In this document: positions 1-64,000 of the stretch, piece by piece
Position numbering within the stretch: position 1 is the first letter of the stretch
Layout: each line of letters starts with the position of its first letter
Assembly: GCA_015064625.1 (NCBI GenBank)
Contig: SVRW01000001.1
Coordinates: 196,884-260,883 of the forward strand
DNA from: Oscillospiraceae bacterium
Lineage (GTDB): Bacteria; Bacillota; Clostridia; Oscillospirales; CAG-382
Length of the DNA: 64,000 nt
Reading direction: 5' to 3'
The notes under the pieces: generated by a model
Database searches by the model: none
What the model was told of the DNA's origin: nothing
What the model saw: only the letters and a program-made list of their open reading frames with translations
Program-made: the position numbers and the translations under genes

Positions 1-2
1 AA

Positions 3-515
3 GCAAAGGAAGCTTTTGAAAATGATCCCGAAGCCGTCAAAGCGTGGGGCATCCTTGTAAATCTTATTTTCGTTATAATTTCATTGAGTATTCTTTTATC
101 GTATATAGTTGCGGAATTCATCATTCCACTTATACTCGGTAACGGACAGACAATTGGCAAAAAGATATTTGGTCTTGGCGTAATGAGATCTCATCATGTA
201 AAAATAACTTCAACTCAATTGTTCATAAGAGCCATTTTAGGAAAATGCACTATGGAAACCATGTTTCCTGTTTATCTGTTTATAATGATTTTCATCGGTT
301 CTTTGGGAATAGTTGGTCTCGCAGTTCTTGTTTTATTTTTATTACTTCAAATTTGTCTTATTATTTTTACAAAAAATAATTGTGTTGTTCACGATGTGCT
401 TTCAGACACTGTTGTTGTTGATATTACAAGTCAAATGATTTTTGAAACCGATGAAGCCTTACTGGAATATCAGAAGAAAATTCATGCAGAGTCCGTTCAA
501 AAGTCTTCATATTGA
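3..515 (+). CDS. RDD family membrane protein (5' end outside the window)
   Basis: The reading frame is open from the first bases, so the N-terminus lies upstream; about 170 residues are visible. It shows hydrophobic segments, a stretch reading NGQTIGKKIFGLGVM that matches the G-x-T-x-GK-x-x-x-G-L signature of the RDD family, and a closing segment (VHDVLSDTVVVD) typical of the end of RDD domains. RDD proteins are small multi-pass membrane proteins, some linked to ion transport, mostly without defined function. An internal TTG at 84 can look like a start, but coding sequence continues upstream of it. The next gene begins 141 bases later, so it is probably not in the same operon as the transporter. 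Confidence 0.75.
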   Translation, partial: AKEAFENDPEAVKAWGILVNLIFVIISLSILLSYIVAEFIIPLILGNGQTIGKKIFGLGVMRSHHVKITSTQLFIRAILGKCTMETMFPVYLFIMIFIGSLGIVGLAVLVLFLLLQICLIIFTKNNCVVHDVLSDTVVVDITSQMIFETDEALLEYQKKIHAESVQKSSY

Positions 516-656
516 AAGAGTTTTAATATTTTTTCATGAAGTTTCATTTATATTTATATATCTTAATGCGTAATACGTTTGATGCCCGATACTAAAAATG
601 TTATTTTATTTGAAAAAATAAAAAATAAAAAAATATAAAGGCAGGATACTTCAATT

Positions 657-1790
657 ATGAAAGTTGTATTGCAAAACTTAACAAAAGCCTTCCCGAATCG
701 CAACAAAAAGATAAAGGAAGATTTCATCGCAGTTAATGATTTTACATTTACTGTACCTGACGGAAAGCTTATCGGATTACTTGGTCCTTCTGGATGCGGA
801 AAAAGTACTACTCTTTACATGATAAGCGGGTTACAAAAACCAACAGCCGGAAAAATCTACTTTGGAGATGATGACGTTACCGAGCTTTCAACAGAAAACA
901 GAGGAATCGGGCTGGTTTTCCAGAATTACGCGCTTTATCCACACATGACCGTAAAGCAGAACATTCTCTTCCCTTTGCAAAACCTTAAAGGTGCAGACAA
1001 ACTTTCCAAGCAAGAGATGCTTGAAAGAGCAACTGAAGTGGCAAAGCTTGTTCAGATTGAAGAGCTTATGGACAGAAAACCAAGCGAAATGTCGGGTGGT
1101 CAGCAACAGCGTGTAGCAATAGCAAGAGCTCTTGTTAAAATGCCTCGCGTTCTTCTTCTTGATGAACCTCTTTCAAACCTCGACGCAAGACTTCGTTTAC
1201 AAACTCGTGAAGAAATAAGAAGAATTCAAAGAGAAACAGGTATTACAACCATCTTCGTAACTCATGACCAGGAAGAAGCTATGAGTATCTCCGATATGAT
1301 CGTAGTTATGAAGCAAGGCGTTATTCAGCAAACAGGAAAACCTCAGAACGTTTATGATGACCCAACAAACCTTTTTGTTGCAAAATTCCTTGGAACTCCT
1401 CCTATTAACGTTTTCGAAGGAAAAGTATCAGGTGGTAAGCTTTATCTTGGCGATGACTGCGTACTTGACGTTGGCGGAGTTGATGATAAGGATGTTTGGG
1501 TAGGTATCCGTCCTGAAGGATTTATTGTTTCCAACAATGGACCTCTCGTTTGCAATTTGAGTAGTGTTGAAGTTATGGGTAGAGACTCAAGCATTGTTTC
1601 AACTCATTCTGCTTCCGCAAATCCCGTTATCCGTTCTATCGTTGATTCTGATCTTTCCGTTTCCTCTTCGGATAAAACAGTTAGATACGCGCTTAAACCT
1701 CACAAGGTATTTATTTTTAACAAGGAAACCGAAGAAAGAATCTATTTTACGAATCCTGCTCTTACTAATAAAACGAAAACAGGAGAATAA
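657..1790 (+). CDS. ABC transporter ATP-binding protein, CUT1 (MsmK/UgpC/MalK) type
   Basis: This is the cytoplasmic ATPase that powers a CUT1 importer. Walker A (GPSGCGKS) lies at residues 43-50, the Q-loop glutamine at 88, the signature MSGGQQQ at about 144-150, Walker B LLLDEP at 165-170 and the switch histidine at 202. About 130 C-terminal residues form the TOBE/regulatory region found in MalK, UgpC and MsmX proteins; the total of 377 aa is normal. The ATG at 657 follows an A-rich leader with AAGGCAGG. The first permease gene begins 3 bases after the stop codon, so the genes are cotranscribed. The family is known for sugars, oligosaccharides and glycerol phosphate; the substrate here cannot be read from the ATPase. 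Confidence 0.95.
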   Translation: MKVVLQNLTKAFPNRNKKIKEDFIAVNDFTFTVPDGKLIGLLGPSGCGKSTTLYMISGLQKPTAGKIYFGDDDVTELSTENRGIGLVFQNYALYPHMTVKQNILFPLQNLKGADKLSKQEMLERATEVAKLVQIEELMDRKPSEMSGGQQQRVAIARALVKMPRVLLLDEPLSNLDARLRLQTREEIRRIQRETGITTIFVTHDQEEAMSISDMIVVMKQGVIQQTGKPQNVYDDPTNLFVAKFLGTPPINVFEGKVSGGKLYLGDDCVLDVGGVDDKDVWVGIRPEGFIVSNNGPLVCNLSSVEVMGRDSSIVSTHSASANPVIRSIVDSDLSVSSSDKTVRYALKPHKVFIFNKETEERIYFTNPALTNKTKTGE

Positions 1791-1793
1791 GAT

Positions 1794-2723
1794 ATGGTAG
1801 CAAGTAAACATCAATGGAAAGCCTGGCTATACCTTTCTCCTGCAATTGTATTGCTTCTTATCTTTACCGTATGGCCTATAATAAACACAGTAAGAATAGC
1901 CTTTCTTGAAGGATACAATGGAATGATGGTGGTAGGTGGAACTAAGTTTGAGCTTGGTCTTGGGAACTTCAAGACCGTTATGGAAACTGGCGACCTTGGG
2001 AAATATCTCAAAAATACAATTCTCCTTTGCGTCCTCACCGTTCCCCTTTCAACAATCATTGCTCTTCTTATTGCAGTTTGTCTCAATTCAATCAAACCCT
2101 TTCAGAGAATACTTCAAACTATTTATTTTCTTCCTTACGTTACAAACTCCATTGCTATCGGAATGGTTTTCGCCGCTATGTTCAATACTATCGGAGGCGT
2201 TAACTTCAAGGACTCTTGGGGTATAATAAATAACGTTATCCAATTCTTCGGCGGAGAACCTATTATATGGATAAACCAAGGCTCAACCTACGCAGCAAAT
2301 CTTGCCGTTATGGTTATCTACATAGTGTGGAATGCACTTCCTTTTAAAATACTTATTCTTCTCGGCGGACTTCAGAGCATCAATAAGCAGTATTACGAAG
2401 CTGCGAGAGTTGACAGCGCACCAAGAAGAAGAGTATTCTGGAAAATAACAGTTCCTCTTCTTTCCCCAATGCTCGCCTACGTTATTATAACTGGATTTAT
2501 TGGCGGATTCAAGGAATACACCAGCATCGTTGGTATATTCGGAGAAAAAATGGGACCTGCAGACGATCCGGGCAGACTTAACACCATGGTTGGTTATATT
2601 TACGAATCACTGGAAAACGGTATGCAGGGACAAGCAAGCGCTGCCGCTCTTATACTGTTCGGAATCATTCTTGTCGTTACCTTGATCAATCTCCAGGTAA
2701 GCAAGAAGAAAGTACATTATTAA
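1794..2723 (+). CDS. ABC transporter permease, MalF/UgpA type
   Basis: A 309-aa inner-membrane permease of the binding-protein-dependent family with six predicted hydrophobic segments. Near residues 203-222 it has the EAA loop that docks on the ATPase, in the form YYEAARVDSAPRRRVFWKI followed by a TVPLL segment. Start and stop are tightly spaced within the transporter operon: 3 bases from the ATPase gene and 15 from the next permease. It forms a heterodimeric channel with the product of the following gene. It lacks the long periplasmic P2 loop of E. coli MalF, as is usual for Firmicute homologues. Substrate unknown. Confidence 0.94.
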   Translation: MVASKHQWKAWLYLSPAIVLLLIFTVWPIINTVRIAFLEGYNGMMVVGGTKFELGLGNFKTVMETGDLGKYLKNTILLCVLTVPLSTIIALLIAVCLNSIKPFQRILQTIYFLPYVTNSIAIGMVFAAMFNTIGGVNFKDSWGIINNVIQFFGGEPIIWINQGSTYAANLAVMVIYIVWNALPFKILILLGGLQSINKQYYEAARVDSAPRRRVFWKITVPLLSPMLAYVIITGFIGGFKEYTSIVGIFGEKMGPADDPGRLNTMVGYIYESLENGMQGQASAAALILFGIILVVTLINLQVSKKKVHY

Positions 2724-2738
2724 GGAGGTGCCAACATA

Positions 2739-3653
2739 ATGAATAACGTACCTTCAAACGTTCAAAAAAAAGGTCTCAAGGCGATGAATGAAAAAGATGT
2801 TAAAAAGGAGACAGAAAAAAGTAAAATAACAAAATTTCTTGTTCAGACTGTTATTTATCTTTTCCTTTTCATCATTGCTATTATCGTTATTTTCCCATTC
2901 TATTACATGATAATTTCGTCACTTAAGGATTTGGCAGAATATAAAAGAAGTGTTCCCACCCTTTGGCCTGAAACGATTCATTTCAGTAACTATTCCAAGG
3001 CATTTGAAACCGCAAACCTTGGAGTTCTCTTCAAAAACACTCTTTACGTTGGTGTTGTTTCAACTGTACTCTCATTGGTTATCACAGTTATTTCCGCCTT
3101 CGCATTCGCAAGATTGGAGTTCAAAGGCAAAAATGTTCTTTTTGCAGGCTTGCTTGCAACTATGATGATTCCAGGTGAGCTTTTCACCATCACGAACTAC
3201 ATCACCGTAACCAAATTAGACTGGCTTGAAACGTACAAGGTTCTCATCATACCCTTCCTTGTAAGCGTTTTCTATATCTACCTTCTCAAGCAAAACTTCA
3301 TGCAGATTCCCAACGAACTTTACCTTGCGGCTAAAGTGGATGGTACGTCTGACTTGAAATATCTTTGGAAAGTTATGATTCCTCTTGCACTCCCCACCCT
3401 CATCTCCATTACCATTCTTAAAATGATGGGTGCATGGAACTCATACGTATGGCCTCGCCTTGTTGCAAACGACGAAGCCCACAGAATGATTACAAACGGA
3501 TTAAGAAACGCCTTCACAGCCACAGACGGACAAACGGATTATCCTGTTCAGATGGCTGCCGTTGCAATCGTATCAGCTCCCCTTTTCCTTGTATTTATCT
3601 TCCTTAGAAAATACATTATGAAGGGCGTAAGCAGAAGCGGTATCAAAGGGTAA
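2739..3653 (+). CDS. ABC transporter permease, MalG/UgpE type
   Basis: Second permease of the importer, 304 aa. A strong Shine-Dalgarno (AAGGAGGTG) sits ahead of the ATG at 2739; an internal ATG at residue 16 is possible but has no comparable site. The first 30 residues are hydrophilic and lysine-rich, followed by six hydrophobic segments and an EAA-like loop (LYLAAKVDGTSDLKYLWKVM) near residue 200. The C-terminus (KGVSRSGIKG) is the typical MalG-type end. With the preceding permease it makes the transmembrane pore; the binding lipoprotein follows after 56 bases. Confidence 0.94.
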   Translation: MNNVPSNVQKKGLKAMNEKDVKKETEKSKITKFLVQTVIYLFLFIIAIIVIFPFYYMIISSLKDLAEYKRSVPTLWPETIHFSNYSKAFETANLGVLFKNTLYVGVVSTVLSLVITVISAFAFARLEFKGKNVLFAGLLATMMIPGELFTITNYITVTKLDWLETYKVLIIPFLVSVFYIYLLKQNFMQIPNELYLAAKVDGTSDLKYLWKVMIPLALPTLISITILKMMGAWNSYVWPRLVANDEAHRMITNGLRNAFTATDGQTDYPVQMAAVAIVSAPLFLVFIFLRKYIMKGVSRSGIKG

Positions 3654-3709
3654 GAAAATTACCTTTATATACAATAATAATTTCAGTTTTTTTCAGAAAG
3701 GACGAGACT

Positions 3710-5128
3710 ATGAAAAAACATTTATCCTTACTCCTTGCATTTTTAATGCTTGTTTCGATGTTCGCTCTCACATCATGTGGCGAAAACTCATCTACTACAA
3801 CTGCTGATTTCGTTGTTCCCGAAAACGGTTATGACGGAAGCGAAGTTACAATCACATTCTATCACACAATGGGACAAAATCTCCGCGATGTTCTCGATAT
3901 TTATATCAAAGAATTTAACGAGCTTTATCCCAAAATTAAAATCGTTCACGAACAAGTAGGCGGTTATGATGACGTTCGCAGCCAGATAAGCACACAGATC
4001 AACGTTGGCAAACAGCCTAATATTGCTTATTGTTATCCTGACCACGTTGCTCTTTATAACCTTGCAAAAGCTGTTGCAACACTTGATGGTCTTATCGATA
4101 GCCAAATCACCGTAACAAGAGCGGATGGCACAACAGAAATTCTCGGTCTTACCGCTGAACAGAAAGCAGATTTCATTGAAGGCTATTACAAAGAAGGTGC
4201 AGCTTTTGGTGACGGCTTAATGTATAGCATGCCTTTGTCCAAATCCACAGAAGTACTTTACTACAACAAGACTTTCTTCGAAGCTAACAATCTCAGCGTT
4301 CCAAAGACATGGGACGAAATGGAAGCTCTCTGTGCAAAGATTCTTGAAATTGATCCAAAATCAATTCCTCTCGGATATGATAGTGAAGCAAACTGGTTTA
4401 TAACTATGTGCGAACAGTACGGATCACCTTATACAAGCGCAACAGGCGAAAAATATTTGTTCAACAATGACAAAAATATTGAATTCGTTACAAGATTCAG
4501 AGATTGGTATCAAAAAGGATATGTTACAACACAAACTCTTTACGGTGCTTACACTTCAGGATTGTTTACCGAAACAGTTAATTCCAGATGCTATATGTGC
4601 ATTGGTTCTTCCGCAGGTGCTGCACACCAGATTCCTAAAAAGGACGCTGAAGGAAACTACCCTTTTGAAGTAGGAATTGCTACAGTTCCTCAAATTGATG
4701 CTTCTAACCCCAAGGTAATTTCTCAGGGTCCCAGCCTCTGCATATTTAAAAAGAACAATGCTCAGGAAGTTGTTGCATCATGGCTTTTCGTAAAATTCCT
4801 TACAACAAAAGTTGAATTTCAAGCTGAATTCTCCATGGTTTCTGGTTACGTCCCTGTTATAAAGTCCGTTAGCCAGAACGAGGCATACAAAAAATTCATT
4901 GACACTGCCAACGGTCATGGAAACCTTCCCGCTCTCTCTGCAAAAGTTTGTCTTGAGCAGGAATCTGCATACTACACCTCCCCTGCATTCAACGGTTCTT
5001 CCGTTGCCAGAGATGAAGTTGGCACTCTCCTTACCAAATGTCTCTCGGGTAATGATGGAGGCGATACAGCAGCTTTTATAAAAAAATCATTCGAAGAAGC
5101 CATTAAACAATGCAAAGCAAAAGGCTAA
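3710..5128 (+). CDS. ABC transporter substrate-binding lipoprotein (family 1)
   Basis: A 472-aa surface lipoprotein that delivers substrate to the permeases upstream. The signal peptide ends in lipobox LTSC, with lipidated Cys23. The mature part has the family-1 solute-binding layout: an early VTITFYHTMG strand, a QIN...KQPNIAYCYPDH segment, LYYNKTFFEANNLSVPKTWDEM in the middle, and a late ASWLFVKFLTT helix. These patterns resemble UgpB/MalE-like proteins. The start ATG follows GAAAGGACG. The gene is next to two nuclease-associated lipoproteins, so a substrate from nucleic-acid breakdown is conceivable. That is inference: CUT1 systems usually carry sugars or glycerol phosphate esters. Confidence 0.92.
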   Translation: MKKHLSLLLAFLMLVSMFALTSCGENSSTTTADFVVPENGYDGSEVTITFYHTMGQNLRDVLDIYIKEFNELYPKIKIVHEQVGGYDDVRSQISTQINVGKQPNIAYCYPDHVALYNLAKAVATLDGLIDSQITVTRADGTTEILGLTAEQKADFIEGYYKEGAAFGDGLMYSMPLSKSTEVLYYNKTFFEANNLSVPKTWDEMEALCAKILEIDPKSIPLGYDSEANWFITMCEQYGSPYTSATGEKYLFNNDKNIEFVTRFRDWYQKGYVTTQTLYGAYTSGLFTETVNSRCYMCIGSSAGAAHQIPKKDAEGNYPFEVGIATVPQIDASNPKVISQGPSLCIFKKNNAQEVVASWLFVKFLTTKVEFQAEFSMVSGYVPVIKSVSQNEAYKKFIDTANGHGNLPALSAKVCLEQESAYYTSPAFNGSSVARDEVGTLLTKCLSGNDGGDTAAFIKKSFEEAIKQCKAKG

Positions 5129-5175
5129 TGTTTCAAAATTTTATACAAAACTATAATATAATAAAAGACAGAGTT

Positions 5176-6516
5176 ATGAAAAACAAAACTAAACTGATTT
5201 CATTATTACTGATTTTATGTTTGATGACTGCTATCCTCCTCACTTCCTGTGATGGGGAGGATGCCAGCACTATATCCTCAGAGCTATCAAACATTGATTA
5301 CGCACAGTCTGTAAAGCTTGATCTCAATTCAAAGGAAACTTTAAAATTCGAAGCGAAAGTCAAGCTTTTTGTAGACGGTGACACAACTCACTTTTACGTT
5401 GACAAAAGAATTCTTGAATCGGGAGTTCTGAAGGCAAGATATATTGCTATCAACACTCCAGAGTCTACAGGAAAAATTGAAGAATACGGCAAAGCCGCAT
5501 CAAACTACACCAAAGAAGCTCTTTCAAAGGCAACTTCCATATACCTTGAATCCGATGATGGCAAGCTCAACGCTGACTCAACGGGGGACAGATATTTGGT
5601 TTGGGTATGGTACAAAACCGCTGAAAATGAAGAATACAGAAATCTTAATATTGAAATTCTTCAGAACGGTTTGGCAATCGCTTCTTCTTCTGCCAACAAC
5701 AAATATGGAACAGTATGTGTTGACGCCATTAACCAAGCTAAAGCAAATAAGCTGAACGTCCATTCTGGAGTAAAAGATCCGGACTTCTATTACGGCGAAG
5801 CAGTTGAACTTACGCTTAAAGAATTAAGATGCAACATTGAAGATTATAATGGTGTTAAAGTTGCTTTCACTGGTATAATCACCAAAAACGAAAGCAGCAG
5901 CGTTTATATGGAAGCATATGATGCTGAGACCGATATGTATTACGGTATTTCCGTATACTACGGATACAATCTGTCGGGTGACGGACTTGAAATTATGTCC
6001 GTTGGAAACGAATCAAGAATTGTAGGCACTGTTACTTACTACGAAGCAGGCGGAACTTATCAGGTTTCAGGTGTTTCATACAGAATGATGAATCCCAAAG
6101 ACCCCAACAACATTCAGAAAATCAGCTCTGATAACAAACCTGCATACGTTCCTACAACAGCAGAAAAATTCACAAACGGAAAAGTTGAAATAACAACAGA
6201 TGATGAGAAAAAGTCCTTTGACTATGCAGGACTTGCTTTGAACACTTCCATTTCCATGGAAAACCTTAAAGTTAAAAGCATTTACACAACAACGTCAGAG
6301 GAAAGCTCTTCAAAAGGTGCAATGACACTTACCTGCGAATGCGATGGAATTGAAGTTGACGTCAGAACAACTGTTCTTACCGATGATGACGGCAAGATCA
6401 TTACTGCAGAAGCATACGAAGGCAAAACAATTAACGTTAAAGGAATTGTTGATTATTTTAGCGGTTCTTACCAGATCAAAGTTTTATCTGCAAAGGATAT
6501 AACTATACTCAACTAA
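5176..6516 (+). CDS. Surface lipoprotein with a thermonuclease (SNase-like) domain and OB-fold-like repeats
   Basis: The start is taken at ATG 5176 because it gives a clean lipoprotein signal peptide with lipobox LTSC (Cys25); an upstream in-frame start at 5110 would overlap the previous gene and bury the signal. Residues about 58-200 match staphylococcal nuclease: VDGDT (Asp67, Asp69), KARYIAINTPE (Arg88, Thr94, Glu96) and GDRYLVWVW (Arg139). The aspartate that normally precedes Thr-Pro-Glu is Asn93, a change at a calcium-ligand position. Residues about 208-320 and 350-446 look like OB-fold modules. Bacillus YhcR similarly combines OB folds with a thermonuclease domain. Likely role: cleavage of DNA or RNA at the cell surface. 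Confidence 0.82.
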   Translation: MKNKTKLISLLLILCLMTAILLTSCDGEDASTISSELSNIDYAQSVKLDLNSKETLKFEAKVKLFVDGDTTHFYVDKRILESGVLKARYIAINTPESTGKIEEYGKAASNYTKEALSKATSIYLESDDGKLNADSTGDRYLVWVWYKTAENEEYRNLNIEILQNGLAIASSSANNKYGTVCVDAINQAKANKLNVHSGVKDPDFYYGEAVELTLKELRCNIEDYNGVKVAFTGIITKNESSSVYMEAYDAETDMYYGISVYYGYNLSGDGLEIMSVGNESRIVGTVTYYEAGGTYQVSGVSYRMMNPKDPNNIQKISSDNKPAYVPTTAEKFTNGKVEITTDDEKKSFDYAGLALNTSISMENLKVKSIYTTTSEESSSKGAMTLTCECDGIEVDVRTTVLTDDDGKIITAEAYEGKTINVKGIVDYFSGSYQIKVLSAKDITILN

Positions 6517-6535
6517 ACGAAGGAGATTAACTACG

Positions 6536-8842
6536 ATGAAAAAAATACTTTCATTCGTTCTTATGCTTGTTATGGTTTTGACGATGGCAAGCTGTGGCGG
6601 AAATGATTCTTCATCTACGGATGCAAGCAATGGCGCATCCTCATCCAATGACCTTGAAAGCGCAAAAGCATTTTTGAAAAATATGTATCTTGACGCAGCT
6701 ACATCTACTGCAGGAGATTTCACACGTACAAACGTTGTTATGGTTGCAGGCGTTTCCTATAAAATTACCTGGACCGTTGAAGTAGCTGATAACGCAGTTA
6801 CCATTGAAAAAGGCGAAACAGAAGATACAATCAAAATCAACGTTGTAAAGCCCGCTGCTGACATTGCTTACGTTCTCAAAGCTACAATTGCAGCTCCCAA
6901 CGGAAGCACAACAGAGCTTACATACAACTACGTAATTCCAGCATACAAGCATATGACTTTTGCTGAATACATGGCAGCTGAAAAAGGCGCACCTGTTACA
7001 GTTAAAGGTGTCGTTTCTGCTATAGTTGCAAAATCCAAAGGTAACTCCAACAACAGCATTTACGTTCAGGACACAGATGGCGGTTACTATATTTACGGCA
7101 TGGAGAAAGACCCTGTTACCGACCTCAAACTTGAAATTGGTATGACCGTTGAATCTTCTGGTGAAAAAGATATCTACAACGGCACTCACGAAATTAAATC
7201 TGCTACAGTTGAAATTCTTGATTCCAACAAGGCAGAAGTTAAAGCTATCGATCTCACAGAAACATTCAAATCCGCAAAAGACCTGAAGGACAACGCCCTT
7301 GTTGGAATTCAAGGTGCTCTCGTTACAATTAAAGGCGTTGAAATTATAGGAATAAGTGATTCCAATGATTCATACTATATGTTCAAATTGGGCGAGCTTG
7401 AAACATACGTTAGAATTTCTTCATCCTCATGCCCTATTAACTCTGACGAACAGAAAACATTTATTGACACTTACAAAGCAAACCTTTCAAAATCCGCAAC
7501 GGTTACTGGTATTGTAAGCGTTTATAACGGCAACTTCTATCTTATTCCCGCAACTGTTGATGCTTATTCTGAATTTGCAGAAATCAGCCGTTCTGACGCA
7601 GACAAAGTTGCCGCTGAAAAAGAAAACGTTTCTGTTCCAGAAAAATTTGCAGTTGACAAAGAAGTTGAACTTGCCCTCAACGGCAAAACCTTTACAGACG
7701 TTAAAATTGAATGGACATCCGATAACGCAGCTGCCACAATTAAAGACGGCAAACTTATAGTTAAACTCACAGATAAAGAACTTACAGTTAAAATCACAGC
7801 TACTCTCACATGCGGCGAAGCAACAGATAAAGTTGAATTCACAGTAGCTCTCGGTCAGAAAGGAAAAGAAGAAAAGCCTGAAGGAACAGCTTATATGTTT
7901 GCTCTTGCTCAGGTAAAAATCGGCAAAAACCTTTATTTCACAGGCGAAATGAAAGGCAATTTCCTTGCAACTTCTGAAAATGCAAAAGATGCTGTTAAGG
8001 TTTATATTGAAGAAGTTACAGGCGGCGTAAGATTCTACTTCATGAAAGACGGCGAAAGAACATACATTGACGTTCATGAATACACAGCAGGCAAAGCAGG
8101 TGTAAGACTTACAACTGAACCCACTTGCGTATTCACAAAGAACAACGAAATCGGAACTTACATCACAAACGTTGCAGGTGCTGATTACTACCTTGGCACA
8201 TACAGCACGTTCAATACAATAAGCGCATCCAAAACCTCTTACATCACAGGTGAAAATGCATCCAAAATCGGTGTTGAGCAGTTCATTGCAGGTCTCCATA
8301 CATCAGAGCTTCCCAAAATTGAAACAAAACCCGATGACAACACCTCCACAGACCCTGCACCTAAAGACGAACTTAACATTGTTTCCGCTCCCAAAGCAGA
8401 TACTGCGTACAAATTCGTCCTCAATAAAATCTCAGAAGGAACTGTTCTCTATTACACAGGTGAAATGAGTAGTTTCTACCTTGCAACTTCAACAGATAAA
8501 GCTGAAGCTGCTGACGTTTATCTTGAAGCAACAGAAGGCGGATTTTACCTCTACACTAAAAATGGCTCAGCAAAAAACTACATTAACATTGTAGAACGTG
8601 AAGATGCTCCAGGCAAGGTTACAATCAAAGTTAACGAAACTGCTACCACAGTTTACAGATTTGATTCTGAACTTAAAATTTTGATTACTACAATAACATT
8701 TGCTGATGCTTCCAACGGAGATTTCTACCTTGGCACATACGACTCTTATAAAACAATGAGTCCTTCGAAGACTTCCTATATTTCTGGTGACAACGCTTCC
8801 AAAATTGGTGTTTCACAGTTCCCAGCTTATCTTGTAGCATAA
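6536..8842 (+). CDS. Multidomain surface lipoprotein with Ig-like, OB-like and duplicated C-terminal modules
   Basis: A 768-aa lipoprotein (signal peptide ending TMASC, Cys20) starting 19 bases after the nuclease gene, with AAGGAG ahead of it. After a Ser-rich linker come an Ig-like region (about 40-140), an OB-fold-like pair (about 145-350, including GAPVTVKGVVSAIV and SATVTGIVSVYNGNFYL) and a second atypical Ig-like region (about 355-445). Then two copies of a roughly 150-residue module occupy about 455-610 and 625-768. Both copies carry YFTGEM/YYTGEM, FLATS/YLATS, DYYLGTYS/DFYLGTYD and a shared SKTSYI-GxNASKIGV ending. No catalytic motif is recognised. Its position suggests a binding or scaffold role for the surface nuclease machinery; function unknown. 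Confidence 0.8.
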   Translation: MKKILSFVLMLVMVLTMASCGGNDSSSTDASNGASSSNDLESAKAFLKNMYLDAATSTAGDFTRTNVVMVAGVSYKITWTVEVADNAVTIEKGETEDTIKINVVKPAADIAYVLKATIAAPNGSTTELTYNYVIPAYKHMTFAEYMAAEKGAPVTVKGVVSAIVAKSKGNSNNSIYVQDTDGGYYIYGMEKDPVTDLKLEIGMTVESSGEKDIYNGTHEIKSATVEILDSNKAEVKAIDLTETFKSAKDLKDNALVGIQGALVTIKGVEIIGISDSNDSYYMFKLGELETYVRISSSSCPINSDEQKTFIDTYKANLSKSATVTGIVSVYNGNFYLIPATVDAYSEFAEISRSDADKVAAEKENVSVPEKFAVDKEVELALNGKTFTDVKIEWTSDNAAATIKDGKLIVKLTDKELTVKITATLTCGEATDKVEFTVALGQKGKEEKPEGTAYMFALAQVKIGKNLYFTGEMKGNFLATSENAKDAVKVYIEEVTGGVRFYFMKDGERTYIDVHEYTAGKAGVRLTTEPTCVFTKNNEIGTYITNVAGADYYLGTYSTFNTISASKTSYITGENASKIGVEQFIAGLHTSELPKIETKPDDNTSTDPAPKDELNIVSAPKADTAYKFVLNKISEGTVLYYTGEMSSFYLATSTDKAEAADVYLEATEGGFYLYTKNGSAKNYINIVEREDAPGKVTIKVNETATTVYRFDSELKILITTITFADASNGDFYLGTYDSYKTMSPSKTSYISGDNASKIGVSQFPAYLVA

Positions 8843-8906
8843 TTTTTTGATTGTGATACTTCATTGTACCACCACAATACCAAATTGTTGATTCAATTGT
8901 TTAAAG

Positions 8907-8932
8907 GAGCAGGATGTCACTTCATCCTGCTC
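8907..8932 (+). terminator. Hairpin after the 768-aa lipoprotein gene (weak terminator candidate)
   Basis: GAGCAGGATG pairs perfectly with CATCCTGCTC across a 6-base loop, about 65 bases after the stop codon. There is no clear T run behind it, so it may be a transcript-stabilising hairpin rather than an intrinsic terminator. The remaining 115 bases before the nuclease gene contain no promoter I can defend. Confidence 0.45.
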
Positions 8933-9047
8933 TGCTATAAACATCAGAAGAATTTACCAAATTACATTTAAGCGTGGTTTGAACATTTCATTTTTCTGTT
9001 GAAATATCAAACTACTCACCTCTCCCCCTCTTTGAAGGAGTAAAGTT

Positions 9048-11531
9048 ATGAAAAACACTTCAAAAAGAATATACTTAATAGTTTTAACCTTATGCTTTTT
9101 AATTTCAGCTCTCGTGTGCTCCGTATATGCATCAAACGAGCTGTCATTAAAAGAAAATAGCAATCTTTCTATTGGCGACTATGAAGGCGTTAAGACTGTT
9201 TCAGGGGTTTCAGAGAAAACGTCTGTAAACGTTCTTTTATCACATTTTAATTCACAAGACGAAATTACCGTAAAGACAGATGGAAGTATTATTTCAGGCA
9301 GTGCAATCGTTGGCACTGGTACTTCCCTTTCGTTGAATTCTGACATTGCGTACGTAATTGTTCTTGGTGATACTAACGGAGACGGAACTATAACGTCCAC
9401 GGACTATCTCCAAGTAAGAAGACATATTTTAGGAAACTTCACTCTTGAAGGCGTATTTTTTGCAGCTGCTGATACAAACAGTAATGCAAGTATTGACTCA
9501 ACAGATTATCTTCAGATAAGAAGACATTTGCTTGGAGAATATTCTCTTTATTCAGAAAAAACGGAAGGGCTTCCAGCAGATTCTTCAAAAGATCCGTCTG
9601 CAGATTCATCCGAAGAATCTTCTGAAGGTTCTTCCCAAGTTACATACGTAATAAACAAAAATTCAAAGAAAATACATCTTTCTACTTGCAGCGGGGCTGC
9701 ATCCATATCTGACGCAAATAAGCAGACGTACACAGGAGATATTTCCGATTTAACTGCACAAGGATATACAACCTGCGGAATATGTCTTGCCGCCGGAACA
9801 CCTAACGGGTCTGAAAGCACAAGTCCTTCAGTAAGTGAAATCCCACCATATTCTGGTAGCGCTTATTGTGTAATAAACGATAACGTTCCAACCTTCAGCG
9901 CATCCGAGCTTACAACAAAGGGTTACGAAAAATACAGTGAACTTGACAGCCTTGGTCGTTGTGGAGTTGCCATCGCATCATGTGGAACCGACACTATGCC
10001 CACAGGTGACAGAGGAAGCATAAGCTCAATTAAACCATCAGGCTGGGTTCAGGCAACATATGATTGTGTTTCTGGAGGGTCACTTTATAACAGAAGCCAT
10101 TTAATTGCATGGTCTCTTTGCGGTGAGGATGCAAACGAAAAGAACCTTGTCACTGGAACAACCTATATGAACCAGGGAACTATGGATCAATTTGAATCAA
10201 TGGTTCGTGACTACATCAACGAAACAGGAAATCACGTTGCTTACAGAGTAACTCCCATATTTGAAGGTAATAACCTTGTATGTAACGGAGTTCAAATGGA
10301 AGCATATTCCGTTGAGGATAAAGGTGAGGGCATTTGCTTCAACGTTTTCTGTTACAACGTTCAGCCTGGAGTTGTTATTGATTATGCTACAGGAAATAGC
10401 CATCTTGAAAGTTCCCAAGATTCCTCAAATGATTCAACTCCAACAATAACATCAAAATACGTTATCAACAAAAGCTCTAAAAAGGTTCACCTTTCAACCT
10501 GCAGTTCTGTTTCTAAAATTGCTGCAGCTAACATCCAACAATACGACGGAAATCTTGATGAGCTTCTGAACCAAGGTTATACTGCTTGTACTACTTGTAT
10601 TGGAAAGGAATCATCTGATTCTAATACTTCTTCCGAAGAACCTTCATCAGAAGAACCTTCTTCTGAAGAATCTTCCGATGAAGTTACAGGTGCTACTTAT
10701 ATTATTAACAGCAAAACAAAAAAGGTTCACCTTTCTACTTGCAGCGGGGCTGCTTCTATTTCAGCAGCTAACAAGGTTGAATACAACGGTTCTCTTGACG
10801 AACTTCTGAACCAAGGTTACACTGCTTGTAAAACCTGTCTTGCTGATAGTTCATCCGACAATAGCTCTTCCGAAGAACCCTCTTCTGAAGAATCTTCCGA
10901 TGAAGTTACAGGTGCTACTTATATTATTAACAGCAAAACAAAAAAGGTTCACCTTTCAACTTGCAGCGGAGCTGCTTCTATTTCAGCCGCTAACAAGGTT
11001 GAATACAACGGTTCTCTTGACGAGCTTCTGAACCAAGGTTACACTGCTTGTAAAACCTGTCTTGCTGATAGCTCGCCTAATGATAGCTCGTCGGACAATA
11101 GCTCTTCCGAAGAACCTTCTTCCGAAGAATCTTCCACTGAGGTTACAGGTGCTACTTATATTATAAACAGTAACACCAAAAAGGTTCACCTTTCAACTTG
11201 TAGCGGGGCTGCTTCTATTTCAGCAGCTAACAAGGTTGAATACAACGGTTCTCTTGACGAGCTTCTGAACCAAGGTTACACTGCTTGTAAAACATGTCTT
11301 GCTGATAGCTCATCTAATGATAGCTCGTCAGACAATAGTTCTTCCGAAGAGCCTTCCACAGAAGTTATTGGGACTACATATATTCTCAATACAAAAACTA
11401 AAAAAATTCACGCCAGTGGCTGTGGTTCAGTCAAAACCATTTCCGAAGCAAACAAAGGTGAATATACAGGTTCTATAGATGATCTAATTGCCCAGGGATA
11501 TACAGCTTGCGGAAGCTGTAAACCAAGTTGA
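9048..11531 (+). CDS. Secreted dockerin-bearing EndA/Sda-type nuclease with six Ada-like zinc modules
   Basis: 827 aa with an N-terminal signal peptide lacking a lipobox. Residues about 105-165 form a dockerin: loop 1 DTNGDGTITSTD with the full calcium set, loop 2 DTNSNASIDSTD degenerate. Residues about 270-450 form a DNA/RNA non-specific endonuclease of the streptococcal DNase type, with DRGSIS, the NRSHLIAW motif (catalytic His351) and DANEKNLVTGT. Six about 48-residue modules (starting near 200, 471, 551, 625, 704 and 778) carry HxxxC...CxxC, as in the zinc site of Ada-type domains with His replacing the first Cys. They are joined by Ser/Glu/Pro linkers. Ada zinc domains contact DNA, so the repeats may bind the substrate; that is inference. 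Confidence 0.88.
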   Translation: MKNTSKRIYLIVLTLCFLISALVCSVYASNELSLKENSNLSIGDYEGVKTVSGVSEKTSVNVLLSHFNSQDEITVKTDGSIISGSAIVGTGTSLSLNSDIAYVIVLGDTNGDGTITSTDYLQVRRHILGNFTLEGVFFAAADTNSNASIDSTDYLQIRRHLLGEYSLYSEKTEGLPADSSKDPSADSSEESSEGSSQVTYVINKNSKKIHLSTCSGAASISDANKQTYTGDISDLTAQGYTTCGICLAAGTPNGSESTSPSVSEIPPYSGSAYCVINDNVPTFSASELTTKGYEKYSELDSLGRCGVAIASCGTDTMPTGDRGSISSIKPSGWVQATYDCVSGGSLYNRSHLIAWSLCGEDANEKNLVTGTTYMNQGTMDQFESMVRDYINETGNHVAYRVTPIFEGNNLVCNGVQMEAYSVEDKGEGICFNVFCYNVQPGVVIDYATGNSHLESSQDSSNDSTPTITSKYVINKSSKKVHLSTCSSVSKIAAANIQQYDGNLDELLNQGYTACTTCIGKESSDSNTSSEEPSSEEPSSEESSDEVTGATYIINSKTKKVHLSTCSGAASISAANKVEYNGSLDELLNQGYTACKTCLADSSSDNSSSEEPSSEESSDEVTGATYIINSKTKKVHLSTCSGAASISAANKVEYNGSLDELLNQGYTACKTCLADSSPNDSSSDNSSSEEPSSEESSTEVTGATYIINSNTKKVHLSTCSGAASISAANKVEYNGSLDELLNQGYTACKTCLADSSSNDSSSDNSSSEEPSTEVIGTTYILNTKTKKIHASGCGSVKTISEANKGEYTGSIDDLIAQGYTACGSCKPS
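10698..11306 (+). repeat. Three near-identical in-frame repeats within the nuclease gene
   Basis: The third, fourth and fifth zinc modules with their Ser/Glu linkers are almost identical at the DNA level. Unit starts are at about 10698, 10920 and 11157 (222- and 237-base spacing). Differences are mostly silent or lie in the linker, where SSDNSSSEEP-type blocks are added or lost. Such conservation points to recent duplication or gene conversion, and copy number may vary between strains or be collapsed in assemblies. Confidence 0.9.
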
Positions 11532-11550
11532 ATATTTACAAAGCAAAAAA

Positions 11551-11587
11551 TCGGACAGACTTTAAAAAGTCTGTCCGAAATTTTATT
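11551..11587. terminator. Bidirectional terminator between the nuclease gene and surE
   Basis: TCGGACAGACT pairs with AGTCTGTCCGA (11 bp, extendable to 13) around an A-rich loop, followed by AATTTTATTT on the plus strand and preceded by an A run that serves as the T run on the minus strand. It lies exactly between two convergent genes. Confidence 0.85.
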
Positions 11588-11598
11588 TAAATATATGA

Positions 11599-12327
11599 TT
11601 AAATGGTTTCGTTAAGAACCTGAAGTTCTTCGTACAATTCGCTGTTCGTTCTTTCCAGCTTCATAGGGGTTACGGAAACAAATCCATGCATAACAGCATC
11701 AGTATCGAAAACGTTTGTTCCGCTGTCTTTATATATACATTTTCCTGTAGGTAAAAACATATCGTTACCTTGTTCCACGTAAACGTCGCAGAAATATCTT
11801 CCGCCCTGACGGGTTATAAAGAATTTTTCTGCACCACCAGGAACGTTGATATTATATATATTGTTTTTATCTAAAAGCTTATTTTTCTCAACGTACTCCC
11901 AAATGGTATCAAGCATTGACAATGCGTAATCAATAGATTCGGGATCGGTTGAAATTGCAATAGCCTTTGCGCCAAGATTCGCACCCTCAAACATTGCACC
12001 CGCTGTACCTGAATAGTTTATATCCCTGCCAACGTTAAAGCCTTTGTTTATACCAGATATAACAAGGTCAAAATTTTTCTTCATTCCAAGAAAAGCAAAT
12101 CTGACACAATCCGCAGGAGTTGAATCCAAACTATAGCCTTCGAAGCCTTCTTCTTCCCAAAGTTTCTTTACTTCAAAAGGTTTAAAAATCTCTATGCTAT
12201 GACTTTTACCGCTTTGCTCAAATTTAGGAGCAACAACTGTAACTTCACCAAAACGTCTTGCCCATTTCGCAAGAGGTAATATAGCTTTTGCATTTATGCT
12301 GTCGTCATTTGTGATTAAAATTCTCAT
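11599..12327 (-). CDS. surE: 5'/3'-nucleotidase SurE
   Basis: 242 aa. SurE is a cytoplasmic metal-dependent phosphatase that dephosphorylates 5'- and 3'-nucleoside monophosphates. The N-terminal MRILITNDDS carries the acidic metal motif (Asp8, Asp9); the usual glycine of NDDG is Ser10. ISGINKGFNVGRDINYSGT followed by AGAMFEGANLG is the second hallmark, and LDSTPADCVRFA the third. The ATG at 12327 overlaps the stop of the upstream phosphoesterase gene (ATGA), indicating translational coupling; a GTG two codons earlier is less likely. Together with the two DHH genes it forms a nucleotide-salvage operon converging on the secreted nuclease. Confidence 0.93.
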   Translation of the reverse strand: MRILITNDDSINAKAILPLAKWARRFGEVTVVAPKFEQSGKSHSIEIFKPFEVKKLWEEEGFEGYSLDSTPADCVRFAFLGMKKNFDLVISGINKGFNVGRDINYSGTAGAMFEGANLGAKAIAISTDPESIDYALSMLDTIWEYVEKNKLLDKNNIYNINVPGGAEKFFITRQGGRYFCDVYVEQGNDMFLPTGKCIYKDSGTNVFDTDAVMHGFVSVTPMKLERTNSELYEELQVLNETI

Positions 12328-13301
12328 AACCACCCCTCGTTATTTTCCTTATACTCTTTAAGCTTGGCATCAGCATCAGCAATAAGTGAATTAACTTCTT
12401 CCATATTATATACTGTTGCTCCTGATGCGCAGGCATGACCTCCGCCTCTGTACTTTTCACCTATATCATTAACAGTTACAAACCGTGAACGCAAACGTAC
12501 ACGTATGGAATCGTCATTTTCAATAAAAGCCAGCCATATAAGGCTTCCCTTTATGGATTCCATAAGGGAAACAACGCTTCCTGCTTTTTCATGGGTAAGA
12601 TTGAATTCTTCCTGCATCGCTTTATCAACAATGATATAAGCGACACCATTTTCTGTAAGACTCATTTTATTATAAACGTGTGCAGAAAACTTCAGCTCAG
12701 AAAACTCCTTCAGATAAAGATTTGAATACATTACATCAACGTTTATTCCAACATCCAGAAGCATACCTGCAAGTCTCATTGTATCTCCAGACACTGAGCT
12801 ATAACGGAATCTTCCTGAATCTGTCACCATTCCAGTATAGATATAAGTTGCAGCTGTGCTGTTTATTTTCAGTTCATCCTTGAATTCATTATAAAAAGCG
12901 GCAACCATCTCTGCAGCAGAAGAACGCTCCTCTTCAACTAAATTTATATCTCCGAAATTTTCACGGGGAATATGATGGTCGAACTTTATAATTTCCTTAC
13001 AAAGCTTGAATTTCTGGTTTGAAACTCTATCCTCGTTTGCTGTATCAACAACGATACCCAAGGCATCTTTATACAAAGAATCATCTATATCTTCATCTTC
13101 CCCACCCATAAAAGAAAGATAATCAGAATAGTCACAGTTTATAAGATATATTTCCTTTTCAGGATAAGTGAGGGTCAATATCTCTTTCAATCCTTTTGTT
13201 GAACCTACGGCATCACCGTCAGGTCGAATATGTCTGAATATTATTATTCTGTTATACTCTTTTATTTTTTCAAAAACCTGCTTCATTATTCCAACATCCA
13301 T
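12324..13301 (-). CDS. DHH/DHHA1 phosphoesterase, NrnA-like (oligoribonuclease / pAp phosphatase)
   Basis: 325 aa with the NrnA architecture: FRHIRPDGDAVGS (His24, Asp28, Asp30), VVDTAN (Asp86), KFDHH (Asp108-His110), TDSGRFRY, and a C-terminal DHHA1 domain ending RGGGHACASGA. NrnA enzymes hydrolyse 2- to 5-mer RNA or DNA and 3'-phosphoadenosine 5'-phosphate in the cytoplasm. The start follows GGAGGA. It overlaps surE by 4 bases and is separated from a paralogous gene by one base, so all three are one operon. Related enzymes degrade cyclic-dinucleotide-derived pGpG or pApA, so a signalling role is an alternative. Confidence 0.9.
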   Translation of the reverse strand: MDVGIMKQVFEKIKEYNRIIIFRHIRPDGDAVGSTKGLKEILTLTYPEKEIYLINCDYSDYLSFMGGEDEDIDDSLYKDALGIVVDTANEDRVSNQKFKLCKEIIKFDHHIPRENFGDINLVEEERSSAAEMVAAFYNEFKDELKINSTAATYIYTGMVTDSGRFRYSSVSGDTMRLAGMLLDVGINVDVMYSNLYLKEFSELKFSAHVYNKMSLTENGVAYIIVDKAMQEEFNLTHEKAGSVVSLMESIKGSLIWLAFIENDDSIRVRLRSRFVTVNDIGEKYRGGGHACASGATVYNMEEVNSLIADADAKLKEYKENNEGWL

Positions 13302-13302
13302 T

Positions 13303-14238
13303 TTATTCCTCCGTAATTTTATTCAAATCATCAAGCATCATCATAGCTTCTTCGCGGTTTTTCAACGTTGCTCCGCTTGCTTTTGCGTGACCGCCACCAC
13401 CGTATTTAACAGCGACAGGGTTAATATTGTATTTACTTGATCTTATTTCACAAAGTACACTGTCTTCTGTTTCGGTAAAGTTTACCCAAATATCAACACC
13501 TTTAATATCGGACATTGTTGCAACCATACCTCTCGATATTGAAAAAATGTCAACTCCAAAGGATTTTGCCTCTTCTTTTTCTGTATATATGAAAGCTACG
13601 TTCTTTTCTGTGAATTGAATTTTCAGAACGAACTGCGCTCTCAATCTTATGAAAGCAAAATCATCTGAATAAAGGTTCTTATAAATATCATTTGTAGAAA
13701 ATTCCTGTTTTGTCAAAAAAGATGCAAGTGCGAATGTTCGCGAATTAGTCGAATCATAACGAAAACGTCCCGAATCCGTAACCATTCCCGTATATATAGC
13801 TTTTGCGGCTTTGGAATTGAGCTTTAAGCAAGTTTCTCTTGCGAATTCTGCAATCATTCCGCAACAGCTTTCAAACGTTGTATCTGTTATTTCAATATCA
13901 CAAATTTCCTCAACGAAAATATGATGGTCAATTCTAATAGTTTTTTCAGCAAGAGCATATCTGCTATCGCTTATAAGGGACTTGGCGGAAGTATCAAGAA
14001 CGAAAGCCAAAGACCCATCATACGCGCTGTCTTGTATATCGTCCATTGGATCATCTGCCATAAAAGCATATCTCTCCGTCGTATCTCCAACAACGAAAAT
14101 TTCTTTTTCTGGGAAATTTTCCTCAAGGATATATTTAAGACCAAGCTGACTTCCCAAAGCATCACCATCAGGTTTCGTGTGACGGTGAATTATTATTTTT
14201 TTATACTTTTTTATTTCTTCCAATACTTTTTCAAACAT
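13303..14238 (-). CDS. DHH/DHHA1 phosphoesterase, second NrnA-like paralogue
   Basis: 311 aa, first gene of the minus-strand operon. Metal-binding motifs are complete: HRHTKPDGDALGS (His20, Asp24, Asp26), VLDTS (Asp82), RIDHH (Asp104-His106), VTDSGRFRY (Asp155), and GGGGHAKASGA near the C-terminus for substrate binding. The start ATG has AGGAGA upstream. Clearly homologous to the next gene, but the middle and C-terminal thirds have diverged, suggesting an old duplication with separated substrates (for example nanoRNA versus pAp or dinucleotides). No convincing promoter is visible in the 100 bases upstream on this strand. Confidence 0.9.
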   Translation of the reverse strand: MFEKVLEEIKKYKKIIIHRHTKPDGDALGSQLGLKYILEENFPEKEIFVVGDTTERYAFMADDPMDDIQDSAYDGSLAFVLDTSAKSLISDSRYALAEKTIRIDHHIFVEEICDIEITDTTFESCCGMIAEFARETCLKLNSKAAKAIYTGMVTDSGRFRYDSTNSRTFALASFLTKQEFSTNDIYKNLYSDDFAFIRLRAQFVLKIQFTEKNVAFIYTEKEEAKSFGVDIFSISRGMVATMSDIKGVDIWVNFTETEDSVLCEIRSSKYNINPVAVKYGGGGHAKASGATLKNREEAMMMLDDLNKITEE

Positions 14239-14347
14239 AAAAATCTCCTAGTTAATTCAATATCTCAATTATTATAGCATAAACAACTCGTTTTGTCAAT
14301 TTTACAAAGAAAAAATTTAAAAAACCAAAAATACTTTAAAAAAGGGG

Positions 14348-14376
14348 TTGACAAAACAAATAAAAAGTGGTAAAAT
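14348..14376 (+). promoter_or_regulatory. Vegetative promoter of tRNA-Arg
   Basis: TTGACA at 14348-14353, a 17-base spacer, and TAAAAT at 14371-14376; the tRNA begins 26 bases downstream. Confidence 0.9.
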
Positions 14377-14401
14377 AGCAAAGCTGTTTGAAACAGTATG
14401 T

Positions 14402-14478
14402 GCGCCCATAGCTCAGCTGGATAGAGTGCCTGGCTACGAACCAGTAGGTCGGGGGTTCGAATCCCTCTGGGCGTGCCA
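14402..14478 (+). tRNA. tRNA-Arg (anticodon ACG), CCA encoded
   Basis: A 77-base cloverleaf. The acceptor stem GCGCCCA/TGGGCGT has a G-U closing pair. D arm AGCTCAGCTGGATAGAGT, anticodon loop CTACGAA (anticodon ACG, so Arg via inosine), T arm GGGGGTTCGAATCCCTC, discriminator G and encoded CCA. The anticodon stem closes poorly at its outermost pair. Single tRNA with its own promoter and terminator. Confidence 0.95.
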
Positions 14479-14486
14479 TGAAGAGA

Positions 14487-14519
14487 GTCACTTTTGTCTA
14501 CCGACAAAGGTGACTTTTT
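14487..14519 (+). terminator. Terminator after tRNA-Arg
   Basis: GTCACTTTTGTC pairs with GACAAAGGTGAC (12 bp including two G-U pairs) around TACC, followed by TTTTT. It also forms the left edge of the palindromic element that follows. Confidence 0.85.
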
Positions 14520-14520
14520 C

Positions 14521-14712
14521 AATGATATCCGTTCCTTACGCAACGGGTGATATATCTTCGATACAATATCACTTTCAGAGAGATGATATACGATTCGTGT
14601 ATAAAGGAACGGAAAATATATCATATTTGCAAAGCAAATCTATCATACGTTACAAGACATATATCTGCGATATATCATTGAATGGTGATATCATCTGTGA
14701 TATGCTTAATTT
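14521..14712 (+). repeat. GATAT-rich palindromic element, degenerate
   Basis: This non-coding stretch carries at least eight GATAT/ATATC or TATATC words separated by short inverted repeats. Examples are ATTTGC-AAA-GCAAAT near 14624-14638 and an outer pair CCGTTCCTT (14529-14537) with AAGGAACGG (14604-14612). The layout of hairpins spaced by TGATAT words resembles small repeats I know from intergenic regions of gut Clostridia, usually placed behind a GTCACCTTT-type hairpin as here. This copy is eroded. Possibly a non-autonomous mobile element. Confidence 0.5.
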
Positions 14713-14745
14713 AAAAAGCTTGAATTCGAAAAAGAGGTGGCTCGA

Positions 14746-15021
14746 TTGTTTGCAAAAGTTAAATACTTTGGGTTTTACCCTATAGGTTCAGATGTATGCT
14801 ATAACAATGTTAAAATTATGCAGACTTCTTGGGAACCATACAAATATCCCATCTTTTTATTCGGCAAGAAGCAAATCGTATGCCCCTTCTTCGGTCAAGT
14901 ATTCTATGTAACAAATAATGAATCTACAGTTTTCTTTGTTGCAATTGAATATGGTTACGGTCATTATCACATCTTTTCGATAAATGAGCATACACAGAAA
15001 AAACTGGTGAAGAGAATTTAA
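14746..15021 (+). CDS. Small hypothetical protein
   Basis: About 91 aa, rich in Tyr and Phe (FGFYPIG, YGYGHYHIF), with no signal peptide, membrane segment or recognised motif. The best start is TTG 14746, 5 bases after GAGGTGG; GTG at 14737 would use no Shine-Dalgarno. No promoter is apparent, and the gene lies directly behind the palindromic element. Content such as GKKQIVCPFFGQVFYV reads like a folded cytosolic protein, but I do not recognise the family. It could be a remnant. The 130 bases after it are AT-rich with a weak hairpin near 15050-15070 and nothing else visible. Confidence 0.4.
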   Translation: MFAKVKYFGFYPIGSDVCYNNVKIMQTSWEPYKYPIFLFGKKQIVCPFFGQVFYVTNNESTVFFVAIEYGYGHYHIFSINEHTQKKLVKRI

Positions 15022-15154
15022 AAAAAGCTTGAAAACTAATACCATCTTTGATTCTAATATCTATAATCAAAATTTTCTTTTTTTATTTTACTTTTTCATT
15101 TACTTATGAGATTTAATTTCAGATTATTTTTAAATTGTTTTTTAAAAAAAGCTC

Positions 15155-15183
15155 TTGACAAACATAGATAAATGTGATATTAT
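15155..15183 (+). promoter_or_regulatory. Vegetative promoter of the T-box leader
   Basis: TTGACA at 15155-15160, a 17-base spacer and TATTAT at 15178-15183, immediately ahead of the T-box RNA. Confidence 0.85.
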
Positions 15184-15185
15184 AC

Positions 15186-15532
15186 GCCCATAAAGGCTAT
15201 GAAGGGGATAAAACAGCTGACTTAAAGCTTTTCAGAGAGTCGTCGGTGGTGCGAGACGGCAGGCTGTCATATGTTACTCACCCCGGAGCTGTCCGCTGAA
15301 CAGAAACGTTTTTTCGAACTTGAATTTTTTCGAATATTAAAGCTTGTGTTTTGATAAATTCAAAAAATTTTTAAACGGTTCTTAACTACTTTCCTATTAA
15401 GTGAGAACGGGTGCACCCGTTACAGTGCAGGGGCATTACTGTGTCCCGTGAGTGAGCATTTTATGCTAATAAGAGTGGTACCGCGGAAGTTTGCTTTCGT
15501 CTCTTAGAACATTAAGAGATGGAAGTTTTTTT
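15186..15532 (+). promoter_or_regulatory. T-box riboswitch leader, probable specifier CUC (Leu)
   Basis: The T-box core AGAGTGGTACCGCGG is at 15472-15486. It is followed by a terminator hairpin (15494-15506 with 15513-15525) and a T run at 15526-15532. The 5' half has a Stem I with the AGAGAGTCG and GGTGGTGCGAGAC segments usual for T-boxes. Pairing GGGG (about 15204) with CCCC (15281-15284), and ACAGC with GCTGT above it, leaves an internal loop whose 3' strand ends CTC-A before the lower stem. That makes CUC (15277-15279) the likely specifier codon. TGGT in the T-box fits an ACCA tRNA end, as in tRNA-Leu. The leader senses uncharged tRNA and controls the following synthetase-like fusion gene. 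Confidence 0.88.
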
Positions 15533-15580
15533 ATTTCCATTTCTAAACCTCACAAAACAAAAAAGAAACGGAGAAAAATT

Positions 15581-18109
15581 ATGAAAATTTCATTTTCAAC
15601 ATTGGGCTGTCCTAATTTCAGTTGGACAGAAATTTATACCATGGCAAAAGACCTTGGTTTTGACGGAATAGAAATAAGAGGTCTTGGAAAAGACATTTTT
15701 GACCTTCACGCTCCCTTCGGAAGCAACAATTTGTCTTCTACCATGGAAACTTTGAAAAAGCTCAGATTGGAAATCAGCTGTTTTTCCTCAGACATTGTTG
15801 CTTGCAACAAAGAATTTGACAAAGAAGCAGTTATTGAATATATAAATCTCGCAAAAGCATCCGGAGTTAAATATATACGTATCCTTGGTGATAAGGCTGC
15901 AGGTCCTACAGATGAAATTGACGACAACGTAGTCATTGAAAACATCAAATCTGTGGCTGGATACGCTGAAGAAGCAGACGTTATACTTCTCATTGAAACA
16001 AACGGTGTCTATTCTGATACCAAACGTCTTTGTGACGTTATAACCGCTATTGAAAGTGACAACGTTGCAGCCCTTTGGGATATTCATCATCCATACGTTT
16101 ATAAGAATGAAGCCGCAGAAACAACGGTTCAAAATCTTGGTGCGTATATCAAACACGTTCACGTAAAAGACTCTGTTGTTAACGACGGCGTTGTTACTTA
16201 CAAAATGATGGGTGAAGGAAGTCTTCCTATAAAGGATTTCATGAACGCTCTCCGTTCAGTTAACTACGAAGGATTTTTCTCTCTTGAATGGGTTAAAACC
16301 TATACTCCAAACCTTGAAAACGCGGCTGTTGTTTTCCCTAAATTCGTAAACTATATGAATGAAATTGCAGGAAAAGATTCCGCAGGTCACAGACTTCAGG
16401 ACAATAACAGAAAAACAGGAAAATACGTTTGGCCCAAAGAAACGCTTATTGACTATACATTCCCTCAGGTCCTTGACAAAATGGTTGAGGAATTCCCCGA
16501 TCAATATGCATTCAGATATACGACACACGATTACACGAGAACTTATTCCGAATTCAGAGATGACGTTGATAACTTCGCAAGAGCACTCATTTCATTGGGT
16601 GTTAAAGCAGGCGACCACGTTGCAATCTGGGCAACAAACGTTCCTCAATGGTATCTTACTTTCTGGGCGACAACAAAAATTGGTGCAATTCTCGTAACAG
16701 TAAATACAGCATACAAGATTCACGAAGTTGAATACCTGCTTCGTCAATCCGATACTCATACGTTGGTAATGACAGGGGGATACAAGGATTCCGACTACAC
16801 TTCAATAATCAGCGAATTATGTCCCGAACTTTCAACTCACGAAAAGGGTAAGCCTATTCATACCAAACGCCTCCCCTTCCTTCGCAACATCATTACTGTT
16901 GAATCCGAGCTTAACGGATGTCTTACATGGGACGAAGCCTTGACATACGCAGAAAGAACTCCCATTGAAACGGTTTACAGACGTGCTTCAATGATAAGCA
17001 AGCATGACGTTTGCAATATGCAATATACGTCAGGTACGACGGGATTTCCCAAAGGCGTTATGCTTACTCATTACAACGTTGTAAACAACGGTAAAGCCAT
17101 AGGCGATTGCATGGATCTTTCCACAGCTGACAGAATGATGATTCAGGTTCCAATGTTCCATTGCTTCGGAATGGTTCTTGCTATGACAGCCTCTATGACT
17201 CACGGCGTTACAATGAGCCCAATTCCCGCATTCTCCCCCAGCAAAGGACTTGCTTGTATAACAAAAGAAAAAATAACTTGCTTCCACGGTGTTCCGACTA
17301 TGTTTATAGCAATGCTCGGTCATCCCGACTTTGATAAAACGGACTTCTCAAATATGAGAACGGGTATTATGGCAGGAAGCCCCTGCCCTGTTAAAGTAAT
17401 GGAAGAAGTTATTTCCAAAATGAATATGTCTGAGATCTGCATCACTTACGGTCAGACGGAAGCTTCACCCGCAACTACGATGAGTAAAACAACTGACTCC
17501 TTAGAGACGCGAGTAAATACCGTTGGCGGTGCAATATTCGGTGTTGAATGTAAAATAGTTGACCCTGCAACTGGCGAAGACCTTCCCGACAACGTGGACG
17601 GTGAATTTGTTGCAAGAGGCTACAACATAATGAAGGGTTACTACAAAATGCCTCAAGCTACTGCCGCAGCTATTGACAAAGATGGCTGGCTTCACACCGG
17701 AGATATTGCAAGAAGACTTCCCGACGGAAACTATAAAATCACGGGCAGAATCAAGGATATGATAATCCGTGGCGGTGAAAATCTTTATCCCAAAGAAATT
17801 GAAGATTTTATTTACACTCATCCTAAAGTATCCGACGTGCAGGTTATCGGTGTTCCCGATAAACAGTATGGTGAAGAAATGATGGCTTGCGTTATTCTCA
17901 AGCCCGATACCGAATGTACTGAAGAAGAAATAAAGGCATACGTTCGCGACAACATGGCAAAACACAAAACACCCAGATACGTTAAATTTGTTGACAGCTT
18001 CCCCATGAACGCTGCAGGAAAAATACTCAAATATAAAATGAGAGAAGCCGCAGTTCTGGAATTTGATCTTAAAGCTGAAGGAACTATAACTACGGGCAAT
18101 AACGTATAA
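15581..18109 (+). CDS. Fusion: sugar-isomerase-like TIM barrel + AMP-dependent acyl-CoA synthetase
   Basis: 842 aa from ATG 15581 (CGGAG upstream); a longer frame reading back into the T-box terminator is not credible. Residues 1-275 are a xylose-isomerase/endonuclease-IV-like barrel with probable metal ligands Glu139 (LLIETNG), Asp167 and His170 (ALWDIHHPY), His192/194 and Glu235 (FSLEW). Residues about 290-842 are an acyl-CoA synthetase: P-loop QYTSGTTGFPKG near 480-492, YGQTEASP, GWLHTGDIA, and NLYPKEIEDFI, with a C-terminal GKILKYKMRE lysine motif. Such enzymes make acyl-AMP, then acyl-CoA. A leucine T-box controlling it suggests a branched-chain acid substrate; that is inference. The barrel's substrate is unknown. 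Confidence 0.9.
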   Translation: MKISFSTLGCPNFSWTEIYTMAKDLGFDGIEIRGLGKDIFDLHAPFGSNNLSSTMETLKKLRLEISCFSSDIVACNKEFDKEAVIEYINLAKASGVKYIRILGDKAAGPTDEIDDNVVIENIKSVAGYAEEADVILLIETNGVYSDTKRLCDVITAIESDNVAALWDIHHPYVYKNEAAETTVQNLGAYIKHVHVKDSVVNDGVVTYKMMGEGSLPIKDFMNALRSVNYEGFFSLEWVKTYTPNLENAAVVFPKFVNYMNEIAGKDSAGHRLQDNNRKTGKYVWPKETLIDYTFPQVLDKMVEEFPDQYAFRYTTHDYTRTYSEFRDDVDNFARALISLGVKAGDHVAIWATNVPQWYLTFWATTKIGAILVTVNTAYKIHEVEYLLRQSDTHTLVMTGGYKDSDYTSIISELCPELSTHEKGKPIHTKRLPFLRNIITVESELNGCLTWDEALTYAERTPIETVYRRASMISKHDVCNMQYTSGTTGFPKGVMLTHYNVVNNGKAIGDCMDLSTADRMMIQVPMFHCFGMVLAMTASMTHGVTMSPIPAFSPSKGLACITKEKITCFHGVPTMFIAMLGHPDFDKTDFSNMRTGIMAGSPCPVKVMEEVISKMNMSEICITYGQTEASPATTMSKTTDSLETRVNTVGGAIFGVECKIVDPATGEDLPDNVDGEFVARGYNIMKGYYKMPQATAAAIDKDGWLHTGDIARRLPDGNYKITGRIKDMIIRGGENLYPKEIEDFIYTHPKVSDVQVIGVPDKQYGEEMMACVILKPDTECTEEEIKAYVRDNMAKHKTPRYVKFVDSFPMNAAGKILKYKMREAAVLEFDLKAEGTITTGNNV

Positions 18110-18115
18110 TTTTAT

Positions 18116-18220
18116 ATACCACACCAAACGTAAAAACGGGAATCAATTTCCGCTGTCTTTAAAGAAATGTTTACATTTCCATGTTTACTTTCTATTGACT
18201 TTCAACGTATGGTGTGGTAT
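18116..18220. promoter_or_regulatory. Long-range inverted repeat and 16-bp palindrome upstream of a binding-protein gene
   Basis: ATACCACACCAAACGT (18116-18131) is the inverted copy, with one mismatch, of ACGTATGGTGTGGTAT (18205-18220); the latter covers the spacer and first bases of the -10 box. Between them GAAATGT-TT-ACATTTC (18164-18179) is a perfect palindrome just upstream of the -35 box. These may be operators for a looping or dimeric regulator; no regulator is assigned. Confidence 0.5.
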
Positions 18221-18223
18221 AAT
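18195..18223 (+). promoter_or_regulatory. Vegetative promoter of the binding-protein gene
   Basis: TTGACT at 18195-18200, 17-base spacer, perfect TATAAT at 18218-18223. Confidence 0.88.
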
Positions 18224-18303
18224 TTTATAACATAGGATGTTGTTGTTTTTTGTAGTAAACAACAATTCAAAAATACAAAAAAAGACACAAAGGAGTCAAG
18301 GCA

Positions 18304-19851
18304 ATGAAAAAAATCTTAAGTATTTTGTTGCTTATCTGTCTCGTTGTTTGTGCTCTTACTGCTTGTGGAGACGGTGACGCTTCCAGCAAAGAGCCAACTT
18401 CGAAGCCAAGCACGGATACCACCAAGCCCGAAACTGAACCCGGTGAAAAAATTGCTTATGCTGACATCGAGAAAAAAGACTTGAACGGCAGAGAAATATA
18501 CCTCACTGAACGCTGGTTCGGATATGGAAAAAGCACTATCGACTTTACAGGCGAAATTCTTTACATGCCAGAAGATGACGGTTCACTCTCAAACGTAAAC
18601 CAGACAAAAAAAGACATCATCGAGCAGGTTCAAAAAGATTATAATTGCAAAATCGACGGTGAGATCTACGGTGAAGGCTCAACTGATATCGTAGGCGAAC
18701 TCAAAGAAAAAATTACCAGATCCCTTACATCAGGTACAAACGAATATGATTTCTTCTTTGAATCATTCTACTACTACACCAACCTCATAGCTGAAGGATC
18801 TCTTGTTAACATTAAAGATATTCCTACAATAAACCTCAGCAGCTCTTGCTGGGACCAGAATGCTGTTACTGAGCTTACTGTCTGTGACGCTCTTTATTTT
18901 ATCCTTGGTGATATCAACACCTACGATAACGACGGTACAGTTACAATGCTCTTTAACAAAGAGCTTTACAAAGAGCTTGGTTATAAAGAGGATCTTTATC
19001 AGCTTGTTAAAGATCACAAATGGACCTTCGATAAACTCGTAGAACTCTCTACAACTTTTGAAACGATCGACCACAACCAAGACGGCACAAGAAACGAATT
19101 TGATAACTGGTTCATGGGAAGTGAAACTTCTAACCTTTACATTCACGTTATAGCTGCTGGCGAAGGCATTTGTGCTAAAGATAAGGATGATATTCCTCAG
19201 CTCACAATGTCTACAGAACAAGCAATCAAATCTCTTACAGATGCTGTAGAATTCTACACCGGTGGTCAGGTTCTTGTTGCCAACCTCGATGAATACTATG
19301 AAAAGTATCCTCTTCCCGGTCAGTGCTACGAGATGACAGTTACAAACGCTTTCCTTGAAGGAAGAGAATTGTTCTACATGTCAACCCTTATCCATATTCC
19401 TTACTTCCGTACAATGGAAAATGAATTTGGTATTCTTCCCGTTCCTATGTACTCTGAATCTCAGGATGATTACTGCTCTGCAACATCAGTTCACACTGCA
19501 TCTGTTCTTATGATTCCCAACACACCTAAAGCTGACAATGATTTAGGTCTTGTTATTCAGGCTCTCGCTGAACTCAGTGAAGAAAAACTTACTCCTGAAT
19601 ATTACGAAAGGCAGTTAAAATACAGAGACTTCAAAGACGAAGAATCTGCTGAAATGCTTGATATCATCTTCAACAACCGTCATTATGACCTCGGTGCAGT
19701 ATTTGGCATGAGCTGGGGCAACGCAGACGACCTTTACGAAGTTCTTGATACAAACATTGAATCAAGATTCCAGGAAAAAGAGTCTCTCATTGCTGGATAT
19801 ATCGAATCCACTATCCAAGACATTCAGGATAGCCTTACAGCAGTTGAATAA
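18304..19851 (+). CDS. Orphan solute-binding lipoprotein (family 1-like)
   Basis: 515 aa with lipobox LTAC (Cys21), a Ser/Thr/Pro linker to about residue 48, then a folded domain of the extracellular solute-binding type. It contains LYFILGDINTYDNDGT, NKELYKELGY, KWTFDKLVELS and an EF-hand-like calcium loop DHNQDGTRNE from residue 256. No permease or ATPase gene is adjacent, and it has its own promoter and terminator. A clear paralogue sits about 1.7 kb away on the other strand beside an ECF sigma pair. Ligand unknown; related orphan lipoproteins are common in gut Clostridia next to polysaccharide systems. Confidence 0.85.
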   Translation: MKKILSILLLICLVVCALTACGDGDASSKEPTSKPSTDTTKPETEPGEKIAYADIEKKDLNGREIYLTERWFGYGKSTIDFTGEILYMPEDDGSLSNVNQTKKDIIEQVQKDYNCKIDGEIYGEGSTDIVGELKEKITRSLTSGTNEYDFFFESFYYYTNLIAEGSLVNIKDIPTINLSSSCWDQNAVTELTVCDALYFILGDINTYDNDGTVTMLFNKELYKELGYKEDLYQLVKDHKWTFDKLVELSTTFETIDHNQDGTRNEFDNWFMGSETSNLYIHVIAAGEGICAKDKDDIPQLTMSTEQAIKSLTDAVEFYTGGQVLVANLDEYYEKYPLPGQCYEMTVTNAFLEGRELFYMSTLIHIPYFRTMENEFGILPVPMYSESQDDYCSATSVHTASVLMIPNTPKADNDLGLVIQALAELSEEKLTPEYYERQLKYRDFKDEESAEMLDIIFNNRHYDLGAVFGMSWGNADDLYEVLDTNIESRFQEKESLIAGYIESTIQDIQDSLTAVE

Positions 19852-19865
19852 TTTTGATTAAAAAT

Positions 19866-19896
19866 GTCCTCCCCAATTGGGGAGGACAAATTTTTA
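19866..19896 (+). terminator. Terminator of the orphan binding-protein gene
   Basis: GTCCTCCCC pairs with GGGGAGGAC around AATT, followed by AAATTTTTA. Confidence 0.9.
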
Positions 19897-19952
19897 TATT
19901 TGACATACATTCATAAAACAAGTTGCTTTGCAACACCAAAAAAAGAAGAATC

Positions 19953-19982
19953 ATTTCATACTATTGAATTTCATACTATTGA
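19953..19982. repeat. Exact 15-bp tandem duplication
   Basis: ATTTCATACTATTGA occurs twice head to tail in the 130-base convergent gap, which otherwise shows only a GTTGC-TTT-GCAAC hairpin and AT-rich sequence. Probably replication slippage. Confidence 0.7.
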
Positions 19983-20025
19983 AAAATTTAAATTTATTTT
20001 TACATAGCCTAACCAGATTATGTGG

Positions 20026-20901
20026 TTACAAAAGTAAAATTCTTACCACATCCAAACCGTCTGAATAGTTTGATGTCACAAGGCAATAATTCCAGCCTTT
20101 GTATTCAAAAATGAAAATATGCTTTTCATTGATTAAAATATAAGTTACTTTCGTTCCATTTTGTATAATTTCTTTGATATCATCATACAATACTGACGGA
20201 TTGACATAATCTGCTGGACCACTTGATTCTACCGAAAAATAATCGTTGAAATCTTTTTTATCAGATGCAATAAGAGAAACAACGTTACAATCTCTTGGAA
20301 CGAATTCCACTTTTTTTTCATCATCTGTATAATTAACAACTATTTTATCAATTATAATTTTTTCACTATGGGGATAACGCAACGTTCCCAAATTTTCATC
20401 TATTACAAACTCATAAAAATCAGAATATTTTTTCTCCGTTCCGTTTTCAACAACTGTAACATTTCCAAATGGTTTAATAATAGTCCCTCTAAATGATTCA
20501 GGAAACAGTCTGCTTAAAAAGTTATTCTCTCTTGCGCTTATAATCAAAGTTCCTGAAATGATAAAAACTATCGTCAGCGTTGCAACAAGAATAATCTTTC
20601 TGAACCTTATCTTTACAACATGTTCTTCATCATCTTTTGTAGACTTCGCAAATGAAGAACATATTTTTTCGCTTTGATAACGTTTAAGTAGCTTTTCAAA
20701 AGATTTATCAAGCTCATTTTTATTCGAACAAATAACACCTTCTCCTATTATTTCCATAATCAGCTTTGAGCATTCGTCAATAAAATCCAAGTCTTTTTCT
20801 TCATCAGCTTTTTCAAATTCTTCATCAATAAGTGAATTAAGATATATTATTTTTTCTTCGCTATCAAGCGATGAAAAATTAGGATTTTCTGCGTTTTTCA
20901 T
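20026..20901 (-). CDS. Membrane-anchored anti-sigma-like protein
   Basis: 291 aa with a hydrophilic acidic cytoplasmic part (1-100), one transmembrane helix at about 102-122 and an extracytoplasmic domain of about 165 residues that resembles the DUF4367-type sensors of anti-sigma proteins. It starts 12 bases after the ECF sigma gene, the standard order for a sigma factor followed by its inhibitor. No HxxxCxxC zinc anti-sigma motif is visible. Expected role: hold the sigma factor inactive until an envelope signal is sensed. The assignment rests on topology and position rather than on a diagnostic motif. Confidence 0.7.
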   Translation of the reverse strand: MKNAENPNFSSLDSEEKIIYLNSLIDEEFEKADEEKDLDFIDECSKLIMEIIGEGVICSNKNELDKSFEKLLKRYQSEKICSSFAKSTKDDEEHVVKIRFRKIILVATLTIVFIISGTLIISARENNFLSRLFPESFRGTIIKPFGNVTVVENGTEKKYSDFYEFVIDENLGTLRYPHSEKIIIDKIVVNYTDDEKKVEFVPRDCNVVSLIASDKKDFNDYFSVESSGPADYVNPSVLYDDIKEIIQNGTKVTYILINEKHIFIFEYKGWNYCLVTSNYSDGLDVVRILLL

Positions 20902-20913
20902 TTTACCACCCCA

Positions 20914-21468
20914 CTATAAATCAGTACCAACGGAATTTATTATTTTCACAAGTTCAAGCATAAGTCTGTTTTTTCGAACCTTTGATGCCTGAACTGAGAT
21001 TCCATTTTTTTCTGCTATCTCTTTATGAGATAGTTTTCTTATGTAATAATCTTCATAAAATTTTCTTTTTTCATCCGATAGACAGTTTAAAATAATATCT
21101 TTTTTATAAAGAATTTCTTTTTCCGAGCAATTAAAATATTCCTCCTCCAAGGAGATGCTTTTCAATTTGCTTTCTATTTCTTCCGAAATTTGTGTAAGCT
21201 TAAAATCAGGAGATTTCATGTATTCCGACAATTTATTGTTAGCAGTGCCGTAAAGCCATGCTCTCGCTTTTGTTTTGTCTATTTCATTTATTTTATCAAT
21301 AAATATGAGAAAAACCTCTTGGGCGATATCACGTGCATCATCAATTGTTTTAGTTTTACGGCTACAAAATCTTACAATGGAATCATAATTTTTTATATAA
21401 AGCTCTTTTATGAATTCCATGTCTTTTTCTTCAAACTCCTGACGTTTTACAGAGGAAAAAAGCAACAT
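20914..21468 (-). CDS. ECF-type RNA polymerase sigma factor
   Basis: 184 aa from ATG 21468, 5 bases after AAGGAGG; a TTG one codon earlier is possible. Region 2 is recognisable: YDSIVRFCSRKTKTIDDARDIAQEVFLIFIDKI followed by ARAWLYGTANNKL. The C-terminal region 4 helix-turn-helix reads LSHKEIAEKNGISVQASKVRKNRL. The gene lies between an orphan binding lipoprotein (upstream, 114 bases) and its putative anti-sigma protein (downstream, 12 bases). It may control the lipoprotein genes around it, but the sigma-A-type promoter seen for the plus-strand paralogue does not require it. Confidence 0.88.
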   Translation of the reverse strand: MLLFSSVKRQEFEEKDMEFIKELYIKNYDSIVRFCSRKTKTIDDARDIAQEVFLIFIDKINEIDKTKARAWLYGTANNKLSEYMKSPDFKLTQISEEIESKLKSISLEEEYFNCSEKEILYKKDIILNCLSDEKRKFYEDYYIRKLSHKEIAEKNGISVQASKVRKNRLMLELVKIINSVGTDL

Positions 21469-21582
21469 CAAAGCCTCCTTTCAAAGATAAGTATTTATTA
21501 TATTATAAGGGAAACATTTTTAAAAATCAACGGCTTGAATAATATTTGATTACGTGGTCACTTAAAATAATAGAAAAATTAT

Positions 21583-23148
21583 TTATTGAAAGTCTTTTTT
21601 TCTCATATCTTTTATTTTTTCAACGTAAAGCTCCAACGTATGACTTGCTATCAACCATGGGTCAGGTCCACAATACACGGGATTATTAAAATTTTGTATA
21701 TGTTCCAACAATCTATTTGCACCAGACATACTACCAAAAACAGAAGCAAAATCATAAGCTCTACTATCGAAAACAATATCAAGCATTTCTACGTTTTCCC
21801 CATTAAAGTTTTTTCCAAGAAGTTGTTCATAATATGGCTCTTTAAGCTTTTCTTCACTTAATTCGCATAACGCTTGTATCATAATTCCAAGATCATCATC
21901 TGCCTTTGGAGAATTGATTATCATAAGTGAAGAAAACGTATGGGGCGAAGTATAAGATATGTATCCCCCTTGAGTTTCATTATACATTGGAACAGGCAAA
22001 ACTGCAATATCGAAATCCAACGAATTATACAAAGAAGGTTGTATGAGCGTTGTCATATGAAAAAGCATTCTTTCTTCCATAAAGGCTCTGTTTACTGTTT
22101 TTTCATAGATTTCTCCAGGATTTGGATATTTATTATAGTATTCTTGAAGGTCAGCCACAAGAACATTTCCGCCTTTGTACAAGTCATAATATTTTTTGTA
22201 TGCATCAACGAACAGATCAGAAGGATTTTGAACAAACGGTACGTCTTCTTTATCTTTCTTTACAATCGTTTCTCCTGAAGAGACAACATGAACGTATAGA
22301 TTGGAAGACTCGCTTCCTAAAAACCAATTATCAAATTCGTTTCTTTCACCATCTTTATTTATATCTGACACTTCAAATTGAGATGCCATTTCAAAAAATT
22401 TATCGTAAGTCCATTTTTTATCCCTTACAAGACTATAAACATCCTCAATGTAACCGTTTTTTTCATAAAGGTCTTTATTCATATACATAACTATTGTACC
22501 GTCGTTATCGAAGCAATTTATAGCTCCTGTCAGAAAATACAAGCTTTCACATATTGAAACGCCTTCAAGAATTTTTTCATCCCAGCAGCTACTCTTTAAG
22601 TTTATAGCAGATATCTCATTTACATCTTTTATATAACCGTTTACTATAAAATCTGTATAGTAATAAGGTGTTTCAAAGAAGAAATCATATTTATAAGTTT
22701 TGGAAACAATATCGTTTTCTAAAACGTTTTTCAGGTCCTTAACTATATTGCTACTTCCCTCTCCAAATATTTCACCTTCAATTTTGCAGTTGTAATCTTT
22801 CTCTATTTGTTCAATAATTTCTTTTTTCGTCTTGTTAACGCTATCTAAAACACCGTCTTTATTTTCCATATAAAGAACCTCACCGCTATAATGGATAGAT
22901 TCTTTGTTGTGACCGAAATAACGTTCAATTATGTTAAAGGTCCTACCACCGAGATCTTTCTTCTTCGTTTGTTCGTACGATATTTCTCCGCTTATTGGTA
23001 CAGGCATTACTTCAATATCACTTGGTAAGTTTTCAAATTGTGAGTTTTCAGATAAAGCGTTTTCTGAATTTTTTTCAGCTTCGTTGCAGGATGAAAGAAC
23101 AAGAATTAAAAAAATCAAAGATAAAAACAAGGCTATAGTTTTTTTCAT
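21583..23148 (-). CDS. Orphan solute-binding lipoprotein, paralogue of the 18.3-kb gene
   Basis: 521 aa, lipobox LSSC (Cys21), start after AAGGAGT. It aligns along its whole length with the plus-strand lipoprotein at 18304: shared DLGGR/DLNGR, GEVLYM/GEILYM, IEQIEKDYNCKIEGEIFGEG, the calcium loop DINKDGERNEFDNWFLGSE, NEYxxKYPxPG and the VLPVPMYNETQ segments. It lies upstream of the ECF sigma and anti-sigma genes on the same strand. No transport partners are adjacent, so the protein either feeds a permease elsewhere or acts as a surface sensor for the sigma system; this is inference. Confidence 0.85.
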   Translation of the reverse strand: MKKTIALFLSLIFLILVLSSCNEAEKNSENALSENSQFENLPSDIEVMPVPISGEISYEQTKKKDLGGRTFNIIERYFGHNKESIHYSGEVLYMENKDGVLDSVNKTKKEIIEQIEKDYNCKIEGEIFGEGSSNIVKDLKNVLENDIVSKTYKYDFFFETPYYYTDFIVNGYIKDVNEISAINLKSSCWDEKILEGVSICESLYFLTGAINCFDNDGTIVMYMNKDLYEKNGYIEDVYSLVRDKKWTYDKFFEMASQFEVSDINKDGERNEFDNWFLGSESSNLYVHVVSSGETIVKKDKEDVPFVQNPSDLFVDAYKKYYDLYKGGNVLVADLQEYYNKYPNPGEIYEKTVNRAFMEERMLFHMTTLIQPSLYNSLDFDIAVLPVPMYNETQGGYISYTSPHTFSSLMIINSPKADDDLGIMIQALCELSEEKLKEPYYEQLLGKNFNGENVEMLDIVFDSRAYDFASVFGSMSGANRLLEHIQNFNNPVYCGPDPWLIASHTLELYVEKIKDMRKKDFQ

Positions 23149-23362
23149 GGTAATAACTCCTTCCTATACGTTAAATGGACAAGTTATTTGTCCTTCTATA
23201 GTATATAGTGGCAAAAAATGAAAAAGGTTACAATTTTTTTTATTTAAAGTTTTGTTTTTTTCAGTTTCTTTTCGGTTTATTGTTTCGTTCAATAATAAAA
23301 ATACTTTTTTATCTATATTTTGCCAATTTTATCTCTTTGAAGTTTTATTCTTTGTTTTATTC

Positions 23363-23391
23363 TTGACATAGTGAGCAATTTGTGATAAAAT
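23363..23391 (+). promoter_or_regulatory. Promoter of the xerC-thioesterase-smpB operon
   Basis: TTGACA at 23363-23368, 17-base spacer, TAAAAT at 23386-23391; the first gene starts 37 bases on with GGAGG. The rest of the 280-base divergent gap is AT-rich with nothing else recognised. Confidence 0.88.
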
Positions 23392-23428
23392 TCAATTTGG
23401 AATTTATTGCTTTCATTGGAGGAATAAA

Positions 23429-24433
23429 ATGTTAAATCTGGCTGAAATACCCGAGCCTATCGCTTCTTTTCTTTCATATAAACGAGTCATACAGAATCGC
23501 TCAAAGCTAACAGTAGAGGAATATTTCAACGACCTGAGAACCTTTTTCAGATATATTATTGCAATAAGAAAAAAAGGTGACACATCCGACTTAACCAAAT
23601 ATGACATTTCGGATTTGGATTACGATACTATATCGAAGGTTACAACAGAGGATATCTATGCATTCTTGCTTTACGAAGCTGAAGAAAAGAAAAACGATTC
23701 TGCATCACGTGCCAGAAAGCTTTCCGCAATAAAGTCCTTTTATAAATATCTTACGGTAAAATCAGGAAAACTTAAGGATAACCCTGCAAAAGATATTGAA
23801 TCTCCCAAAAAAGCAAAACAGCTTCCGAAATATTTATCTCTTGAAGAAAGCTTAAAGCTTCTTGATTCTGTTCAAAAAAGCAGTGAACATTATTACAGGG
23901 ATTATTGCATAATAACATTGTTTTTGAATTGTGGTATGCGTTTATCTGAATTAGTCGGAATAGATGTGACTGACATTGAAAGCGATCTTTCCAAAATGAA
24001 GGTTACAGGTAAAGGAAATAAAACGAGAGTTATTTATTTAAACGATGCCTGCAAAAACGCTATAACATCATATCTTTTCGCAAGACAAAAAGAAACGTCA
24101 AAGCCCGGATACGTTATTAAGGACAAGAACGCATTGTTCTTAAGCGGCAGAGGAAACAGAATATCAAACAAAACTGTTCAATGGATGATAAACAAGCATC
24201 TTGAGCTTGCTGGACTTTCAGGAAAGGGCTATTCCACTCATAAGCTAAGACACACGGCTGCAACTCTCATGTATGGTTCGGGTAAGGTTGACGTTAGAGT
24301 GCTTAAGGATATACTTGGACATGAGCAGTTAAACACAACTCAAATTTATACTCATATTTCAGATAATCAGATGAAAGCCGCAATGGAACAAAATCCACTT
24401 TCAAGCATAAAAAAAGACGGAGAAAAGCAATGA
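23429..24433 (+). CDS. Tyrosine recombinase XerC/XerD-like
   Basis: 334 aa. N-terminal SAM-like DNA-binding domain (about 5-115) and a C-terminal catalytic domain with the full active-site set: Arg171 (CGMRLSE), Lys195 (TGKGNK), His271 and Arg274 (HKLRH), His298 (LGHEQ) and nucleophile Tyr307 (QIYTH). Xer recombinases resolve chromosome dimers at dif. The operon partners are housekeeping genes, there are no attachment-site duplications or phage genes nearby, and the gene length is typical, so a phage integrase is unlikely. Whether it is the XerC or XerD role cannot be told from sequence. It overlaps the next gene by 4 bases (ATGA). Confidence 0.9.
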   Translation: MLNLAEIPEPIASFLSYKRVIQNRSKLTVEEYFNDLRTFFRYIIAIRKKGDTSDLTKYDISDLDYDTISKVTTEDIYAFLLYEAEEKKNDSASRARKLSAIKSFYKYLTVKSGKLKDNPAKDIESPKKAKQLPKYLSLEESLKLLDSVQKSSEHYYRDYCIITLFLNCGMRLSELVGIDVTDIESDLSKMKVTGKGNKTRVIYLNDACKNAITSYLFARQKETSKPGYVIKDKNALFLSGRGNRISNKTVQWMINKHLELAGLSGKGYSTHKLRHTAATLMYGSGKVDVRVLKDILGHEQLNTTQIYTHISDNQMKAAMEQNPLSSIKKDGEKQ

Positions 24434-25170
24434 TAAAAACAGAAATAAAATTTAAAAACGAAGATTTTGATAAAAATGGAAATCTGAAAGTTTCCTCTAT
24501 ACTTACGTATATGCAGGATGCCGCTGTGAAGGATGCAGAACAATTCGGTGCAACTCATCAGAATCTCCTTGATGACAATATGTTTTTCGCGGTTTACAGA
24601 AATATCGTGACTATAAAAGAAAATATAAAAAAAGGGACTGAAGGTATTTTTCTTGTAACGTTCCAATCGGATCACGACAGAATGAGATTTATGAGGAGTT
24701 ATTTTATATATCCTCTTGAATTCGAGCCTGACGTGACAAAAAATTTTGACCCATATGAAAATGCAATCATTTATTGCAACAGCATATGGATTTTAATGGA
24801 CTTTGAAAAGAGAACGCTTCTTCGAGGAAATGCGCTCAAATATCCCATTGAAGAGTATACCGTTCCTTTTGAACGTCAGTTGAAGGTTGATATAAACAAG
24901 GAAACTGCTGTAAAAAAAGGTGATTTTTTTGGTAAGGATTATTACATCGACGAAAACGGACACGTTAACAATGCAGCTTATGCAGATATTGCTTTTGATT
25001 TCGCTACAGATACCGAAATCATTAAATCATTTGACGTGACTTACGAGCATGAAATTCTTCCTGAAGAAAAAATTGAGGTTTATTATCAACAATCTGAAGG
25101 CAGTGAAAAACTCCTTGGAATAAAAAATATAAGCGGTGCAGTTTGCTTCTGCACTGAAATAAAATACTGA
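24430..25170 (+). CDS. Acyl-ACP thioesterase (FatA/FatB-like)
   Basis: 246 aa, double hot-dog protein. The first half has VSSILTYMQDAAVKDAEQFG, typical of the N-terminal hot-dog helix. The second has DENGHVNNAAYADIAFD, the conserved HVNN-x-x-Y motif near the catalytic site. These enzymes release fatty acids from acyl carrier protein in the cytoplasm. It is translationally coupled to the recombinase gene upstream (ATGA) and 23 bases from smpB. Substrate chain length cannot be deduced. Confidence 0.88.
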   Translation: MIKTEIKFKNEDFDKNGNLKVSSILTYMQDAAVKDAEQFGATHQNLLDDNMFFAVYRNIVTIKENIKKGTEGIFLVTFQSDHDRMRFMRSYFIYPLEFEPDVTKNFDPYENAIIYCNSIWILMDFEKRTLLRGNALKYPIEEYTVPFERQLKVDINKETAVKKGDFFGKDYYIDENGHVNNAAYADIAFDFATDTEIIKSFDVTYEHEILPEEKIEVYYQQSEGSEKLLGIKNISGAVCFCTEIKY

Positions 25171-25193
25171 AACAGTTAATTTTGTGAGGATAT

Positions 25194-25649
25194 ATGGCTT
25201 CCACATCTAAAAAACTTATAGCACAAAATAAAAAAGCAAGGCACGATTATTTCGTGGATGATACATTTGAAGCTGGGATAGAGCTTTGCGGGACAGAGGT
25301 GAAATCTCTGAGAAGCGGAGCGGTTAATCTCAAAGATTCATTTTGTCGTTTCAAAGACGGTGAGCTTTTTGCCATGGGCATACACATAAGCCCTTACGAA
25401 CAAGGAAATATTTTTAATAAAGACCCAAGGAGAGACAGAAAGCTTTTACTTCATAGAAAGGAACTGGACAGACTTTTTGGTGCTGTCAATAAAAAAGGTT
25501 TTTCCATAATTCCTTTAAGCTTCTATTTTTCAGGAAAATGGGTAAAAGTAGAGCTTGGACTATGCAGAGGCAAAAAGCTTTATGACAAACGCGAAGCCGA
25601 TGCAAAACGTACCATGGAAATGGAAGCTCGCAGAAGCAACGTTGACTAA
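25194..25649 (+). CDS. smpB: SsrA-binding protein SmpB
   Basis: 151 aa, normal length. Hallmarks: [41 protein letters not shown], the HISPYEQGN segment, and a basic C-terminal tail ([10 protein letters not shown]) after [14 protein letters not shown]. SmpB binds tmRNA and brings it to stalled ribosomes for trans-translation. The ATG follows GTGAGGA. No tmRNA gene is found next to it in this window. Confidence 0.97.
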
Positions 25650-25661
25650 TTGGAGTGTCTT

Positions 25662-26585
25662 ATGAAAGCTGACAGAGAAATTCAACCCAAAAGAAGCAAA
25701 AAACTTTTGCTGATAATAAATCCCGTTTCGGGAAAAGGTCTTGGAAAAAAATACACCTTTGGACTCGTATCATTTTTCACCCGTGAAGGTTTTTTAGTTA
25801 CGGTACATCCAACAGAGGCGGAAGCTAAGAGCAACGTTGACTTTATAGAAAAAAACGTTGCAAATTATGATTTGATAGTTTGCTGCGGTGGTGATGGAAC
25901 TCTCAACGAATCAATATCAGGTATTATGAAATCAAAATCAAACGTTCCCATGGGATACATTCCCTTGGGTACGACGAATGATTTTGCTAAAACTCTTGGA
26001 ATATCCACCTCCCCCTTGGAAGCGGCTTCTTCAATAATAAAAAGCAAAATTAAAAAAATAGACTGCGGTTTATTTAATGGCAAAACCTTTGTTTACGTTG
26101 CCGCTATAGGTGCATTTACACAGGCATCGTACGGAGCATCCCCTGCCGAGAAAAGATATCTTGGTACTCTGGCTTACGTTTTAAAGGGAATAGAAAGCCT
26201 TGCCACTTTGAAGCCTTTTCATCTTAAGGCAAAGATAAACAATGAGATAATTGAAGGTAATTATTTGTACGCCTCAGTTTCTAATACAACTTCCCTTGGT
26301 GGATTTTTCAAGCTTGACCCTTCAAAAGTTAAAATTGATGACGGCATTTTTGAAGTTGTTCTCATAAAGGCTCCCGACAATCTAACAGAAAAAGGAAAGC
26401 TGGTTACTGGGTTGCTTACGGAAAGTCTCAATTCAGAATACGTAGATCTGTTCTATACGTCAGATATAAAAATAAAGCTTGACAGTCCCATGGCATGGTC
26501 TCTCGACGGAGAAAATGGCGGAGAACATAAAGATATAATAATAAAAAATCTGTCAGGCAGTATCAATATGCTGGGAATAAAATAA
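25662..26585 (+). CDS. Diacylglycerol/lipid kinase (DagK/YegS family)
   Basis: 307 aa from ATG 25662, with TTGGAG upstream and 12 bases after smpB. The catalytic domain starts LLLIINPVSGKG and has the nucleotide loop CCGGDGTLNESISG and PLGTTNDFAKTLGI, all diagnostic. The C-terminal beta-sandwich ends with LDGENGGEHK. Enzymes of this family phosphorylate diacylglycerol or related lipids at the membrane to recycle them into phosphatidic acid. A second, divergent member is at 61777-62688. Confidence 0.92.
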   Translation: MKADREIQPKRSKKLLLIINPVSGKGLGKKYTFGLVSFFTREGFLVTVHPTEAEAKSNVDFIEKNVANYDLIVCCGGDGTLNESISGIMKSKSNVPMGYIPLGTTNDFAKTLGISTSPLEAASSIIKSKIKKIDCGLFNGKTFVYVAAIGAFTQASYGASPAEKRYLGTLAYVLKGIESLATLKPFHLKAKINNEIIEGNYLYASVSNTTSLGGFFKLDPSKVKIDDGIFEVVLIKAPDNLTEKGKLVTGLLTESLNSEYVDLFYTSDIKIKLDSPMAWSLDGENGGEHKDIIIKNLSGSINMLGIK

Positions 26586-26643
26586 ATATGATATATTTTC
26601 GGTAATTTTTGTAATAATTTTTTATGCATTTTTAAAAATAGTC

Positions 26644-26672
26644 TTGACTTAATATAAAAAATTGTGTATAAT
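26644..26672 (+). promoter_or_regulatory. Promoter of secDF
   Basis: TTGACT at 26644-26649, 17-base spacer, perfect TATAAT at 26667-26672; expected start of the transcript near 26679. Confidence 0.88.
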
Positions 26673-26675
26673 ACT

Positions 26676-26734
26676 CCTGTTGACTGTAAAGTGATATAAT
26701 GCAGTCAACAGGTCTATGTCGCAAAAGGCGGCAT
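26676..26734 (+). promoter_or_regulatory. Structured 5' leader of secD
   Basis: Two hairpins lie between promoter and gene: an 11-bp perfect stem CCTGTTGACTG (26676-26686) with CAGTCAACAGG (26702-26712), and ATGTCGC (26716-26722) with GCGGCAT (26728-26734). A Shine-Dalgarno GGGAGG follows near 26753. The transcript would begin a few bases inside the first stem. No known riboswitch class is recognised; it may stabilise the mRNA. Confidence 0.5.
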
Positions 26735-26766
26735 GAAGCAACTTATTATACCGGGAGGATTAAACT

Positions 26767-28110
26767 ATGAATTGGTTTAAAGCGGTCTCTGTATCCAAGT
26801 TTGTGCTCTGGATACTCTGCACAGTTTTACTTTTCGCTATCGCTCTTTTAGGCACACCGGACTTTTTGTTCCTTGGCTCACAGGGCGTTTTTGAAGAAGG
26901 TGCCATCAAATTGGGTCTTGACCTTAACGGTGGTTCTATTATTACTTACGAAGCTGTTCCCCAAGAAGGTAACGACGAAATCACGTCTGACGGTATGGCT
27001 GACGTTGAAGAAGTTATGCGTAGACGTCTTGACAATCTTGGATATACAGAAGCTTTGGTTTATATTGTTGGTGATAACTGTATCCGTATAGAGATCCCCG
27101 GTATTTCCAATCCTACGGAAGCTGTTGAAACAATTGGTTCCACAGCTAAGCTTTCTTTTACCGATAATGACGGTGTCGAATTCATGACAGGTGACCACGT
27201 TAAAGACGCTATTGCACAATATGGCGATTCTGACGGTGACGGCGTTGCTGAATATTTCGTTGCTTTGAATTTCAATTCCGAAGGTGCTTCCAAATTTGCT
27301 GAGGCTACTGAAAGAGTTTCAAAGCTTTCATCTTCAAGTGCAAACTATATTTGCATCTATCTTGATAACAACGTTATCTCCAAAGCGTCCGTTAAAGAAA
27401 AAATTTCAGGCGGAAGCGCTGTTATAAGCGGTGACTTCTCCCTTGAAGAAGCAAGAGAGCTTGCAGCTCTTATCAACGGTGGTTCTCTCCCCTACGATCT
27501 TCTCTGTGATGGTGAACACGGAAGTCTCAGCTCCGTTGCCGCATCTCTCGGTGAACGTTCCTTGGAGACAAGCCTTATTGCAGGCGGTATCGGTATTTTG
27601 CTCGTTATCATCTATATGATAATTATTTACAGATTCCCAGGTCTTATTTCTGCTCTCTGTCTCTTGGCATACACTTCGTTGATGGGAATTCTTCTTATCG
27701 TAACAAATGCTAACCTCACACTTCCAGGTATTGCAGGTATTATTCTCGGTATCGGTATGGCAGTTGACGCTAACGTTGTTATATTCGAAAGAATCAAGGA
27801 AGAAATCAGAGCAGGTAAATCTACAGCCGCATCTGTTAAAGCGGGTTTCTCAAATGCTCTTTCCGCTGTTATTGACTCCAACATTACAACCCTTATTGCC
27901 GCAGGTGTTCTTTGGTTCCTCGGTTCAGGTTCAATTCAAGGATTCGCTGTTACTCTCATAATGAGTGTTATTGTTTCCATGATTACATCTGTTCTTGTTA
28001 CCAAATCCTACCTCAAAATTGCAATTGATTTAGGGATTACAAAAATTTCCGCTTACGGTGTAAAGCACAGCGAACTTAATGCTTTATCCGATAGTGAATC
28101 TGCGAAATAA
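26767..28110 (+). CDS. secD: Protein translocase subunit SecD
   Basis: 447 aa. SecD works with SecF in the membrane to help protein export after SecA-driven translocation. It has an N-terminal membrane helix, the GLDLNGGSIITYE motif, a short extracytoplasmic P1 domain, and a C-terminal block of five membrane helices with TLPGIAGIILGIGMAVDANVVIFERIKEE, the family signature. Start ATG follows GGGAGG. secF follows after 13 bases. No yajC is present upstream. Confidence 0.96.
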   Translation: MNWFKAVSVSKFVLWILCTVLLFAIALLGTPDFLFLGSQGVFEEGAIKLGLDLNGGSIITYEAVPQEGNDEITSDGMADVEEVMRRRLDNLGYTEALVYIVGDNCIRIEIPGISNPTEAVETIGSTAKLSFTDNDGVEFMTGDHVKDAIAQYGDSDGDGVAEYFVALNFNSEGASKFAEATERVSKLSSSSANYICIYLDNNVISKASVKEKISGGSAVISGDFSLEEARELAALINGGSLPYDLLCDGEHGSLSSVAASLGERSLETSLIAGGIGILLVIIYMIIIYRFPGLISALCLLAYTSLMGILLIVTNANLTLPGIAGIILGIGMAVDANVVIFERIKEEIRAGKSTAASVKAGFSNALSAVIDSNITTLIAAGVLWFLGSGSIQGFAVTLIMSVIVSMITSVLVTKSYLKIAIDLGITKISAYGVKHSELNALSDSESAK

Positions 28111-28123
28111 GGAGGTCTGTAAA

Positions 28124-29038
28124 ATGAAAAATTATAACTTCATGGAAAAACAAAAAACAGCCTTCATTATCGCAGCTGTGGTTATCGTTTTAGGCGTTGT
28201 TTCAATGATTTTCAGAGGATTTAACCTTGATATCGACTTTGCAGGCGGTTCTGAACTTTCAGTAACTATCGGCAAAAATGTTTCAGGCGAAATCGATACT
28301 ATCAAGGATATCGTTAAAGAAGCAACAGGATTAGAAGCTTCTTCCGTTGCAAAATCCGGTGCTGATTCCAATCAGGCGATTATTAAAACAAAAGAGCTTT
28401 CCACGGAACAAACTGATAAGCTTTTCGAAGCTTTGAAAGAAAAATATGATCTTAAAGCAGACACCTTTGATTCTATTGATACAGTAGGTTCTACGATAAG
28501 CGGAGAAACTCAGAAAACAGCTATTATGTCATGTTTGATCGCTGTTCTTCTCATTCTCGTTTATATTACAATTCGTTTCCAGTTTACCTCTGGACTTTCA
28601 TCCATAGCCTGTCTTGCATTTAACATTTTCACAATGCTTGCATTCTATTCTTTGTTACAGATTCCTGTAAACTCAAATCTTATTGCAGCTTGTCTTACAA
28701 TTCTCGGTTACTCAATCAACGCTACAATCGTTGTATTTGACCGTGTAAGAGAAAACAACAAGAAATTCAAACAAACAAGCTTTGAAGAAAATGCAAACAA
28801 CGCTATCAAACAAACTTTGGCCCGTTCGGTTAGCACAACAATTACAACCCTTCTTACCATTACAATGGTTTACATTCTCGGCGTAGACTCCATCAAAAAC
28901 TTTGCACTTCCTATAATCATAGGTATTATCGCCGGTGTGTTCTCTTCTGTTTTCCTTGGTGCTCCCCTTTGGAGTTTCTTCAACAAGATTTTTGCAAAAA
29001 AATCAAAACAGAACAAAACAGAGCTTAATAAAGCATAA
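28124..29038 (+). CDS. secF: Protein translocase subunit SecF
   Basis: 304 aa from ATG 28124, directly after GGAGG; an upstream in-frame start lies inside secD and is not needed. It shows FRGFNLDIDFAGGSELSV near the N-terminus and the C-terminal membrane block with NATIVVFDRVREN and LARSVSTTITTLLT, all SecF signatures. It pairs with SecD; the operon ends at the terminator just downstream. Confidence 0.96.
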   Translation: MKNYNFMEKQKTAFIIAAVVIVLGVVSMIFRGFNLDIDFAGGSELSVTIGKNVSGEIDTIKDIVKEATGLEASSVAKSGADSNQAIIKTKELSTEQTDKLFEALKEKYDLKADTFDSIDTVGSTISGETQKTAIMSCLIAVLLILVYITIRFQFTSGLSSIACLAFNIFTMLAFYSLLQIPVNSNLIAACLTILGYSINATIVVFDRVRENNKKFKQTSFEENANNAIKQTLARSVSTTITTLLTITMVYILGVDSIKNFALPIIIGIIAGVFSSVFLGAPLWSFFNKIFAKKSKQNKTELNKA

Positions 29039-29044
29039 TCAATT

Positions 29045-29083
29045 AAGCGGTAGCCGGCATATTGTCCAAGCTACCGCTTTTTA
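29045..29083 (+). terminator. Terminator of secDF
   Basis: AAGCGGTAGC pairs with GCTACCGCTT around a 15-base loop, followed by TTTATA. Confidence 0.85.
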
Positions 29084-29124
29084 TAAAAAATTCTTAAATG
29101 ATAATTTGAAAGGATACTTTTATT

Positions 29125-30129
29125 ATGGTACTTATAACAGGAATTGCAGGATACATTGGTTCTCACACAGCATACGCGCTCTCTCAGGCAGGCTTTGAAT
29201 TTGTTGGAATGGATAATTTTGCTAACAGCAGAAAAGAAAACATTGATACATTAAGAGAGCTTACAGGAAAAGATTTTAAATTTTATGAAGTAGATATGCT
29301 TGACGATGCAGGAATGGAAAAAATTTTTGCTGAAAATCAAATTGATTCAGTTATCCATTTCGCAGGTCTTAAAGCAGTTGGTGAATCCGTTGAAAAACCC
29401 GTTCTTTATTATCATAACAACATAACGGGAACGCTTATCCTTCTTGAAAAAATGAAAAAATACGGCTGCAAAAAGATTGTATTTTCTTCTTCTGCAACAG
29501 TTTATGGAAATCCTGCTGTTGTTCCTGTTAACGAAGATATGCCTACCTCAACAACAAACCCCTATGGCTCTACAAAGCTTATGATTGAAAACATCCTTAA
29601 GGACGTTTGTGTTGCAGACAAGGATTTTTGTGCAGTTCTTCTCAGATATTTCAATCCTATCGGTGCACATAAATGCAAAAAAATCGGTGAAAATCCCAAT
29701 GGAATTCCCAACAACCTTATGCCCAGACTTTGTCAGGCAGCCTTGGGTATAACTGAATCTCTTACAGTTTTCGGTACAGATTATCCTACTCATGACGGCA
29801 CAGGCGTCAGAGATTATATTCACGTATGTGACCTTGCAGACGGTCATACAGCCGCTTTGAAGAAAGCTATGGATTCCACAGGCGCTCTCACATATAATCT
29901 GGGTACAGGCAATGGATACAGCGTTTTCGATCTTATACACACCTTCTCCAGAGTTAACGGTGTTGAGATTCCTTACAAAATCTGTCCTCGCCGTCCCGGT
30001 GACGTTCCTGCTGTTTACGCTTGTCCTGACAAGGCATTTAATGAATTAGGCTGGAAAGCACAGTATGATCTTGAAGATATGTGCCGTGATAGCTGGGAAT
30101 TTATTAAAGAAGCAACAAAAAACAACTAA
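29125..30129 (+). CDS. galE: UDP-glucose 4-epimerase GalE
   Basis: 334 aa, extended short-chain dehydrogenase. It interconverts UDP-glucose and UDP-galactose using tightly bound NAD. N-terminal dinucleotide motif GIAGYIGSH (the usual second Gly is Ile), catalytic SSSATVYG serine region and NPYGSTK (Tyr-x-x-x-Lys), then RYFNPIGAH and a C-terminal RRPGDVPAVYA block. The start follows GAAAGGA. The next gene starts 10 bases later. A galM homologue sits about 14 kb away in another operon, so galactose metabolism is distributed. Confidence 0.94.
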   Translation: MVLITGIAGYIGSHTAYALSQAGFEFVGMDNFANSRKENIDTLRELTGKDFKFYEVDMLDDAGMEKIFAENQIDSVIHFAGLKAVGESVEKPVLYYHNNITGTLILLEKMKKYGCKKIVFSSSATVYGNPAVVPVNEDMPTSTTNPYGSTKLMIENILKDVCVADKDFCAVLLRYFNPIGAHKCKKIGENPNGIPNNLMPRLCQAALGITESLTVFGTDYPTHDGTGVRDYIHVCDLADGHTAALKKAMDSTGALTYNLGTGNGYSVFDLIHTFSRVNGVEIPYKICPRRPGDVPAVYACPDKAFNELGWKAQYDLEDMCRDSWEFIKEATKNN

Positions 30130-30139
30130 TTATTATAAA

Positions 30140-31315
30140 ATGAATTTTACACTATTACGAGTTTCTTTTATATTACTGACTGTATCTGTTTTTCTCACTT
30201 CTTGCAATTTTTCCCGAAGTAACAATACATCCAATTACGAAACAGAATCAAGTGGTGAAATGTTTTATTCTTCGGAATCTTATGATTCCGAAGAAACTGA
30301 TTTGTCAGATAATTCAGAAGTCAGCTTTGATTTTTCGGAATTTTCTTCTAACTCTGAAAATTACTCTACTTCGGAAGAAAATATTTTTTTATCATCTCAA
30401 GAAGAAAATGAAAGCTCATTGGAAGAAATAATTTCAGAAGAAAGCATTGATGAAAGCCCGGAAGACAGTTTGGATGAAAGTATTGAAGTATCTTCCTCAG
30501 AAGGATTTATTGAACCTGAAGGATTTACTGTTACAACCCCAAATGGTAACGTTTTTGAAACAAATTGCAAAAATGAAAAAGCACTTTCAATAATGGGCGA
30601 GATTGCTGATACAGCATCAAAATATAACAAAGCTACTGTTTATTATACGGACACGGAGCAAAAATATTTTTTTGCATTTGGTGCTGAAAACATTCACAAC
30701 ACGGCAAGCACAATAAAAGCTCCTTATGCAACATACATCCTTAAAAGCGGAGCTGACCTTTCGGAAGTTCTCGTTATGGAAAAAAGGCACGTTCATTCAG
30801 GAAGCGGCGTTTTAAAGAACAAAGCTGTAGGTAGTAAATTCACAGTTGAAGAACTTATCGGTTATATGATAAGAAGAAGCGACAACACAGCTTACGCTAT
30901 GCTTCTTGAAAGGTTTGGAACATCGGGCTTCAGAGAATATGCCAAAAGTCTTGATATCAATTACAGACTGCCCGAAAGCGGATATACAACTTGCACCATT
31001 CGTGAAATGGCATCATTCCTTCTTGATATTTATCGTTATGAGGGTACTGAAAATGGTGATTTTCTCATTAAACAAATGAAGAATTGTTCTTACTCGCTCC
31101 AGATTCCAAAAGCCGTTTCTTATCCCGTAGCTCATAAATTTGGGTTTATTTATGAAGGGAAAGGCTTCCACGATATGGCTATTGTTTATGCCCCTACCCC
31201 ATATCTTGAACTTATTTTCACAAGAATAAACGGAACAGTATACGACACAGAGGCTTTTTTGGAAATTGGAAAGCTTGTTGAATCTCTTAACAAAGAGCTT
31301 TCTGAAAAATATTAA
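30140..31315 (+). CDS. Lipoprotein with a serine beta-lactamase/transpeptidase-like fold
   Basis: 391 aa from ATG 30140 (an earlier frame start overlaps galE and hides the signal peptide). Lipobox LTSC, Cys22, then about 110 residues of Ser/Glu-rich linker. The C-terminal 250 residues match class A beta-lactamase-like hydrolases: STIK (SxxK nucleophile) in NTASTIKAPY, SDN in RRSDNTAYAMLLERFG, and HKFG at the KTG position. The KTG-to-KFG change and the absence of a clear ExxLN motif argue against true antibiotic hydrolysis; a wall peptidase or esterase role is as likely. It lies in the galE-lepA operon. Confidence 0.8.
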   Translation: MNFTLLRVSFILLTVSVFLTSCNFSRSNNTSNYETESSGEMFYSSESYDSEETDLSDNSEVSFDFSEFSSNSENYSTSEENIFLSSQEENESSLEEIISEESIDESPEDSLDESIEVSSSEGFIEPEGFTVTTPNGNVFETNCKNEKALSIMGEIADTASKYNKATVYYTDTEQKYFFAFGAENIHNTASTIKAPYATYILKSGADLSEVLVMEKRHVHSGSGVLKNKAVGSKFTVEELIGYMIRRSDNTAYAMLLERFGTSGFREYAKSLDINYRLPESGYTTCTIREMASFLLDIYRYEGTENGDFLIKQMKNCSYSLQIPKAVSYPVAHKFGFIYEGKGFHDMAIVYAPTPYLELIFTRINGTVYDTEAFLEIGKLVESLNKELSEKY

Positions 31316-31337
31316 AATATAGATTTAAGGTAATTTA

Positions 31338-33143
31338 ATGGATATCAACAAAATAAGAAATTTCTCAATTATTGCTCATATTGACCATGGTAAATCCACC
31401 TTGGCTGACAGACTGCTCGAAAAAACGAATTCCATATCACAACGAGAAATGGACGATAGAATTCTTGACAATATGGAATTGGAAAAAGAGCGTGGAATTA
31501 CAATAAAGGCTCGTGCCGTTTGCTTTAAATACAAAGCAAACGATGGTGAAACATATACCTTCAACCTAATAGACACTCCTGGTCACGTTGACTTCAACTA
31601 CGAAGTAAGCCGTTCGCTCAAAGCTTGTGAAGGAGCTTTATTGGTAGTTGATGCAACACAAGGTATTCAGGCTCAAAGCCTTGCAAATGCCTATCTTGCT
31701 ATAGAAGCTGACCTTGAAATTGTGCCTGTAATAAATAAAATAGATTTGGCAAGCGCTAATCCTGATGCCGCAAAAGAAGAAATTGAGGAGATTATTGGCA
31801 TTCCTGCTGATTATGCTCCGTTGATTTCTGCAAAGTGCGGAATAAACATCGAAGATGTTTTAGAAGCGGTTGTCAAATACATCCCTGCTCCTAAAGGAGA
31901 TCCTTCTGCTCCTCTTAAGGCATTGATTTTTGACTCTTATTTTGACGCATACAAGGGTGTTATAGTTTACATCCGTGTTATGGAAGGAACGTTGAAAATC
32001 GGTGATGCCGTTAAAATGATGAACACAGGAAAAGTTTTCGAAACAATAGAGGTTGGAACTCTTTCCGCATTCGGATTTAATAATTCAGGTGTGCTTTCCG
32101 CAGGTGAGGTTGGTTTTTTCACAGCGAGCATTAAAAATATTGCAGATACTGAAGTTGGTGACACAGTTACCTTTGCTGAAAACGGCACAGAAACACCTCT
32201 TGAAGGATTCAGAAAAGCTTTGCCAATGGTTTTCAGCGGTATCTACCCCGCCGATGGTTCACGTCTTGGTGACTTGAGAGATGCTCTTGAAAAGCTCAGA
32301 CTAAACGATTCTGCCTTTATTTTCGAGCCTGAAACATCACTGGCGTTAGGATTTGGTTTCAGATGCGGTTTTCTCGGTCTTCTTCATATGGAAGTTATTC
32401 AAGAAAGGCTTGAAAGAGAATTCAATCTTGACCTTATCACAACAGCTCCCAGCGTTATTTACGAGTTAAAGCTCAACAACGGAAAGACCGTATATATTGA
32501 CAACCCGTCAAATTATCCAAGCCCAGAAGAAATTGACGTCGCCTCTGAGCCTGTCGTCAAAGCAACTATAATTACACCCGCAACCTTTGTTGGAAATATT
32601 ATGGAGCTTTGTCAAGATAGACGAGGAACTTTTGTTGATATGAAATATATAACCTCAGACAGAGCTGAGCTTCATTACGAGCTTCCTTTGAATGAGATAA
32701 TATACGACTTTTTCGATACTTTGAAATCAAGAACAAAGGGTTATGCTTCCCTTGACTATGAGCCTATGGGATACAAACCTTCTAAACTTGTAAAGCTTGA
32801 TTTCTTACTTAACGGAGAAGGTGTGGATTCCCTTTCTCTTATTGTTCACGCTGATAAAGCTTATCCAAGAGCAAGAAGAATTTGTGAAAAGCTAAAAGAC
32901 AATATTGACCGTCAGCTCTTTGAAGTTCCCGTACAAGCTGCCATCGGTGGAAAGATAATTGCGAGAGAAACTGTAAAAGCTATGAGAAAAGACGTTCTTG
33001 CAAAATGCTACGGTGGTGACATAACGAGAAAGAAAAAGCTCCTTGAAAAGCAAAAAGAGGGTAAAAAGAAAATGCGCTCTCTGGGAAGCGTTGAGGTTTC
33101 AAAAGAAGCGTTTATGGCGGTTCTTAAACTCGACGATGACTAA
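31338..33143 (+). CDS. lepA: Elongation factor 4 (LepA)
   Basis: 601 aa. Ribosome-associated GTPase. G1 [10 protein letters not shown]3 DTPGHVDF, G4 NKID, followed by domains II, III, V and the LepA-specific C-terminal domain ([16 protein letters not shown], then [41 protein letters not shown] as separate blocks). Immediately followed by the hemW-like gene with an 8-base overlap, the same order as in Bacillus. Confidence 0.97.
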
Positions 33144-34272
33144 AAAAGAATTTTCTATTTACGTTCATATTCCTTTCTGTATTTCAAAATGCGCATACTG
33201 TGCATTTTACTCGGAAAAATATGACAAGGAAGAATCCCTCAAATACGTAAATGCATTGAAAAAAGCAATATCGTATTTTTCTGCTTTAAATGATGTCAAG
33301 GGAAGAACGGTTAAAACTATTTATTTTGGTGGCGGAACACCTACTGCCATTGGGGCGGAATTACTTTGCGATACTTTGGAGCATATAAAAAATTGCTTCG
33401 ATTTATCACAGGACTGCGAAATAACATTTGAAGCTAATCCTAAAACCGTATCTTTTCAAGACTCTCTTAAATTGAAAAATGCGGGATTCAATCGTGTTTC
33501 ACTTGGAATTCAGACAACAAACAACGAAAGATTGAAAATGTTAGGACGGATTCACACCTGGGAAGATGCTGTATCTGCATATAAAGATTTAAAAAATGCA
33601 GATTTTTCAAATATTTCCGTGGATTTAATGTACGCATTGCCAAACACGGAGATTGAAGATTTATTTGAAGATATAAAGAATATTTCTTTCCTTGAACCTT
33701 CGCATATTTCTGCCTACGCATTATCATTGGAAGAAGGAACTCCCCTTTTCAAATCAAAAAATAATTTTGTTTTTCCAGATGACGAATCCCAGCTTGATAT
33801 GTATTTGTCAATTTGTGAAAAGCTCTCCGAGCTTGGCTTCAGCCATTACGAAATATCAAATTTCTCACGGCCTTCCATGGAATCACGTCATAATAAAGGA
33901 TATTGGACAAGACGAAATTACATCGGATTTGGTTCGGGTGCTCATTCCCTTTGGGATAATAAACGTTTCTATTCAATTTCAAACAGAAAAGATTTTATTA
34001 AGCTTATCGAAGCTTCAAAGATGGAAACTGCTATTGGATTGGATAGCTATGACGTTGTTTCAGGAAAAGAAATACTTGAAGAAGAAATAATGCTTTCTCT
34101 GAGAACTTCTTCAGGTATAAATCTGAAAAAGATTTCTCCGACATTGGAAAAATTTGTGAAAGAAGGACTTGCAACTTTCAACGAAGGTGTTTTCTCTCTT
34201 ACTGATAAAGGCTTTTTCGTATCCAATTACATTATTTATTACGTATGCAAGGAGCTTATATATGATTCATAA
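33136..34272 (+). CDS. hemW: HemW-like radical SAM protein
   Basis: 378 aa from ATG 33136, overlapping the end of lepA by 8 bases. Radical SAM cluster motif CISKCAYC (Cys15, Cys19, Cys22), then [36 protein letters not shown] and [12 protein letters not shown]. These are HemW/HemN features. HemW is a heme chaperone or coproporphyrinogen dehydrogenase-like protein; the lepA neighbourhood favours HemW. The C-terminal HemN domain is present but short. Start of the following 58-aa gene overlaps its stop. Confidence 0.92.
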
Positions 34273-34438
34273 CGAATACACAAAAGATGATATTCCACAA
34301 ATATGCGCAAACTGTCAGTTTTCAACTGAAATTTCAGGAATGGAATATTTTTTGTGCGAAAAAAAAGGAGTTGTTGAACCAACCGACAACTGCAAAAAAT
34401 ATAAATTTGATATTTTCAAATATAAACCGCATAAATAA
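34262..34438 (+). CDS. 58-aa cysteine-motif protein coupled to hemW
   Basis: A small protein starting at ATG 34262 inside the last codons of hemW. It carries a CxxC (CANC) near residue 15, then FLCEKKGVV and NCKKYKFD, so four cysteines are spaced as in a small zinc or iron site. The pattern C-x2-C...C-x-K-K-G-V-V...C-K-x-Y resembles a conserved short family of Clostridia that I know only as uncharacterised. Coupled translation suggests a function with HemW or simple operon economy. Ends at a terminator. Confidence 0.7.
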   Translation: MIHNEYTKDDIPQICANCQFSTEISGMEYFLCEKKGVVEPTDNCKKYKFDIFKYKPHK

Positions 34439-34444
34439 AAATCA

Positions 34445-34478
34445 TCCTCTTTTGCAAAAGCAAAAGAGGAATTTTTTT
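34445..34478 (+). terminator. Terminator of the galE-lepA-hemW operon
   Basis: TCCTCTTTTGC pairs with GCAAAAGAGGA around AAAA, followed by ATTTTTTTT. Confidence 0.92.
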
Positions 34479-34490
34479 TAAATACAATAT

Positions 34491-35153
34491 TTAATTAAAC
34501 GAAGGCTTTTGTGTTTCATTATTTGCAAAAGCATTTGGACCTGGATCAGAAAGAGAAAAATACATACGGGCAGCTTTTGTAGTTCCAAAATCTCTATTCG
34601 AGCCAGAGTTTTGAACCTTATTAAATGCATCTCTGAACATTTGATTATGTGCTTCTTCACGGTTTAAAAGAAAATCAATTGTTTCTCTGACTCTTTTATC
34701 TTCAATTTGACGATAAAGGTATTCATAAACAACCTTTGCACGTTGTTCAGATGCAATATTGGATAACAAGTCTGCACAAAGATCTCCTGTTACCGTAACA
34801 TAATCACCTGTCCACGAATACCCAGAAGCATTGATAAGTCCCGGATTAAGTCCCAAAAGCACATGGCTTTGTATTTCGCCAGCATGAACCTTTTCAGCAT
34901 CAACATCATGTCCGTTTAACAAATTTATGGTATGAGCAACCATTTCCATATGCCCTAATTCCTCTGCTGCAATATCCAAAAATAGATCTTTAATTTCCGA
35001 ATCTTTTATTCGAAAACTCTGTGACATATATTGCATAGCTGCTTTTAGCTCACCATTTCCACCGCCAAGCTGTTCTTGAAGTAAAACCGCATATTGTGGA
35101 TTGGGCTTTTCTACTCCTACAGGATGAAATAACATTTTCTCGTGTTTAAACAT
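34491..35153 (-). CDS. Manganese catalase family protein (CotJC-like)
   Basis: 220 aa from ATG 35153, which follows AAAGGAGG; upstream in-frame codons have no Shine-Dalgarno. A four-helix ferritin-like fold is suggested by YAVLLQEQLGGGNGELKAAMQYM, DIAAEELGHMEMVAHTI (di-manganese ligands E, E, H) and DLLSNIASEQRAKVVYEYL, then REEAHNQMFRDA. Size and N-terminus (FHPVGVEKPNPQYA) resemble spore coat CotJC and clostridial Mn catalases. No cotJA or cotJB is next to it. Likely hydrogen peroxide detoxification or spore coat protection. Confidence 0.9.
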   Translation of the reverse strand: MFKHEKMLFHPVGVEKPNPQYAVLLQEQLGGGNGELKAAMQYMSQSFRIKDSEIKDLFLDIAAEELGHMEMVAHTINLLNGHDVDAEKVHAGEIQSHVLLGLNPGLINASGYSWTGDYVTVTGDLCADLLSNIASEQRAKVVYEYLYRQIEDKRVRETIDFLLNREEAHNQMFRDAFNKVQNSGSNRDFGTTKAARMYFSLSDPGPNAFANNETQKPSFN

Positions 35154-35206
35154 ATCTAACCTCCTTTTTATCACTATCAGTATTTCCATAATTTATTCAA
35201 AAAATA

Positions 35207-35239
35207 CAAAAAAAATCCAAGTCCGAAGACTTGGATTTC
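35207..35239 (-). terminator. Terminator of tRNA-Val
   Basis: Minus-strand AAATCCAAGTC-TTCG-GACTTGGATTT followed by a T run (plus-strand A run at 35207-35215). Confidence 0.88.
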
Positions 35240-35315
35240 TGGTGGGGACTACAGGGCTCGAACCTGTGACCTCCTGCTTGTAAGGCAGATGCTCTCCCAG
35301 CTGAGCTAAACCCCC
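35240..35315 (-). tRNA. tRNA-Val (anticodon TAC), CCA encoded
   Basis: Reverse-strand cloverleaf of 76 bases: acceptor GGGGGTT/AGTCCCC, anticodon arm CTGCC-TTACAAG-type loop with anticodon TAC (Val), T arm with GGTTCGAGCC, discriminator A and CCA. It has its own promoter and terminator. Confidence 0.95.
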
Positions 35316-35356
35316 AAATTCTATTTTGCTTTGGGCTCTTGCCCTCAACGAATGAA

Positions 35357-35385
35357 ATTATAGCACAATTATTCCCATTTGTCAA
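35357..35385 (-). promoter_or_regulatory. Promoter of tRNA-Val
   Basis: On the minus strand TTGACA (35385-35380), 17-base spacer, TATAAT (35362-35357). Confidence 0.92.
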
Positions 35386-35435
35386 TACCTTTTTTAGATT
35401 TTTTCAAAAAAAATGAAAATATTTTTGTTTTTCTA

Positions 35436-35464
35436 TTGATTATAAAAAGCTATAGTGGTATAAT
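35436..35464 (+). promoter_or_regulatory. Promoter of the cohesin-like lipoprotein gene
   Basis: TTGATT at 35436-35441, 17-base spacer, TATAAT at 35459-35464; the gene starts 88 bases on with ACGGAG as ribosome site. Confidence 0.75.
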
Positions 35465-35551
35465 TATTTTGTTGCATTTCATTTATACTCACTAAAAGAT
35501 GAAACGTAAAACATATGATAATTTCTAAATCACTTACGGAGAATTTCAATT

Positions 35552-36265
35552 ATGAAAAAAACAAAAATTATTTTACCTCTCATGCTCTCGCTCATTATTT
35601 GTTTCAGTTTTTCATCATGCTCAGATGACACCTCCGGTTCGATGACAGAAATGAGTAACGGCTCAAATAATTCACAAAATGACATCTCAAGTGCTACTTC
35701 CAGTTCACCTGATATTGATAAACCCGATATTGATAAAAACGCAGATTTCGTGCTTTTATTATCTGCTGTTCCTTCTGAAACGGAAGCTGGGGTTATAAAT
35801 GCTGTTATTACACTTTCGAACATAAAAAATGAACTAAGTGCAATACAATTCTCACTTGAATATTCAAGCAACGTAGTTGAGGGTATATATACAACAAATG
35901 ATGAAATGTCAAAAACCATGACCGTCGTTCCCATGTATAAAACAAAATTTGACGTGTCTGTTCCCCGATTCGAACAAATATGCGTCTATAATAAAGCCTC
36001 AAGTCGTTATGATTGTATGTACGTTGACCTCCTCTCCTATCCTCAAGCCGCTGATGGACAGACATTCAAAGGTATGATTAACGATGGCGAAATGGTTATA
36101 ACTATTCCATTCAAAGTTAAATCTGATGCATCTGTCGGAAATATAGTTAAATTTAATTTTGTAAGTGAAAGCGTTAAAGGTACTAAAACAGAAACCTTTT
36201 CTGGTGCTGTCGGAAGCGGAAATAAAACAAGCTACACACTGACCGATAAAGATATTACAAAATAA
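35552..36265 (+). CDS. Surface lipoprotein with a cohesin-like domain
   Basis: 237 aa. Lipoprotein signal peptide with lipobox FSSC (Cys23), a Ser/Asn/Asp-rich spacer to about residue 62, then about 150 residues resembling a cohesin. The domain opens VLLLSAVPSETEAG, has AVITLSNIKNELSAIQFSLEYSSN (the cohesin pattern of an alternating beta strand followed by a QF-x-L-x-Y segment), and ends MVITIPFKVKSDASVGN. Cohesins bind dockerins of secreted enzymes and can anchor them to the cell. The only dockerin seen in this window is on the secreted nuclease, 24 kb away. A true partnership is inference. Confidence 0.7.
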   Translation: MKKTKIILPLMLSLIICFSFSSCSDDTSGSMTEMSNGSNNSQNDISSATSSSPDIDKPDIDKNADFVLLLSAVPSETEAGVINAVITLSNIKNELSAIQFSLEYSSNVVEGIYTTNDEMSKTMTVVPMYKTKFDVSVPRFEQICVYNKASSRYDCMYVDLLSYPQAADGQTFKGMINDGEMVITIPFKVKSDASVGNIVKFNFVSESVKGTKTETFSGAVGSGNKTSYTLTDKDITK

Positions 36266-36306
36266 TAATTATGGCTGTTGCTATGCAGCAGCCATAGTTA
36301 TTATAA
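36265..36306 (+). terminator. Probable terminator of the cohesin-like gene
   Basis: ATGGCTGTTGC (36271-36281) pairs with GCAGCAGCCAT (36285-36295) with one G-U; flanking ATAATT/AGTTAT extends the stem. The T run is poor. Confidence 0.55.
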
Positions 36307-36350
36307 CTATATATGCGCAATAAGATATAACCCGTATATTTACTTAAATA

Positions 36351-36379
36351 TTGACATTTTTGGTATAGTATGGTATACT
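36351..36379 (+). promoter_or_regulatory. Promoter of the dehydrogenase-malic enzyme-racemase operon
   Basis: TTGACA at 36351-36356, 17-base spacer, TATACT at 36374-36379. Confidence 0.9.
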
Positions 36380-36434
36380 CAAATCAGAATAAAAAGTGAA
36401 TTTTTCACCAATAATAAAAACACAGGAGAACATT

Positions 36435-37562
36435 ATGGGATATCTTAAATTCAAAGTTGAAGCTTTGGAAAGCTTCTGTCTCGACGCCTTTGTAAAATTC
36501 GGGTTTACTGATGAAGAAAGCCGTATCATAACGGATGTTCTTCTCCTTTCAGACCTCTACGGTATTGAATCTCACGGTATGCAACGTCTTGTTCGTTATC
36601 ACAAGACTATTGCCAAAGGAATGGTTAAAGTTGACGCAAAGCCAGAAGTCGTTTTTGAAACACCAATAACTGCCGTTATAGATGCTAACGACGGAATGGG
36701 TCAGCTTGCAGGACATAAGGCAATGAAGATTGCTATAGAAAAGGCAAAAACTGCTGGTGTTGGTATTGTTTCTGTCAGAAATTCTAACCATTATGGTATC
36801 GCTGGTTACTATGCAAAAATGGCTTGTGATGAAGGTCTCATGGGCTTTTCTTGTACAAACTCGGAAGCAATAATGGTTCCAACAAACGGAAGATTGGCAA
36901 TGATTGGCTCAAACCCTATTGCCGTTATGATGCCCGCTGAACCCTATCCTTTCCTTTTCGATGCTTCCACAACGGTTGTTACAAGAGGCAAGCTTGAAAT
37001 GTATAACAAGAGTGGCAAGCCACTTCCTGAAGGATGGGCTTTAGATAAAGACGGACATGCTTCAACGGATGCTCCAGACGTTCTTAAAAACATCGTTGCT
37101 AAAAATGGTGGCGGAATTATGCCTCTTGGTGGTAACGAAGAAGTTAACGGAAGTCACAAAGGATACGGTTGGGGTATGGTTTGTGAAATATTCGCATCCA
37201 TTCTTTCTATGGGTATGACCTCAAACAAATGCATGCAGGGAACAAAAGGTGGAATTTGTCATGGATTTATGGCTATCAACCCCGCTTTCTTTGGCGATGC
37301 TGAGGCTATTAAGTCTCATCTTTCCAAATACCTTGAAGAACTCCGCGAAAGTCCAAAAGCAGAAGGTGCAGAACGAATTTATACCCATGGTGAAAAGGAA
37401 ATTTACGCAATTGCCGATAGAAAAGAAAACGGCATAAGTGTAAATGAAAACACATACAGAGAAATGGCTGATATGGCACAATATCTTGGTATGGATATTG
37501 AAAAATATTTTGGAAAAGTTGAACTCTCCGAAAGCAACACGATGTTCGGAAACAATTACTAA
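36435..37562 (+). CDS. Malate/L-lactate dehydrogenase family oxidoreductase (Ldh_2)
   Basis: 375 aa from ATG 36435 with AGGAGA upstream. NAD(P)-dependent oxidoreductase of the family that includes malate, L-lactate, ureidoglycolate and sulfolactate dehydrogenases, unrelated to Rossmann-type LDH. Recognised by LLLSDLYGIESHGMQRLVRYH, VSVRNSNHYGIAGYYA (catalytic His in SNH), PLFLFDASTT-type core (FLFDASTTVVTRGK) and GYGWGMVCEIFASILS. Located ahead of malic enzyme and a LarA homologue, so a 2-hydroxyacid such as malate or lactate is the likely substrate. Confidence 0.9.
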   Translation: MGYLKFKVEALESFCLDAFVKFGFTDEESRIITDVLLLSDLYGIESHGMQRLVRYHKTIAKGMVKVDAKPEVVFETPITAVIDANDGMGQLAGHKAMKIAIEKAKTAGVGIVSVRNSNHYGIAGYYAKMACDEGLMGFSCTNSEAIMVPTNGRLAMIGSNPIAVMMPAEPYPFLFDASTTVVTRGKLEMYNKSGKPLPEGWALDKDGHASTDAPDVLKNIVAKNGGGIMPLGGNEEVNGSHKGYGWGMVCEIFASILSMGMTSNKCMQGTKGGICHGFMAINPAFFGDAEAIKSHLSKYLEELRESPKAEGAERIYTHGEKEIYAIADRKENGISVNENTYREMADMAQYLGMDIEKYFGKVELSESNTMFGNNY

Positions 37563-37599
37563 AACAAAGAGTAACGTATTTTATGAGTAAAGGAAAAAT

Positions 37600-38775
37600 A
37601 TGACAATAGCAGAAGAAAGTCTTGCTTTACACTACGAAAAAAAAGGCAAAATTGAAGTTGTAACAACCATAAATGTTAAAGATAAAAAAGATCTTTCCCT
37701 TGCATATACCCCAGGGGTTGCAACACCTTGTCTTGAAATCCAGAAAAACATTGACCTTTCCTATGATCTTACTCGACGTTGGAATATGTGTTTAGTTGCT
37801 ACAGACGGAACGGCTGTTCTCGGTCTTGGCGATATTGGGCCTGAAGCAAGTATGCCCGTTATGGAAGGCAAATCCGCGCTTTTCAAGGCTTTTGCTGATG
37901 TTGACGCATTTCCACTTTGTATCAAGAGTAAAGACGTTGATGAAATTGTAAAAACGATTTACCTTATTTCAGGAAGCTTCGGTGGTGTTAACCTTGAAGA
38001 TATTTCCGCTCCACGTTGTTTTGAAATTGAACGTAAGCTCAAGGAAATCTGCGACATTCCTATTTTTCACGATGATCAACACGGTACTGCTATTATAACC
38101 CTTGCAGGTCTTACAAACGCTCTCAGAGTTGTTGAAAAGAAAAAAGAAGAAGTTCACGTTGTCATCAACGGTGCAGGCGCAGCCGCTATTTCTATAACAC
38201 GTTTACTTCTTACTGCTGGATTCAAGAATATCATTCTTTGCGATCGTAAAGGTGCTATTTACGAAGGTAGAACAGAGGGTATGAACGCCATTAAAGAAGA
38301 AATATCAAAGGTAACAAACAAGGAGAAAAAAACAGGTAATCTTGCATGTGTGCTTGTTGGTGCAGATGTATTTATCGGTGTTTCTGCTCCAAATGTGGTT
38401 ACTTCAGATATGGTTAAAACAATGGCAAAAGATTCAATTGTATTTGCTTGCGCTAACCCCATTCCAGAAATCTATCCCAATGAAGCAAAAGAGAGCGGAG
38501 CGGCTGTTGTCGCAACAGGAAGAAGTGACTTCCCAAACCAGATAAACAACGTTCTTGCATTCCCTGGTGTTTTCAGAGGTGCTTTTGACGTTCGTGCCAA
38601 GGATATAAACGACGAAATGAAACTTGCCGCTGCTGCTGCTCTTTCCAACCTTATTACAGACAAAGAAATCAACGCTGAATATATAATTCCTGCTCCTTTT
38701 GATAAAAGAGTTGGAAAAGCTGTTGCGGAAGCCGTTGCCGAAGCCGCACGCAAAACAGGCGTTGCACGGATTTAA
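37600..38775 (+). CDS. NAD(P)-dependent malic enzyme (oxaloacetate-decarboxylating)
   Basis: 391 aa, short bacterial malic enzyme. It converts malate to pyruvate and carbon dioxide with NAD(P). Motifs: DLSLAYTPGVATPC with the catalytic Tyr, GLGDIGPEASMPVMEGK, the metal site DISAPRCFEIE, IPIFHDDQHGTAI, and the dinucleotide site VINGAGAAAI. The C-terminus carries FALSNLI-like ALSNLITDKEI. It lies 37 bases after the dehydrogenase gene; its stop codon overlaps the start of the racemase gene (TAATG). Confidence 0.95.
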   Translation: MTIAEESLALHYEKKGKIEVVTTINVKDKKDLSLAYTPGVATPCLEIQKNIDLSYDLTRRWNMCLVATDGTAVLGLGDIGPEASMPVMEGKSALFKAFADVDAFPLCIKSKDVDEIVKTIYLISGSFGGVNLEDISAPRCFEIERKLKEICDIPIFHDDQHGTAIITLAGLTNALRVVEKKKEEVHVVINGAGAAAISITRLLLTAGFKNIILCDRKGAIYEGRTEGMNAIKEEISKVTNKEKKTGNLACVLVGADVFIGVSAPNVVTSDMVKTMAKDSIVFACANPIPEIYPNEAKESGAAVVATGRSDFPNQINNVLAFPGVFRGAFDVRAKDINDEMKLAAAAALSNLITDKEINAEYIIPAPFDKRVGKAVAEAVAEAARKTGVARI

Positions 38776-40049
38776 TGCTTATGAAAATAAATTTTCCTTA
38801 TGGTAAAACAAAAATTCCTTTTGAAATAGAGGATAGTCGAATCTCGGCTATCCTTGCATCAAAAGCTGAAGAATACAAACCAGCTCTTTCTGAAACGGAG
38901 CTTATAAAACAAGCTCTTGAATCCCCTATTGGAAGCGAAAGATTATCCGTCCTTGCTAAAGATGCAAAAAAGGTTATTGTAATTTCAAGCGACCACACCC
39001 GTCCTGTGCCAAGCAGAATAACAATGCCAGTTATCCTTTCCGAGCTTCGCTCACTGAACAAAGATGTTGACATTACAATTCTTATTGCAACGGGTATGCA
39101 TAGAGCTACAACTCACGATGAGCTTGTGGACAAATACGGTAAAAATATTGTTGAAAACGAGAAAATCGTTGTTCACAACGCTTACATAGACGAAGATATG
39201 ATTCATCTCGGAACACTTCCTTCGGGCGGCGAGCTTTGGGTAAACAAGCTTGTTGGTGAAGCCGATCTTCTCATTTCCGAAGGCTTTATTGAACCACACT
39301 TTTTTGCAGGATTTTCAGGTGGAAGAAAATCTGTTCTGCCTGGTGTAGCTTCCAAGAAAACGGTTCTTTGGAATCACAATGCAAGGTTTATCGCTCACAA
39401 TAATGCTAGAGCTGGAAGTATTGGCGGGAATCCCATTCATGAAGATATGCTCTTCGCAGCAAAAGCCGCAAAGCTTTCCTTTATTCTCAACGTAGTTATT
39501 GACAGCGATAAAAAGGTTATTGCCGCATTTTCGGGAAACCTTGAAGAAGCACACGCTAAAGGTTGCGAATTTGTTTCAGGACTTGCCCAAGTTAATGCAG
39601 TTATAAATCCAATTGTAATGGTTACAAACGGCGGATACCCTCTTGATCAAAATATGTATCAGACTGTTAAAGGACTAACTGCTGCTGAAGCATGCGTCGA
39701 AAAAGACGGTGTTATCATAATGGTTTCATCATGCAGTGATGGACATGGCGGAGAATTTTTCTATAAGCTTCTCGCGGAAGAAAAAAGTGCCGAGGATGCA
39801 AAATCACATATTGACAGTGTTCCTCCTTCGGATACTCAATTTGACCAATGGGAAGCTCAAATTCTTGCAAGAATCCTTACCAAATGTACGGTTATTATTG
39901 TCAGTAAGGATTGTGATCCGAAAATGATAACCGATATGCATATGCTTCACGCTATGACGATTGAAGAAGCATTAGAAAAAGCAGAATCCATTGTTGGCAA
40001 GGAAAGAATCACCGTTATTCCCGATGGTGTTGCGGTTATAGTTAAATGA
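38775..40049 (+). CDS. LarA-family nickel-dependent 2-hydroxyacid racemase/epimerase
   Basis: 424 aa. LarA enzymes interconvert D- and L-2-hydroxyacids using a nickel-pincer nucleotide bound to a lysine. Motifs visible: SSDHTRPVPS, ILIATGMHRATTHDEL with a catalytic His, and EPHFFAGFSGGRKSVLPG, which holds the cofactor-binding Lys. The family has members for lactate, malate and other acids. Being coupled (TAATG) to malic enzyme, this one may racemise malate; substrate identity is inference. An alternative ATG lies at 38781. The cofactor genes larB, larC and larE are not in the window. Confidence 0.9.
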   Translation: MLMKINFPYGKTKIPFEIEDSRISAILASKAEEYKPALSETELIKQALESPIGSERLSVLAKDAKKVIVISSDHTRPVPSRITMPVILSELRSLNKDVDITILIATGMHRATTHDELVDKYGKNIVENEKIVVHNAYIDEDMIHLGTLPSGGELWVNKLVGEADLLISEGFIEPHFFAGFSGGRKSVLPGVASKKTVLWNHNARFIAHNNARAGSIGGNPIHEDMLFAAKAAKLSFILNVVIDSDKKVIAAFSGNLEEAHAKGCEFVSGLAQVNAVINPIVMVTNGGYPLDQNMYQTVKGLTAAEACVEKDGVIIMVSSCSDGHGGEFFYKLLAEEKSAEDAKSHIDSVPPSDTQFDQWEAQILARILTKCTVIIVSKDCDPKMITDMHMLHAMTIEEALEKAESIVGKERITVIPDGVAVIVK

Positions 40050-40105
40050 TTCTCCAAATTCATATTCTTAAATGAATAATCAATATTAAGGATGATACAT
40101 AATTT

Positions 40106-40345
40106 ATGAAAAAAAATCACATTATTCTTTTATTGGCATTGATAGGAATTTTTCTTTTAATTCTTTCTTTGGTGCAAACTTTTATTGTATCTAATGGTAT
40201 AAGTATCATTGGTGGTGTTTCACTACCAACAATTAAATTTGTATTTTTCCACTATAAAAACGGTTTGTATTTCAACCTTGCATCAGCGGGATTTCTCTCA
40301 ATTATTGCATCAATCATACTTAAAGTCGCAAAAAAGAAAAACTAA
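40106..40345 (+). CDS. Small membrane protein downstream of the racemase gene
   Basis: 79 aa with an AAGGATG site upstream. Two hydrophobic segments (about 6-28 and 56-73) flank a short loop containing KFVFFHYKNG, with a basic tail KVAKKKN. It follows the racemase gene by 56 bases on the same strand and precedes the terminator, so it is probably cotranscribed. I do not recognise the family; it could be a small subunit or regulator of a transporter. Confidence 0.6.
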   Translation: MKKNHIILLLALIGIFLLILSLVQTFIVSNGISIIGGVSLPTIKFVFFHYKNGLYFNLASAGFLSIIASIILKVAKKKN

Positions 40346-40395
40346 CTCAATTCAAACTTTTATGATTTCTTTCAGCATTCACACAAATTTTTTTA

Positions 40396-40437
40396 AAAAA
40401 TGGCACAGAATCAAAAAAGATTCTGTGCCATTTCTAT
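40396..40437. terminator. Bidirectional terminator between convergent operons
   Basis: AAATGGCACAGAATC pairs with GATTCTGTGCCATTT around an A6 loop; A run before and T-rich sequence after. Confidence 0.92.
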
Positions 40438-40451
40438 AGCAAAAATTCATA

Positions 40452-42371
40452 CTAAATCAGTTTAAATACTCTGTTCACTCCGTCCAACTCATATACGAAG
40501 GTAGCTTCATCAGAAAGTTCAAGATAAAAAACGTCATTATGCGTGCAAAGACATACGTATCCACCTGAAACTTTATATTCACATTCATATATCAACTGTT
40601 CGTTTTTATAAAGCTGATACGTTGCGTTTTTTCCCAAGTTTATGATATATTCATCAGTTTCATGAGGATCAAATTCATTTTCTGTTGTAAAAGTTGCCTC
40701 AACCGTTATGGAATAATCTGTTGGAGGAAATTTAACTTCATTAACTTCAAAGTCACCTGCAAGCTCAAATAAAAACACGGTGTATGAATTTGAATTACCG
40801 AATGAAACGCATTCAAGTTCTAAAATTCTATATGCTCCCATATTAACAAATCTATAATCTGAAAGCCTTACGTCGCCTTTTTTCCAAGCTACTACATAAT
40901 TCATATTTTCAGGAATATTTTCTAAAAAAGAAACGAAATCATCATCAGGGAATTGAGTTTTAAGTTTTGTAAGTTCCTCTGACTTTCCACTGAACGTATA
41001 ATATCCAAAGGAATCATCGAAATGTCCCTCTCCCGAAAAAATACCGTTTAAAGAAGCATCTATTTTGACATCAGAATATGAATCATTGGAATTATCAGGT
41101 ATATTTGGCATTTCGGGCATTATTGGTTTAGTAACTCCTGCCGCAACTTCTTCAAGATATATTTTATAAAGTTCTTCATTAAGATCATAAGCGGTATTCG
41201 ATATACTTACATCCGACGCAAAATTATAGTTATCAAGGGAAACATTTTGGTTTATTCCTAAATCATCATAACCTGACATTGAAAAGTTAATTTCATTGAT
41301 TGCAACAAAATTATCAGCGTTTTTAATAAAAGAAACGTCGAAATAATACTTATCCAAGGAGGACATTTTTACAATGCTGAACTTTGATATATATTTCGAA
41401 GCTGAAAAACGATAAAAACTATCTTTATTTGAATTTGATTCGAAGTTTTCCAAGAAGCAAGAAAAATATCTCTCTCCGTTTTTGAAAACTATCATTGTGT
41501 CTTTCCCTGCGTTTTCAATTTCAACGTCAAGAATCATAACTTCAACGTTTCCCGTTCCAATCTGCTCGGCAAGGAAACATCCTTCATACATTTCAAAGGT
41601 GAAATAATTAACGGAGTTAACAGTTATTTTATAAACTGCATAAGCGATTACTTCGCCATTGAACCCTGGGTCTATAGGAATAAGACCAGAATATTCTTCG
41701 GATGTATCAATCGTTGAGTCCGTGGATTCCCAGTATATATCCGCCGATTCAAAATATACGTCCGTTTCGGATACGTCTACACCAAAACCCATAGACGCAC
41801 TTTGAAGGAGTTTCATTCCTTCTACACCTTCAGAGACAAAGTTCCTGTTCAGATTATTATTTCCGTATTTTCGGAGCATCATCCATCCCGAATAATAAGC
41901 CAGCTTATCGAGATTATCAATTTTGACTTCCGCAGTAAGAGGCGGAACGTTATTTATGATACTCCCTATTTCATCTTTTTCTTCCTCTTTCAAATCGGAA
42001 GAAGCTTCGTTATTTTCTTCTCTATCTACATTATCACCTGCTATATCGCTATTTGAAGCGTGAAAATTTTCTAAATCGGGAGCTCTATCAGATACATATT
42101 CGTGATTTGAATCTCCTTTATTAATTTCATCGTTTTTAGATGGAACCGATTCTTGAACAACCCCAGACGGTTCATCCTTAACGCTTGAAAATTTAAAGGC
42201 TGAAAAAAATACTATTATCACTAAAGCGAAGCATGCCGCAATGGAAACAATTTTTTTCCAAGGAAAATTCCTTTTATGCGATTTATAATCCATTGCGGAC
42301 TGAATTATTCCATCATCAATAAGCCCTAATTCATCCACAATCAAATCAAGCATTTCATTCTTATTTTTCAT
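40452..42371 (-). CDS. Anti-sigma-like membrane protein with large extracytoplasmic domain
   Basis: 639 aa. A short cytoplasmic N-terminus (1-39), one membrane helix at about 40-60, a Ser/Asp/Glu-rich linker to about 135, and about 500 residues outside, of unknown fold and mainly beta-strand-like. It overlaps the ECF sigma gene upstream by 11 bases, the usual sigma then anti-sigma order. The cytoplasmic part is short for a classical anti-sigma domain and has no zinc motif. The exterior part could sense or bind a surface ligand. Function inferred from context. Confidence 0.7.
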   Translation of the reverse strand: MKNKNEMLDLIVDELGLIDDGIIQSAMDYKSHKRNFPWKKIVSIAACFALVIIVFFSAFKFSSVKDEPSGVVQESVPSKNDEINKGDSNHEYVSDRAPDLENFHASNSDIAGDNVDREENNEASSDLKEEEKDEIGSIINNVPPLTAEVKIDNLDKLAYYSGWMMLRKYGNNNLNRNFVSEGVEGMKLLQSASMGFGVDVSETDVYFESADIYWESTDSTIDTSEEYSGLIPIDPGFNGEVIAYAVYKITVNSVNYFTFEMYEGCFLAEQIGTGNVEVMILDVEIENAGKDTMIVFKNGERYFSCFLENFESNSNKDSFYRFSASKYISKFSIVKMSSLDKYYFDVSFIKNADNFVAINEINFSMSGYDDLGINQNVSLDNYNFASDVSISNTAYDLNEELYKIYLEEVAAGVTKPIMPEMPNIPDNSNDSYSDVKIDASLNGIFSGEGHFDDSFGYYTFSGKSEELTKLKTQFPDDDFVSFLENIPENMNYVVAWKKGDVRLSDYRFVNMGAYRILELECVSFGNSNSYTVFLFELAGDFEVNEVKFPPTDYSITVEATFTTENEFDPHETDEYIINLGKNATYQLYKNEQLIYECEYKVSGGYVCLCTHNDVFYLELSDEATFVYELDGVNRVFKLI

Positions 42372-42921
42372 AAATACCCTCCTCTTTTAATCTGACTGCT
42401 AACTTTTTTCTAATTCGGTGTAGCTTTACGGAAATTTTGTTTTCCGACATACCGAATCGTTCAGATAACTCAGAAATGTTTTCAAAAAAGAAATATCTTC
42501 TAACAAACAAAGCTTTTGATTCGTTATCAATTTCATTTAAAAATTGATTAAGTACGCACTGCAACCGTTTTGATTCAATTATTTCGTAAATACCGTCATC
42601 TACTGCAATACATTCAGAAAGCTCTGAAAGGAAAACGGTATTATCATCATTTCTCTTTTGTCTCAAATTAAATCTTAGTCTGTTTATTGATACACGACGT
42701 ACTATTTTGCAGGCAAAAGGCATAAGACGTTCAGGAACTGCGGGAGGAATTGCATTCCAAATTTCCATGCATGAATCGTTTACACATTCCTCGGCATCCT
42801 CATCATTTCCCAAAACGTTGCGGGCAATACTTTTAAAAAGTTGGCCGTACTTTAAAAGTAACTCGTCTACAGCGTTTTCCTTTCGTTGAAGAAACATTTC
42901 AGTTATTCTTTTGTCTTCCAT
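42361..42921 (-). CDS. ECF-type RNA polymerase sigma factor
   Basis: 186 aa from ATG 42921 with GGAGG directly upstream. Region 2: ELLLKYGQLFKSIARNVLGNDEDAEECVNDSCMEIWNAIP. Region 4: ISELSERFGMSENKISVKLHRIRKKL. The long second segment RLMPFACKIVRRVSINRLRF is typical. It is coupled to the membrane protein at 40452 by an 11-base overlap. Its own promoter is of vegetative type. Confidence 0.9.
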   Translation of the reverse strand: MEDKRITEMFLQRKENAVDELLLKYGQLFKSIARNVLGNDEDAEECVNDSCMEIWNAIPPAVPERLMPFACKIVRRVSINRLRFNLRQKRNDDNTVFLSELSECIAVDDGIYEIIESKRLQCVLNQFLNEIDNESKALFVRRYFFFENISELSERFGMSENKISVKLHRIRKKLAVRLKEEGIYEK

Positions 42922-43022
42922 GGTAAAACCTCCAAATAACCTTTTCACCTATTAAGTCAACTTTTAAACCAAAATATTACAACAAAAAGGAAAAAAATAA
43001 AAACATTAAGAAGGATATTTTT

Positions 43023-43051
43023 ATTTTAACATCATAAATATACGTTGTCAA
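43023..43051 (-). promoter_or_regulatory. Promoter of the second ECF sigma gene
   Basis: On the minus strand TTGACA (43051-43046), 17-base spacer, TAAAAT (43028-43023). Confidence 0.85.
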
Positions 43052-43076
43052 GTGAATAGCGTTTATATATTTCGCA

Positions 43077-43106
43077 TCAAAAAACACCTCAAAATTGAGG
43101 TGTTTT
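43077..43106 (-). terminator. Terminator of the long minus-strand operon
   Basis: AAAACACCTCA pairs with TGAGGTGTTTT around AAAT; on the minus strand it ends in a T run (plus-strand A run at 43079-43084). Confidence 0.88.
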
Positions 43107-43116
43107 AATCAGATAT

Positions 43117-43674
43117 TTATTTTATTTTTTTACCGTCTGAAAAAGCGTTACCCACCTTTTCTCCAAGAACGAAATACCCGTGTGTCATACTGTCGTAAGT
43201 AATAGGCTTGAGTTTACAAACGTCTATTTTTCCGTCAGTAATGATAGATTCATCTGCACAGACGTTTACTATCTCTCCGACAAGACAACACGTTTCGGAA
43301 TCATAGCTTTTCACTTTACATTCCAGTGTCATTGGAAGCTCTTCTATAATAGGAGCGTTTACAAATTCGCTTTTATAAGTATGAAAACCACATTTTGAAA
43401 GCTTATCATTAACTTGATTTCCTGATACAATTCCCAAATAATCACATTCCTTAACATAATCAGACGTTGCCATACTTACACAAAAAGCATTTGTTTCCAA
43501 AAGATTTTTAGCAGTTTTATGGTCATCACTTATGCAAATGGTTATCTCTTTTTCTTCGCTTATACCACCCCAAGCTGCATTCATAGCGTTCGGAGTTCCG
43601 CTTTTATCATATGTTGATATTATAAAAACAGGCATAGGATACACCACAGTTTTCGGTCCGAAATTTTTTCTCAT
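43117..43674 (-). CDS. Flavin reductase-like FMN-binding protein
   Basis: 185 aa, last gene of the long operon. It has the flavin reductase/flavoredoxin fold: PVFIISTYDKSGTPNAMNAAWGGI, CISDDHKTAKNLLETNAFCVSMAT, and the C-terminal LKPITYDSMTHGYFVLGE. Such proteins bind FMN and transfer electrons from NAD(P)H or ferredoxin. It overlaps the phosphatase gene by 4 bases. Electron partner unknown. Confidence 0.88.
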   Translation of the reverse strand: MRKNFGPKTVVYPMPVFIISTYDKSGTPNAMNAAWGGISEEKEITICISDDHKTAKNLLETNAFCVSMATSDYVKECDYLGIVSGNQVNDKLSKCGFHTYKSEFVNAPIIEELPMTLECKVKSYDSETCCLVGEIVNVCADESIITDGKIDVCKLKPITYDSMTHGYFVLGEKVGNAFSDGKKIK

Positions 43675-44150
43675 TTGCTTTCCCCCTCGGTGATTATTTT
43701 ATTTAAAAGTGCTAAACAGCCTTCATAGATGTCTCTGTAGGTAACTTCAAATCTCCCCGTATACCAAGGATCTGCTACATCGCCTGGACGGTTTGTATAA
43801 TCCATAAGTTTGGAAATTTTTCCGTTTTTATCGTTCCCGAAAGTTCTATGCATATTTCTTACGTTATTGCTATCCATTGCGATAAACATATCATATTTAT
43901 CATAATCGCTTTTCGTAAGCTGTATTGCCCTTTTGTCATTACATTCTATTCCATGCTTTTTAAGCTCTGCTTTGGCAGGATGATAAACAGGGTTTCCAAC
44001 ACCATTCCATATTTCTTCAGAGCTTGTTGCAGAAGAAGAAACGAAAAACATATCTGTAAAACCTTTTTCTTCGAGCATTTTCTTGAATATAAATTCAGCC
44101 ATTGGACTTCTGCATATATTTCCGTGGCAAACGAACATTATTTTTTTCAT
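43671..44150 (-). CDS. Low-molecular-weight protein tyrosine phosphatase
   Basis: 159 aa. P-loop VCHGNICRSPMAE at the N-terminus (CX5R, Cys8 and Arg14) and general acid loop DPWYTGRFEVTYRD near residue 125. Cytoplasmic phosphatase acting on phosphotyrosine or phosphoarginine proteins. Overlaps both neighbours by 4 bases, so translation is coupled to galM and the flavin reductase gene. Confidence 0.93.
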   Translation of the reverse strand: MKKIMFVCHGNICRSPMAEFIFKKMLEEKGFTDMFFVSSSATSSEEIWNGVGNPVYHPAKAELKKHGIECNDKRAIQLTKSDYDKYDMFIAMDSNNVRNMHRTFGNDKNGKISKLMDYTNRPGDVADPWYTGRFEVTYRDIYEGCLALLNKIITEGESK

Positions 44151-45181
44151 ACTGTAAATCTGTATTCTGTTACGCTTTCAAAGGCTTCACCTGCTTTAAG
44201 TGTGCAGGAAGGGTATTCGGAATGGTTGGGAGAATCTGGGAAGAACTGTGTTTCCATACAGATTCCCTGATGTTTATAAAGATTTATGCCTCCCTTTCCG
44301 CAATTGCAATCAAGAAAGTTTGCAGTATAAATCTGAACTCCTGGCAAATCTGTAAAGCACTTGATTTCAATTCCTGTTTCTTCACTTTTCAACGTTGCAG
44401 CGTGACGGAATTTTCTATCCATACCCAAAACGAAGTTATGGTCTATACCACCGCCAACCAATTTAATCTGAGGATGCTCAGAATCAAGTCTGTTTCCAAC
44501 TTTTGTAAGGGTCCTGAAATCAAAAGGAGTACCTTCAACGTTCAAATAATCATAAGGTATAAGACATTCATCTGCTGCTGTTATTTTTTCAGCGTTAATT
44601 TGCATTTGAATCGTTGTTGCGTCTCCACCATCAAATCCGTTAGGATTGAAATACGCATGGTTTGTCATGTTTACTATTGTGTCTTTATCTGTTGTTGCAA
44701 AATATTCAAGCTTCAATACGTTATCATCTGTAACGGTGAAGGTTACATTGATTTTCATATTGCCAGGATATCCCATTTCACCATCATCTGCTGTACAAGA
44801 GAAACGAACCTTTGGTGTATCTTCGGACACGACCTCTACATCCCATATTTTCTGGTTAAATCCTACGAATCCACCATGCAAATGAGCTTTTCCCCCATCG
44901 TTCAAGCCGATATCGTATTCAACGCCGTTAAGGGTGAATTTTCCCTTTGCTATTCTGTTTGCATATCTACCAACAGTTGCACCTTGATATCCGCCAAGAT
45001 TTTTTTCATATCCTTCTATGGTATCAAAGCCAAGACATACGTCTTTTCCGCCAAAATATAAATTCTTTATTGTAGCACCATATGTAAGTATAACGGCTTC
45101 AAGACCGCCTTTTCCTTTTAAAGAAACTGACTCTGCTATTCTTCCGTCTGCAAGCTTTTCAAAAAATTTCTTTTCAACCAT
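44147..45181 (-). CDS. galM: Aldose 1-epimerase (mutarotase)
   Basis: 344 aa, beta-sandwich galactose mutarotase. It interconverts alpha and beta anomers of hexoses. Motifs: TVGRYANRIAKGKFTLNG, HLHGGF-type (AHLHGGFVGFNQKIW), NMTNHAYFN with a catalytic His, and the C-terminal CMETQFFPDSPNH with the catalytic Glu. Ribosome site GGAGA, ATG at 45181, 15 bases after the pseudouridine synthase gene. Confidence 0.95.
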   Translation of the reverse strand: MVEKKFFEKLADGRIAESVSLKGKGGLEAVILTYGATIKNLYFGGKDVCLGFDTIEGYEKNLGGYQGATVGRYANRIAKGKFTLNGVEYDIGLNDGGKAHLHGGFVGFNQKIWDVEVVSEDTPKVRFSCTADDGEMGYPGNMKINVTFTVTDDNVLKLEYFATTDKDTIVNMTNHAYFNPNGFDGGDATTIQMQINAEKITAADECLIPYDYLNVEGTPFDFRTLTKVGNRLDSEHPQIKLVGGGIDHNFVLGMDRKFRHAATLKSEETGIEIKCFTDLPGVQIYTANFLDCNCGKGGINLYKHQGICMETQFFPDSPNHSEYPSCTLKAGEAFESVTEYRFTV

Positions 45182-45196
45182 AATGGATCTCCTTTA

Positions 45197-46147
45197 TTAT
45201 TTAAATAGTTTTAAAAATTCGGGTTTTTCTGAGACAAAAGTTTTTCCGTTCAAATATGAAAGCAAACCTTTCTCCTCAACACTGAATTTGAGCTTATGAG
45301 CGCACAACGCCTGAAATTTATATCCCTTTTCTCTATCGGATTTATTTACAGAATATTTTCCGTCACCCAAGAGAGGATGTCCGTTTTCAGAAAAGTGGAC
45401 TCTTATCTGATGCGTCCTTCCTGTAATCAGATTTATTTCAACCAAAGAAAGCTCACCGTTATAATCGATTACCTTATATTCAGTTATTGCTTCCTTAAAG
45501 GAAGCATCAGCCTTATTTGCTTTAGAGCTGACCTTATTCAAAGCAGAATCTTTTTTCATGTACGAATGATAAACTCCGCTTTTTTCAAAAAACTTACCAT
45601 GCACAGCCGCAAGATATGTTTTTTTTATCTTTTTTTCTTTTATAAGCAAATTCACGATTCGTAACGCTTCCGCATTCTTGGCAGCGATAACCAAACCACA
45701 AGTATTTCTGTCAATTCTGTTACATAAAGAAGGAGCAAAAGAATTTTCCTTATCAGGATCATACTCTCCCTTCTTATAAAGGTAAGCCTTTATATTATCT
45801 ATAAGTGTATTATGAGTTTCTTTCTCATCAGAATGACAAATAAGACCTGCTGGCTTATCCGCTATAAGAATATTTTCATCTTCGTAAACTACCTTCAGCT
45901 TTGGCGTTAAGTTCAAAAAAGAATCCGTCTTAGGTGTAGCTCCAAAAAATTCCTCAGGAATATAAAGACTTATTACGTCGCCTTCACAAAGCAACGTTGA
46001 GTTTTCCGCTCTCTTTCCGTTAATCTTTATGTCCTTTTTTCGTATATACTTATTCATAAGTGACAAGGGCAAATTTTTGAATTTCTTCGTGAGAAATTTA
46101 TCAAGCCTTTGCCCACTGTCGTTTTTATTAACTGTAAGGGTTTTCAT
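45197..46147 (-). CDS. RluA-family pseudouridine synthase
   Basis: 316 aa. An S4 RNA-binding domain (about 13-65, QRLDKFLTKKFKNLPLSLMNKYI) is followed by the synthase domain with NRIDRNTCGLVIAAK (catalytic Asp), LLGDGKY and GRTHQIRVH. It converts uridines in rRNA or tRNA into pseudouridine; specific target not deducible. Separated by two bases from lysA. Confidence 0.93.
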   Translation of the reverse strand: MKTLTVNKNDSGQRLDKFLTKKFKNLPLSLMNKYIRKKDIKINGKRAENSTLLCEGDVISLYIPEEFFGATPKTDSFLNLTPKLKVVYEDENILIADKPAGLICHSDEKETHNTLIDNIKAYLYKKGEYDPDKENSFAPSLCNRIDRNTCGLVIAAKNAEALRIVNLLIKEKKIKKTYLAAVHGKFFEKSGVYHSYMKKDSALNKVSSKANKADASFKEAITEYKVIDYNGELSLVEINLITGRTHQIRVHFSENGHPLLGDGKYSVNKSDREKGYKFQALCAHKLKFSVEEKGLLSYLNGKTFVSEKPEFLKLFK

Positions 46148-46149
46148 AA

Positions 46150-47445
46150 TTATAAGTCGTTTCTTATGAGATCCTCATAAGACTCTCTCTTAACAACAAC
46201 CTTTGTTTCGCCCTTATATACGTTAACAATGGCAGGTCTTGGAAGTCTGTTGTAATTAGATGCCATAGAATAGTTATACGCACCTGTAACAAGTACAGCT
46301 AACGTGTCGCCACGCGAGCAACGCTGGAGCATCATATCCTCACCGATAAGGTCTCCACTTTCACAGCAACGTCCTGCAACAGTGACACAAAGGGAAGCCT
46401 CTTCCCCTGCTCTGTCAGCAATCAAAGCTGTATATTTAGATTGATAAAGGGCATATCTGGGGTTATCAGGCATACCGCCATCAATGGAAACATAATTCTT
46501 ATACCCAGTAATACTCTTGAACGAACCGACTGTATAAAGGGTTATACCCGCATTTGCAACTATTGAACGTCCAGGCTCAAAGCAAAGAACGGGAGCTTCC
46601 ATCTTACCATCAGCAAATGCTTCTTTTACTGTATTTGCAATATCAGAGAAAACAGCATCATAATCGAGAACGGGGTCAGCTTCTGTGTATCTTACACCAA
46701 GTCCTCCGCCCAAGTTAAGAAATTCTGTTTTATAACCCGTTTCTTCCAATATATCTTTTATAAATGCACACATTATTTTTGAAGCATCAACAAAAGGTTG
46801 TGAATCAAATATCTGTGAACCAACATGGCAATGAAGACCTTTTAATTCCACATTAGGAAGAGCAAGGGTATATTTTACTATTTCCATTGCCTGACCTGTT
46901 TCAATGGCAGAACCGAATTTTGAATCAACAGAGCCTGTAACTACCGCCTTATGAGTATGAGGGTCAATACCTGGGGTTATACGCAAAAGGACTTGTTGTT
47001 TAATCTTTTTCTCCCCAGCAATTCTGTTTATGCTATCCAGTTCTTCACGGTTATCTGCAACAAAATATCCAATACCTTTTTCAATAGCATCTTCGATATC
47101 TGCATCAGTTTTGTTGTTTCCATGAAAGTACATTTTTGATGTATCAAAGCCTGCCTTATACGCAGTGTAAAGCTCACCGCCTGATACAACGTCAATATAC
47201 AGACCTTCACTTGACACTATTTCATAAATATTTTTATAAGACAATGATTTGCTGGCAAAAAGAACTCTTGCCTTGCCGTCAAAATATTTGTCCATAAAGC
47301 TTTTATAAAGTCTGCAATTCTCTCTTATTTTTTCTTCGTCTATAAGGTACAGAGGCGTGCCATATTTTTTGCCAAGCGCCACAGTATCAAGACCGGCAAA
47401 AAACAAATGACCGTTTTCACCTATAGTAAGATTGTTATATAACAT
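46150..47445 (-). CDS. lysA: Diaminopimelate decarboxylase LysA
   Basis: 431 aa, PLP enzyme that makes L-lysine from meso-diaminopimelate. PLP lysine in VLFASKSLSYKNIYEI; then HGNNK, LKGLHCHVGSQIF, LGGGLGVRYTE, FEPGRSIVANAG, CCESGD and the YNYSMASNYN motif. Located between engB and the pseudouridine synthase gene in the long operon; no other lysine pathway genes are adjacent. Confidence 0.96.
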   Translation of the reverse strand: MLYNNLTIGENGHLFFAGLDTVALGKKYGTPLYLIDEEKIRENCRLYKSFMDKYFDGKARVLFASKSLSYKNIYEIVSSEGLYIDVVSGGELYTAYKAGFDTSKMYFHGNNKTDADIEDAIEKGIGYFVADNREELDSINRIAGEKKIKQQVLLRITPGIDPHTHKAVVTGSVDSKFGSAIETGQAMEIVKYTLALPNVELKGLHCHVGSQIFDSQPFVDASKIMCAFIKDILEETGYKTEFLNLGGGLGVRYTEADPVLDYDAVFSDIANTVKEAFADGKMEAPVLCFEPGRSIVANAGITLYTVGSFKSITGYKNYVSIDGGMPDNPRYALYQSKYTALIADRAGEEASLCVTVAGRCCESGDLIGEDMMLQRCSRGDTLAVLVTGAYNYSMASNYNRLPRPAIVNVYKGETKVVVKRESYEDLIRNDL

Positions 47446-47454
47446 ATTTGTCTC

Positions 47455-48063
47455 CTATTTAAAGCAGTTTATTAATATTATATCCCAAAGCACATCTCTC
47501 CCGAGATTTTTTTCTGATGAAAAAAGAATACAAGGAGTTTCCGCTTTGAAACAATCGCAGGATAGTAACCTTTCAGTTGCGGCATTAAGCTCCGTTTTGT
47601 TAAGCTTATCGCATTTTGTAGCAACTATAACGTAAGGAACGTTAAAATAGTTAAGCCACTCTATCATTTCCCTATCGTCATTTGTAACACCAACCTTGGC
47701 GTCTATAAGCTGACATACAAGCTTCAAGGAAGAATTGTTTTCAAAATACCCCTGCGTCAATGCCGACCATTGTTTTTTCGAAGCATGGGAACGGCTTGCA
47801 TACCCGTACCCAGGAAGGTCTACAAGGGTCATTTTATTGTCTACCCTATAGTAGTTGACAGTTATGGTTTTACCTGGCGTTGCACTTGTTCTCGCAAGTT
47901 TTTTTCTTCCAAGAAGGCAATTTATAAGGGAGCTTTTGCCAACGTTAGATCTGCCCGAAAAAGCAACCTGCGGGATTCCGTCTTTTATAAGTTGAGACGG
48001 AAGTCCTGCAGTTATTATTAAATCTGTATTATGGAGGTTCAAGCCTCCCATATTCATTTCCAT
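47455..48063 (-). CDS. engB: Ribosome biogenesis GTPase EngB/YsxC
   Basis: 202 aa. G1 GRSNVGKSS, G3 DLPGYGYA, G4 TKCDKLNK. Needed for large ribosomal subunit assembly. Start at 48063, only two bases after lon, as in many Firmicutes; nearby ATGs at 48057 and 48051 are possible starts. Confidence 0.96.
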   Translation of the reverse strand: MEMNMGGLNLHNTDLIITAGLPSQLIKDGIPQVAFSGRSNVGKSSLINCLLGRKKLARTSATPGKTITVNYYRVDNKMTLVDLPGYGYASRSHASKKQWSALTQGYFENNSSLKLVCQLIDAKVGVTNDDREMIEWLNYFNVPYVIVATKCDKLNKTELNAATERLLSCDCFKAETPCILFSSEKNLGRDVLWDIILINCFK

Positions 48064-48065
48064 AA

Positions 48066-50408
48066 TCAGTTTACAAAAGCCAAAGCTGCAACCTCTCCAT
48101 AATTGGAAACGTATTTAAACTCAAGCTTATCCTTAATTTCTTTGTCTAATTTTTCGATATCCCTCTCGTTTGCTTTAGGAAGAATTACCATTTTGACACC
48201 CGCTTTATATGCGGCAAATGTTTTTTCTTTCAATCCGCCAATGGGAAGAACTCTACCCGTAAGAGTTATTTCGCCTGTCATTGCTATATCACGTCTTACT
48301 TTTTTACCCGAAAGCTCGGATATTATTGCAGTTGTCATGGCGATGCCTGCAGAAGGCCCATCTTTTGGAACAGCTCCTTCGGGAGCATGAACGTGGATAT
48401 CGGTTTTTGAATAGAATGAAGGGTCTATATTATATTCCACTGCGTGTTTTCTTATGTAGCTTATTGCTGCCATTGCAGATTCTTTCATAACGTTTCCAAG
48501 AGAACCTGTAAGCTCAATTTTTCCGTTTCCCTCCATGGAAAGAACCTCAAGACGCATAAGCTCACCGCCAACAGAAGTCCATGCAAGACCGTTAACGGTA
48601 CCTACCATATCTTCCTCAAATATTTTTTCTTCAAAGAAAGTTTCTGGTCCCAAAAGCTTTGCTACTGTTTTTTCATTTACAGTAAAGCTTTTTCTTTCAC
48701 CCAAAACTGCCATCTTTGCACATTTTCTGCAAACAGATCCAATTTCACGTTCAAGATTTCTCACCCCCGATTCTCTTGTATACGAACGGATTATCTTCAT
48801 TATTGCATCGTCGGTAAACTTGATCTGATTCTTTTTAAGCCCATGGCGAACAGCTTGCTTTGAAATCAAATGGTTTTTAGCAATAGCAAGCTTTTCAAGC
48901 TCTGTATATGATTCAAGATCAATAAGCTCCATTCTATCAAGAAGCGGCTTTGGAATATTTGAAACACTGTTTGCTGTCGCGATGAAAAAACATCTGGAAA
49001 GATCGAATGGTATTTCAACGTAATGGTCTCTGAAGCTACGGTTTTGTTCACCGTCAAGAACTTCAAGAAGGGCTGACGCAGGGTCACCGTGAAAGTCAGA
49101 TGACATTTTATCAATTTCATCAAGAAGAATAACGGGATTACAAACGCCAGATTGCTTTATAGCATTTATAATTCTTCCAGGCATAGCACCAACGTAAGTT
49201 CTTCTATGACCTCTTATCTCTGCTTCATCTCTTATACCGCCCAATGAAACACGAACGTATTTTCTACCCAAAGCATCAGCAACAGAGCGGGCAACTGAAG
49301 TTTTACCAACACCGGGAGCACCAACAAAACAAAGAATCTGGCTTCCTGTTTTTTGTGTTAATTCAGTTACGGAAAGGTACTCAATAATTCTCTCTTTAAC
49401 CTTCTCCATTCCCGTATGTTCTTCATCGAGAATTTTTTGTGCTTCTTCAAGTGTCTTTTTATCTTCAACAGCATAATTCCAAGGAAGCTCAAGGCACGTA
49501 TCTATATACGCGCTGAGCATACTGTTTTCCATAGAGCCGAAAGGCATTTTGCTTAATTTTCTCGCTTCATCAAGAAGTTTTTGTCTTGCATTTTCAGGTA
49601 GGTTCGCTTCAGAAATTTTTTGAAAATAATCAGGCTCTACACTATCGTGATTACTTTCAATATGATTTTCGTTAAGTTCTTCTTTTATAAGTCTCAACTG
49701 TTCTCTGAGGAAAAAATCACGTTCGGATTCCTTTATTGATGCAAGAGTTTTTGAAAACAGCTCTTTTTCCATCTCCGCCATTGCAAGCTCACCAAGAACT
49801 TGTTCAATAAACAGGTTCACTCTCAACAAAGGATTAAGCTCCTCAAGGACTTTTTGCTTCTGCTCGTATTTTACTATCATACAAGAAGACAGATAATCAA
49901 CCATGTCGCTGAGGGAGTTCATTCTCTTTGCGTTGTCAAGAGCATCAATTTTCTTAAGCTGCTCCTTGCTGAAATACTTGTCAAAGAAGCTCCATATTTT
50001 TTTAATTCCAAAATTTTCTTCTTCGGAGGTTATCTTTAAAGTTTCCAGAGGTTCCACTTCGCAATAAGTGATTCCATCGTTTACAGTGCAAGACAAGCAT
50101 CTCGCCCTCTCCTCACAGAATACAACTGCTTGATAATTATTGTTTTTCAGACGTTTGAACCCCTCAACAGTTGCAATAACGCCAACCTCAAACAAGCCTT
50201 CCATGGTAGGCTCGTCGGGGCTTAAATCACGCTGGGCAACGAGAAAAATTCTCTCTTTTTCCTTCCACGCTGCGCCAAAGGTCTTTATTGAGAATTCCCG
50301 TCCTAATTCAAAGGTTGCTCTCATATTCGGGAAGAAGGTAAGACCTCGGAGAGCTACCGCTTTTATAAGTTCCGCCTTCCCTTCACGAGAGATTTCTAAT
50401 TCATTCAT
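48066..50408 (-). CDS. lon: ATP-dependent protease Lon
   Basis: 780 aa, full length. N-terminal LAN domain, coiled linker, AAA+ module with GAPGVGKTSVARSVADALG and VILLDEIDKM, and C-terminal serine protease domain with PKDGPSAGIAM (Ser686) and GGLKEK (catalytic Lys near 727-729). Degrades misfolded and regulatory proteins. engB follows by two bases, the common Firmicute lon-engB pair. Confidence 0.97.
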   Translation of the reverse strand: MNELEISREGKAELIKAVALRGLTFFPNMRATFELGREFSIKTFGAAWKEKERIFLVAQRDLSPDEPTMEGLFEVGVIATVEGFKRLKNNNYQAVVFCEERARCLSCTVNDGITYCEVEPLETLKITSEEENFGIKKIWSFFDKYFSKEQLKKIDALDNAKRMNSLSDMVDYLSSCMIVKYEQKQKVLEELNPLLRVNLFIEQVLGELAMAEMEKELFSKTLASIKESERDFFLREQLRLIKEELNENHIESNHDSVEPDYFQKISEANLPENARQKLLDEARKLSKMPFGSMENSMLSAYIDTCLELPWNYAVEDKKTLEEAQKILDEEHTGMEKVKERIIEYLSVTELTQKTGSQILCFVGAPGVGKTSVARSVADALGRKYVRVSLGGIRDEAEIRGHRRTYVGAMPGRIINAIKQSGVCNPVILLDEIDKMSSDFHGDPASALLEVLDGEQNRSFRDHYVEIPFDLSRCFFIATANSVSNIPKPLLDRMELIDLESYTELEKLAIAKNHLISKQAVRHGLKKNQIKFTDDAIMKIIRSYTRESGVRNLEREIGSVCRKCAKMAVLGERKSFTVNEKTVAKLLGPETFFEEKIFEEDMVGTVNGLAWTSVGGELMRLEVLSMEGNGKIELTGSLGNVMKESAMAAISYIRKHAVEYNIDPSFYSKTDIHVHAPEGAVPKDGPSAGIAMTTAIISELSGKKVRRDIAMTGEITLTGRVLPIGGLKEKTFAAYKAGVKMVILPKANERDIEKLDKEIKDKLEFKYVSNYGEVAALAFVN

Positions 50409-50446
50409 AAGCCGTAGTAATGTTCCTTTTTAAAACGCTTTATATT

Positions 50447-51436
50447 TTATTTTCCCAACATTGATGCGCCTATTATACCCGCATCGTTTTTGAGAGTTGC
50501 AATAACCAATTTTGTTCTGTTTTTGTTGTATCTTGAATAGTCTTCTCTGTCAATATGAGGCTTAAGAAGGTCAAGAAGGGTTTCCTTTTCGTTGGAAATG
50601 CCGCCGCCGATACAGAAGATTTCGGGCTGGAATATATTGATAAGGTTTACAGCACCTATAGCTACGTATTTGATATACTGGTCAACAACCGCTTTAGCAG
50701 TTTCATCGCCCATACGCATACCATCAAAGGCTACTCTGCCGTTTACCTTGCTGATATCACCACCGCAAAGCTCCCACATTTTGCTGTTCTTATCTTTTTC
50801 CATAGCGGCTTTTGTCTGTCTTACAAGAGCGGTTGCTGATGCATGAGCTTCATAACAGCCAAATCTGCCACAAGTACAAGGCTCGCCATCCGTAACGATT
50901 ACAGTATGTCCAACCTCTGCTCCTGCACAGTTTGAGCCAGAATAAATCTTTCCGTCAATAATTATGCCGCCGCCAATACCTGTTCCGAGAGTTATCATAA
51001 CTGCGTTTTTTGCGCCCTTTGCACATCCGCAGACAACCTCACCCTTAGCTGCAGCATTTGCATCGTTTTCAATATAAACGGTTTTGATTCCTGAAAATTC
51101 GGAAAATTTATCATTCATAGGATATTCCTTGAATGGAAGCGTACTTGCGAAAACTATCATTCTGTTTTTGCCGTCAGCAACACCGGGGGTTGCAATTCCT
51201 GCATATTCAATATCCTCGATAGTAAGACCTGCGTCCTTGATAAGCTTCAAGGAAAGGTCAGCCATAGCCTTTGTTATAATATCCGCCATTGCGTTTCTTT
51301 CTTCTGCAGGGAGAGCTTCATGGTTATGCAAAGAATACGGAGTGGGTACTGAACCTTTTATTATAATTTTTCCTTCATCGTTGCAAATTCCAACTGCAAT
51401 ATTTGTTCCGCCAAGATCAACGCCAACGTAATACAT
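50447..51436 (-). CDS. ROK-family glucokinase
   Basis: 329 aa from ATG 51436 (GGAGG upstream); a TTG 15 bases earlier is less likely. ATP site VGVDLGGTNIAVG, catalytic IENDANAAAKGE, GTGIGGGIIIDG, and the zinc site with CTCGRFGCYEAHAS (CxCGxxGCxE). It phosphorylates glucose or related hexoses. With hprK next to it, it points to carbon-catabolite control by fructose-1,6-bisphosphate-activated HPr phosphorylation. Confidence 0.93.
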   Translation of the reverse strand: MYYVGVDLGGTNIAVGICNDEGKIIIKGSVPTPYSLHNHEALPAEERNAMADIITKAMADLSLKLIKDAGLTIEDIEYAGIATPGVADGKNRMIVFASTLPFKEYPMNDKFSEFSGIKTVYIENDANAAAKGEVVCGCAKGAKNAVMITLGTGIGGGIIIDGKIYSGSNCAGAEVGHTVIVTDGEPCTCGRFGCYEAHASATALVRQTKAAMEKDKNSKMWELCGGDISKVNGRVAFDGMRMGDETAKAVVDQYIKYVAIGAVNLINIFQPEIFCIGGGISNEKETLLDLLKPHIDREDYSRYNKNRTKLVIATLKNDAGIIGASMLGK

Positions 51437-51467
51437 ATTTATTTCCTCCAAAAAATGTTTTTATATA

Positions 51468-52418
51468 TTATTTATTTTTCGAATCATAAAGTGCGGCAAG
51501 CTTATTTGCCAACTCAAGAGCGGTGTTATACCCCATTTTCTTCTGTCTGTTGTTCATTGCCGCAATTTCTATAATAACAGCCAGGTTTCTACCGGGTTTT
51601 ACGGGGATAGTTATGGACGGAACCTGTATTCCCAATATTTCCGTATATTCTTCGTCAAGTCCCATTCTTTCATATAGCTTTCCCTGCTCCCAAAGCTCCA
51701 AATTGATAACCATATCGATTTTTTCGGAAAGCTTTATAGAGCCCATACCGAAAAGTCTTCTCACGTCAACCACACCGATTCCTCGAAGCTCTATATAATG
51801 CCTTATAAGCTCAGGAGCAGAGCCTACAAGAGCTTTGGCAGAGGTTTTCTTTATTTCAACAGAATCGTCAGCTATAAGTCTGTGACCACGTTTGATAAGC
51901 TCGATAGCCGTTTCACTTTTTCCAATTCCGCTATCACCAAGAATAAGAACGCCTTCACCGTATACTTCTACGAAAACGCCATGAGTAGTAATACGTTCTG
52001 CAAGGGATACAGACAACGAACCAATAAGAGCCGCCATCAAGGGCGAGGTCGGTTTCTCCGTGGAATACAAAGGAATTTTATGCTTGGAAGCCATTTCCTT
52101 CATTTCAGAAAAAACCTTAAGTCCGCTAGTAACTATTACTGCAGGCATATTGTGGGAGAAAAATCTATCCAACGTTTTGATTCTATCTTCTGAACTCAAA
52201 TTTTCAAGATAGCTATGCTCCATATATCCGATAAGCTGTAATCTTGTTTCTTCAAAGTTTTCGTAAAAACCGGCAAGAGGAAGTCCAGGACGGCTTATAT
52301 CCGCACGCTCAACAATACAATCATCCATATTTTCAGGAACCCACACAGGTTCAAGATTAAATTCCGTCTCAACGGATTTGAGAGGTATTGAATATTTTTC
52401 GTCTACGATTTTATTCAT
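51468..52418 (-). CDS. hprK: HPr kinase/phosphorylase
   Basis: 316 aa. N-terminal domain (1-130), then the kinase domain with GDSGIGKSETAIELIKRGHRLIADD (Walker A) and ELRGIGVVDVRRLFG, and near the end VKPGRNLAVIIEIAAMN. It phosphorylates HPr on Ser46 and removes the phosphate, controlling catabolite repression through CcpA. ATGA overlap with mnmA upstream. ptsH is not in the window. Confidence 0.95.
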   Translation of the reverse strand: MNKIVDEKYSIPLKSVETEFNLEPVWVPENMDDCIVERADISRPGLPLAGFYENFEETRLQLIGYMEHSYLENLSSEDRIKTLDRFFSHNMPAVIVTSGLKVFSEMKEMASKHKIPLYSTEKPTSPLMAALIGSLSVSLAERITTHGVFVEVYGEGVLILGDSGIGKSETAIELIKRGHRLIADDSVEIKKTSAKALVGSAPELIRHYIELRGIGVVDVRRLFGMGSIKLSEKIDMVINLELWEQGKLYERMGLDEEYTEILGIQVPSITIPVKPGRNLAVIIEIAAMNNRQKKMGYNTALELANKLAALYDSKNK

Positions 52419-53434
52419 TTCATGCCTTCCTTTACAATTTCTCCGCCAAAAGCAACTGTATCACCGTTATAGAAAACAGCAGACTGTCCAGGCGTCACAA
52501 GCGTATCCGCTTCAAAAAGCTCAACCTTTGCTTTTTTATCAATCAATTTCACAGAAGCCTTTTGCGGTGTAGCTCTGTAGCGCGTCTTTACGTAATATAT
52601 TCTTTCATCATGAAATTCATCTGTACTTTGAAAATTCAGATTTTCCGCAAAAAAAGAATTGACTTTCAATTCATCACGGGTACCTAAAGTCACAGTATTT
52701 CTCAAAGGGTCTATATCGGTTACAAAAGCAGGATACCCCAAAGCGATTCCAAGCCCTTTTCTCTGCCCTCTCGTATAATTCTGAATACCGCAATGCTTTC
52801 CAACGGTTTCCCCTTTAGTATTTATAAAATCACCGTATTCTGTTTTTAATCCATGCTCAAAAAGAAAATCTCTGTAATCCCCTTCTATAAAGCAGATATC
52901 CTGACTTTCTTTATATCCTTTTGACGTCTCTGTTGACAGAACGTTTTCTTTTAAAACGTCACCAAGTGGAAAAACGAGCTTGCTCAGCTGTTTTTGAGTC
53001 AACTTCCAGAGAAAATAGCTCTGATCTTTTTTCGAATCAAGAGCACGGCTTACAGAGTACCTTCCGTCAACCTCAGAAATTTTTGCGTAATGCCCCGTAG
53101 CGACAAAAGGAATAGCTAACTTTTCGCTTTCTTCAAATAAAGTCTGAATTTTCACAAAGCGGTTACACTCAACGCATGGATTCGGAGTTTTTCCTTCTTT
53201 ATAGCATTTCAAAAACGGGTCTGTTACAAATGAAGAAAACTCTGAAGACTTATCAGCTATAAACAGAGGAACTGAAAGCTTTTTTGCTGTTTCTTCCACC
53301 TTTGAAGTATCTTTATTCAGCATATTGACGTACATACCGTAAACTTCATATCCCGCCATTATTAAAAGCTTTGCAGAATATTCACTATCTACGCCACCTG
53401 AAAGCCCAAGCAATATTTTGCCCTTATTTTTCAC
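52415..53434 (-). CDS. mnmA: tRNA-specific 2-thiouridylase MnmA
   Basis: 339 aa. PP-loop LGLSGGVDSEYSAKLL, catalytic cysteines in NPCVECNRF and the QDICFIEGDY segment, and GRQ-like TRGQRKGLGIA with the C-terminal beta-barrel ending VTPGQSAVFYNGD. It thiolates wobble U34 of Lys, Glu and Gln tRNAs. Overlaps hprK and the upstream gene by 4 bases each. Confidence 0.93.
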   Translation of the reverse strand: MKNKGKILLGLSGGVDSEYSAKLLIMAGYEVYGMYVNMLNKDTSKVEETAKKLSVPLFIADKSSEFSSFVTDPFLKCYKEGKTPNPCVECNRFVKIQTLFEESEKLAIPFVATGHYAKISEVDGRYSVSRALDSKKDQSYFLWKLTQKQLSKLVFPLGDVLKENVLSTETSKGYKESQDICFIEGDYRDFLFEHGLKTEYGDFINTKGETVGKHCGIQNYTRGQRKGLGIALGYPAFVTDIDPLRNTVTLGTRDELKVNSFFAENLNFQSTDEFHDERIYYVKTRYRATPQKASVKLIDKKAKVELFEADTLVTPGQSAVFYNGDTVAFGGEIVKEGMK

Positions 53435-54120
53435 TTTTTTATCTCACTTTGAATTTGTTTTTCAATTTTACTTTTCCGCATGAGAAAAAGTTCACGGAAA
53501 TAAACGGCTGTAGGAATAGCAAACAACACAGCTACTATAAAGAACATTAGAGCAACGGGCGTGGATTGATAGTCTCCAAGAAGCTTATCAAGTCTGATAA
53601 GCTTTGCAAGCTTTTCAAAAAAGCCGAAAAATGAAAACTCATCAGTTACTGCACTCATTTTTTCAGCAGAAACGTTTACTGTAAAATTCAAAGACGATAC
53701 GCAATGATAGCAGAACATAAGAACAGATGCAATATAAGAAATAAGAAATACAGCAAACATAGAAGCAACGGATTTAACACGAGTTTTCTTTGCAACAATG
53801 GATTGATACTTATACGTTTCTTCATCCATTCTGAAATAAGCTCTGCACTTGTAGAAAGCTACAAGCTCTGCTCCATTTTGTCTTTTTTTCTCGATGTATT
53901 CAGCGGAAAGAGGATTATTCGCAGGATGCTCCAGAAGCTCCACAGAATATCTGTAGTCTGCAGAAGGCTCATAATTAAAATAGTATCTGTAAAATGATTT
54001 TTTCACAAGACACATACCTTCAGATGCCATCTTATTCAACCACTTTTCCTCATCTGTATAAGACAAAAAGAATTTATCTATAAAACTATATTTATTGTTT
54101 GACGTATGAATTTTGGACAT
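53431..54120 (-). CDS. DUF2812 family membrane protein
   Basis: 229 aa from ATG 54120 with GGAGGA upstream; the frame extends further but only as non-coding leader. Residues about 13-95 fit the DUF2812 pattern (DEEKWLNKMASEGMCLVKK, YRYSVELLE), followed by two membrane segments at about 118-140 and 190-210. Such proteins are often placed with PadR regulators and antimicrobial-response genes; here it is the first gene of the mnmA-hprK-lon operon, which is unusual. Function unknown. Confidence 0.78.
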   Translation of the reverse strand: MSKIHTSNNKYSFIDKFFLSYTDEEKWLNKMASEGMCLVKKSFYRYYFNYEPSADYRYSVELLEHPANNPLSAEYIEKKRQNGAELVAFYKCRAYFRMDEETYKYQSIVAKKTRVKSVASMFAVFLISYIASVLMFCYHCVSSLNFTVNVSAEKMSAVTDEFSFFGFFEKLAKLIRLDKLLGDYQSTPVALMFFIVAVLFAIPTAVYFRELFLMRKSKIEKQIQSEIKK

Positions 54121-54172
54121 TTCAAATTCCTCCAATAAGGTGAACAAACAAATGATATCATATACCCAGATA

Positions 54173-54201
54173 AGTATACAACAAAACACTTGAAAAGTCA
54201 A
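54173..54201 (-). promoter_or_regulatory. Promoter of the long minus-strand operon
   Basis: On the minus strand TTGACT (54201-54196), 17-base spacer, TATACT (54178-54173), 52 bases upstream of the DUF2812 gene. Confidence 0.88.
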
Positions 54202-54262
54202 CGAAATTTTCAAAAAAAGCGATAAAAATAAAAGGATGAAATTCCACATAACAACAGAGCTT

Positions 54263-54293
54263 AAAAAAGTCAGAGAACAAAACATTCCCTGAC
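54263..54293 (-). terminator. Terminator of the XRE gene
   Basis: Minus strand GTCAGGGA pairs with TCTCTGAC (one G-U), followed by TTTTTT (plus-strand A run at 54263-54268). Confidence 0.75.
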
Positions 54294-54374
54294 CTTTAAT
54301 GTTAATTTGTAAATTTTAATTAAAAATATATTTTAAAAAACAATGCTAAAAATAACCACTTTTCTTACATAATT

Positions 54375-54596
54375 TTATTTTAGTTTTTTCGGAGTGTCGA
54401 TAAGTCCTGCCAAATAGTCAATAGAAACATTGTAGTATTTCGCTAAAGCAATAACGCGTTCAAACGGAATAGCTCTTTTACCATTTTCATACTGAGCATA
54501 ATAAGATTGACTTGTACCTATAATTTTTGCAACTTCCTCTTGACTTATTTCAGCATCTTCTCTAAGATCTTTTAGCCTTTGATATATGTTCATCAT
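54375..54596 (-). CDS. Small XRE-family transcriptional regulator
   Basis: 73 aa, almost entirely a helix-turn-helix: LKDLREDAEISQEEVAKIIGTSQSYYAQYENGKRAIPFERVIALAKYYNVS. AAGGTGG precedes two adjacent ATGs; the second, at 54593, has better spacing. It is divergent from the small gene at 54720, whose promoter carries two 18-bp palindromes, the expected operators. Probably represses that promoter. Confidence 0.9.
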   Translation of the reverse strand: MMNIYQRLKDLREDAEISQEEVAKIIGTSQSYYAQYENGKRAIPFERVIALAKYYNVSIDYLAGLIDTPKKLK

Positions 54597-54647
54597 CTAC
54601 CACCTTCTACTTTTTTTAAAATTATAGCACAAATAAATTAAAAAGGG

Positions 54648-54676
54648 TTGACTTTAGTTCGCATTTGAACTATAAT
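54648..54676 (+). promoter_or_regulatory. Promoter of the small DUF6809-like gene
   Basis: TTGACT at 54648-54653, 17-base spacer and perfect TATAAT at 54671-54676; the spacer is occupied by the first operator palindrome. Confidence 0.9.
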
Positions 54677-54699
54677 ATATTTAGTTCACTTTCAAACTA
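54655..54699. promoter_or_regulatory. Two 18-bp operator-like palindromes
   Basis: TAGTTC-GCATTT-GAACTA (54655-54672) is perfect in its arms; TAGTTC-ACTTTC-AAACTA (54682-54699) has one mismatch. Centres are 27 bases apart. The first overlaps the promoter spacer and -10 box, the second lies at the start of the transcript, so a bound XRE dimer would block transcription. Confidence 0.8.
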
Positions 54700-54719
54700 C
54701 AAGAAAAGGAAATAAAAAA

Positions 54720-54989
54720 ATGAAAAAAACACTAAAAAAACTATGGAATGAATATCTTTTAGAAGAATGTGCCCTAATTGATACGTACGAGGAGAAAAAA
54801 CTTACACAAGAATGTGGAGAGCTGCACGAAAATGCAAATGCTTTACTTAGTAAAGAACAAAAAGAAGCAGTAGAAAAATATGTTAATGCATTGTGCGAAT
54901 TAGACGCACTCTTTGCAAAAAAGGCATTTTTCAAGGGATGCGAATTTGCAGTTTCATTTCTCATAGAGTCGTGGAATTTTGAAAAATAA
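54720..54989 (+). CDS. Small conserved protein (DUF6809-like)
   Basis: 89 aa, mostly helical, with Glu-rich segments and a closing FFKGCEFAVSFLIES. AAGGAAA precedes the ATG. The layout (short helix hairpin ending in F-x-x-G-x-x-x-x-x-x-x-x-E) resembles a small family of gut Firmicutes I associate with DUF6809; the assignment is from memory. Controlled by the palindromes upstream, presumably by the divergent XRE protein. No toxin motif is visible, but a two-gene regulated module is possible. Confidence 0.65.
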   Translation: MKKTLKKLWNEYLLEECALIDTYEEKKLTQECGELHENANALLSKEQKEAVEKYVNALCELDALFAKKAFFKGCEFAVSFLIESWNFEK

Positions 54990-55053
54990 AAACTCCCGTT
55001 TCCATAAAAAACACATGATTTTGTAATTTTATTAAGTTCTCATTTTCAAGAAA

Positions 55054-55095
55054 ACAGGACAGAGAACGCAAAAGCAACTCTGTCCTTGTTTTTTT
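55054..55095. terminator. Bidirectional terminator
   Basis: AGGACAGAG pairs with CTCTGTCCT over a 13-base loop, followed by TGTTTTTTTG and preceded by an A-rich run, between convergent genes. Confidence 0.88.
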
Positions 55096-55096
55096 G

Positions 55097-56794
55097 TTAA
55101 TCAATGGTCATATCCAATTTGAATCGCATTATCTTTCTGAGCGTGTTTTTGGGGAATTCTTCTTTTCTCACTTTGATAATGCCTATTCTCTTATAAGAAA
55201 CAGCGGTCTTATTATATTCGTCAACATATTTTTTCAAATACTGTTTTACGTCTGTAATACCGTTCTTTGTGCAATAATCGTAATCGGGGAAAATTTCAGC
55301 AACTATAGCGTTCTGAGCAATTCCGCGTTTACTTTGTCCTTCATATACCACAATTTCAAGGACGCCTGGGACGGAAATAAGCTCGTTTTCAATTTCTTCG
55401 GGATATACGTTTTTACCATTTGAAAGGATGATAAGGTTTTTCTTTCGTCCCGTTATATACAGAACGTTGTTTTCATCAAGCTTTCCGTAATCTCCCGTTC
55501 TGAAATATCCATTTTTGTCAAAAGCATCTGCTGTAGCATCAGAATCCTTATAATATCCCAACATAACGTTTGAACCTTTTACAAGAATCTCACCCTCGCC
55601 GTCCTCATTCGGATTATCAATTCTGACATTATCTATACCAAGGACAGGGCCAACACTTCCTGCGATGCTTCTTCTGCTTCTGTTAACTGCAACAATAGGA
55701 GCACACTCTGTGATTCCGTAGCCGTTAAGAGTAGAAATCCCAATAGCTTCAAAGAAATCTATTATTTCCTTATTGATTGGTGCGCCGCCTGATATAACAA
55801 GGCTAAGTTCTCCGCCAAAGGCTTCACGAACAGAAGCAAACAGCTTTTTACGCAAATCGATGCCCGTCTTAAGCAAAGCGTTGCTCACCTTCATAGTTTT
55901 CTTGAGCATTTCTTCTTTGCCCTGTCTTTTAACTGTAGAGAGAATCTTTCTGTAGAAGGTTTCAAGATACAAAGGAACGAGAATGAGATGTCCAGGTTTT
56001 TGTTCCTTCAGCTCTTTTGAAACGTATTTCAAGCCTGCGGAAATATAAACCTCACAACCAATCATAACGTGTCCTATGAGCATAACGGAAGAACCGTAAG
56101 TATGGTGCGGTGGAAGGACTCCAACAGTTTTATCAGAAAAATCAACGTATTGAATTACCTCGGACAAGTCCGAAAGAATTGCACGCTGATTAAGCATAAC
56201 GCCCTTGCCTTTTCCCGTTGTACCAGATGTGAAAACAAGAAGCGCAAGCTTTTTATCATCAATAGGAGCATCAAAATATGCATCGGGAGATTTTGAGAAT
56301 TTCATTTCGCCCAAAGCCTTCAATGCGTGAAGATTTCTCTCCTTTTCCTTTGCACGCAAATATATGGGAGGCTCTTCAAGAGAAACCTTTCCTGCGATAT
56401 ATTCCGCTTTTGCAGAAAGCTCTTCATCACAGAACAAGAAAGCTCCATCAGCCTTCTCAACGGTATCTGCCAAATCTTTTTCATTCCATTCTCCGTCAAG
56501 AGGTACAAGAATACCGCCAATAGATAAAACAGCGAAATATGTCAAAGCCCATTGATATGAAAATCCGCCTATAAGCACGCAATGCTTTCCCGCGCATCCC
56601 ATAGAGAGAAGCTGACTTCCAAGGGCACGAACATCATCTCTGAGCTGGGAGAACGTAACTCTCTTAACGTCACTCTTGGCTGGATTTGGCTTATACGAAT
56701 AAGCGCATTTATTAACGTACTCCTCAGCCGCAAATTCTACAAGCTGTCTGACGTTATCAAATTCTCTTTTTTCATGCAGTATTTCTCTTTTCAT
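55097..56794 (-). CDS. AMP-dependent acyl-CoA (long-chain fatty acid) ligase
   Basis: 565 aa from ATG 56794 (AAGGAT upstream). P-loop LLVFTSGTTGKGKGVMLNQ, then LNGYGITECAPIV, GYFRTGDYG, ITGRKKNLIILSNGKNVYPEEIE, and a C-terminal PKNTLRKIMR lysine motif. It activates a carboxylic acid to acyl-AMP and acyl-CoA; architecture is of the FadD type. A TetR gene lies 123 bases upstream on the same strand and may regulate it. It is unrelated in regulation to the T-box-controlled synthetase. Confidence 0.92.
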   Translation of the reverse strand: MKREILHEKREFDNVRQLVEFAAEEYVNKCAYSYKPNPAKSDVKRVTFSQLRDDVRALGSQLLSMGCAGKHCVLIGGFSYQWALTYFAVLSIGGILVPLDGEWNEKDLADTVEKADGAFLFCDEELSAKAEYIAGKVSLEEPPIYLRAKEKERNLHALKALGEMKFSKSPDAYFDAPIDDKKLALLVFTSGTTGKGKGVMLNQRAILSDLSEVIQYVDFSDKTVGVLPPHHTYGSSVMLIGHVMIGCEVYISAGLKYVSKELKEQKPGHLILVPLYLETFYRKILSTVKRQGKEEMLKKTMKVSNALLKTGIDLRKKLFASVREAFGGELSLVISGGAPINKEIIDFFEAIGISTLNGYGITECAPIVAVNRSRRSIAGSVGPVLGIDNVRIDNPNEDGEGEILVKGSNVMLGYYKDSDATADAFDKNGYFRTGDYGKLDENNVLYITGRKKNLIILSNGKNVYPEEIENELISVPGVLEIVVYEGQSKRGIAQNAIVAEIFPDYDYCTKNGITDVKQYLKKYVDEYNKTAVSYKRIGIIKVRKEEFPKNTLRKIMRFKLDMTID

Positions 56795-56917
56795 ATAATA
56801 ATCCTTACTTTCTTTCAATTAAAATCAAAATATACCCGAAAAATAAAACCAAAATAAACTAAAGAATATAAAAGCCTTGGTTAGCACATAGTGTGCCGAA
56901 AAATAAAAATCTTTCAG

Positions 56918-57511
56918 TTATATTTTATCGCACCTCTCTTTCTTTATTCCATCAAGCAAAAATCCAAAGCAATATCTGAAATTTCTTATCGCTTCTTCCT
57001 TGGGAAGATTTCTGCTTACTGCATCAGCATTATATCCTCTGCAAAAACACCATATGGCATAGCTTAACCTGTCAGAATCAACGTCCTTTACCAAATCACG
57101 CTTTTTGGCATATTCGATAAGGTTTTTTATTTCCTGCGTCCACCAAGCAAAGTTGCTTGCCGACATGGAGTCGCTTTTAAAGCAATAATCATTGAATCTT
57201 TTTTTATGGTCATAGGTCATAGACAAGGTGTTTACAACCATATCTGTAACTTGTTCAAAAAAATCTTTATTCGGATCTATATCAACCGAAATGCTCTCTC
57301 TTATTTTCGTTACCATCTTAAAATAGAGTATCTCAAGCACTTCTTCAACGTTATGGAATCTGTTATAAAAAACTCTATTGGTGATATCCAGCTTTCTGAG
57401 GATGCTTCTTACGGTAACACCCTCTCTTCCATACAGCGTTACAAGCTCACCTGCGGCATCAACTATTTTCTGAGACATTTCGTCATTTATCAATTCATTT
57501 TTATCTGCCAA
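56918..57511 (-). CDS. TetR-family transcriptional regulator
   Basis: 197 aa. N-terminal helix-turn-helix: IVDAAGELVTLYGREGVTVRSILRKLDITNRVFYNRFHNVEEVL. The C-terminal ligand domain is unremarkable. Likely controls its own expression and perhaps the adjacent acyl-CoA ligase gene; members near fatty-acid genes often sense acyl-CoA. The 123-base gap downstream contains only a short GCACA-TAG-TGTGC hairpin; the 140-base gap upstream shows no clear operator. Confidence 0.88.
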   Translation of the reverse strand: MADKNELINDEMSQKIVDAAGELVTLYGREGVTVRSILRKLDITNRVFYNRFHNVEEVLEILYFKMVTKIRESISVDIDPNKDFFEQVTDMVVNTLSMTYDHKKRFNDYCFKSDSMSASNFAWWTQEIKNLIEYAKKRDLVKDVDSDRLSYAIWCFCRGYNADAVSRNLPKEEAIRNFRYCFGFLLDGIKKERCDKI

Positions 57512-57654
57512 AATTTTCCTCCATAATACATGAGTGTTTATATTTTATCATTTTTAAAGCCGTAATTCAATGTCATAAATGAAAATTTTTATCATGCTTT
57601 GTTAACCTTTTTACATCTTTTTTCGCCTGAACTGTTGCTTTTTGTCGTTTTTTG

Positions 57655-57683
57655 TTGACTTTTCATTGTTGTCATGTTATACT
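57655..57683 (+). promoter_or_regulatory. Promoter of the mgtC-like operon
   Basis: TTGACT at 57655-57660, 17-base spacer, TATACT at 57678-57683. Confidence 0.88.
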
Positions 57684-57745
57684 TAGAGAGAACATATATA
57701 GAAATAAGTAGCTTTTCAATTATAAAAACAAAGGGACGAAGCTTA

Positions 57746-58444
57746 ATGAAACATTTAATTGATACAATAGATAGCTTAAGGGGGTCGGGATTCGCTGCTC
57801 TTGCATTCAAATTGACACTTGCGGTTTTATTCGGCGGCATCATCGGAATAGAACGTGGAAGAAAGAGACGACCCGCAGGATACAGAACACATATTATCGT
57901 TTGTATGGGTGCTACCCTTGCTATGTGCATAAGCAGATACGCTTTCGAGGTTCTTCAAGTGAACACAGATATTTCCCGTCTTGGAGCGCAGGTTATCAAC
58001 GGAATAGGTTTTCTCGGTGCAGGAACGATTATTGTGACGGGACAGCACGTAAAAGGTCTTACAACTGCCGCAGGACTCTGGACCTGCGCTTGCATGGGTC
58101 TATGCATCGGTGCGGGTTTCTTCGAATGTGCTATTGTTGCCTGCATTGTTATCTGGCTTACAATATCATATTTTACAGGTCTGGAAAAAAATCTGATTTC
58201 CATTTCGCAGAATATGAACGTCAACGTTATTGTATCTGACACAGCCGTTATCCATGGATTATTTGAAACTATAAAAAGAATGGATATAAAAATATACGAT
58301 TCCGAAATCACGAATATCAAAAATCTGAAAAACGAATCGCCAAACGTTCTTATCGAAATGAGAATGCCTAAAAGAAGAAGGCATAGTGAGGTTATTGCCG
58401 CTATTGCATCAATTGAAGGCGTTATATCCATTGAAGAAGAATAA
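57746..58444 (+). CDS. MgtC/SapB family membrane protein (first copy)
   Basis: 232 aa from ATG 57746 with AAAGGGA upstream. Four to five hydrophobic segments, with the family signature GGIIGIERGRKRRPAGYRTHIIVCMGATLAM and GIGFLGAGTIIVTG...GLTTAAGLWTCACMGL. The C-terminal 80 residues form a soluble ACT-like domain. MgtC proteins help cells grow at low magnesium or in acid; many act on ATP synthase in pathogens, which need not hold here. The second copy follows after 15 bases. Confidence 0.92.
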   Translation: MKHLIDTIDSLRGSGFAALAFKLTLAVLFGGIIGIERGRKRRPAGYRTHIIVCMGATLAMCISRYAFEVLQVNTDISRLGAQVINGIGFLGAGTIIVTGQHVKGLTTAAGLWTCACMGLCIGAGFFECAIVACIVIWLTISYFTGLEKNLISISQNMNVNVIVSDTAVIHGLFETIKRMDIKIYDSEITNIKNLKNESPNVLIEMRMPKRRRHSEVIAAIASIEGVISIEEE

Positions 58445-58459
58445 TTCGGAGGCAAAGAT

Positions 58460-59155
58460 ATGAAATTTCATGAAATTATGGAAATGCTCCGCGGAACAGG
58501 GCTTGCAGGAGTGCTTCTGAGATTTACCGTTGCGATGCTATGCGGCGGAATTATTGGATTAGAAAGAGAATATAAAAGACGTGGCGCGGGATTCAGAACA
58601 CATACTCTTATCTGCATTGGTGCAATGATAACTACCCTTACGGGTCTGTACATATACAACGAAGGAATGGCTACCGACCCTATGAGAATAGGAGCACAGG
58701 TTATTTCCGGAATGGGTTTTATAGGTGCAGGAACTATAATAGTCACAGCTCGCAGACAAGTCAAAGGATTGACAACTGCGGCAGGACTTTGGACGTCTGC
58801 AATTATAGGACTTGCTATCGGCGCGGGTTATTATGAAGCCGCATTTATTGCCGCTATTCTTGTTCTTATTGCGGAAATCGTTCTCGTAAGATTTGAACAT
58901 TTTATAATTTCCACAGCAAAGCTTATGACGGTTTACATAGAATTTGAAACCCCTGCCGTCCTCGATACCATTCTTTCAAACTTCAGCGATCAGGCAGCTA
59001 CCATAACCGATATTGAATTCAATAAAAAATATGGTACAGAAGGAGAGAGCTGCAACGTCGTTTTTACAATCCGTTTTCACAAAAGACATCCTCACGATGA
59101 TATTATGGCACAGATTTCCGCAATTTCGGGAGTTATTGTCGTAGAAGAGCTTTAA
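58460..59155 (+). CDS. MgtC/SapB family membrane protein (second copy)
   Basis: 231 aa, tandem paralogue of the previous gene, sharing GGIIGLEREYKRRGAGFRTHTLICIGAM, GMGFIGAGTIIVT and GLTTAAGLWTSAIIGLAIGAG. C-terminal soluble domain diverged. CGGAGG upstream. The pair may form a hetero-oligomer or respond to different ions; not known. Confidence 0.92.
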   Translation: MKFHEIMEMLRGTGLAGVLLRFTVAMLCGGIIGLEREYKRRGAGFRTHTLICIGAMITTLTGLYIYNEGMATDPMRIGAQVISGMGFIGAGTIIVTARRQVKGLTTAAGLWTSAIIGLAIGAGYYEAAFIAAILVLIAEIVLVRFEHFIISTAKLMTVYIEFETPAVLDTILSNFSDQAATITDIEFNKKYGTEGESCNVVFTIRFHKRHPHDDIMAQISAISGVIVVEEL

Positions 59156-59184
59156 AATTCAAAGTCAGAAAAGCAAGGAGAAAT

Positions 59185-60405
59185 ATGAAAATAATACCCG
59201 AAAACAAGAAAAAATTCACTCTATGGATAATAGGAATTGCTACAATTTGTATTTTGCTTTTTGTTACCTTCCAGAATTTAAATTCAGTTTCAAAAGCGAT
59301 TTCAACCTTTGCCGACATAATATCTCCGCTGTTGCTTGGTTTCTTTTTTGCTTTGATTCTTAATGTTCCAATGAATTTTTTTGAATCACATCTTTGGAAA
59401 AATTCAAGCAAACCATTTTTCGTAAGATTCAGAAGACCTATTGCTTTTATAATCTCTCTCGTTATCATCTTTGGAATCGTTGTGGGAATATTCTGCCTTG
59501 TTATTCCCGAGCTTGGAGCTTCGTTAAAGATAATAATACAAGGAGCAACAGACATTATAAACAAGCTTAGGACAGATGATAAAATAGAATTTGCTGGAAT
59601 CCCCATAGGCGATTTTATAGAAGCAACCAATTGGGACGAGCTTATTGAAAAAGCTCAAAACTTCCTGAAGGACCAAGGAGGAACTATTGTAAATACGGCT
59701 TTTTCCACAATAAGTAATTTCATTGGTGGAATCTTCAACTTCTTTATTTCCTTTGTGTTTGCAATTTATATTCTGTTCAGTAAAGATAAGCTGAAAAATC
59801 AATCAAAAAGATTTATTTGCGCGTGGATTCCAGAAAAAGCATCAAAAATAATTTTTCACGTATGTGCAGTAGCAAGTAAAAATTTCAGCAATTTCACATC
59901 GGGACAAACGTTGGAGGCAGTTATCCTTGGAACGCTCTGTATGATTGGTATGTTTATCCTCAGAATACCTTACGCTCCAATGGTTGGAGTCTTGGTTGGC
60001 ATAACAGCCCTCATTCCCGTTGTGGGCGGTTTTATCGGTGCTGGAGTCGGAGCTTTTATGATTCTGACGGTCTCCCCTATTAAAGCCTTGATTTTTGTTA
60101 TTTATCTCATTATTTTGCAACAGCTTGAAAACAATCTTATTTATCCAAAGGTAATGGGAAGCAGAGTCAATCTTCCAGGGTTATGGATACTTGCCGCCGT
60201 TACAGTGGGCGGCGGGATTGGCGGTGTGTTTGGAATGTTATTAAGCGTTCCAGTCGCATCAACTGCATACGTGCTTATCAAAGAAGCAACTTTAAAAAAG
60301 GAAAAGAGCCTTCATAAGACAAAAGACGAAGAAATTCAAGACGAAATCGTTTCCGATAATTCAGAAGCTTTCGAGCTTTCAGAAATAACTAAAACAGACG
60401 AATAA
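59185..60405 (+). CDS. AI-2E family transporter-like permease (PerM/YdiK family)
   Basis: 406 aa, about eight membrane segments. Family signatures: LLLGFFFALILNVPMN near the N-terminus, FTSGQTLEAVILGTLCMIGMFIL, LVGITALIPVVGGFIGAGVGAFM, and LENNLIYPKVMGSRVNLPG. The family name comes from TqsA, but most members are sodium/proton or unknown transporters; the substrate here is unknown. AAGGAG upstream and 29 bases after the second MgtC gene, ending at a strong terminator. Confidence 0.92.
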   Translation: MKIIPENKKKFTLWIIGIATICILLFVTFQNLNSVSKAISTFADIISPLLLGFFFALILNVPMNFFESHLWKNSSKPFFVRFRRPIAFIISLVIIFGIVVGIFCLVIPELGASLKIIIQGATDIINKLRTDDKIEFAGIPIGDFIEATNWDELIEKAQNFLKDQGGTIVNTAFSTISNFIGGIFNFFISFVFAIYILFSKDKLKNQSKRFICAWIPEKASKIIFHVCAVASKNFSNFTSGQTLEAVILGTLCMIGMFILRIPYAPMVGVLVGITALIPVVGGFIGAGVGAFMILTVSPIKALIFVIYLIILQQLENNLIYPKVMGSRVNLPGLWILAAVTVGGGIGGVFGMLLSVPVASTAYVLIKEATLKKEKSLHKTKDEEIQDEIVSDNSEAFELSEITKTDE

Positions 60406-60406
60406 A

Positions 60407-60450
60407 AGTTACTCCCTTGGAATTTAAAAAATCCAAGGGAGTATATTTTT
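60407..60450. terminator. Bidirectional terminator of the mgtC operon
   Basis: ACTCCCTTGGA (60411-60421) pairs with TCCAAGGGAGT (60432-60442), followed by ATATTTTTT. Confidence 0.92.
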
Positions 60451-60464
60451 TCAGTTAATGTTTT

Positions 60465-61250
60465 TTATAGATTGCATTGCGCCATACAAAGCTCGTAAGT
60501 TGCATTCCGTATAAAATCTTCCCATTTGTAAACGTCCGTATCATACCCTGCAAAGCATATAACGAAAGGTGATTTTGCATAGACTATACCAACGTCATTG
60601 CTCAACATATAATCCTCTCCCGTTTTATGAGCTATGCAAACTTCTTTAAGTTTTCCCCCCATTTTATGATTGATTTGCTGTTTTTTCAAAACGTCTATAA
60701 CAAGCTTACTTTTCTCATTATTTATAAATTCGCCCTTATAAAGTTTTTCAAGCAAAACCCCCATCTCTTTGGGGCAAATAGTATTTTCTATCCCTCTTGC
60801 AGAAGCTTCACTATCGAAAAGTCTACGTCGTATTTTAGTTTTTTCAAGTCCAAGGTTAAAAAATCCCTTTTCAATACCATTAAGAGTACAATGCCTTATA
60901 AGTCGGTTTGTAGCTGTATTATCGCTTATACATATCATAAGCTTACAAAGAGTAAGAATATCTGCCTCAATAGAATCCGTAAACAAATTCAAAGCTCCAC
61001 AGCTTGGAACTTTTTCTTGGTTTTCAACCAAAAGTTTATCGCAAAGACACATTTTTCCTTCTTCACATTGTTTAAGAATATGCATAAAAAGCGGAAATTT
61101 TATAACACTTGCCGCAAGAAAAGCATCATTTTCTCTTATCCCGTATTCAAACCCGCTCTCTAAATTTTTATAATAAAATCCAAGTTGCCCCGAAAGGCTT
61201 TGAATTTCATTTTTTATTTTTTCAAGAGTTTTTAGCTCCGTATTTTCCAT
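60465..61250 (-). CDS. Cytosolic beta-lactamase-fold serine hydrolase
   Basis: 261 aa without signal peptide or lipobox. Class A beta-lactamase-like motifs: SVIK (SxxK) in LAASVIKFPLF, SDN in CISDNTATNRLI, and HKTGE as the KTG motif. The usual Glu-x-x-Leu-Asn is not evident (FDSEASARG, ENTI). Lack of secretion makes antibiotic hydrolysis or wall work unlikely; an intracellular esterase, amidase or peptidase is more plausible. Convergent with the mgtC operon. Confidence 0.82.
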   Translation of the reverse strand: MENTELKTLEKIKNEIQSLSGQLGFYYKNLESGFEYGIRENDAFLAASVIKFPLFMHILKQCEEGKMCLCDKLLVENQEKVPSCGALNLFTDSIEADILTLCKLMICISDNTATNRLIRHCTLNGIEKGFFNLGLEKTKIRRRLFDSEASARGIENTICPKEMGVLLEKLYKGEFINNEKSKLVIDVLKKQQINHKMGGKLKEVCIAHKTGEDYMLSNDVGIVYAKSPFVICFAGYDTDVYKWEDFIRNATYELCMAQCNL

Positions 61251-61418
61251 TTTTTCCTCGCTTCTATATACAACAATTTAATTTACAAAATATTTCATTT
61301 CGTGTCTAAATATGAACATTTCAATTTTCGAGCAACGAAAACAGAAGAAAAACACCATTTTCATTCTATTTTTATCGTTTATAATTTTTTGTTTAATATT
61401 TTCTCATTTTTGCTCTAC

Positions 61419-61447
61419 TTTACAAATAAGAATTGTTCTGATATCAT
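61419..61447 (+). promoter_or_regulatory. Possible promoter of the DUF6514-like gene
   Basis: TTTACA at 61419-61424, 17-base spacer, TATCAT at 61442-61447; weaker match than others. Confidence 0.5.
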
Positions 61448-61484
61448 AGCCAAGTCATCAAAAAAACATTTTCTTGGGTATAGT

Positions 61485-61754
61485 ATGAAAGTCTTATCAG
61501 ATAAAAACTTAATTTGCAAAGCAGAAAGAAAGTTTCCCGATTTTATAGTTGAATACCAATTATTCGAAAGCGAAAAAGTTTTTGATATTAAAGCATTGAA
61601 ATTTCCGAACAAAGAATCATCCCACGTTTTCGAAGAATCAACTGTTTTGAATTTCGAATGGAGAAAAAAGGAAGCAATTCTTATTTTTGAAAAAATAGTC
61701 AGATGTTCTGTTACTCCAATGTGTCTTGAAGATGCAATTTCAGAGCTTATATAA
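61485..61754 (+). CDS. Small conserved protein (DUF6514-like)
   Basis: 89 aa from ATG 61485. An alternating beta-strand protein ending VRCSVTPMCLEDAISEL. That C-terminal S/V-T-P-x-x-L-x-D-x-x-x-E pattern and the KFPDFIVEYQLFESE-type start resemble DUF6514, a short family of sporulating Clostridia with unknown function. The Shine-Dalgarno is weak. An in-frame extension upstream to 61302 would add a hydrophobic segment but has no support. Family assignment is from memory. Confidence 0.65.
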   Translation: MKVLSDKNLICKAERKFPDFIVEYQLFESEKVFDIKALKFPNKESSHVFEESTVLNFEWRKKEAILIFEKIVRCSVTPMCLEDAISELI

Positions 61755-61776
61755 AAGCATCTTCAGATTTAAGCTT

Positions 61777-62688
61777 TTATACAGTCGCTTTTTCCTTTTC
61801 ATCTTTCAATCGACTACTTACTTCTCCGCAAGCATAAGCCGTATAACTTTTTATATTATGAAAAGTTTCACCATCAATCTGCAAAGGAGACGGTTCATCA
61901 AATTCAACGGTTATTACCTTCCCTGTCAGAACCGTTGATATATGTTTGAATTTCGTATGCTTTCCTTTATACAATGTTGGAAAATAAAACAAAGCAGATA
62001 ATTTGCTTTTTGTTCTCAAAATAGTGACAGAAAGAGTTTTTTCCTCGCTGTTTCGCTCCTGATTCGGTGCTGCCATAATTCCACCTCCGTAGTATCTTCC
62101 GTTCATAACGGGAGCTATCCAGACTTTTTCGAATTTATGAACTTCACCGTCAACAATAACTGTTGCGTTTCTGGGTTTGAATCCGTAGATCAATCCTTTA
62201 AGGGCAATCAAAGAATAATTTACTTTCCTTTTGGTTTTTTCTTTGATTCTGTCCCCTTCTTCACAGCAATATCCGTCTATACCGTATCCAACTCCGTTTA
62301 TGAATCTGTATCTTTTACCATCGATCTCACAAACGGGAAGATTCTTTATGTAACTGCCTATTTCGACGGGCATTTTCTTTTTCGTCTCACCTATATCACG
62401 CAGAAAATCGTTTCCCGTTCCAATAGCACAATAATACATTTTGTTCTTGAATTCGATATCAGACGTATCATTTATAAAACGGTTCAACGTTCCGTCACCG
62501 CCACAGATTATTATCCCTGCATCTGCATTAGAAGCGAAAAACTCCTTGTAATCCGCCACCTTCGTCATATCAACCAATTCTACGGGATGCTCCATTTTAG
62601 GCTGTATTCTCGTTTTTATTTTAATTGCCGATTTTTCTCCTGTTCCATTTCCTGCTAAAGGATTATAAAGAATAAAATACTTCTTCAT
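61777..62688 (-). CDS. Diacylglycerol/lipid kinase (second DagK-family member)
   Basis: 303 aa from ATG 62688 (GGAGT upstream). Catalytic domain: FILYNPLAGNGTG, IIICGGDGTLNRFIND, and CAIGTGNDFLRDIG. The C-terminal beta-sandwich ends QIDGETF. Sequence differs considerably from the copy at 25662, so the substrates may differ. A monocistronic minus-strand gene. Confidence 0.9.
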   Translation of the reverse strand: MKKYFILYNPLAGNGTGEKSAIKIKTRIQPKMEHPVELVDMTKVADYKEFFASNADAGIIICGGDGTLNRFINDTSDIEFKNKMYYCAIGTGNDFLRDIGETKKKMPVEIGSYIKNLPVCEIDGKRYRFINGVGYGIDGYCCEEGDRIKEKTKRKVNYSLIALKGLIYGFKPRNATVIVDGEVHKFEKVWIAPVMNGRYYGGGIMAAPNQERNSEEKTLSVTILRTKSKLSALFYFPTLYKGKHTKFKHISTVLTGKVITVEFDEPSPLQIDGETFHNIKSYTAYACGEVSSRLKDEKEKATV

Positions 62689-62846
62689 GGTAAATACTCC
62701 ATAAATATCAATATTCATCTTAATTTTAACATATTAAATACAAATATAAAACATTCATCTGTAAATATTCTCTTAATTGTTTTTAACTATTTTAATTTCT
62801 TCAACGAATAATTTTGCTATAAAAACGATATACTTTCACAAAAAGC

Positions 62847-62874
62847 CTTGAATTTCTGAAAAATTATGGTAGAA
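62847..62874 (+). promoter_or_regulatory. Possible promoter of the terminal gene pair
   Basis: TTGAAT at 62847-62852, 16-base spacer, TAGAAT at 62869-62874. Confidence 0.5.
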
Positions 62875-62915
62875 TAACCTTATACAAGGATAATTACAAA
62901 GGTACGGCTTGAAAC

Positions 62916-63245
62916 ATGAAAGAAATTGACATAATAAAGCATGCTAAATCATACATGGATATGCTTTCAAAAGGTATAAATCCCATAACTAAAAAGGAAT
63001 ATTCTGAAACTTCAGACCTTAACAACGAACGGCTTATTAAATGCTTTGAATTTGTATCAGTAATTTTAGAAAGAGTCATAACAGAAGAAATGTCAAAAGA
63101 ACAAGGAGTTAAAGCAACACAAACAACATCCGATGACACGTTTCCTCCTAACTCCATCGTTCCCGATGAATTGATGGGAAAAGACGTTGTGAAAACATTG
63201 ATCGAAAAAGGACTTCTTAAACAAGGCATTAACAAAAAGAATTGA
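62916..63245 (+). CDS. Small conserved hypothetical protein
   Basis: 109 aa, cytosolic. The N-terminal half (YMDMLSKGINPITKKEYSE followed by DLNNERLIKCFEFVSVILE) matches a pattern of repeated occurrence in gut Firmicutes: a G-I-x-P-x-T-x-x motif, then an N-x-R-L-x-x-C-x-x-x-V-S-x-x-L helix, often joined to other domains; I know of no function. It is 5 bases from the hydrolase gene, so the two are probably cotranscribed. Confidence 0.65.
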   Translation: MKEIDIIKHAKSYMDMLSKGINPITKKEYSETSDLNNERLIKCFEFVSVILERVITEEMSKEQGVKATQTTSDDTFPPNSIVPDELMGKDVVKTLIEKGLLKQGINKKN

Positions 63246-63250
63246 TAGCT

Positions 63251-64000
63251 ATGAAAAAAAACACAAAAAAACTTATTATAAGCGCAGGTATATTAGGGGT
63301 TGGATTTTCCGCTATTGCTTCCGCCTCATACCTATTAACGAATATGCTTGTCAAGGTTGCTCTCGAAAGAGATGGAATTGACAAAATAAAGCAAACTCCA
63401 AAAACCAGAAGAATTATAACAGGTTTTGAAGAAGACAAAGGTTTTATGGATGCAAGAACAAGTTCCGCAAAAAATCTTTCACAAAAAGAGATGGAATCTG
63501 TTGGAATTACATGCTTTGACGGTACAAAACTCATAGGGCATATTTATCCATGCGAAAACGCTAAAAGGATAATTATTGCTATGCATGGCTGGAGATCCTC
63601 ATACGGAGAGGATTTTGGCATGATGGCTGACTTTTTCAATCAGAACCAATGCACAGTCTTATACGTAGAGCAAAGAGGTCAAGGGCAGAGTGGCGGAGAC
63701 TATATGGGATTCGGACTTATCGAAAGATTCGATTGCTTAGATTGGGTCAGATACGCAAATGAGCGTTTTAAGCTTCCCATATATCTTGCGGGAGTATCAA
63801 TGGGAGCGGCAACAGTTTTGATGGCTTCAGACCTTGAAATGCCCGAAACCGTTAAAGGAATCATTGCAGATTGCGGCTTTACCTCCCCTCACGCTATATG
63901 GAAGCACGTCGCGAACAACAATATGAAGCTTGCATACGGAATTATAGGAAAAATTGCAGACGATATGTGCAAACGCAAAATTCAAATTGGTACAAAGGAT
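63251..64000 (+). CDS. Alpha/beta hydrolase (3' end outside the window)
   Basis: 250 codons visible, no stop before the window ends. An N-terminal hydrophobic segment (about 8-30) suggests a membrane anchor or signal peptide. The fold follows: RIIIAMHGWRSS with the oxyanion HG, VEQRGQGQSGG, and the nucleophile elbow YLAGVSMGAATV (GxSxG, Ser in VSM). The acid and His lie beyond the visible part. Similar membrane-linked hydrolases are common in Clostridia; substrate unknown. Confidence 0.85.
   Translation, partial: MKKNTKKLIISAGILGVGFSAIASASYLLTNMLVKVALERDGIDKIKQTPKTRRIITGFEEDKGFMDARTSSAKNLSQKEMESVGITCFDGTKLIGHIYPCENAKRIIIAMHGWRSSYGEDFGMMADFFNQNQCTVLYVEQRGQGQSGGDYMGFGLIERFDCLDWVRYANERFKLPIYLAGVSMGAATVLMASDLEMPETVKGIIADCGFTSPHAIWKHVANNNMKLAYGIIGKIADDMCKRKIQIGTKD

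Follow-up and report, generated by a model that had tools for sequence, protein, structure and literature searches.

Six Ada-fold modules with His at the methyl-acceptor position on a secreted dockerin-borne EndA-type nuclease: a possible nucleic-acid tether

A gene at positions 9048-11531 of the window (the whole stretch of 64,000 nucleotides from an Oscillospiraceae bacterium that was analysed) raises the question of why a secreted nuclease should carry six copies of a small domain that resembles the zinc domain of the DNA-repair protein Ada. The original prediction had described a single secreted protein with six Ada-type zinc modules, a dockerin and an EndA-like nuclease, and had suggested that the modules hold the nuclease on DNA. 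The open reading frame, motifs and alignment, together with the Pfam and structure matches, bore out every element of this architecture, and its features are as follows.

9048-11531, forward strand: whole gene for a secreted dockerin/EndA-type nuclease with six Ada-fold modules (827 aa, ATG start)
9048-9134, forward strand: signal peptide (hydrophobic N-terminus ending in ...SVYA, read by eye from the translation)
9363-9533, forward strand: dockerin type I with two F-hand-like calcium loops (aa 106-162; Pfam PF00404 Dockerin_1, E 3.3e-12)
9645-9785, forward strand: Ada-fold module 1, N-terminal to the nuclease (aa 200-246; motif, alignment)
9837-10385, forward strand: EndA/NucA/Sda1-type nuclease domain (Pfam match at aa 290-420)
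10458-10598, forward strand: Ada-fold module 2 (aa 471-517; motif, alignment)
10599-10697, forward strand: acidic Ser/Glu/Pro linker with a charge of -9 by charge count, the first of four that link modules 2-6
10698-10838, forward strand: Ada-fold module 3, the modelled copy (aa 551-597; motif, structure model)
10920-11060, forward strand: Ada-fold module 4, identical in protein to module 3 (aa 625-671; motif, alignment)
11157-11297, forward strand: Ada-fold module 5 (aa 704-750; motif, alignment)
11379-11519, forward strand: Ada-fold module 6, C-terminal (aa 778-824; motif, tree)

The nuclease domain matched Endonuclea_NS_2 (PF13930) with an E-value of 5e-20, and comparison with the PDB by sequence and by model showed that it resembles the NucA, EndA and Sda1 structures with the catalytic His and Asn retained. 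Alignment with relatives placed R349, H351 (in the motif YNRSH) and N375 in invariant columns, and E383 was also conserved. A model of the nuclease with module 2 had a pLDDT of 92.3 and again NucA, EndA and Sda1 as best matches, while the linker between the two domains was of low confidence. By family score, fold and catalytic residues, the domain is classed as an EndA-type DNA/RNA non-specific endonuclease. Neither an HTH nor a methyltransferase domain appeared in the Pfam scan of the protein. In the alignment, its signal peptide was without a lipobox Cys and most single-module relatives had a lipobox-like [LV]xGC.

The pattern H-x3-C ... C-x2-C was present in 6/6 modules, one ahead of the nuclease and five behind it. 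The alignment showed 19 invariant columns common to all six, so the modules are homologous and a chance zinc-like spacing was ruled out. Modules 3, 4 and 5 had 98-100% protein identity and 94-97% DNA identity, and a 237-bp tandem repeat spans their region at the DNA level, which is read as a recent tandem duplication; the exact copy number rests on a 44-contig assembly in which collapse or expansion of repeats could alter the count. Modules 1, 2 and 6 had 49-68% identity to the remaining modules, and module 6 was closest in the tree to the single-copy C-terminal modules of EndA relatives. For the Pfam family Ada_Zn_binding (PF02805, cut-off 23), the whole protein reached a summed 37.2 bits with no single module above the cut-off; in the genome search, single modules scored 13-17 bits.

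The comparison of a predicted module structure with the Ada zinc domain, named in the original prediction as its check, agreed with an Ada-type fold. A model of module 3, built with AlphaFold2 on an alignment of 77 rows that combined modules of the own genome with those of others, had a mean pLDDT of 92.7, and a Foldseek search of the PDB gave three E. coli N-Ada entries as the top matches (1u8b, 1zgw and 1wpk with TM scores of 0.77, 0.73 and 0.66 and probabilities of 1.00, 0.93 and 0.66), followed by a next match with a probability of 0.07. The E-values for N-Ada were modest (0.07-0.8), as expected at 51 residues, but since all three top matches agree on Ada the assignment of the modelled module to the N-Ada fold, as a bead of about 50 residues, is regarded as secure. 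A direct search of PDB sequences with the module profile gave chance matches only, which leaves the model as the basis of the fold match. The four ligand positions are spaced as in Ada (x3, about 27-29, x2) and are His-Cys3, not Cys4; each module is predicted to hold zinc through this set.

The position of the methyl-acceptor Cys38 of Ada was His in 111/111 related modules scored, which excluded alkylation repair. Because the acceptor is replaced in every copy, the premise of the original prediction that Ada zinc domains contact DNA is not simply transferable to these modules. In Ada, R45 and R71 contact bases, and loss of the charge of Cys38 makes DNA binding about a hundred times tighter (PMC4437013). 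Among about 117 aligned modules, the R45 position was K/R in 0% and the R71 position in 18%. The window modules each had a net charge of +1 to +2, where the Ada core has +6. For the arm formed by aa 447-827 it was -25, owing to its Ser/Glu/Pro linkers. These charges point against strong DNA binding. The family has basic residues of its own: two Lys directly before the zinc His (K/R in 95% and 98% of copies) and the position after a conserved Asn (K/R in 88%). By analogy with methylation in Ada, the change of Cys38 to His should cut the negative charge of the zinc site.

Samples of 60 (relatives), 245 (order) and 391 (class) genomes, which overlap and include about 600 distinct genomes, were searched for the module, and it was found in 22/60, 81/245 and 64/391 genomes at the thresholds used. 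More than one match per open frame was not found outside the own genome of the window in any of the three samples, and module-bearing frames there were at most 639 aa long, save one of 1716 aa in the 60-genome sample. Two modules were found in one protein (L102) by the same search as for the others, and a second, weaker module was seen by eye in another (L053). The classified set comprised 80 loci from named genomes and 22 from relatives, giving 101 distinct module proteins outside the own genome; the 80 loci had been found with a query made from own-genome modules, so they represent nearest relatives and not an even sample. An EndA domain was present in 63/101, a ComEC-type metallo-beta-lactamase (MBL) domain in 22/101 and neither in 16/101, and the module was C-terminal in 100/101. 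Overall, a search for the architecture in other genomes, also proposed at the outset, showed that the module is common in Clostridia and nearly always single and C-terminal, with arrays in the own genome only among the approximately 600 examined.

Most of the 16 carriers without either enzyme domain were built from an anchor, either a lipoprotein or a membrane segment, with a stalk of low complexity and the module. Proteins of this kind, with an anchor, a stalk and one C-terminal H-C3 module, were seen at L043, L045, L085, L098, L111, L115, L116, L120, L125, L137 and other loci; no recognised enzyme domain was found in them, and L116 and L125 had a DUF4236 domain. At L118 (3446-6150), two adjoining genes each end in a module, one encoding an EndA nuclease and the other an anchored protein with a proline/threonine stalk. 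No conserved competence locus was found beside module genes in other genomes; the families recognised among 94 flanking proteins were housekeeping ones, none of which occurred in more than three members.

The own genome had 13 modules in four proteins: six in the window protein and five, one and one elsewhere. One of the single modules is at the C-terminus of a second EndA-type nuclease without a dockerin (L024). This paralogue and the nuclease of the window had 60% identity over 270 aa. The remaining modules are carried by two adjoining genes for dockerin alpha-amylases with CBM26, as follows.

L023:3990-8018, contig C44: dockerin alpha-amylase with three CBM26 stretches and five Ada-fold modules
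L023:8329-12972, contig C44: dockerin alpha-amylase with seven CBM26 stretches and one Ada-fold module

These two amylases ruled out that the array is exclusive to DNA enzymes. In addition, the genome encodes 37 dockerins. The search at the genome level gave six cohesin-like matches, three of them above the cut-off, and among four proteins rescanned at the protein level one was above the Pfam cut-off (L025, 26.7 bits); the few cohesins of this genome are divergent. In a further protein (L029:1985-2968, contig C37), a weak cohesin-like domain, which Pfam did not confirm at the protein level, is followed by a Ser/Glu stalk and, at the C-terminus, a membrane segment; this protein is a possible surface anchor for dockerin proteins.

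Upstream of the nuclease gene and on the same strand are genes for an ABC transporter, a staphylococcal-nuclease-type lipoprotein and another lipoprotein. Two neighbouring features were as follows.

5110-6516, forward strand: staphylococcal-nuclease-type lipoprotein (Pfam SNase, E 1.3e-9; thermonuclease chains in the PDB)
11551-11578, no strand assigned: terminator-like hairpin common to the nuclease gene and the convergent surE-like gene (bidirectional)

Within 5110-8842, the SNase-type lipoprotein gene is closely followed by that of a further lipoprotein (768 aa), which has an aBig_2 domain and, at its C-terminus, two repeats that resemble each other. An OB-fold reading of this ORF (6536-8842) was unsupported, with Pfam giving aBig_2 only and no PDB match. 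Between it and the nuclease gene, at 8906-8931, lies an inverted repeat that is nearly perfect (GAGCAGGATG...CATCCTGCTC) and lacks a clear T tract. Downstream and convergent, 11599-14238 holds a SurE-like gene and two adjoining DHH-type (NrnA-like) genes, the second of which was assigned by eye. The SNase lipoprotein is probably part of a nucleic-acid-degrading neighbourhood, and the downstream group is a possible nucleotide salvage neighbourhood. This setting suits extracellular breakdown and salvage of nucleic acid and has no direct bearing on the modules.

The reading that we prefer, tentatively and at somewhat less than an even chance, is that the array in the window protein is specific to its lineage and made of a widespread Ada-fold bead without the acceptor, which tethers a dockerin-borne nuclease to nucleic acid. 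A chromosomal gene for an EndA-type nuclease may have been duplicated. One copy (L024) would have remained an apparent lipoprotein with a single C-terminal module; in the other, the lipid anchor would have been exchanged for a dockerin, a module gained ahead of the nuclease and the rear module multiplied into a flexible five-bead arm, in the order of steps that we infer. Once secreted, the enzyme probably docks on a cohesin of the extracellular complex of the cell, which is favoured by the 37 dockerins and by the cohesins, of which one exceeded the Pfam cut-off at the protein level and the others were weaker. With His at the Cys38 position, no methyl group would be taken there, and the site would have one negative charge less than Cys4; the His-Cys3 site would thus resemble that of Ada once methylation has switched it 'on' for DNA binding. 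The beads would then act as weak multivalent ligand-binding tips that bind nucleic acid non-specifically through the conserved Lys pair beside the zinc site, and could raise the local substrate concentration, and presumably the activity, of the docked nuclease.

Nucleic acid is the single likeliest ligand of the modules, at a probability that falls a little short of even. It is favoured because 85/101 module proteins outside the own genome have an EndA nuclease domain or a ComEC-type MBL domain, a figure that counts proteins and not independent fusions, as the 63 EndA carriers may stem from one or a few ancient fusions. The near-invariant family-specific basic residues, the charge effect at the acceptor position likened to methylated Ada, and the resemblance of the neighbourhood to nucleic-acid catabolism (SNase upstream, SurE-like and DHH/DHHA1 downstream) favour the same ligand. 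In most of the 16 non-enzyme carriers, the module is at the far end of a stalk anchored in the membrane, which favours a capture tip. The beta-lactamase-like domain of ComEC is a DNA nuclease, the activity of which is raised by fused OB, ComEA or Sac7d DNA-binding domains (PMC12455585), and this speeding of a nuclease by a fused DNA-binding domain favours the tether. That part of the original proposal, an arm that keeps the nuclease on its substrate, consequently has an experimental precedent, while the missing R45 and R71, the weak positive charge, the acidic arm and the array on an amylase go against it. The five-fold array on one dockerin amylase and the single module on another weaken a DNA ligand above all, as it makes no obvious sense there; the loss of the Ada arginines, the charges of module and arm, and the housekeeping genes found beside module genes elsewhere in place of a competence locus weaken it further.

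The same amylases are the starting point for a second explanation, a general bead for adhesion to matrix or surface with a ligand common outside the cell (a cell-wall polymer, mucin or a particle surface) that would be useful to any docked hydrolase. The copy numbers in the own genome favour it, with five and one on the two dockerin amylases and six on the dockerin nuclease while the non-dockerin nuclease has only one. In the tree, the amylase modules formed a clade of their own apart from the window modules (support 0.958), which argues that the nuclease and an amylase gene amplified their modules independently, and proteins with anchor, stalk and module but no recognised enzyme exist. However, this bead has no known candidate ligand, the amylases already have their CBM26 stretches for binding starch, a second cell-wall anchor seems redundant on the many single-module carriers that look like lipoproteins, and the enzyme-bearing carriers outside the own genome are almost all of DNA-nuclease types. 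It is a serious competitor to nucleic-acid tethering, and on the whole doubtful.

Zinc beads without any ligand, which would stiffen or protect the acidic linkers or end-cap secreted proteins and drift in number by repeat recombination, would account for the near-identical modules 3-5 within their tandem repeat, as slippage yields, for a low-confidence linker beside a confident bead in the model and for a module charge close to neutral. A spacer would not need the 88-99% conservation, over many genera and carriers, of N6, K10, K11, N27 and K/R28, which need not be structural; a single C-terminal module is kept in many families, and a cap leaves the stalk proteins that carry nothing else unexplained. 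This explanation is improbable. Finally, a functional alkyl-phosphotriester acceptor moved outside the cell for Ada-like repair or sensing has the Ada fold in its favour and next to no chance of being correct, as the uniform His refutes methyl acceptance at the Cys38 position and the protein is secreted and without HTH or methyltransferase domains.

Nucleic-acid tethering can also be put more widely: the H-C3 module would be a bead, widespread in Clostridia, that binds DNA outside the cell. The Cys-to-His change would lock it in the post-methylation charge state of Ada; it would give secreted nucleases, ComEC-like MBL enzymes and bare surface stalks a capture tip, and it is arrayed here on enzymes of a dockerin complex, starch enzymes included. 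In this full form the claim is rather unlikely. If the beads do bind nucleic acid, a DNA-repair switch domain would have become a permanently 'on' extracellular DNA grip in many gut Clostridia. This would tie the scavenging or uptake of DNA to display on the surface and, in the present genome, to a complex like an amylosome. With another ligand, the family would be a common, uncharacterised ligand-binding module of secreted Clostridia enzymes. Under either reading the label that databases give, 'metal binding domain of Ada', is misleading on function, and with about 50 residues the bead is small enough for its ligand to be tested directly.

In a literature search that covered few subscription papers, no description of a secreted H-C3 Ada-fold module or of such a dockerin nuclease was found. 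Public genomes certainly contain single-module nucleases of this type; the parts were known before, and what is new is the array, the combination with a dockerin and the sharing with amylases. The amylosome of Ruminococcus bromii (PMC5814915) is similar, by architecture alone, in its dockerin-borne GH13 enzymes with CBM26 in a Clostridia genome, but the GH13 enzyme table of that paper has no Ada-fold modules and the word nuclease is absent from it. The N-terminal zinc domain of E. coli Ada (PF02805) shares the fold and the spacing of the four zinc ligands with the modules, which differ in having His at Cys38, in the loss of Arg45 and mostly of Arg71 and in being far less basic; their proteins have no HTH, are secreted and, here, arrayed. 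The streptococcal DNA-entry nucleases and streptodornases EndA, NucA and Sda1 (PF13930) are alike in sequence, fold and catalytic His and Asn, while the window protein has a dockerin instead of a membrane anchor and six modules in addition. Secreted ComEC-type MBL-fold proteins (L096, L128) have the same C-terminal H-C3 module, single and on another catalytic domain. The EndA-type lipoproteins of Clostridia (L060, L063 and L024 of the own genome) combine the nuclease with a C-terminal H-C3 module as the window protein does, but with one module, mostly a lipobox and no dockerin.
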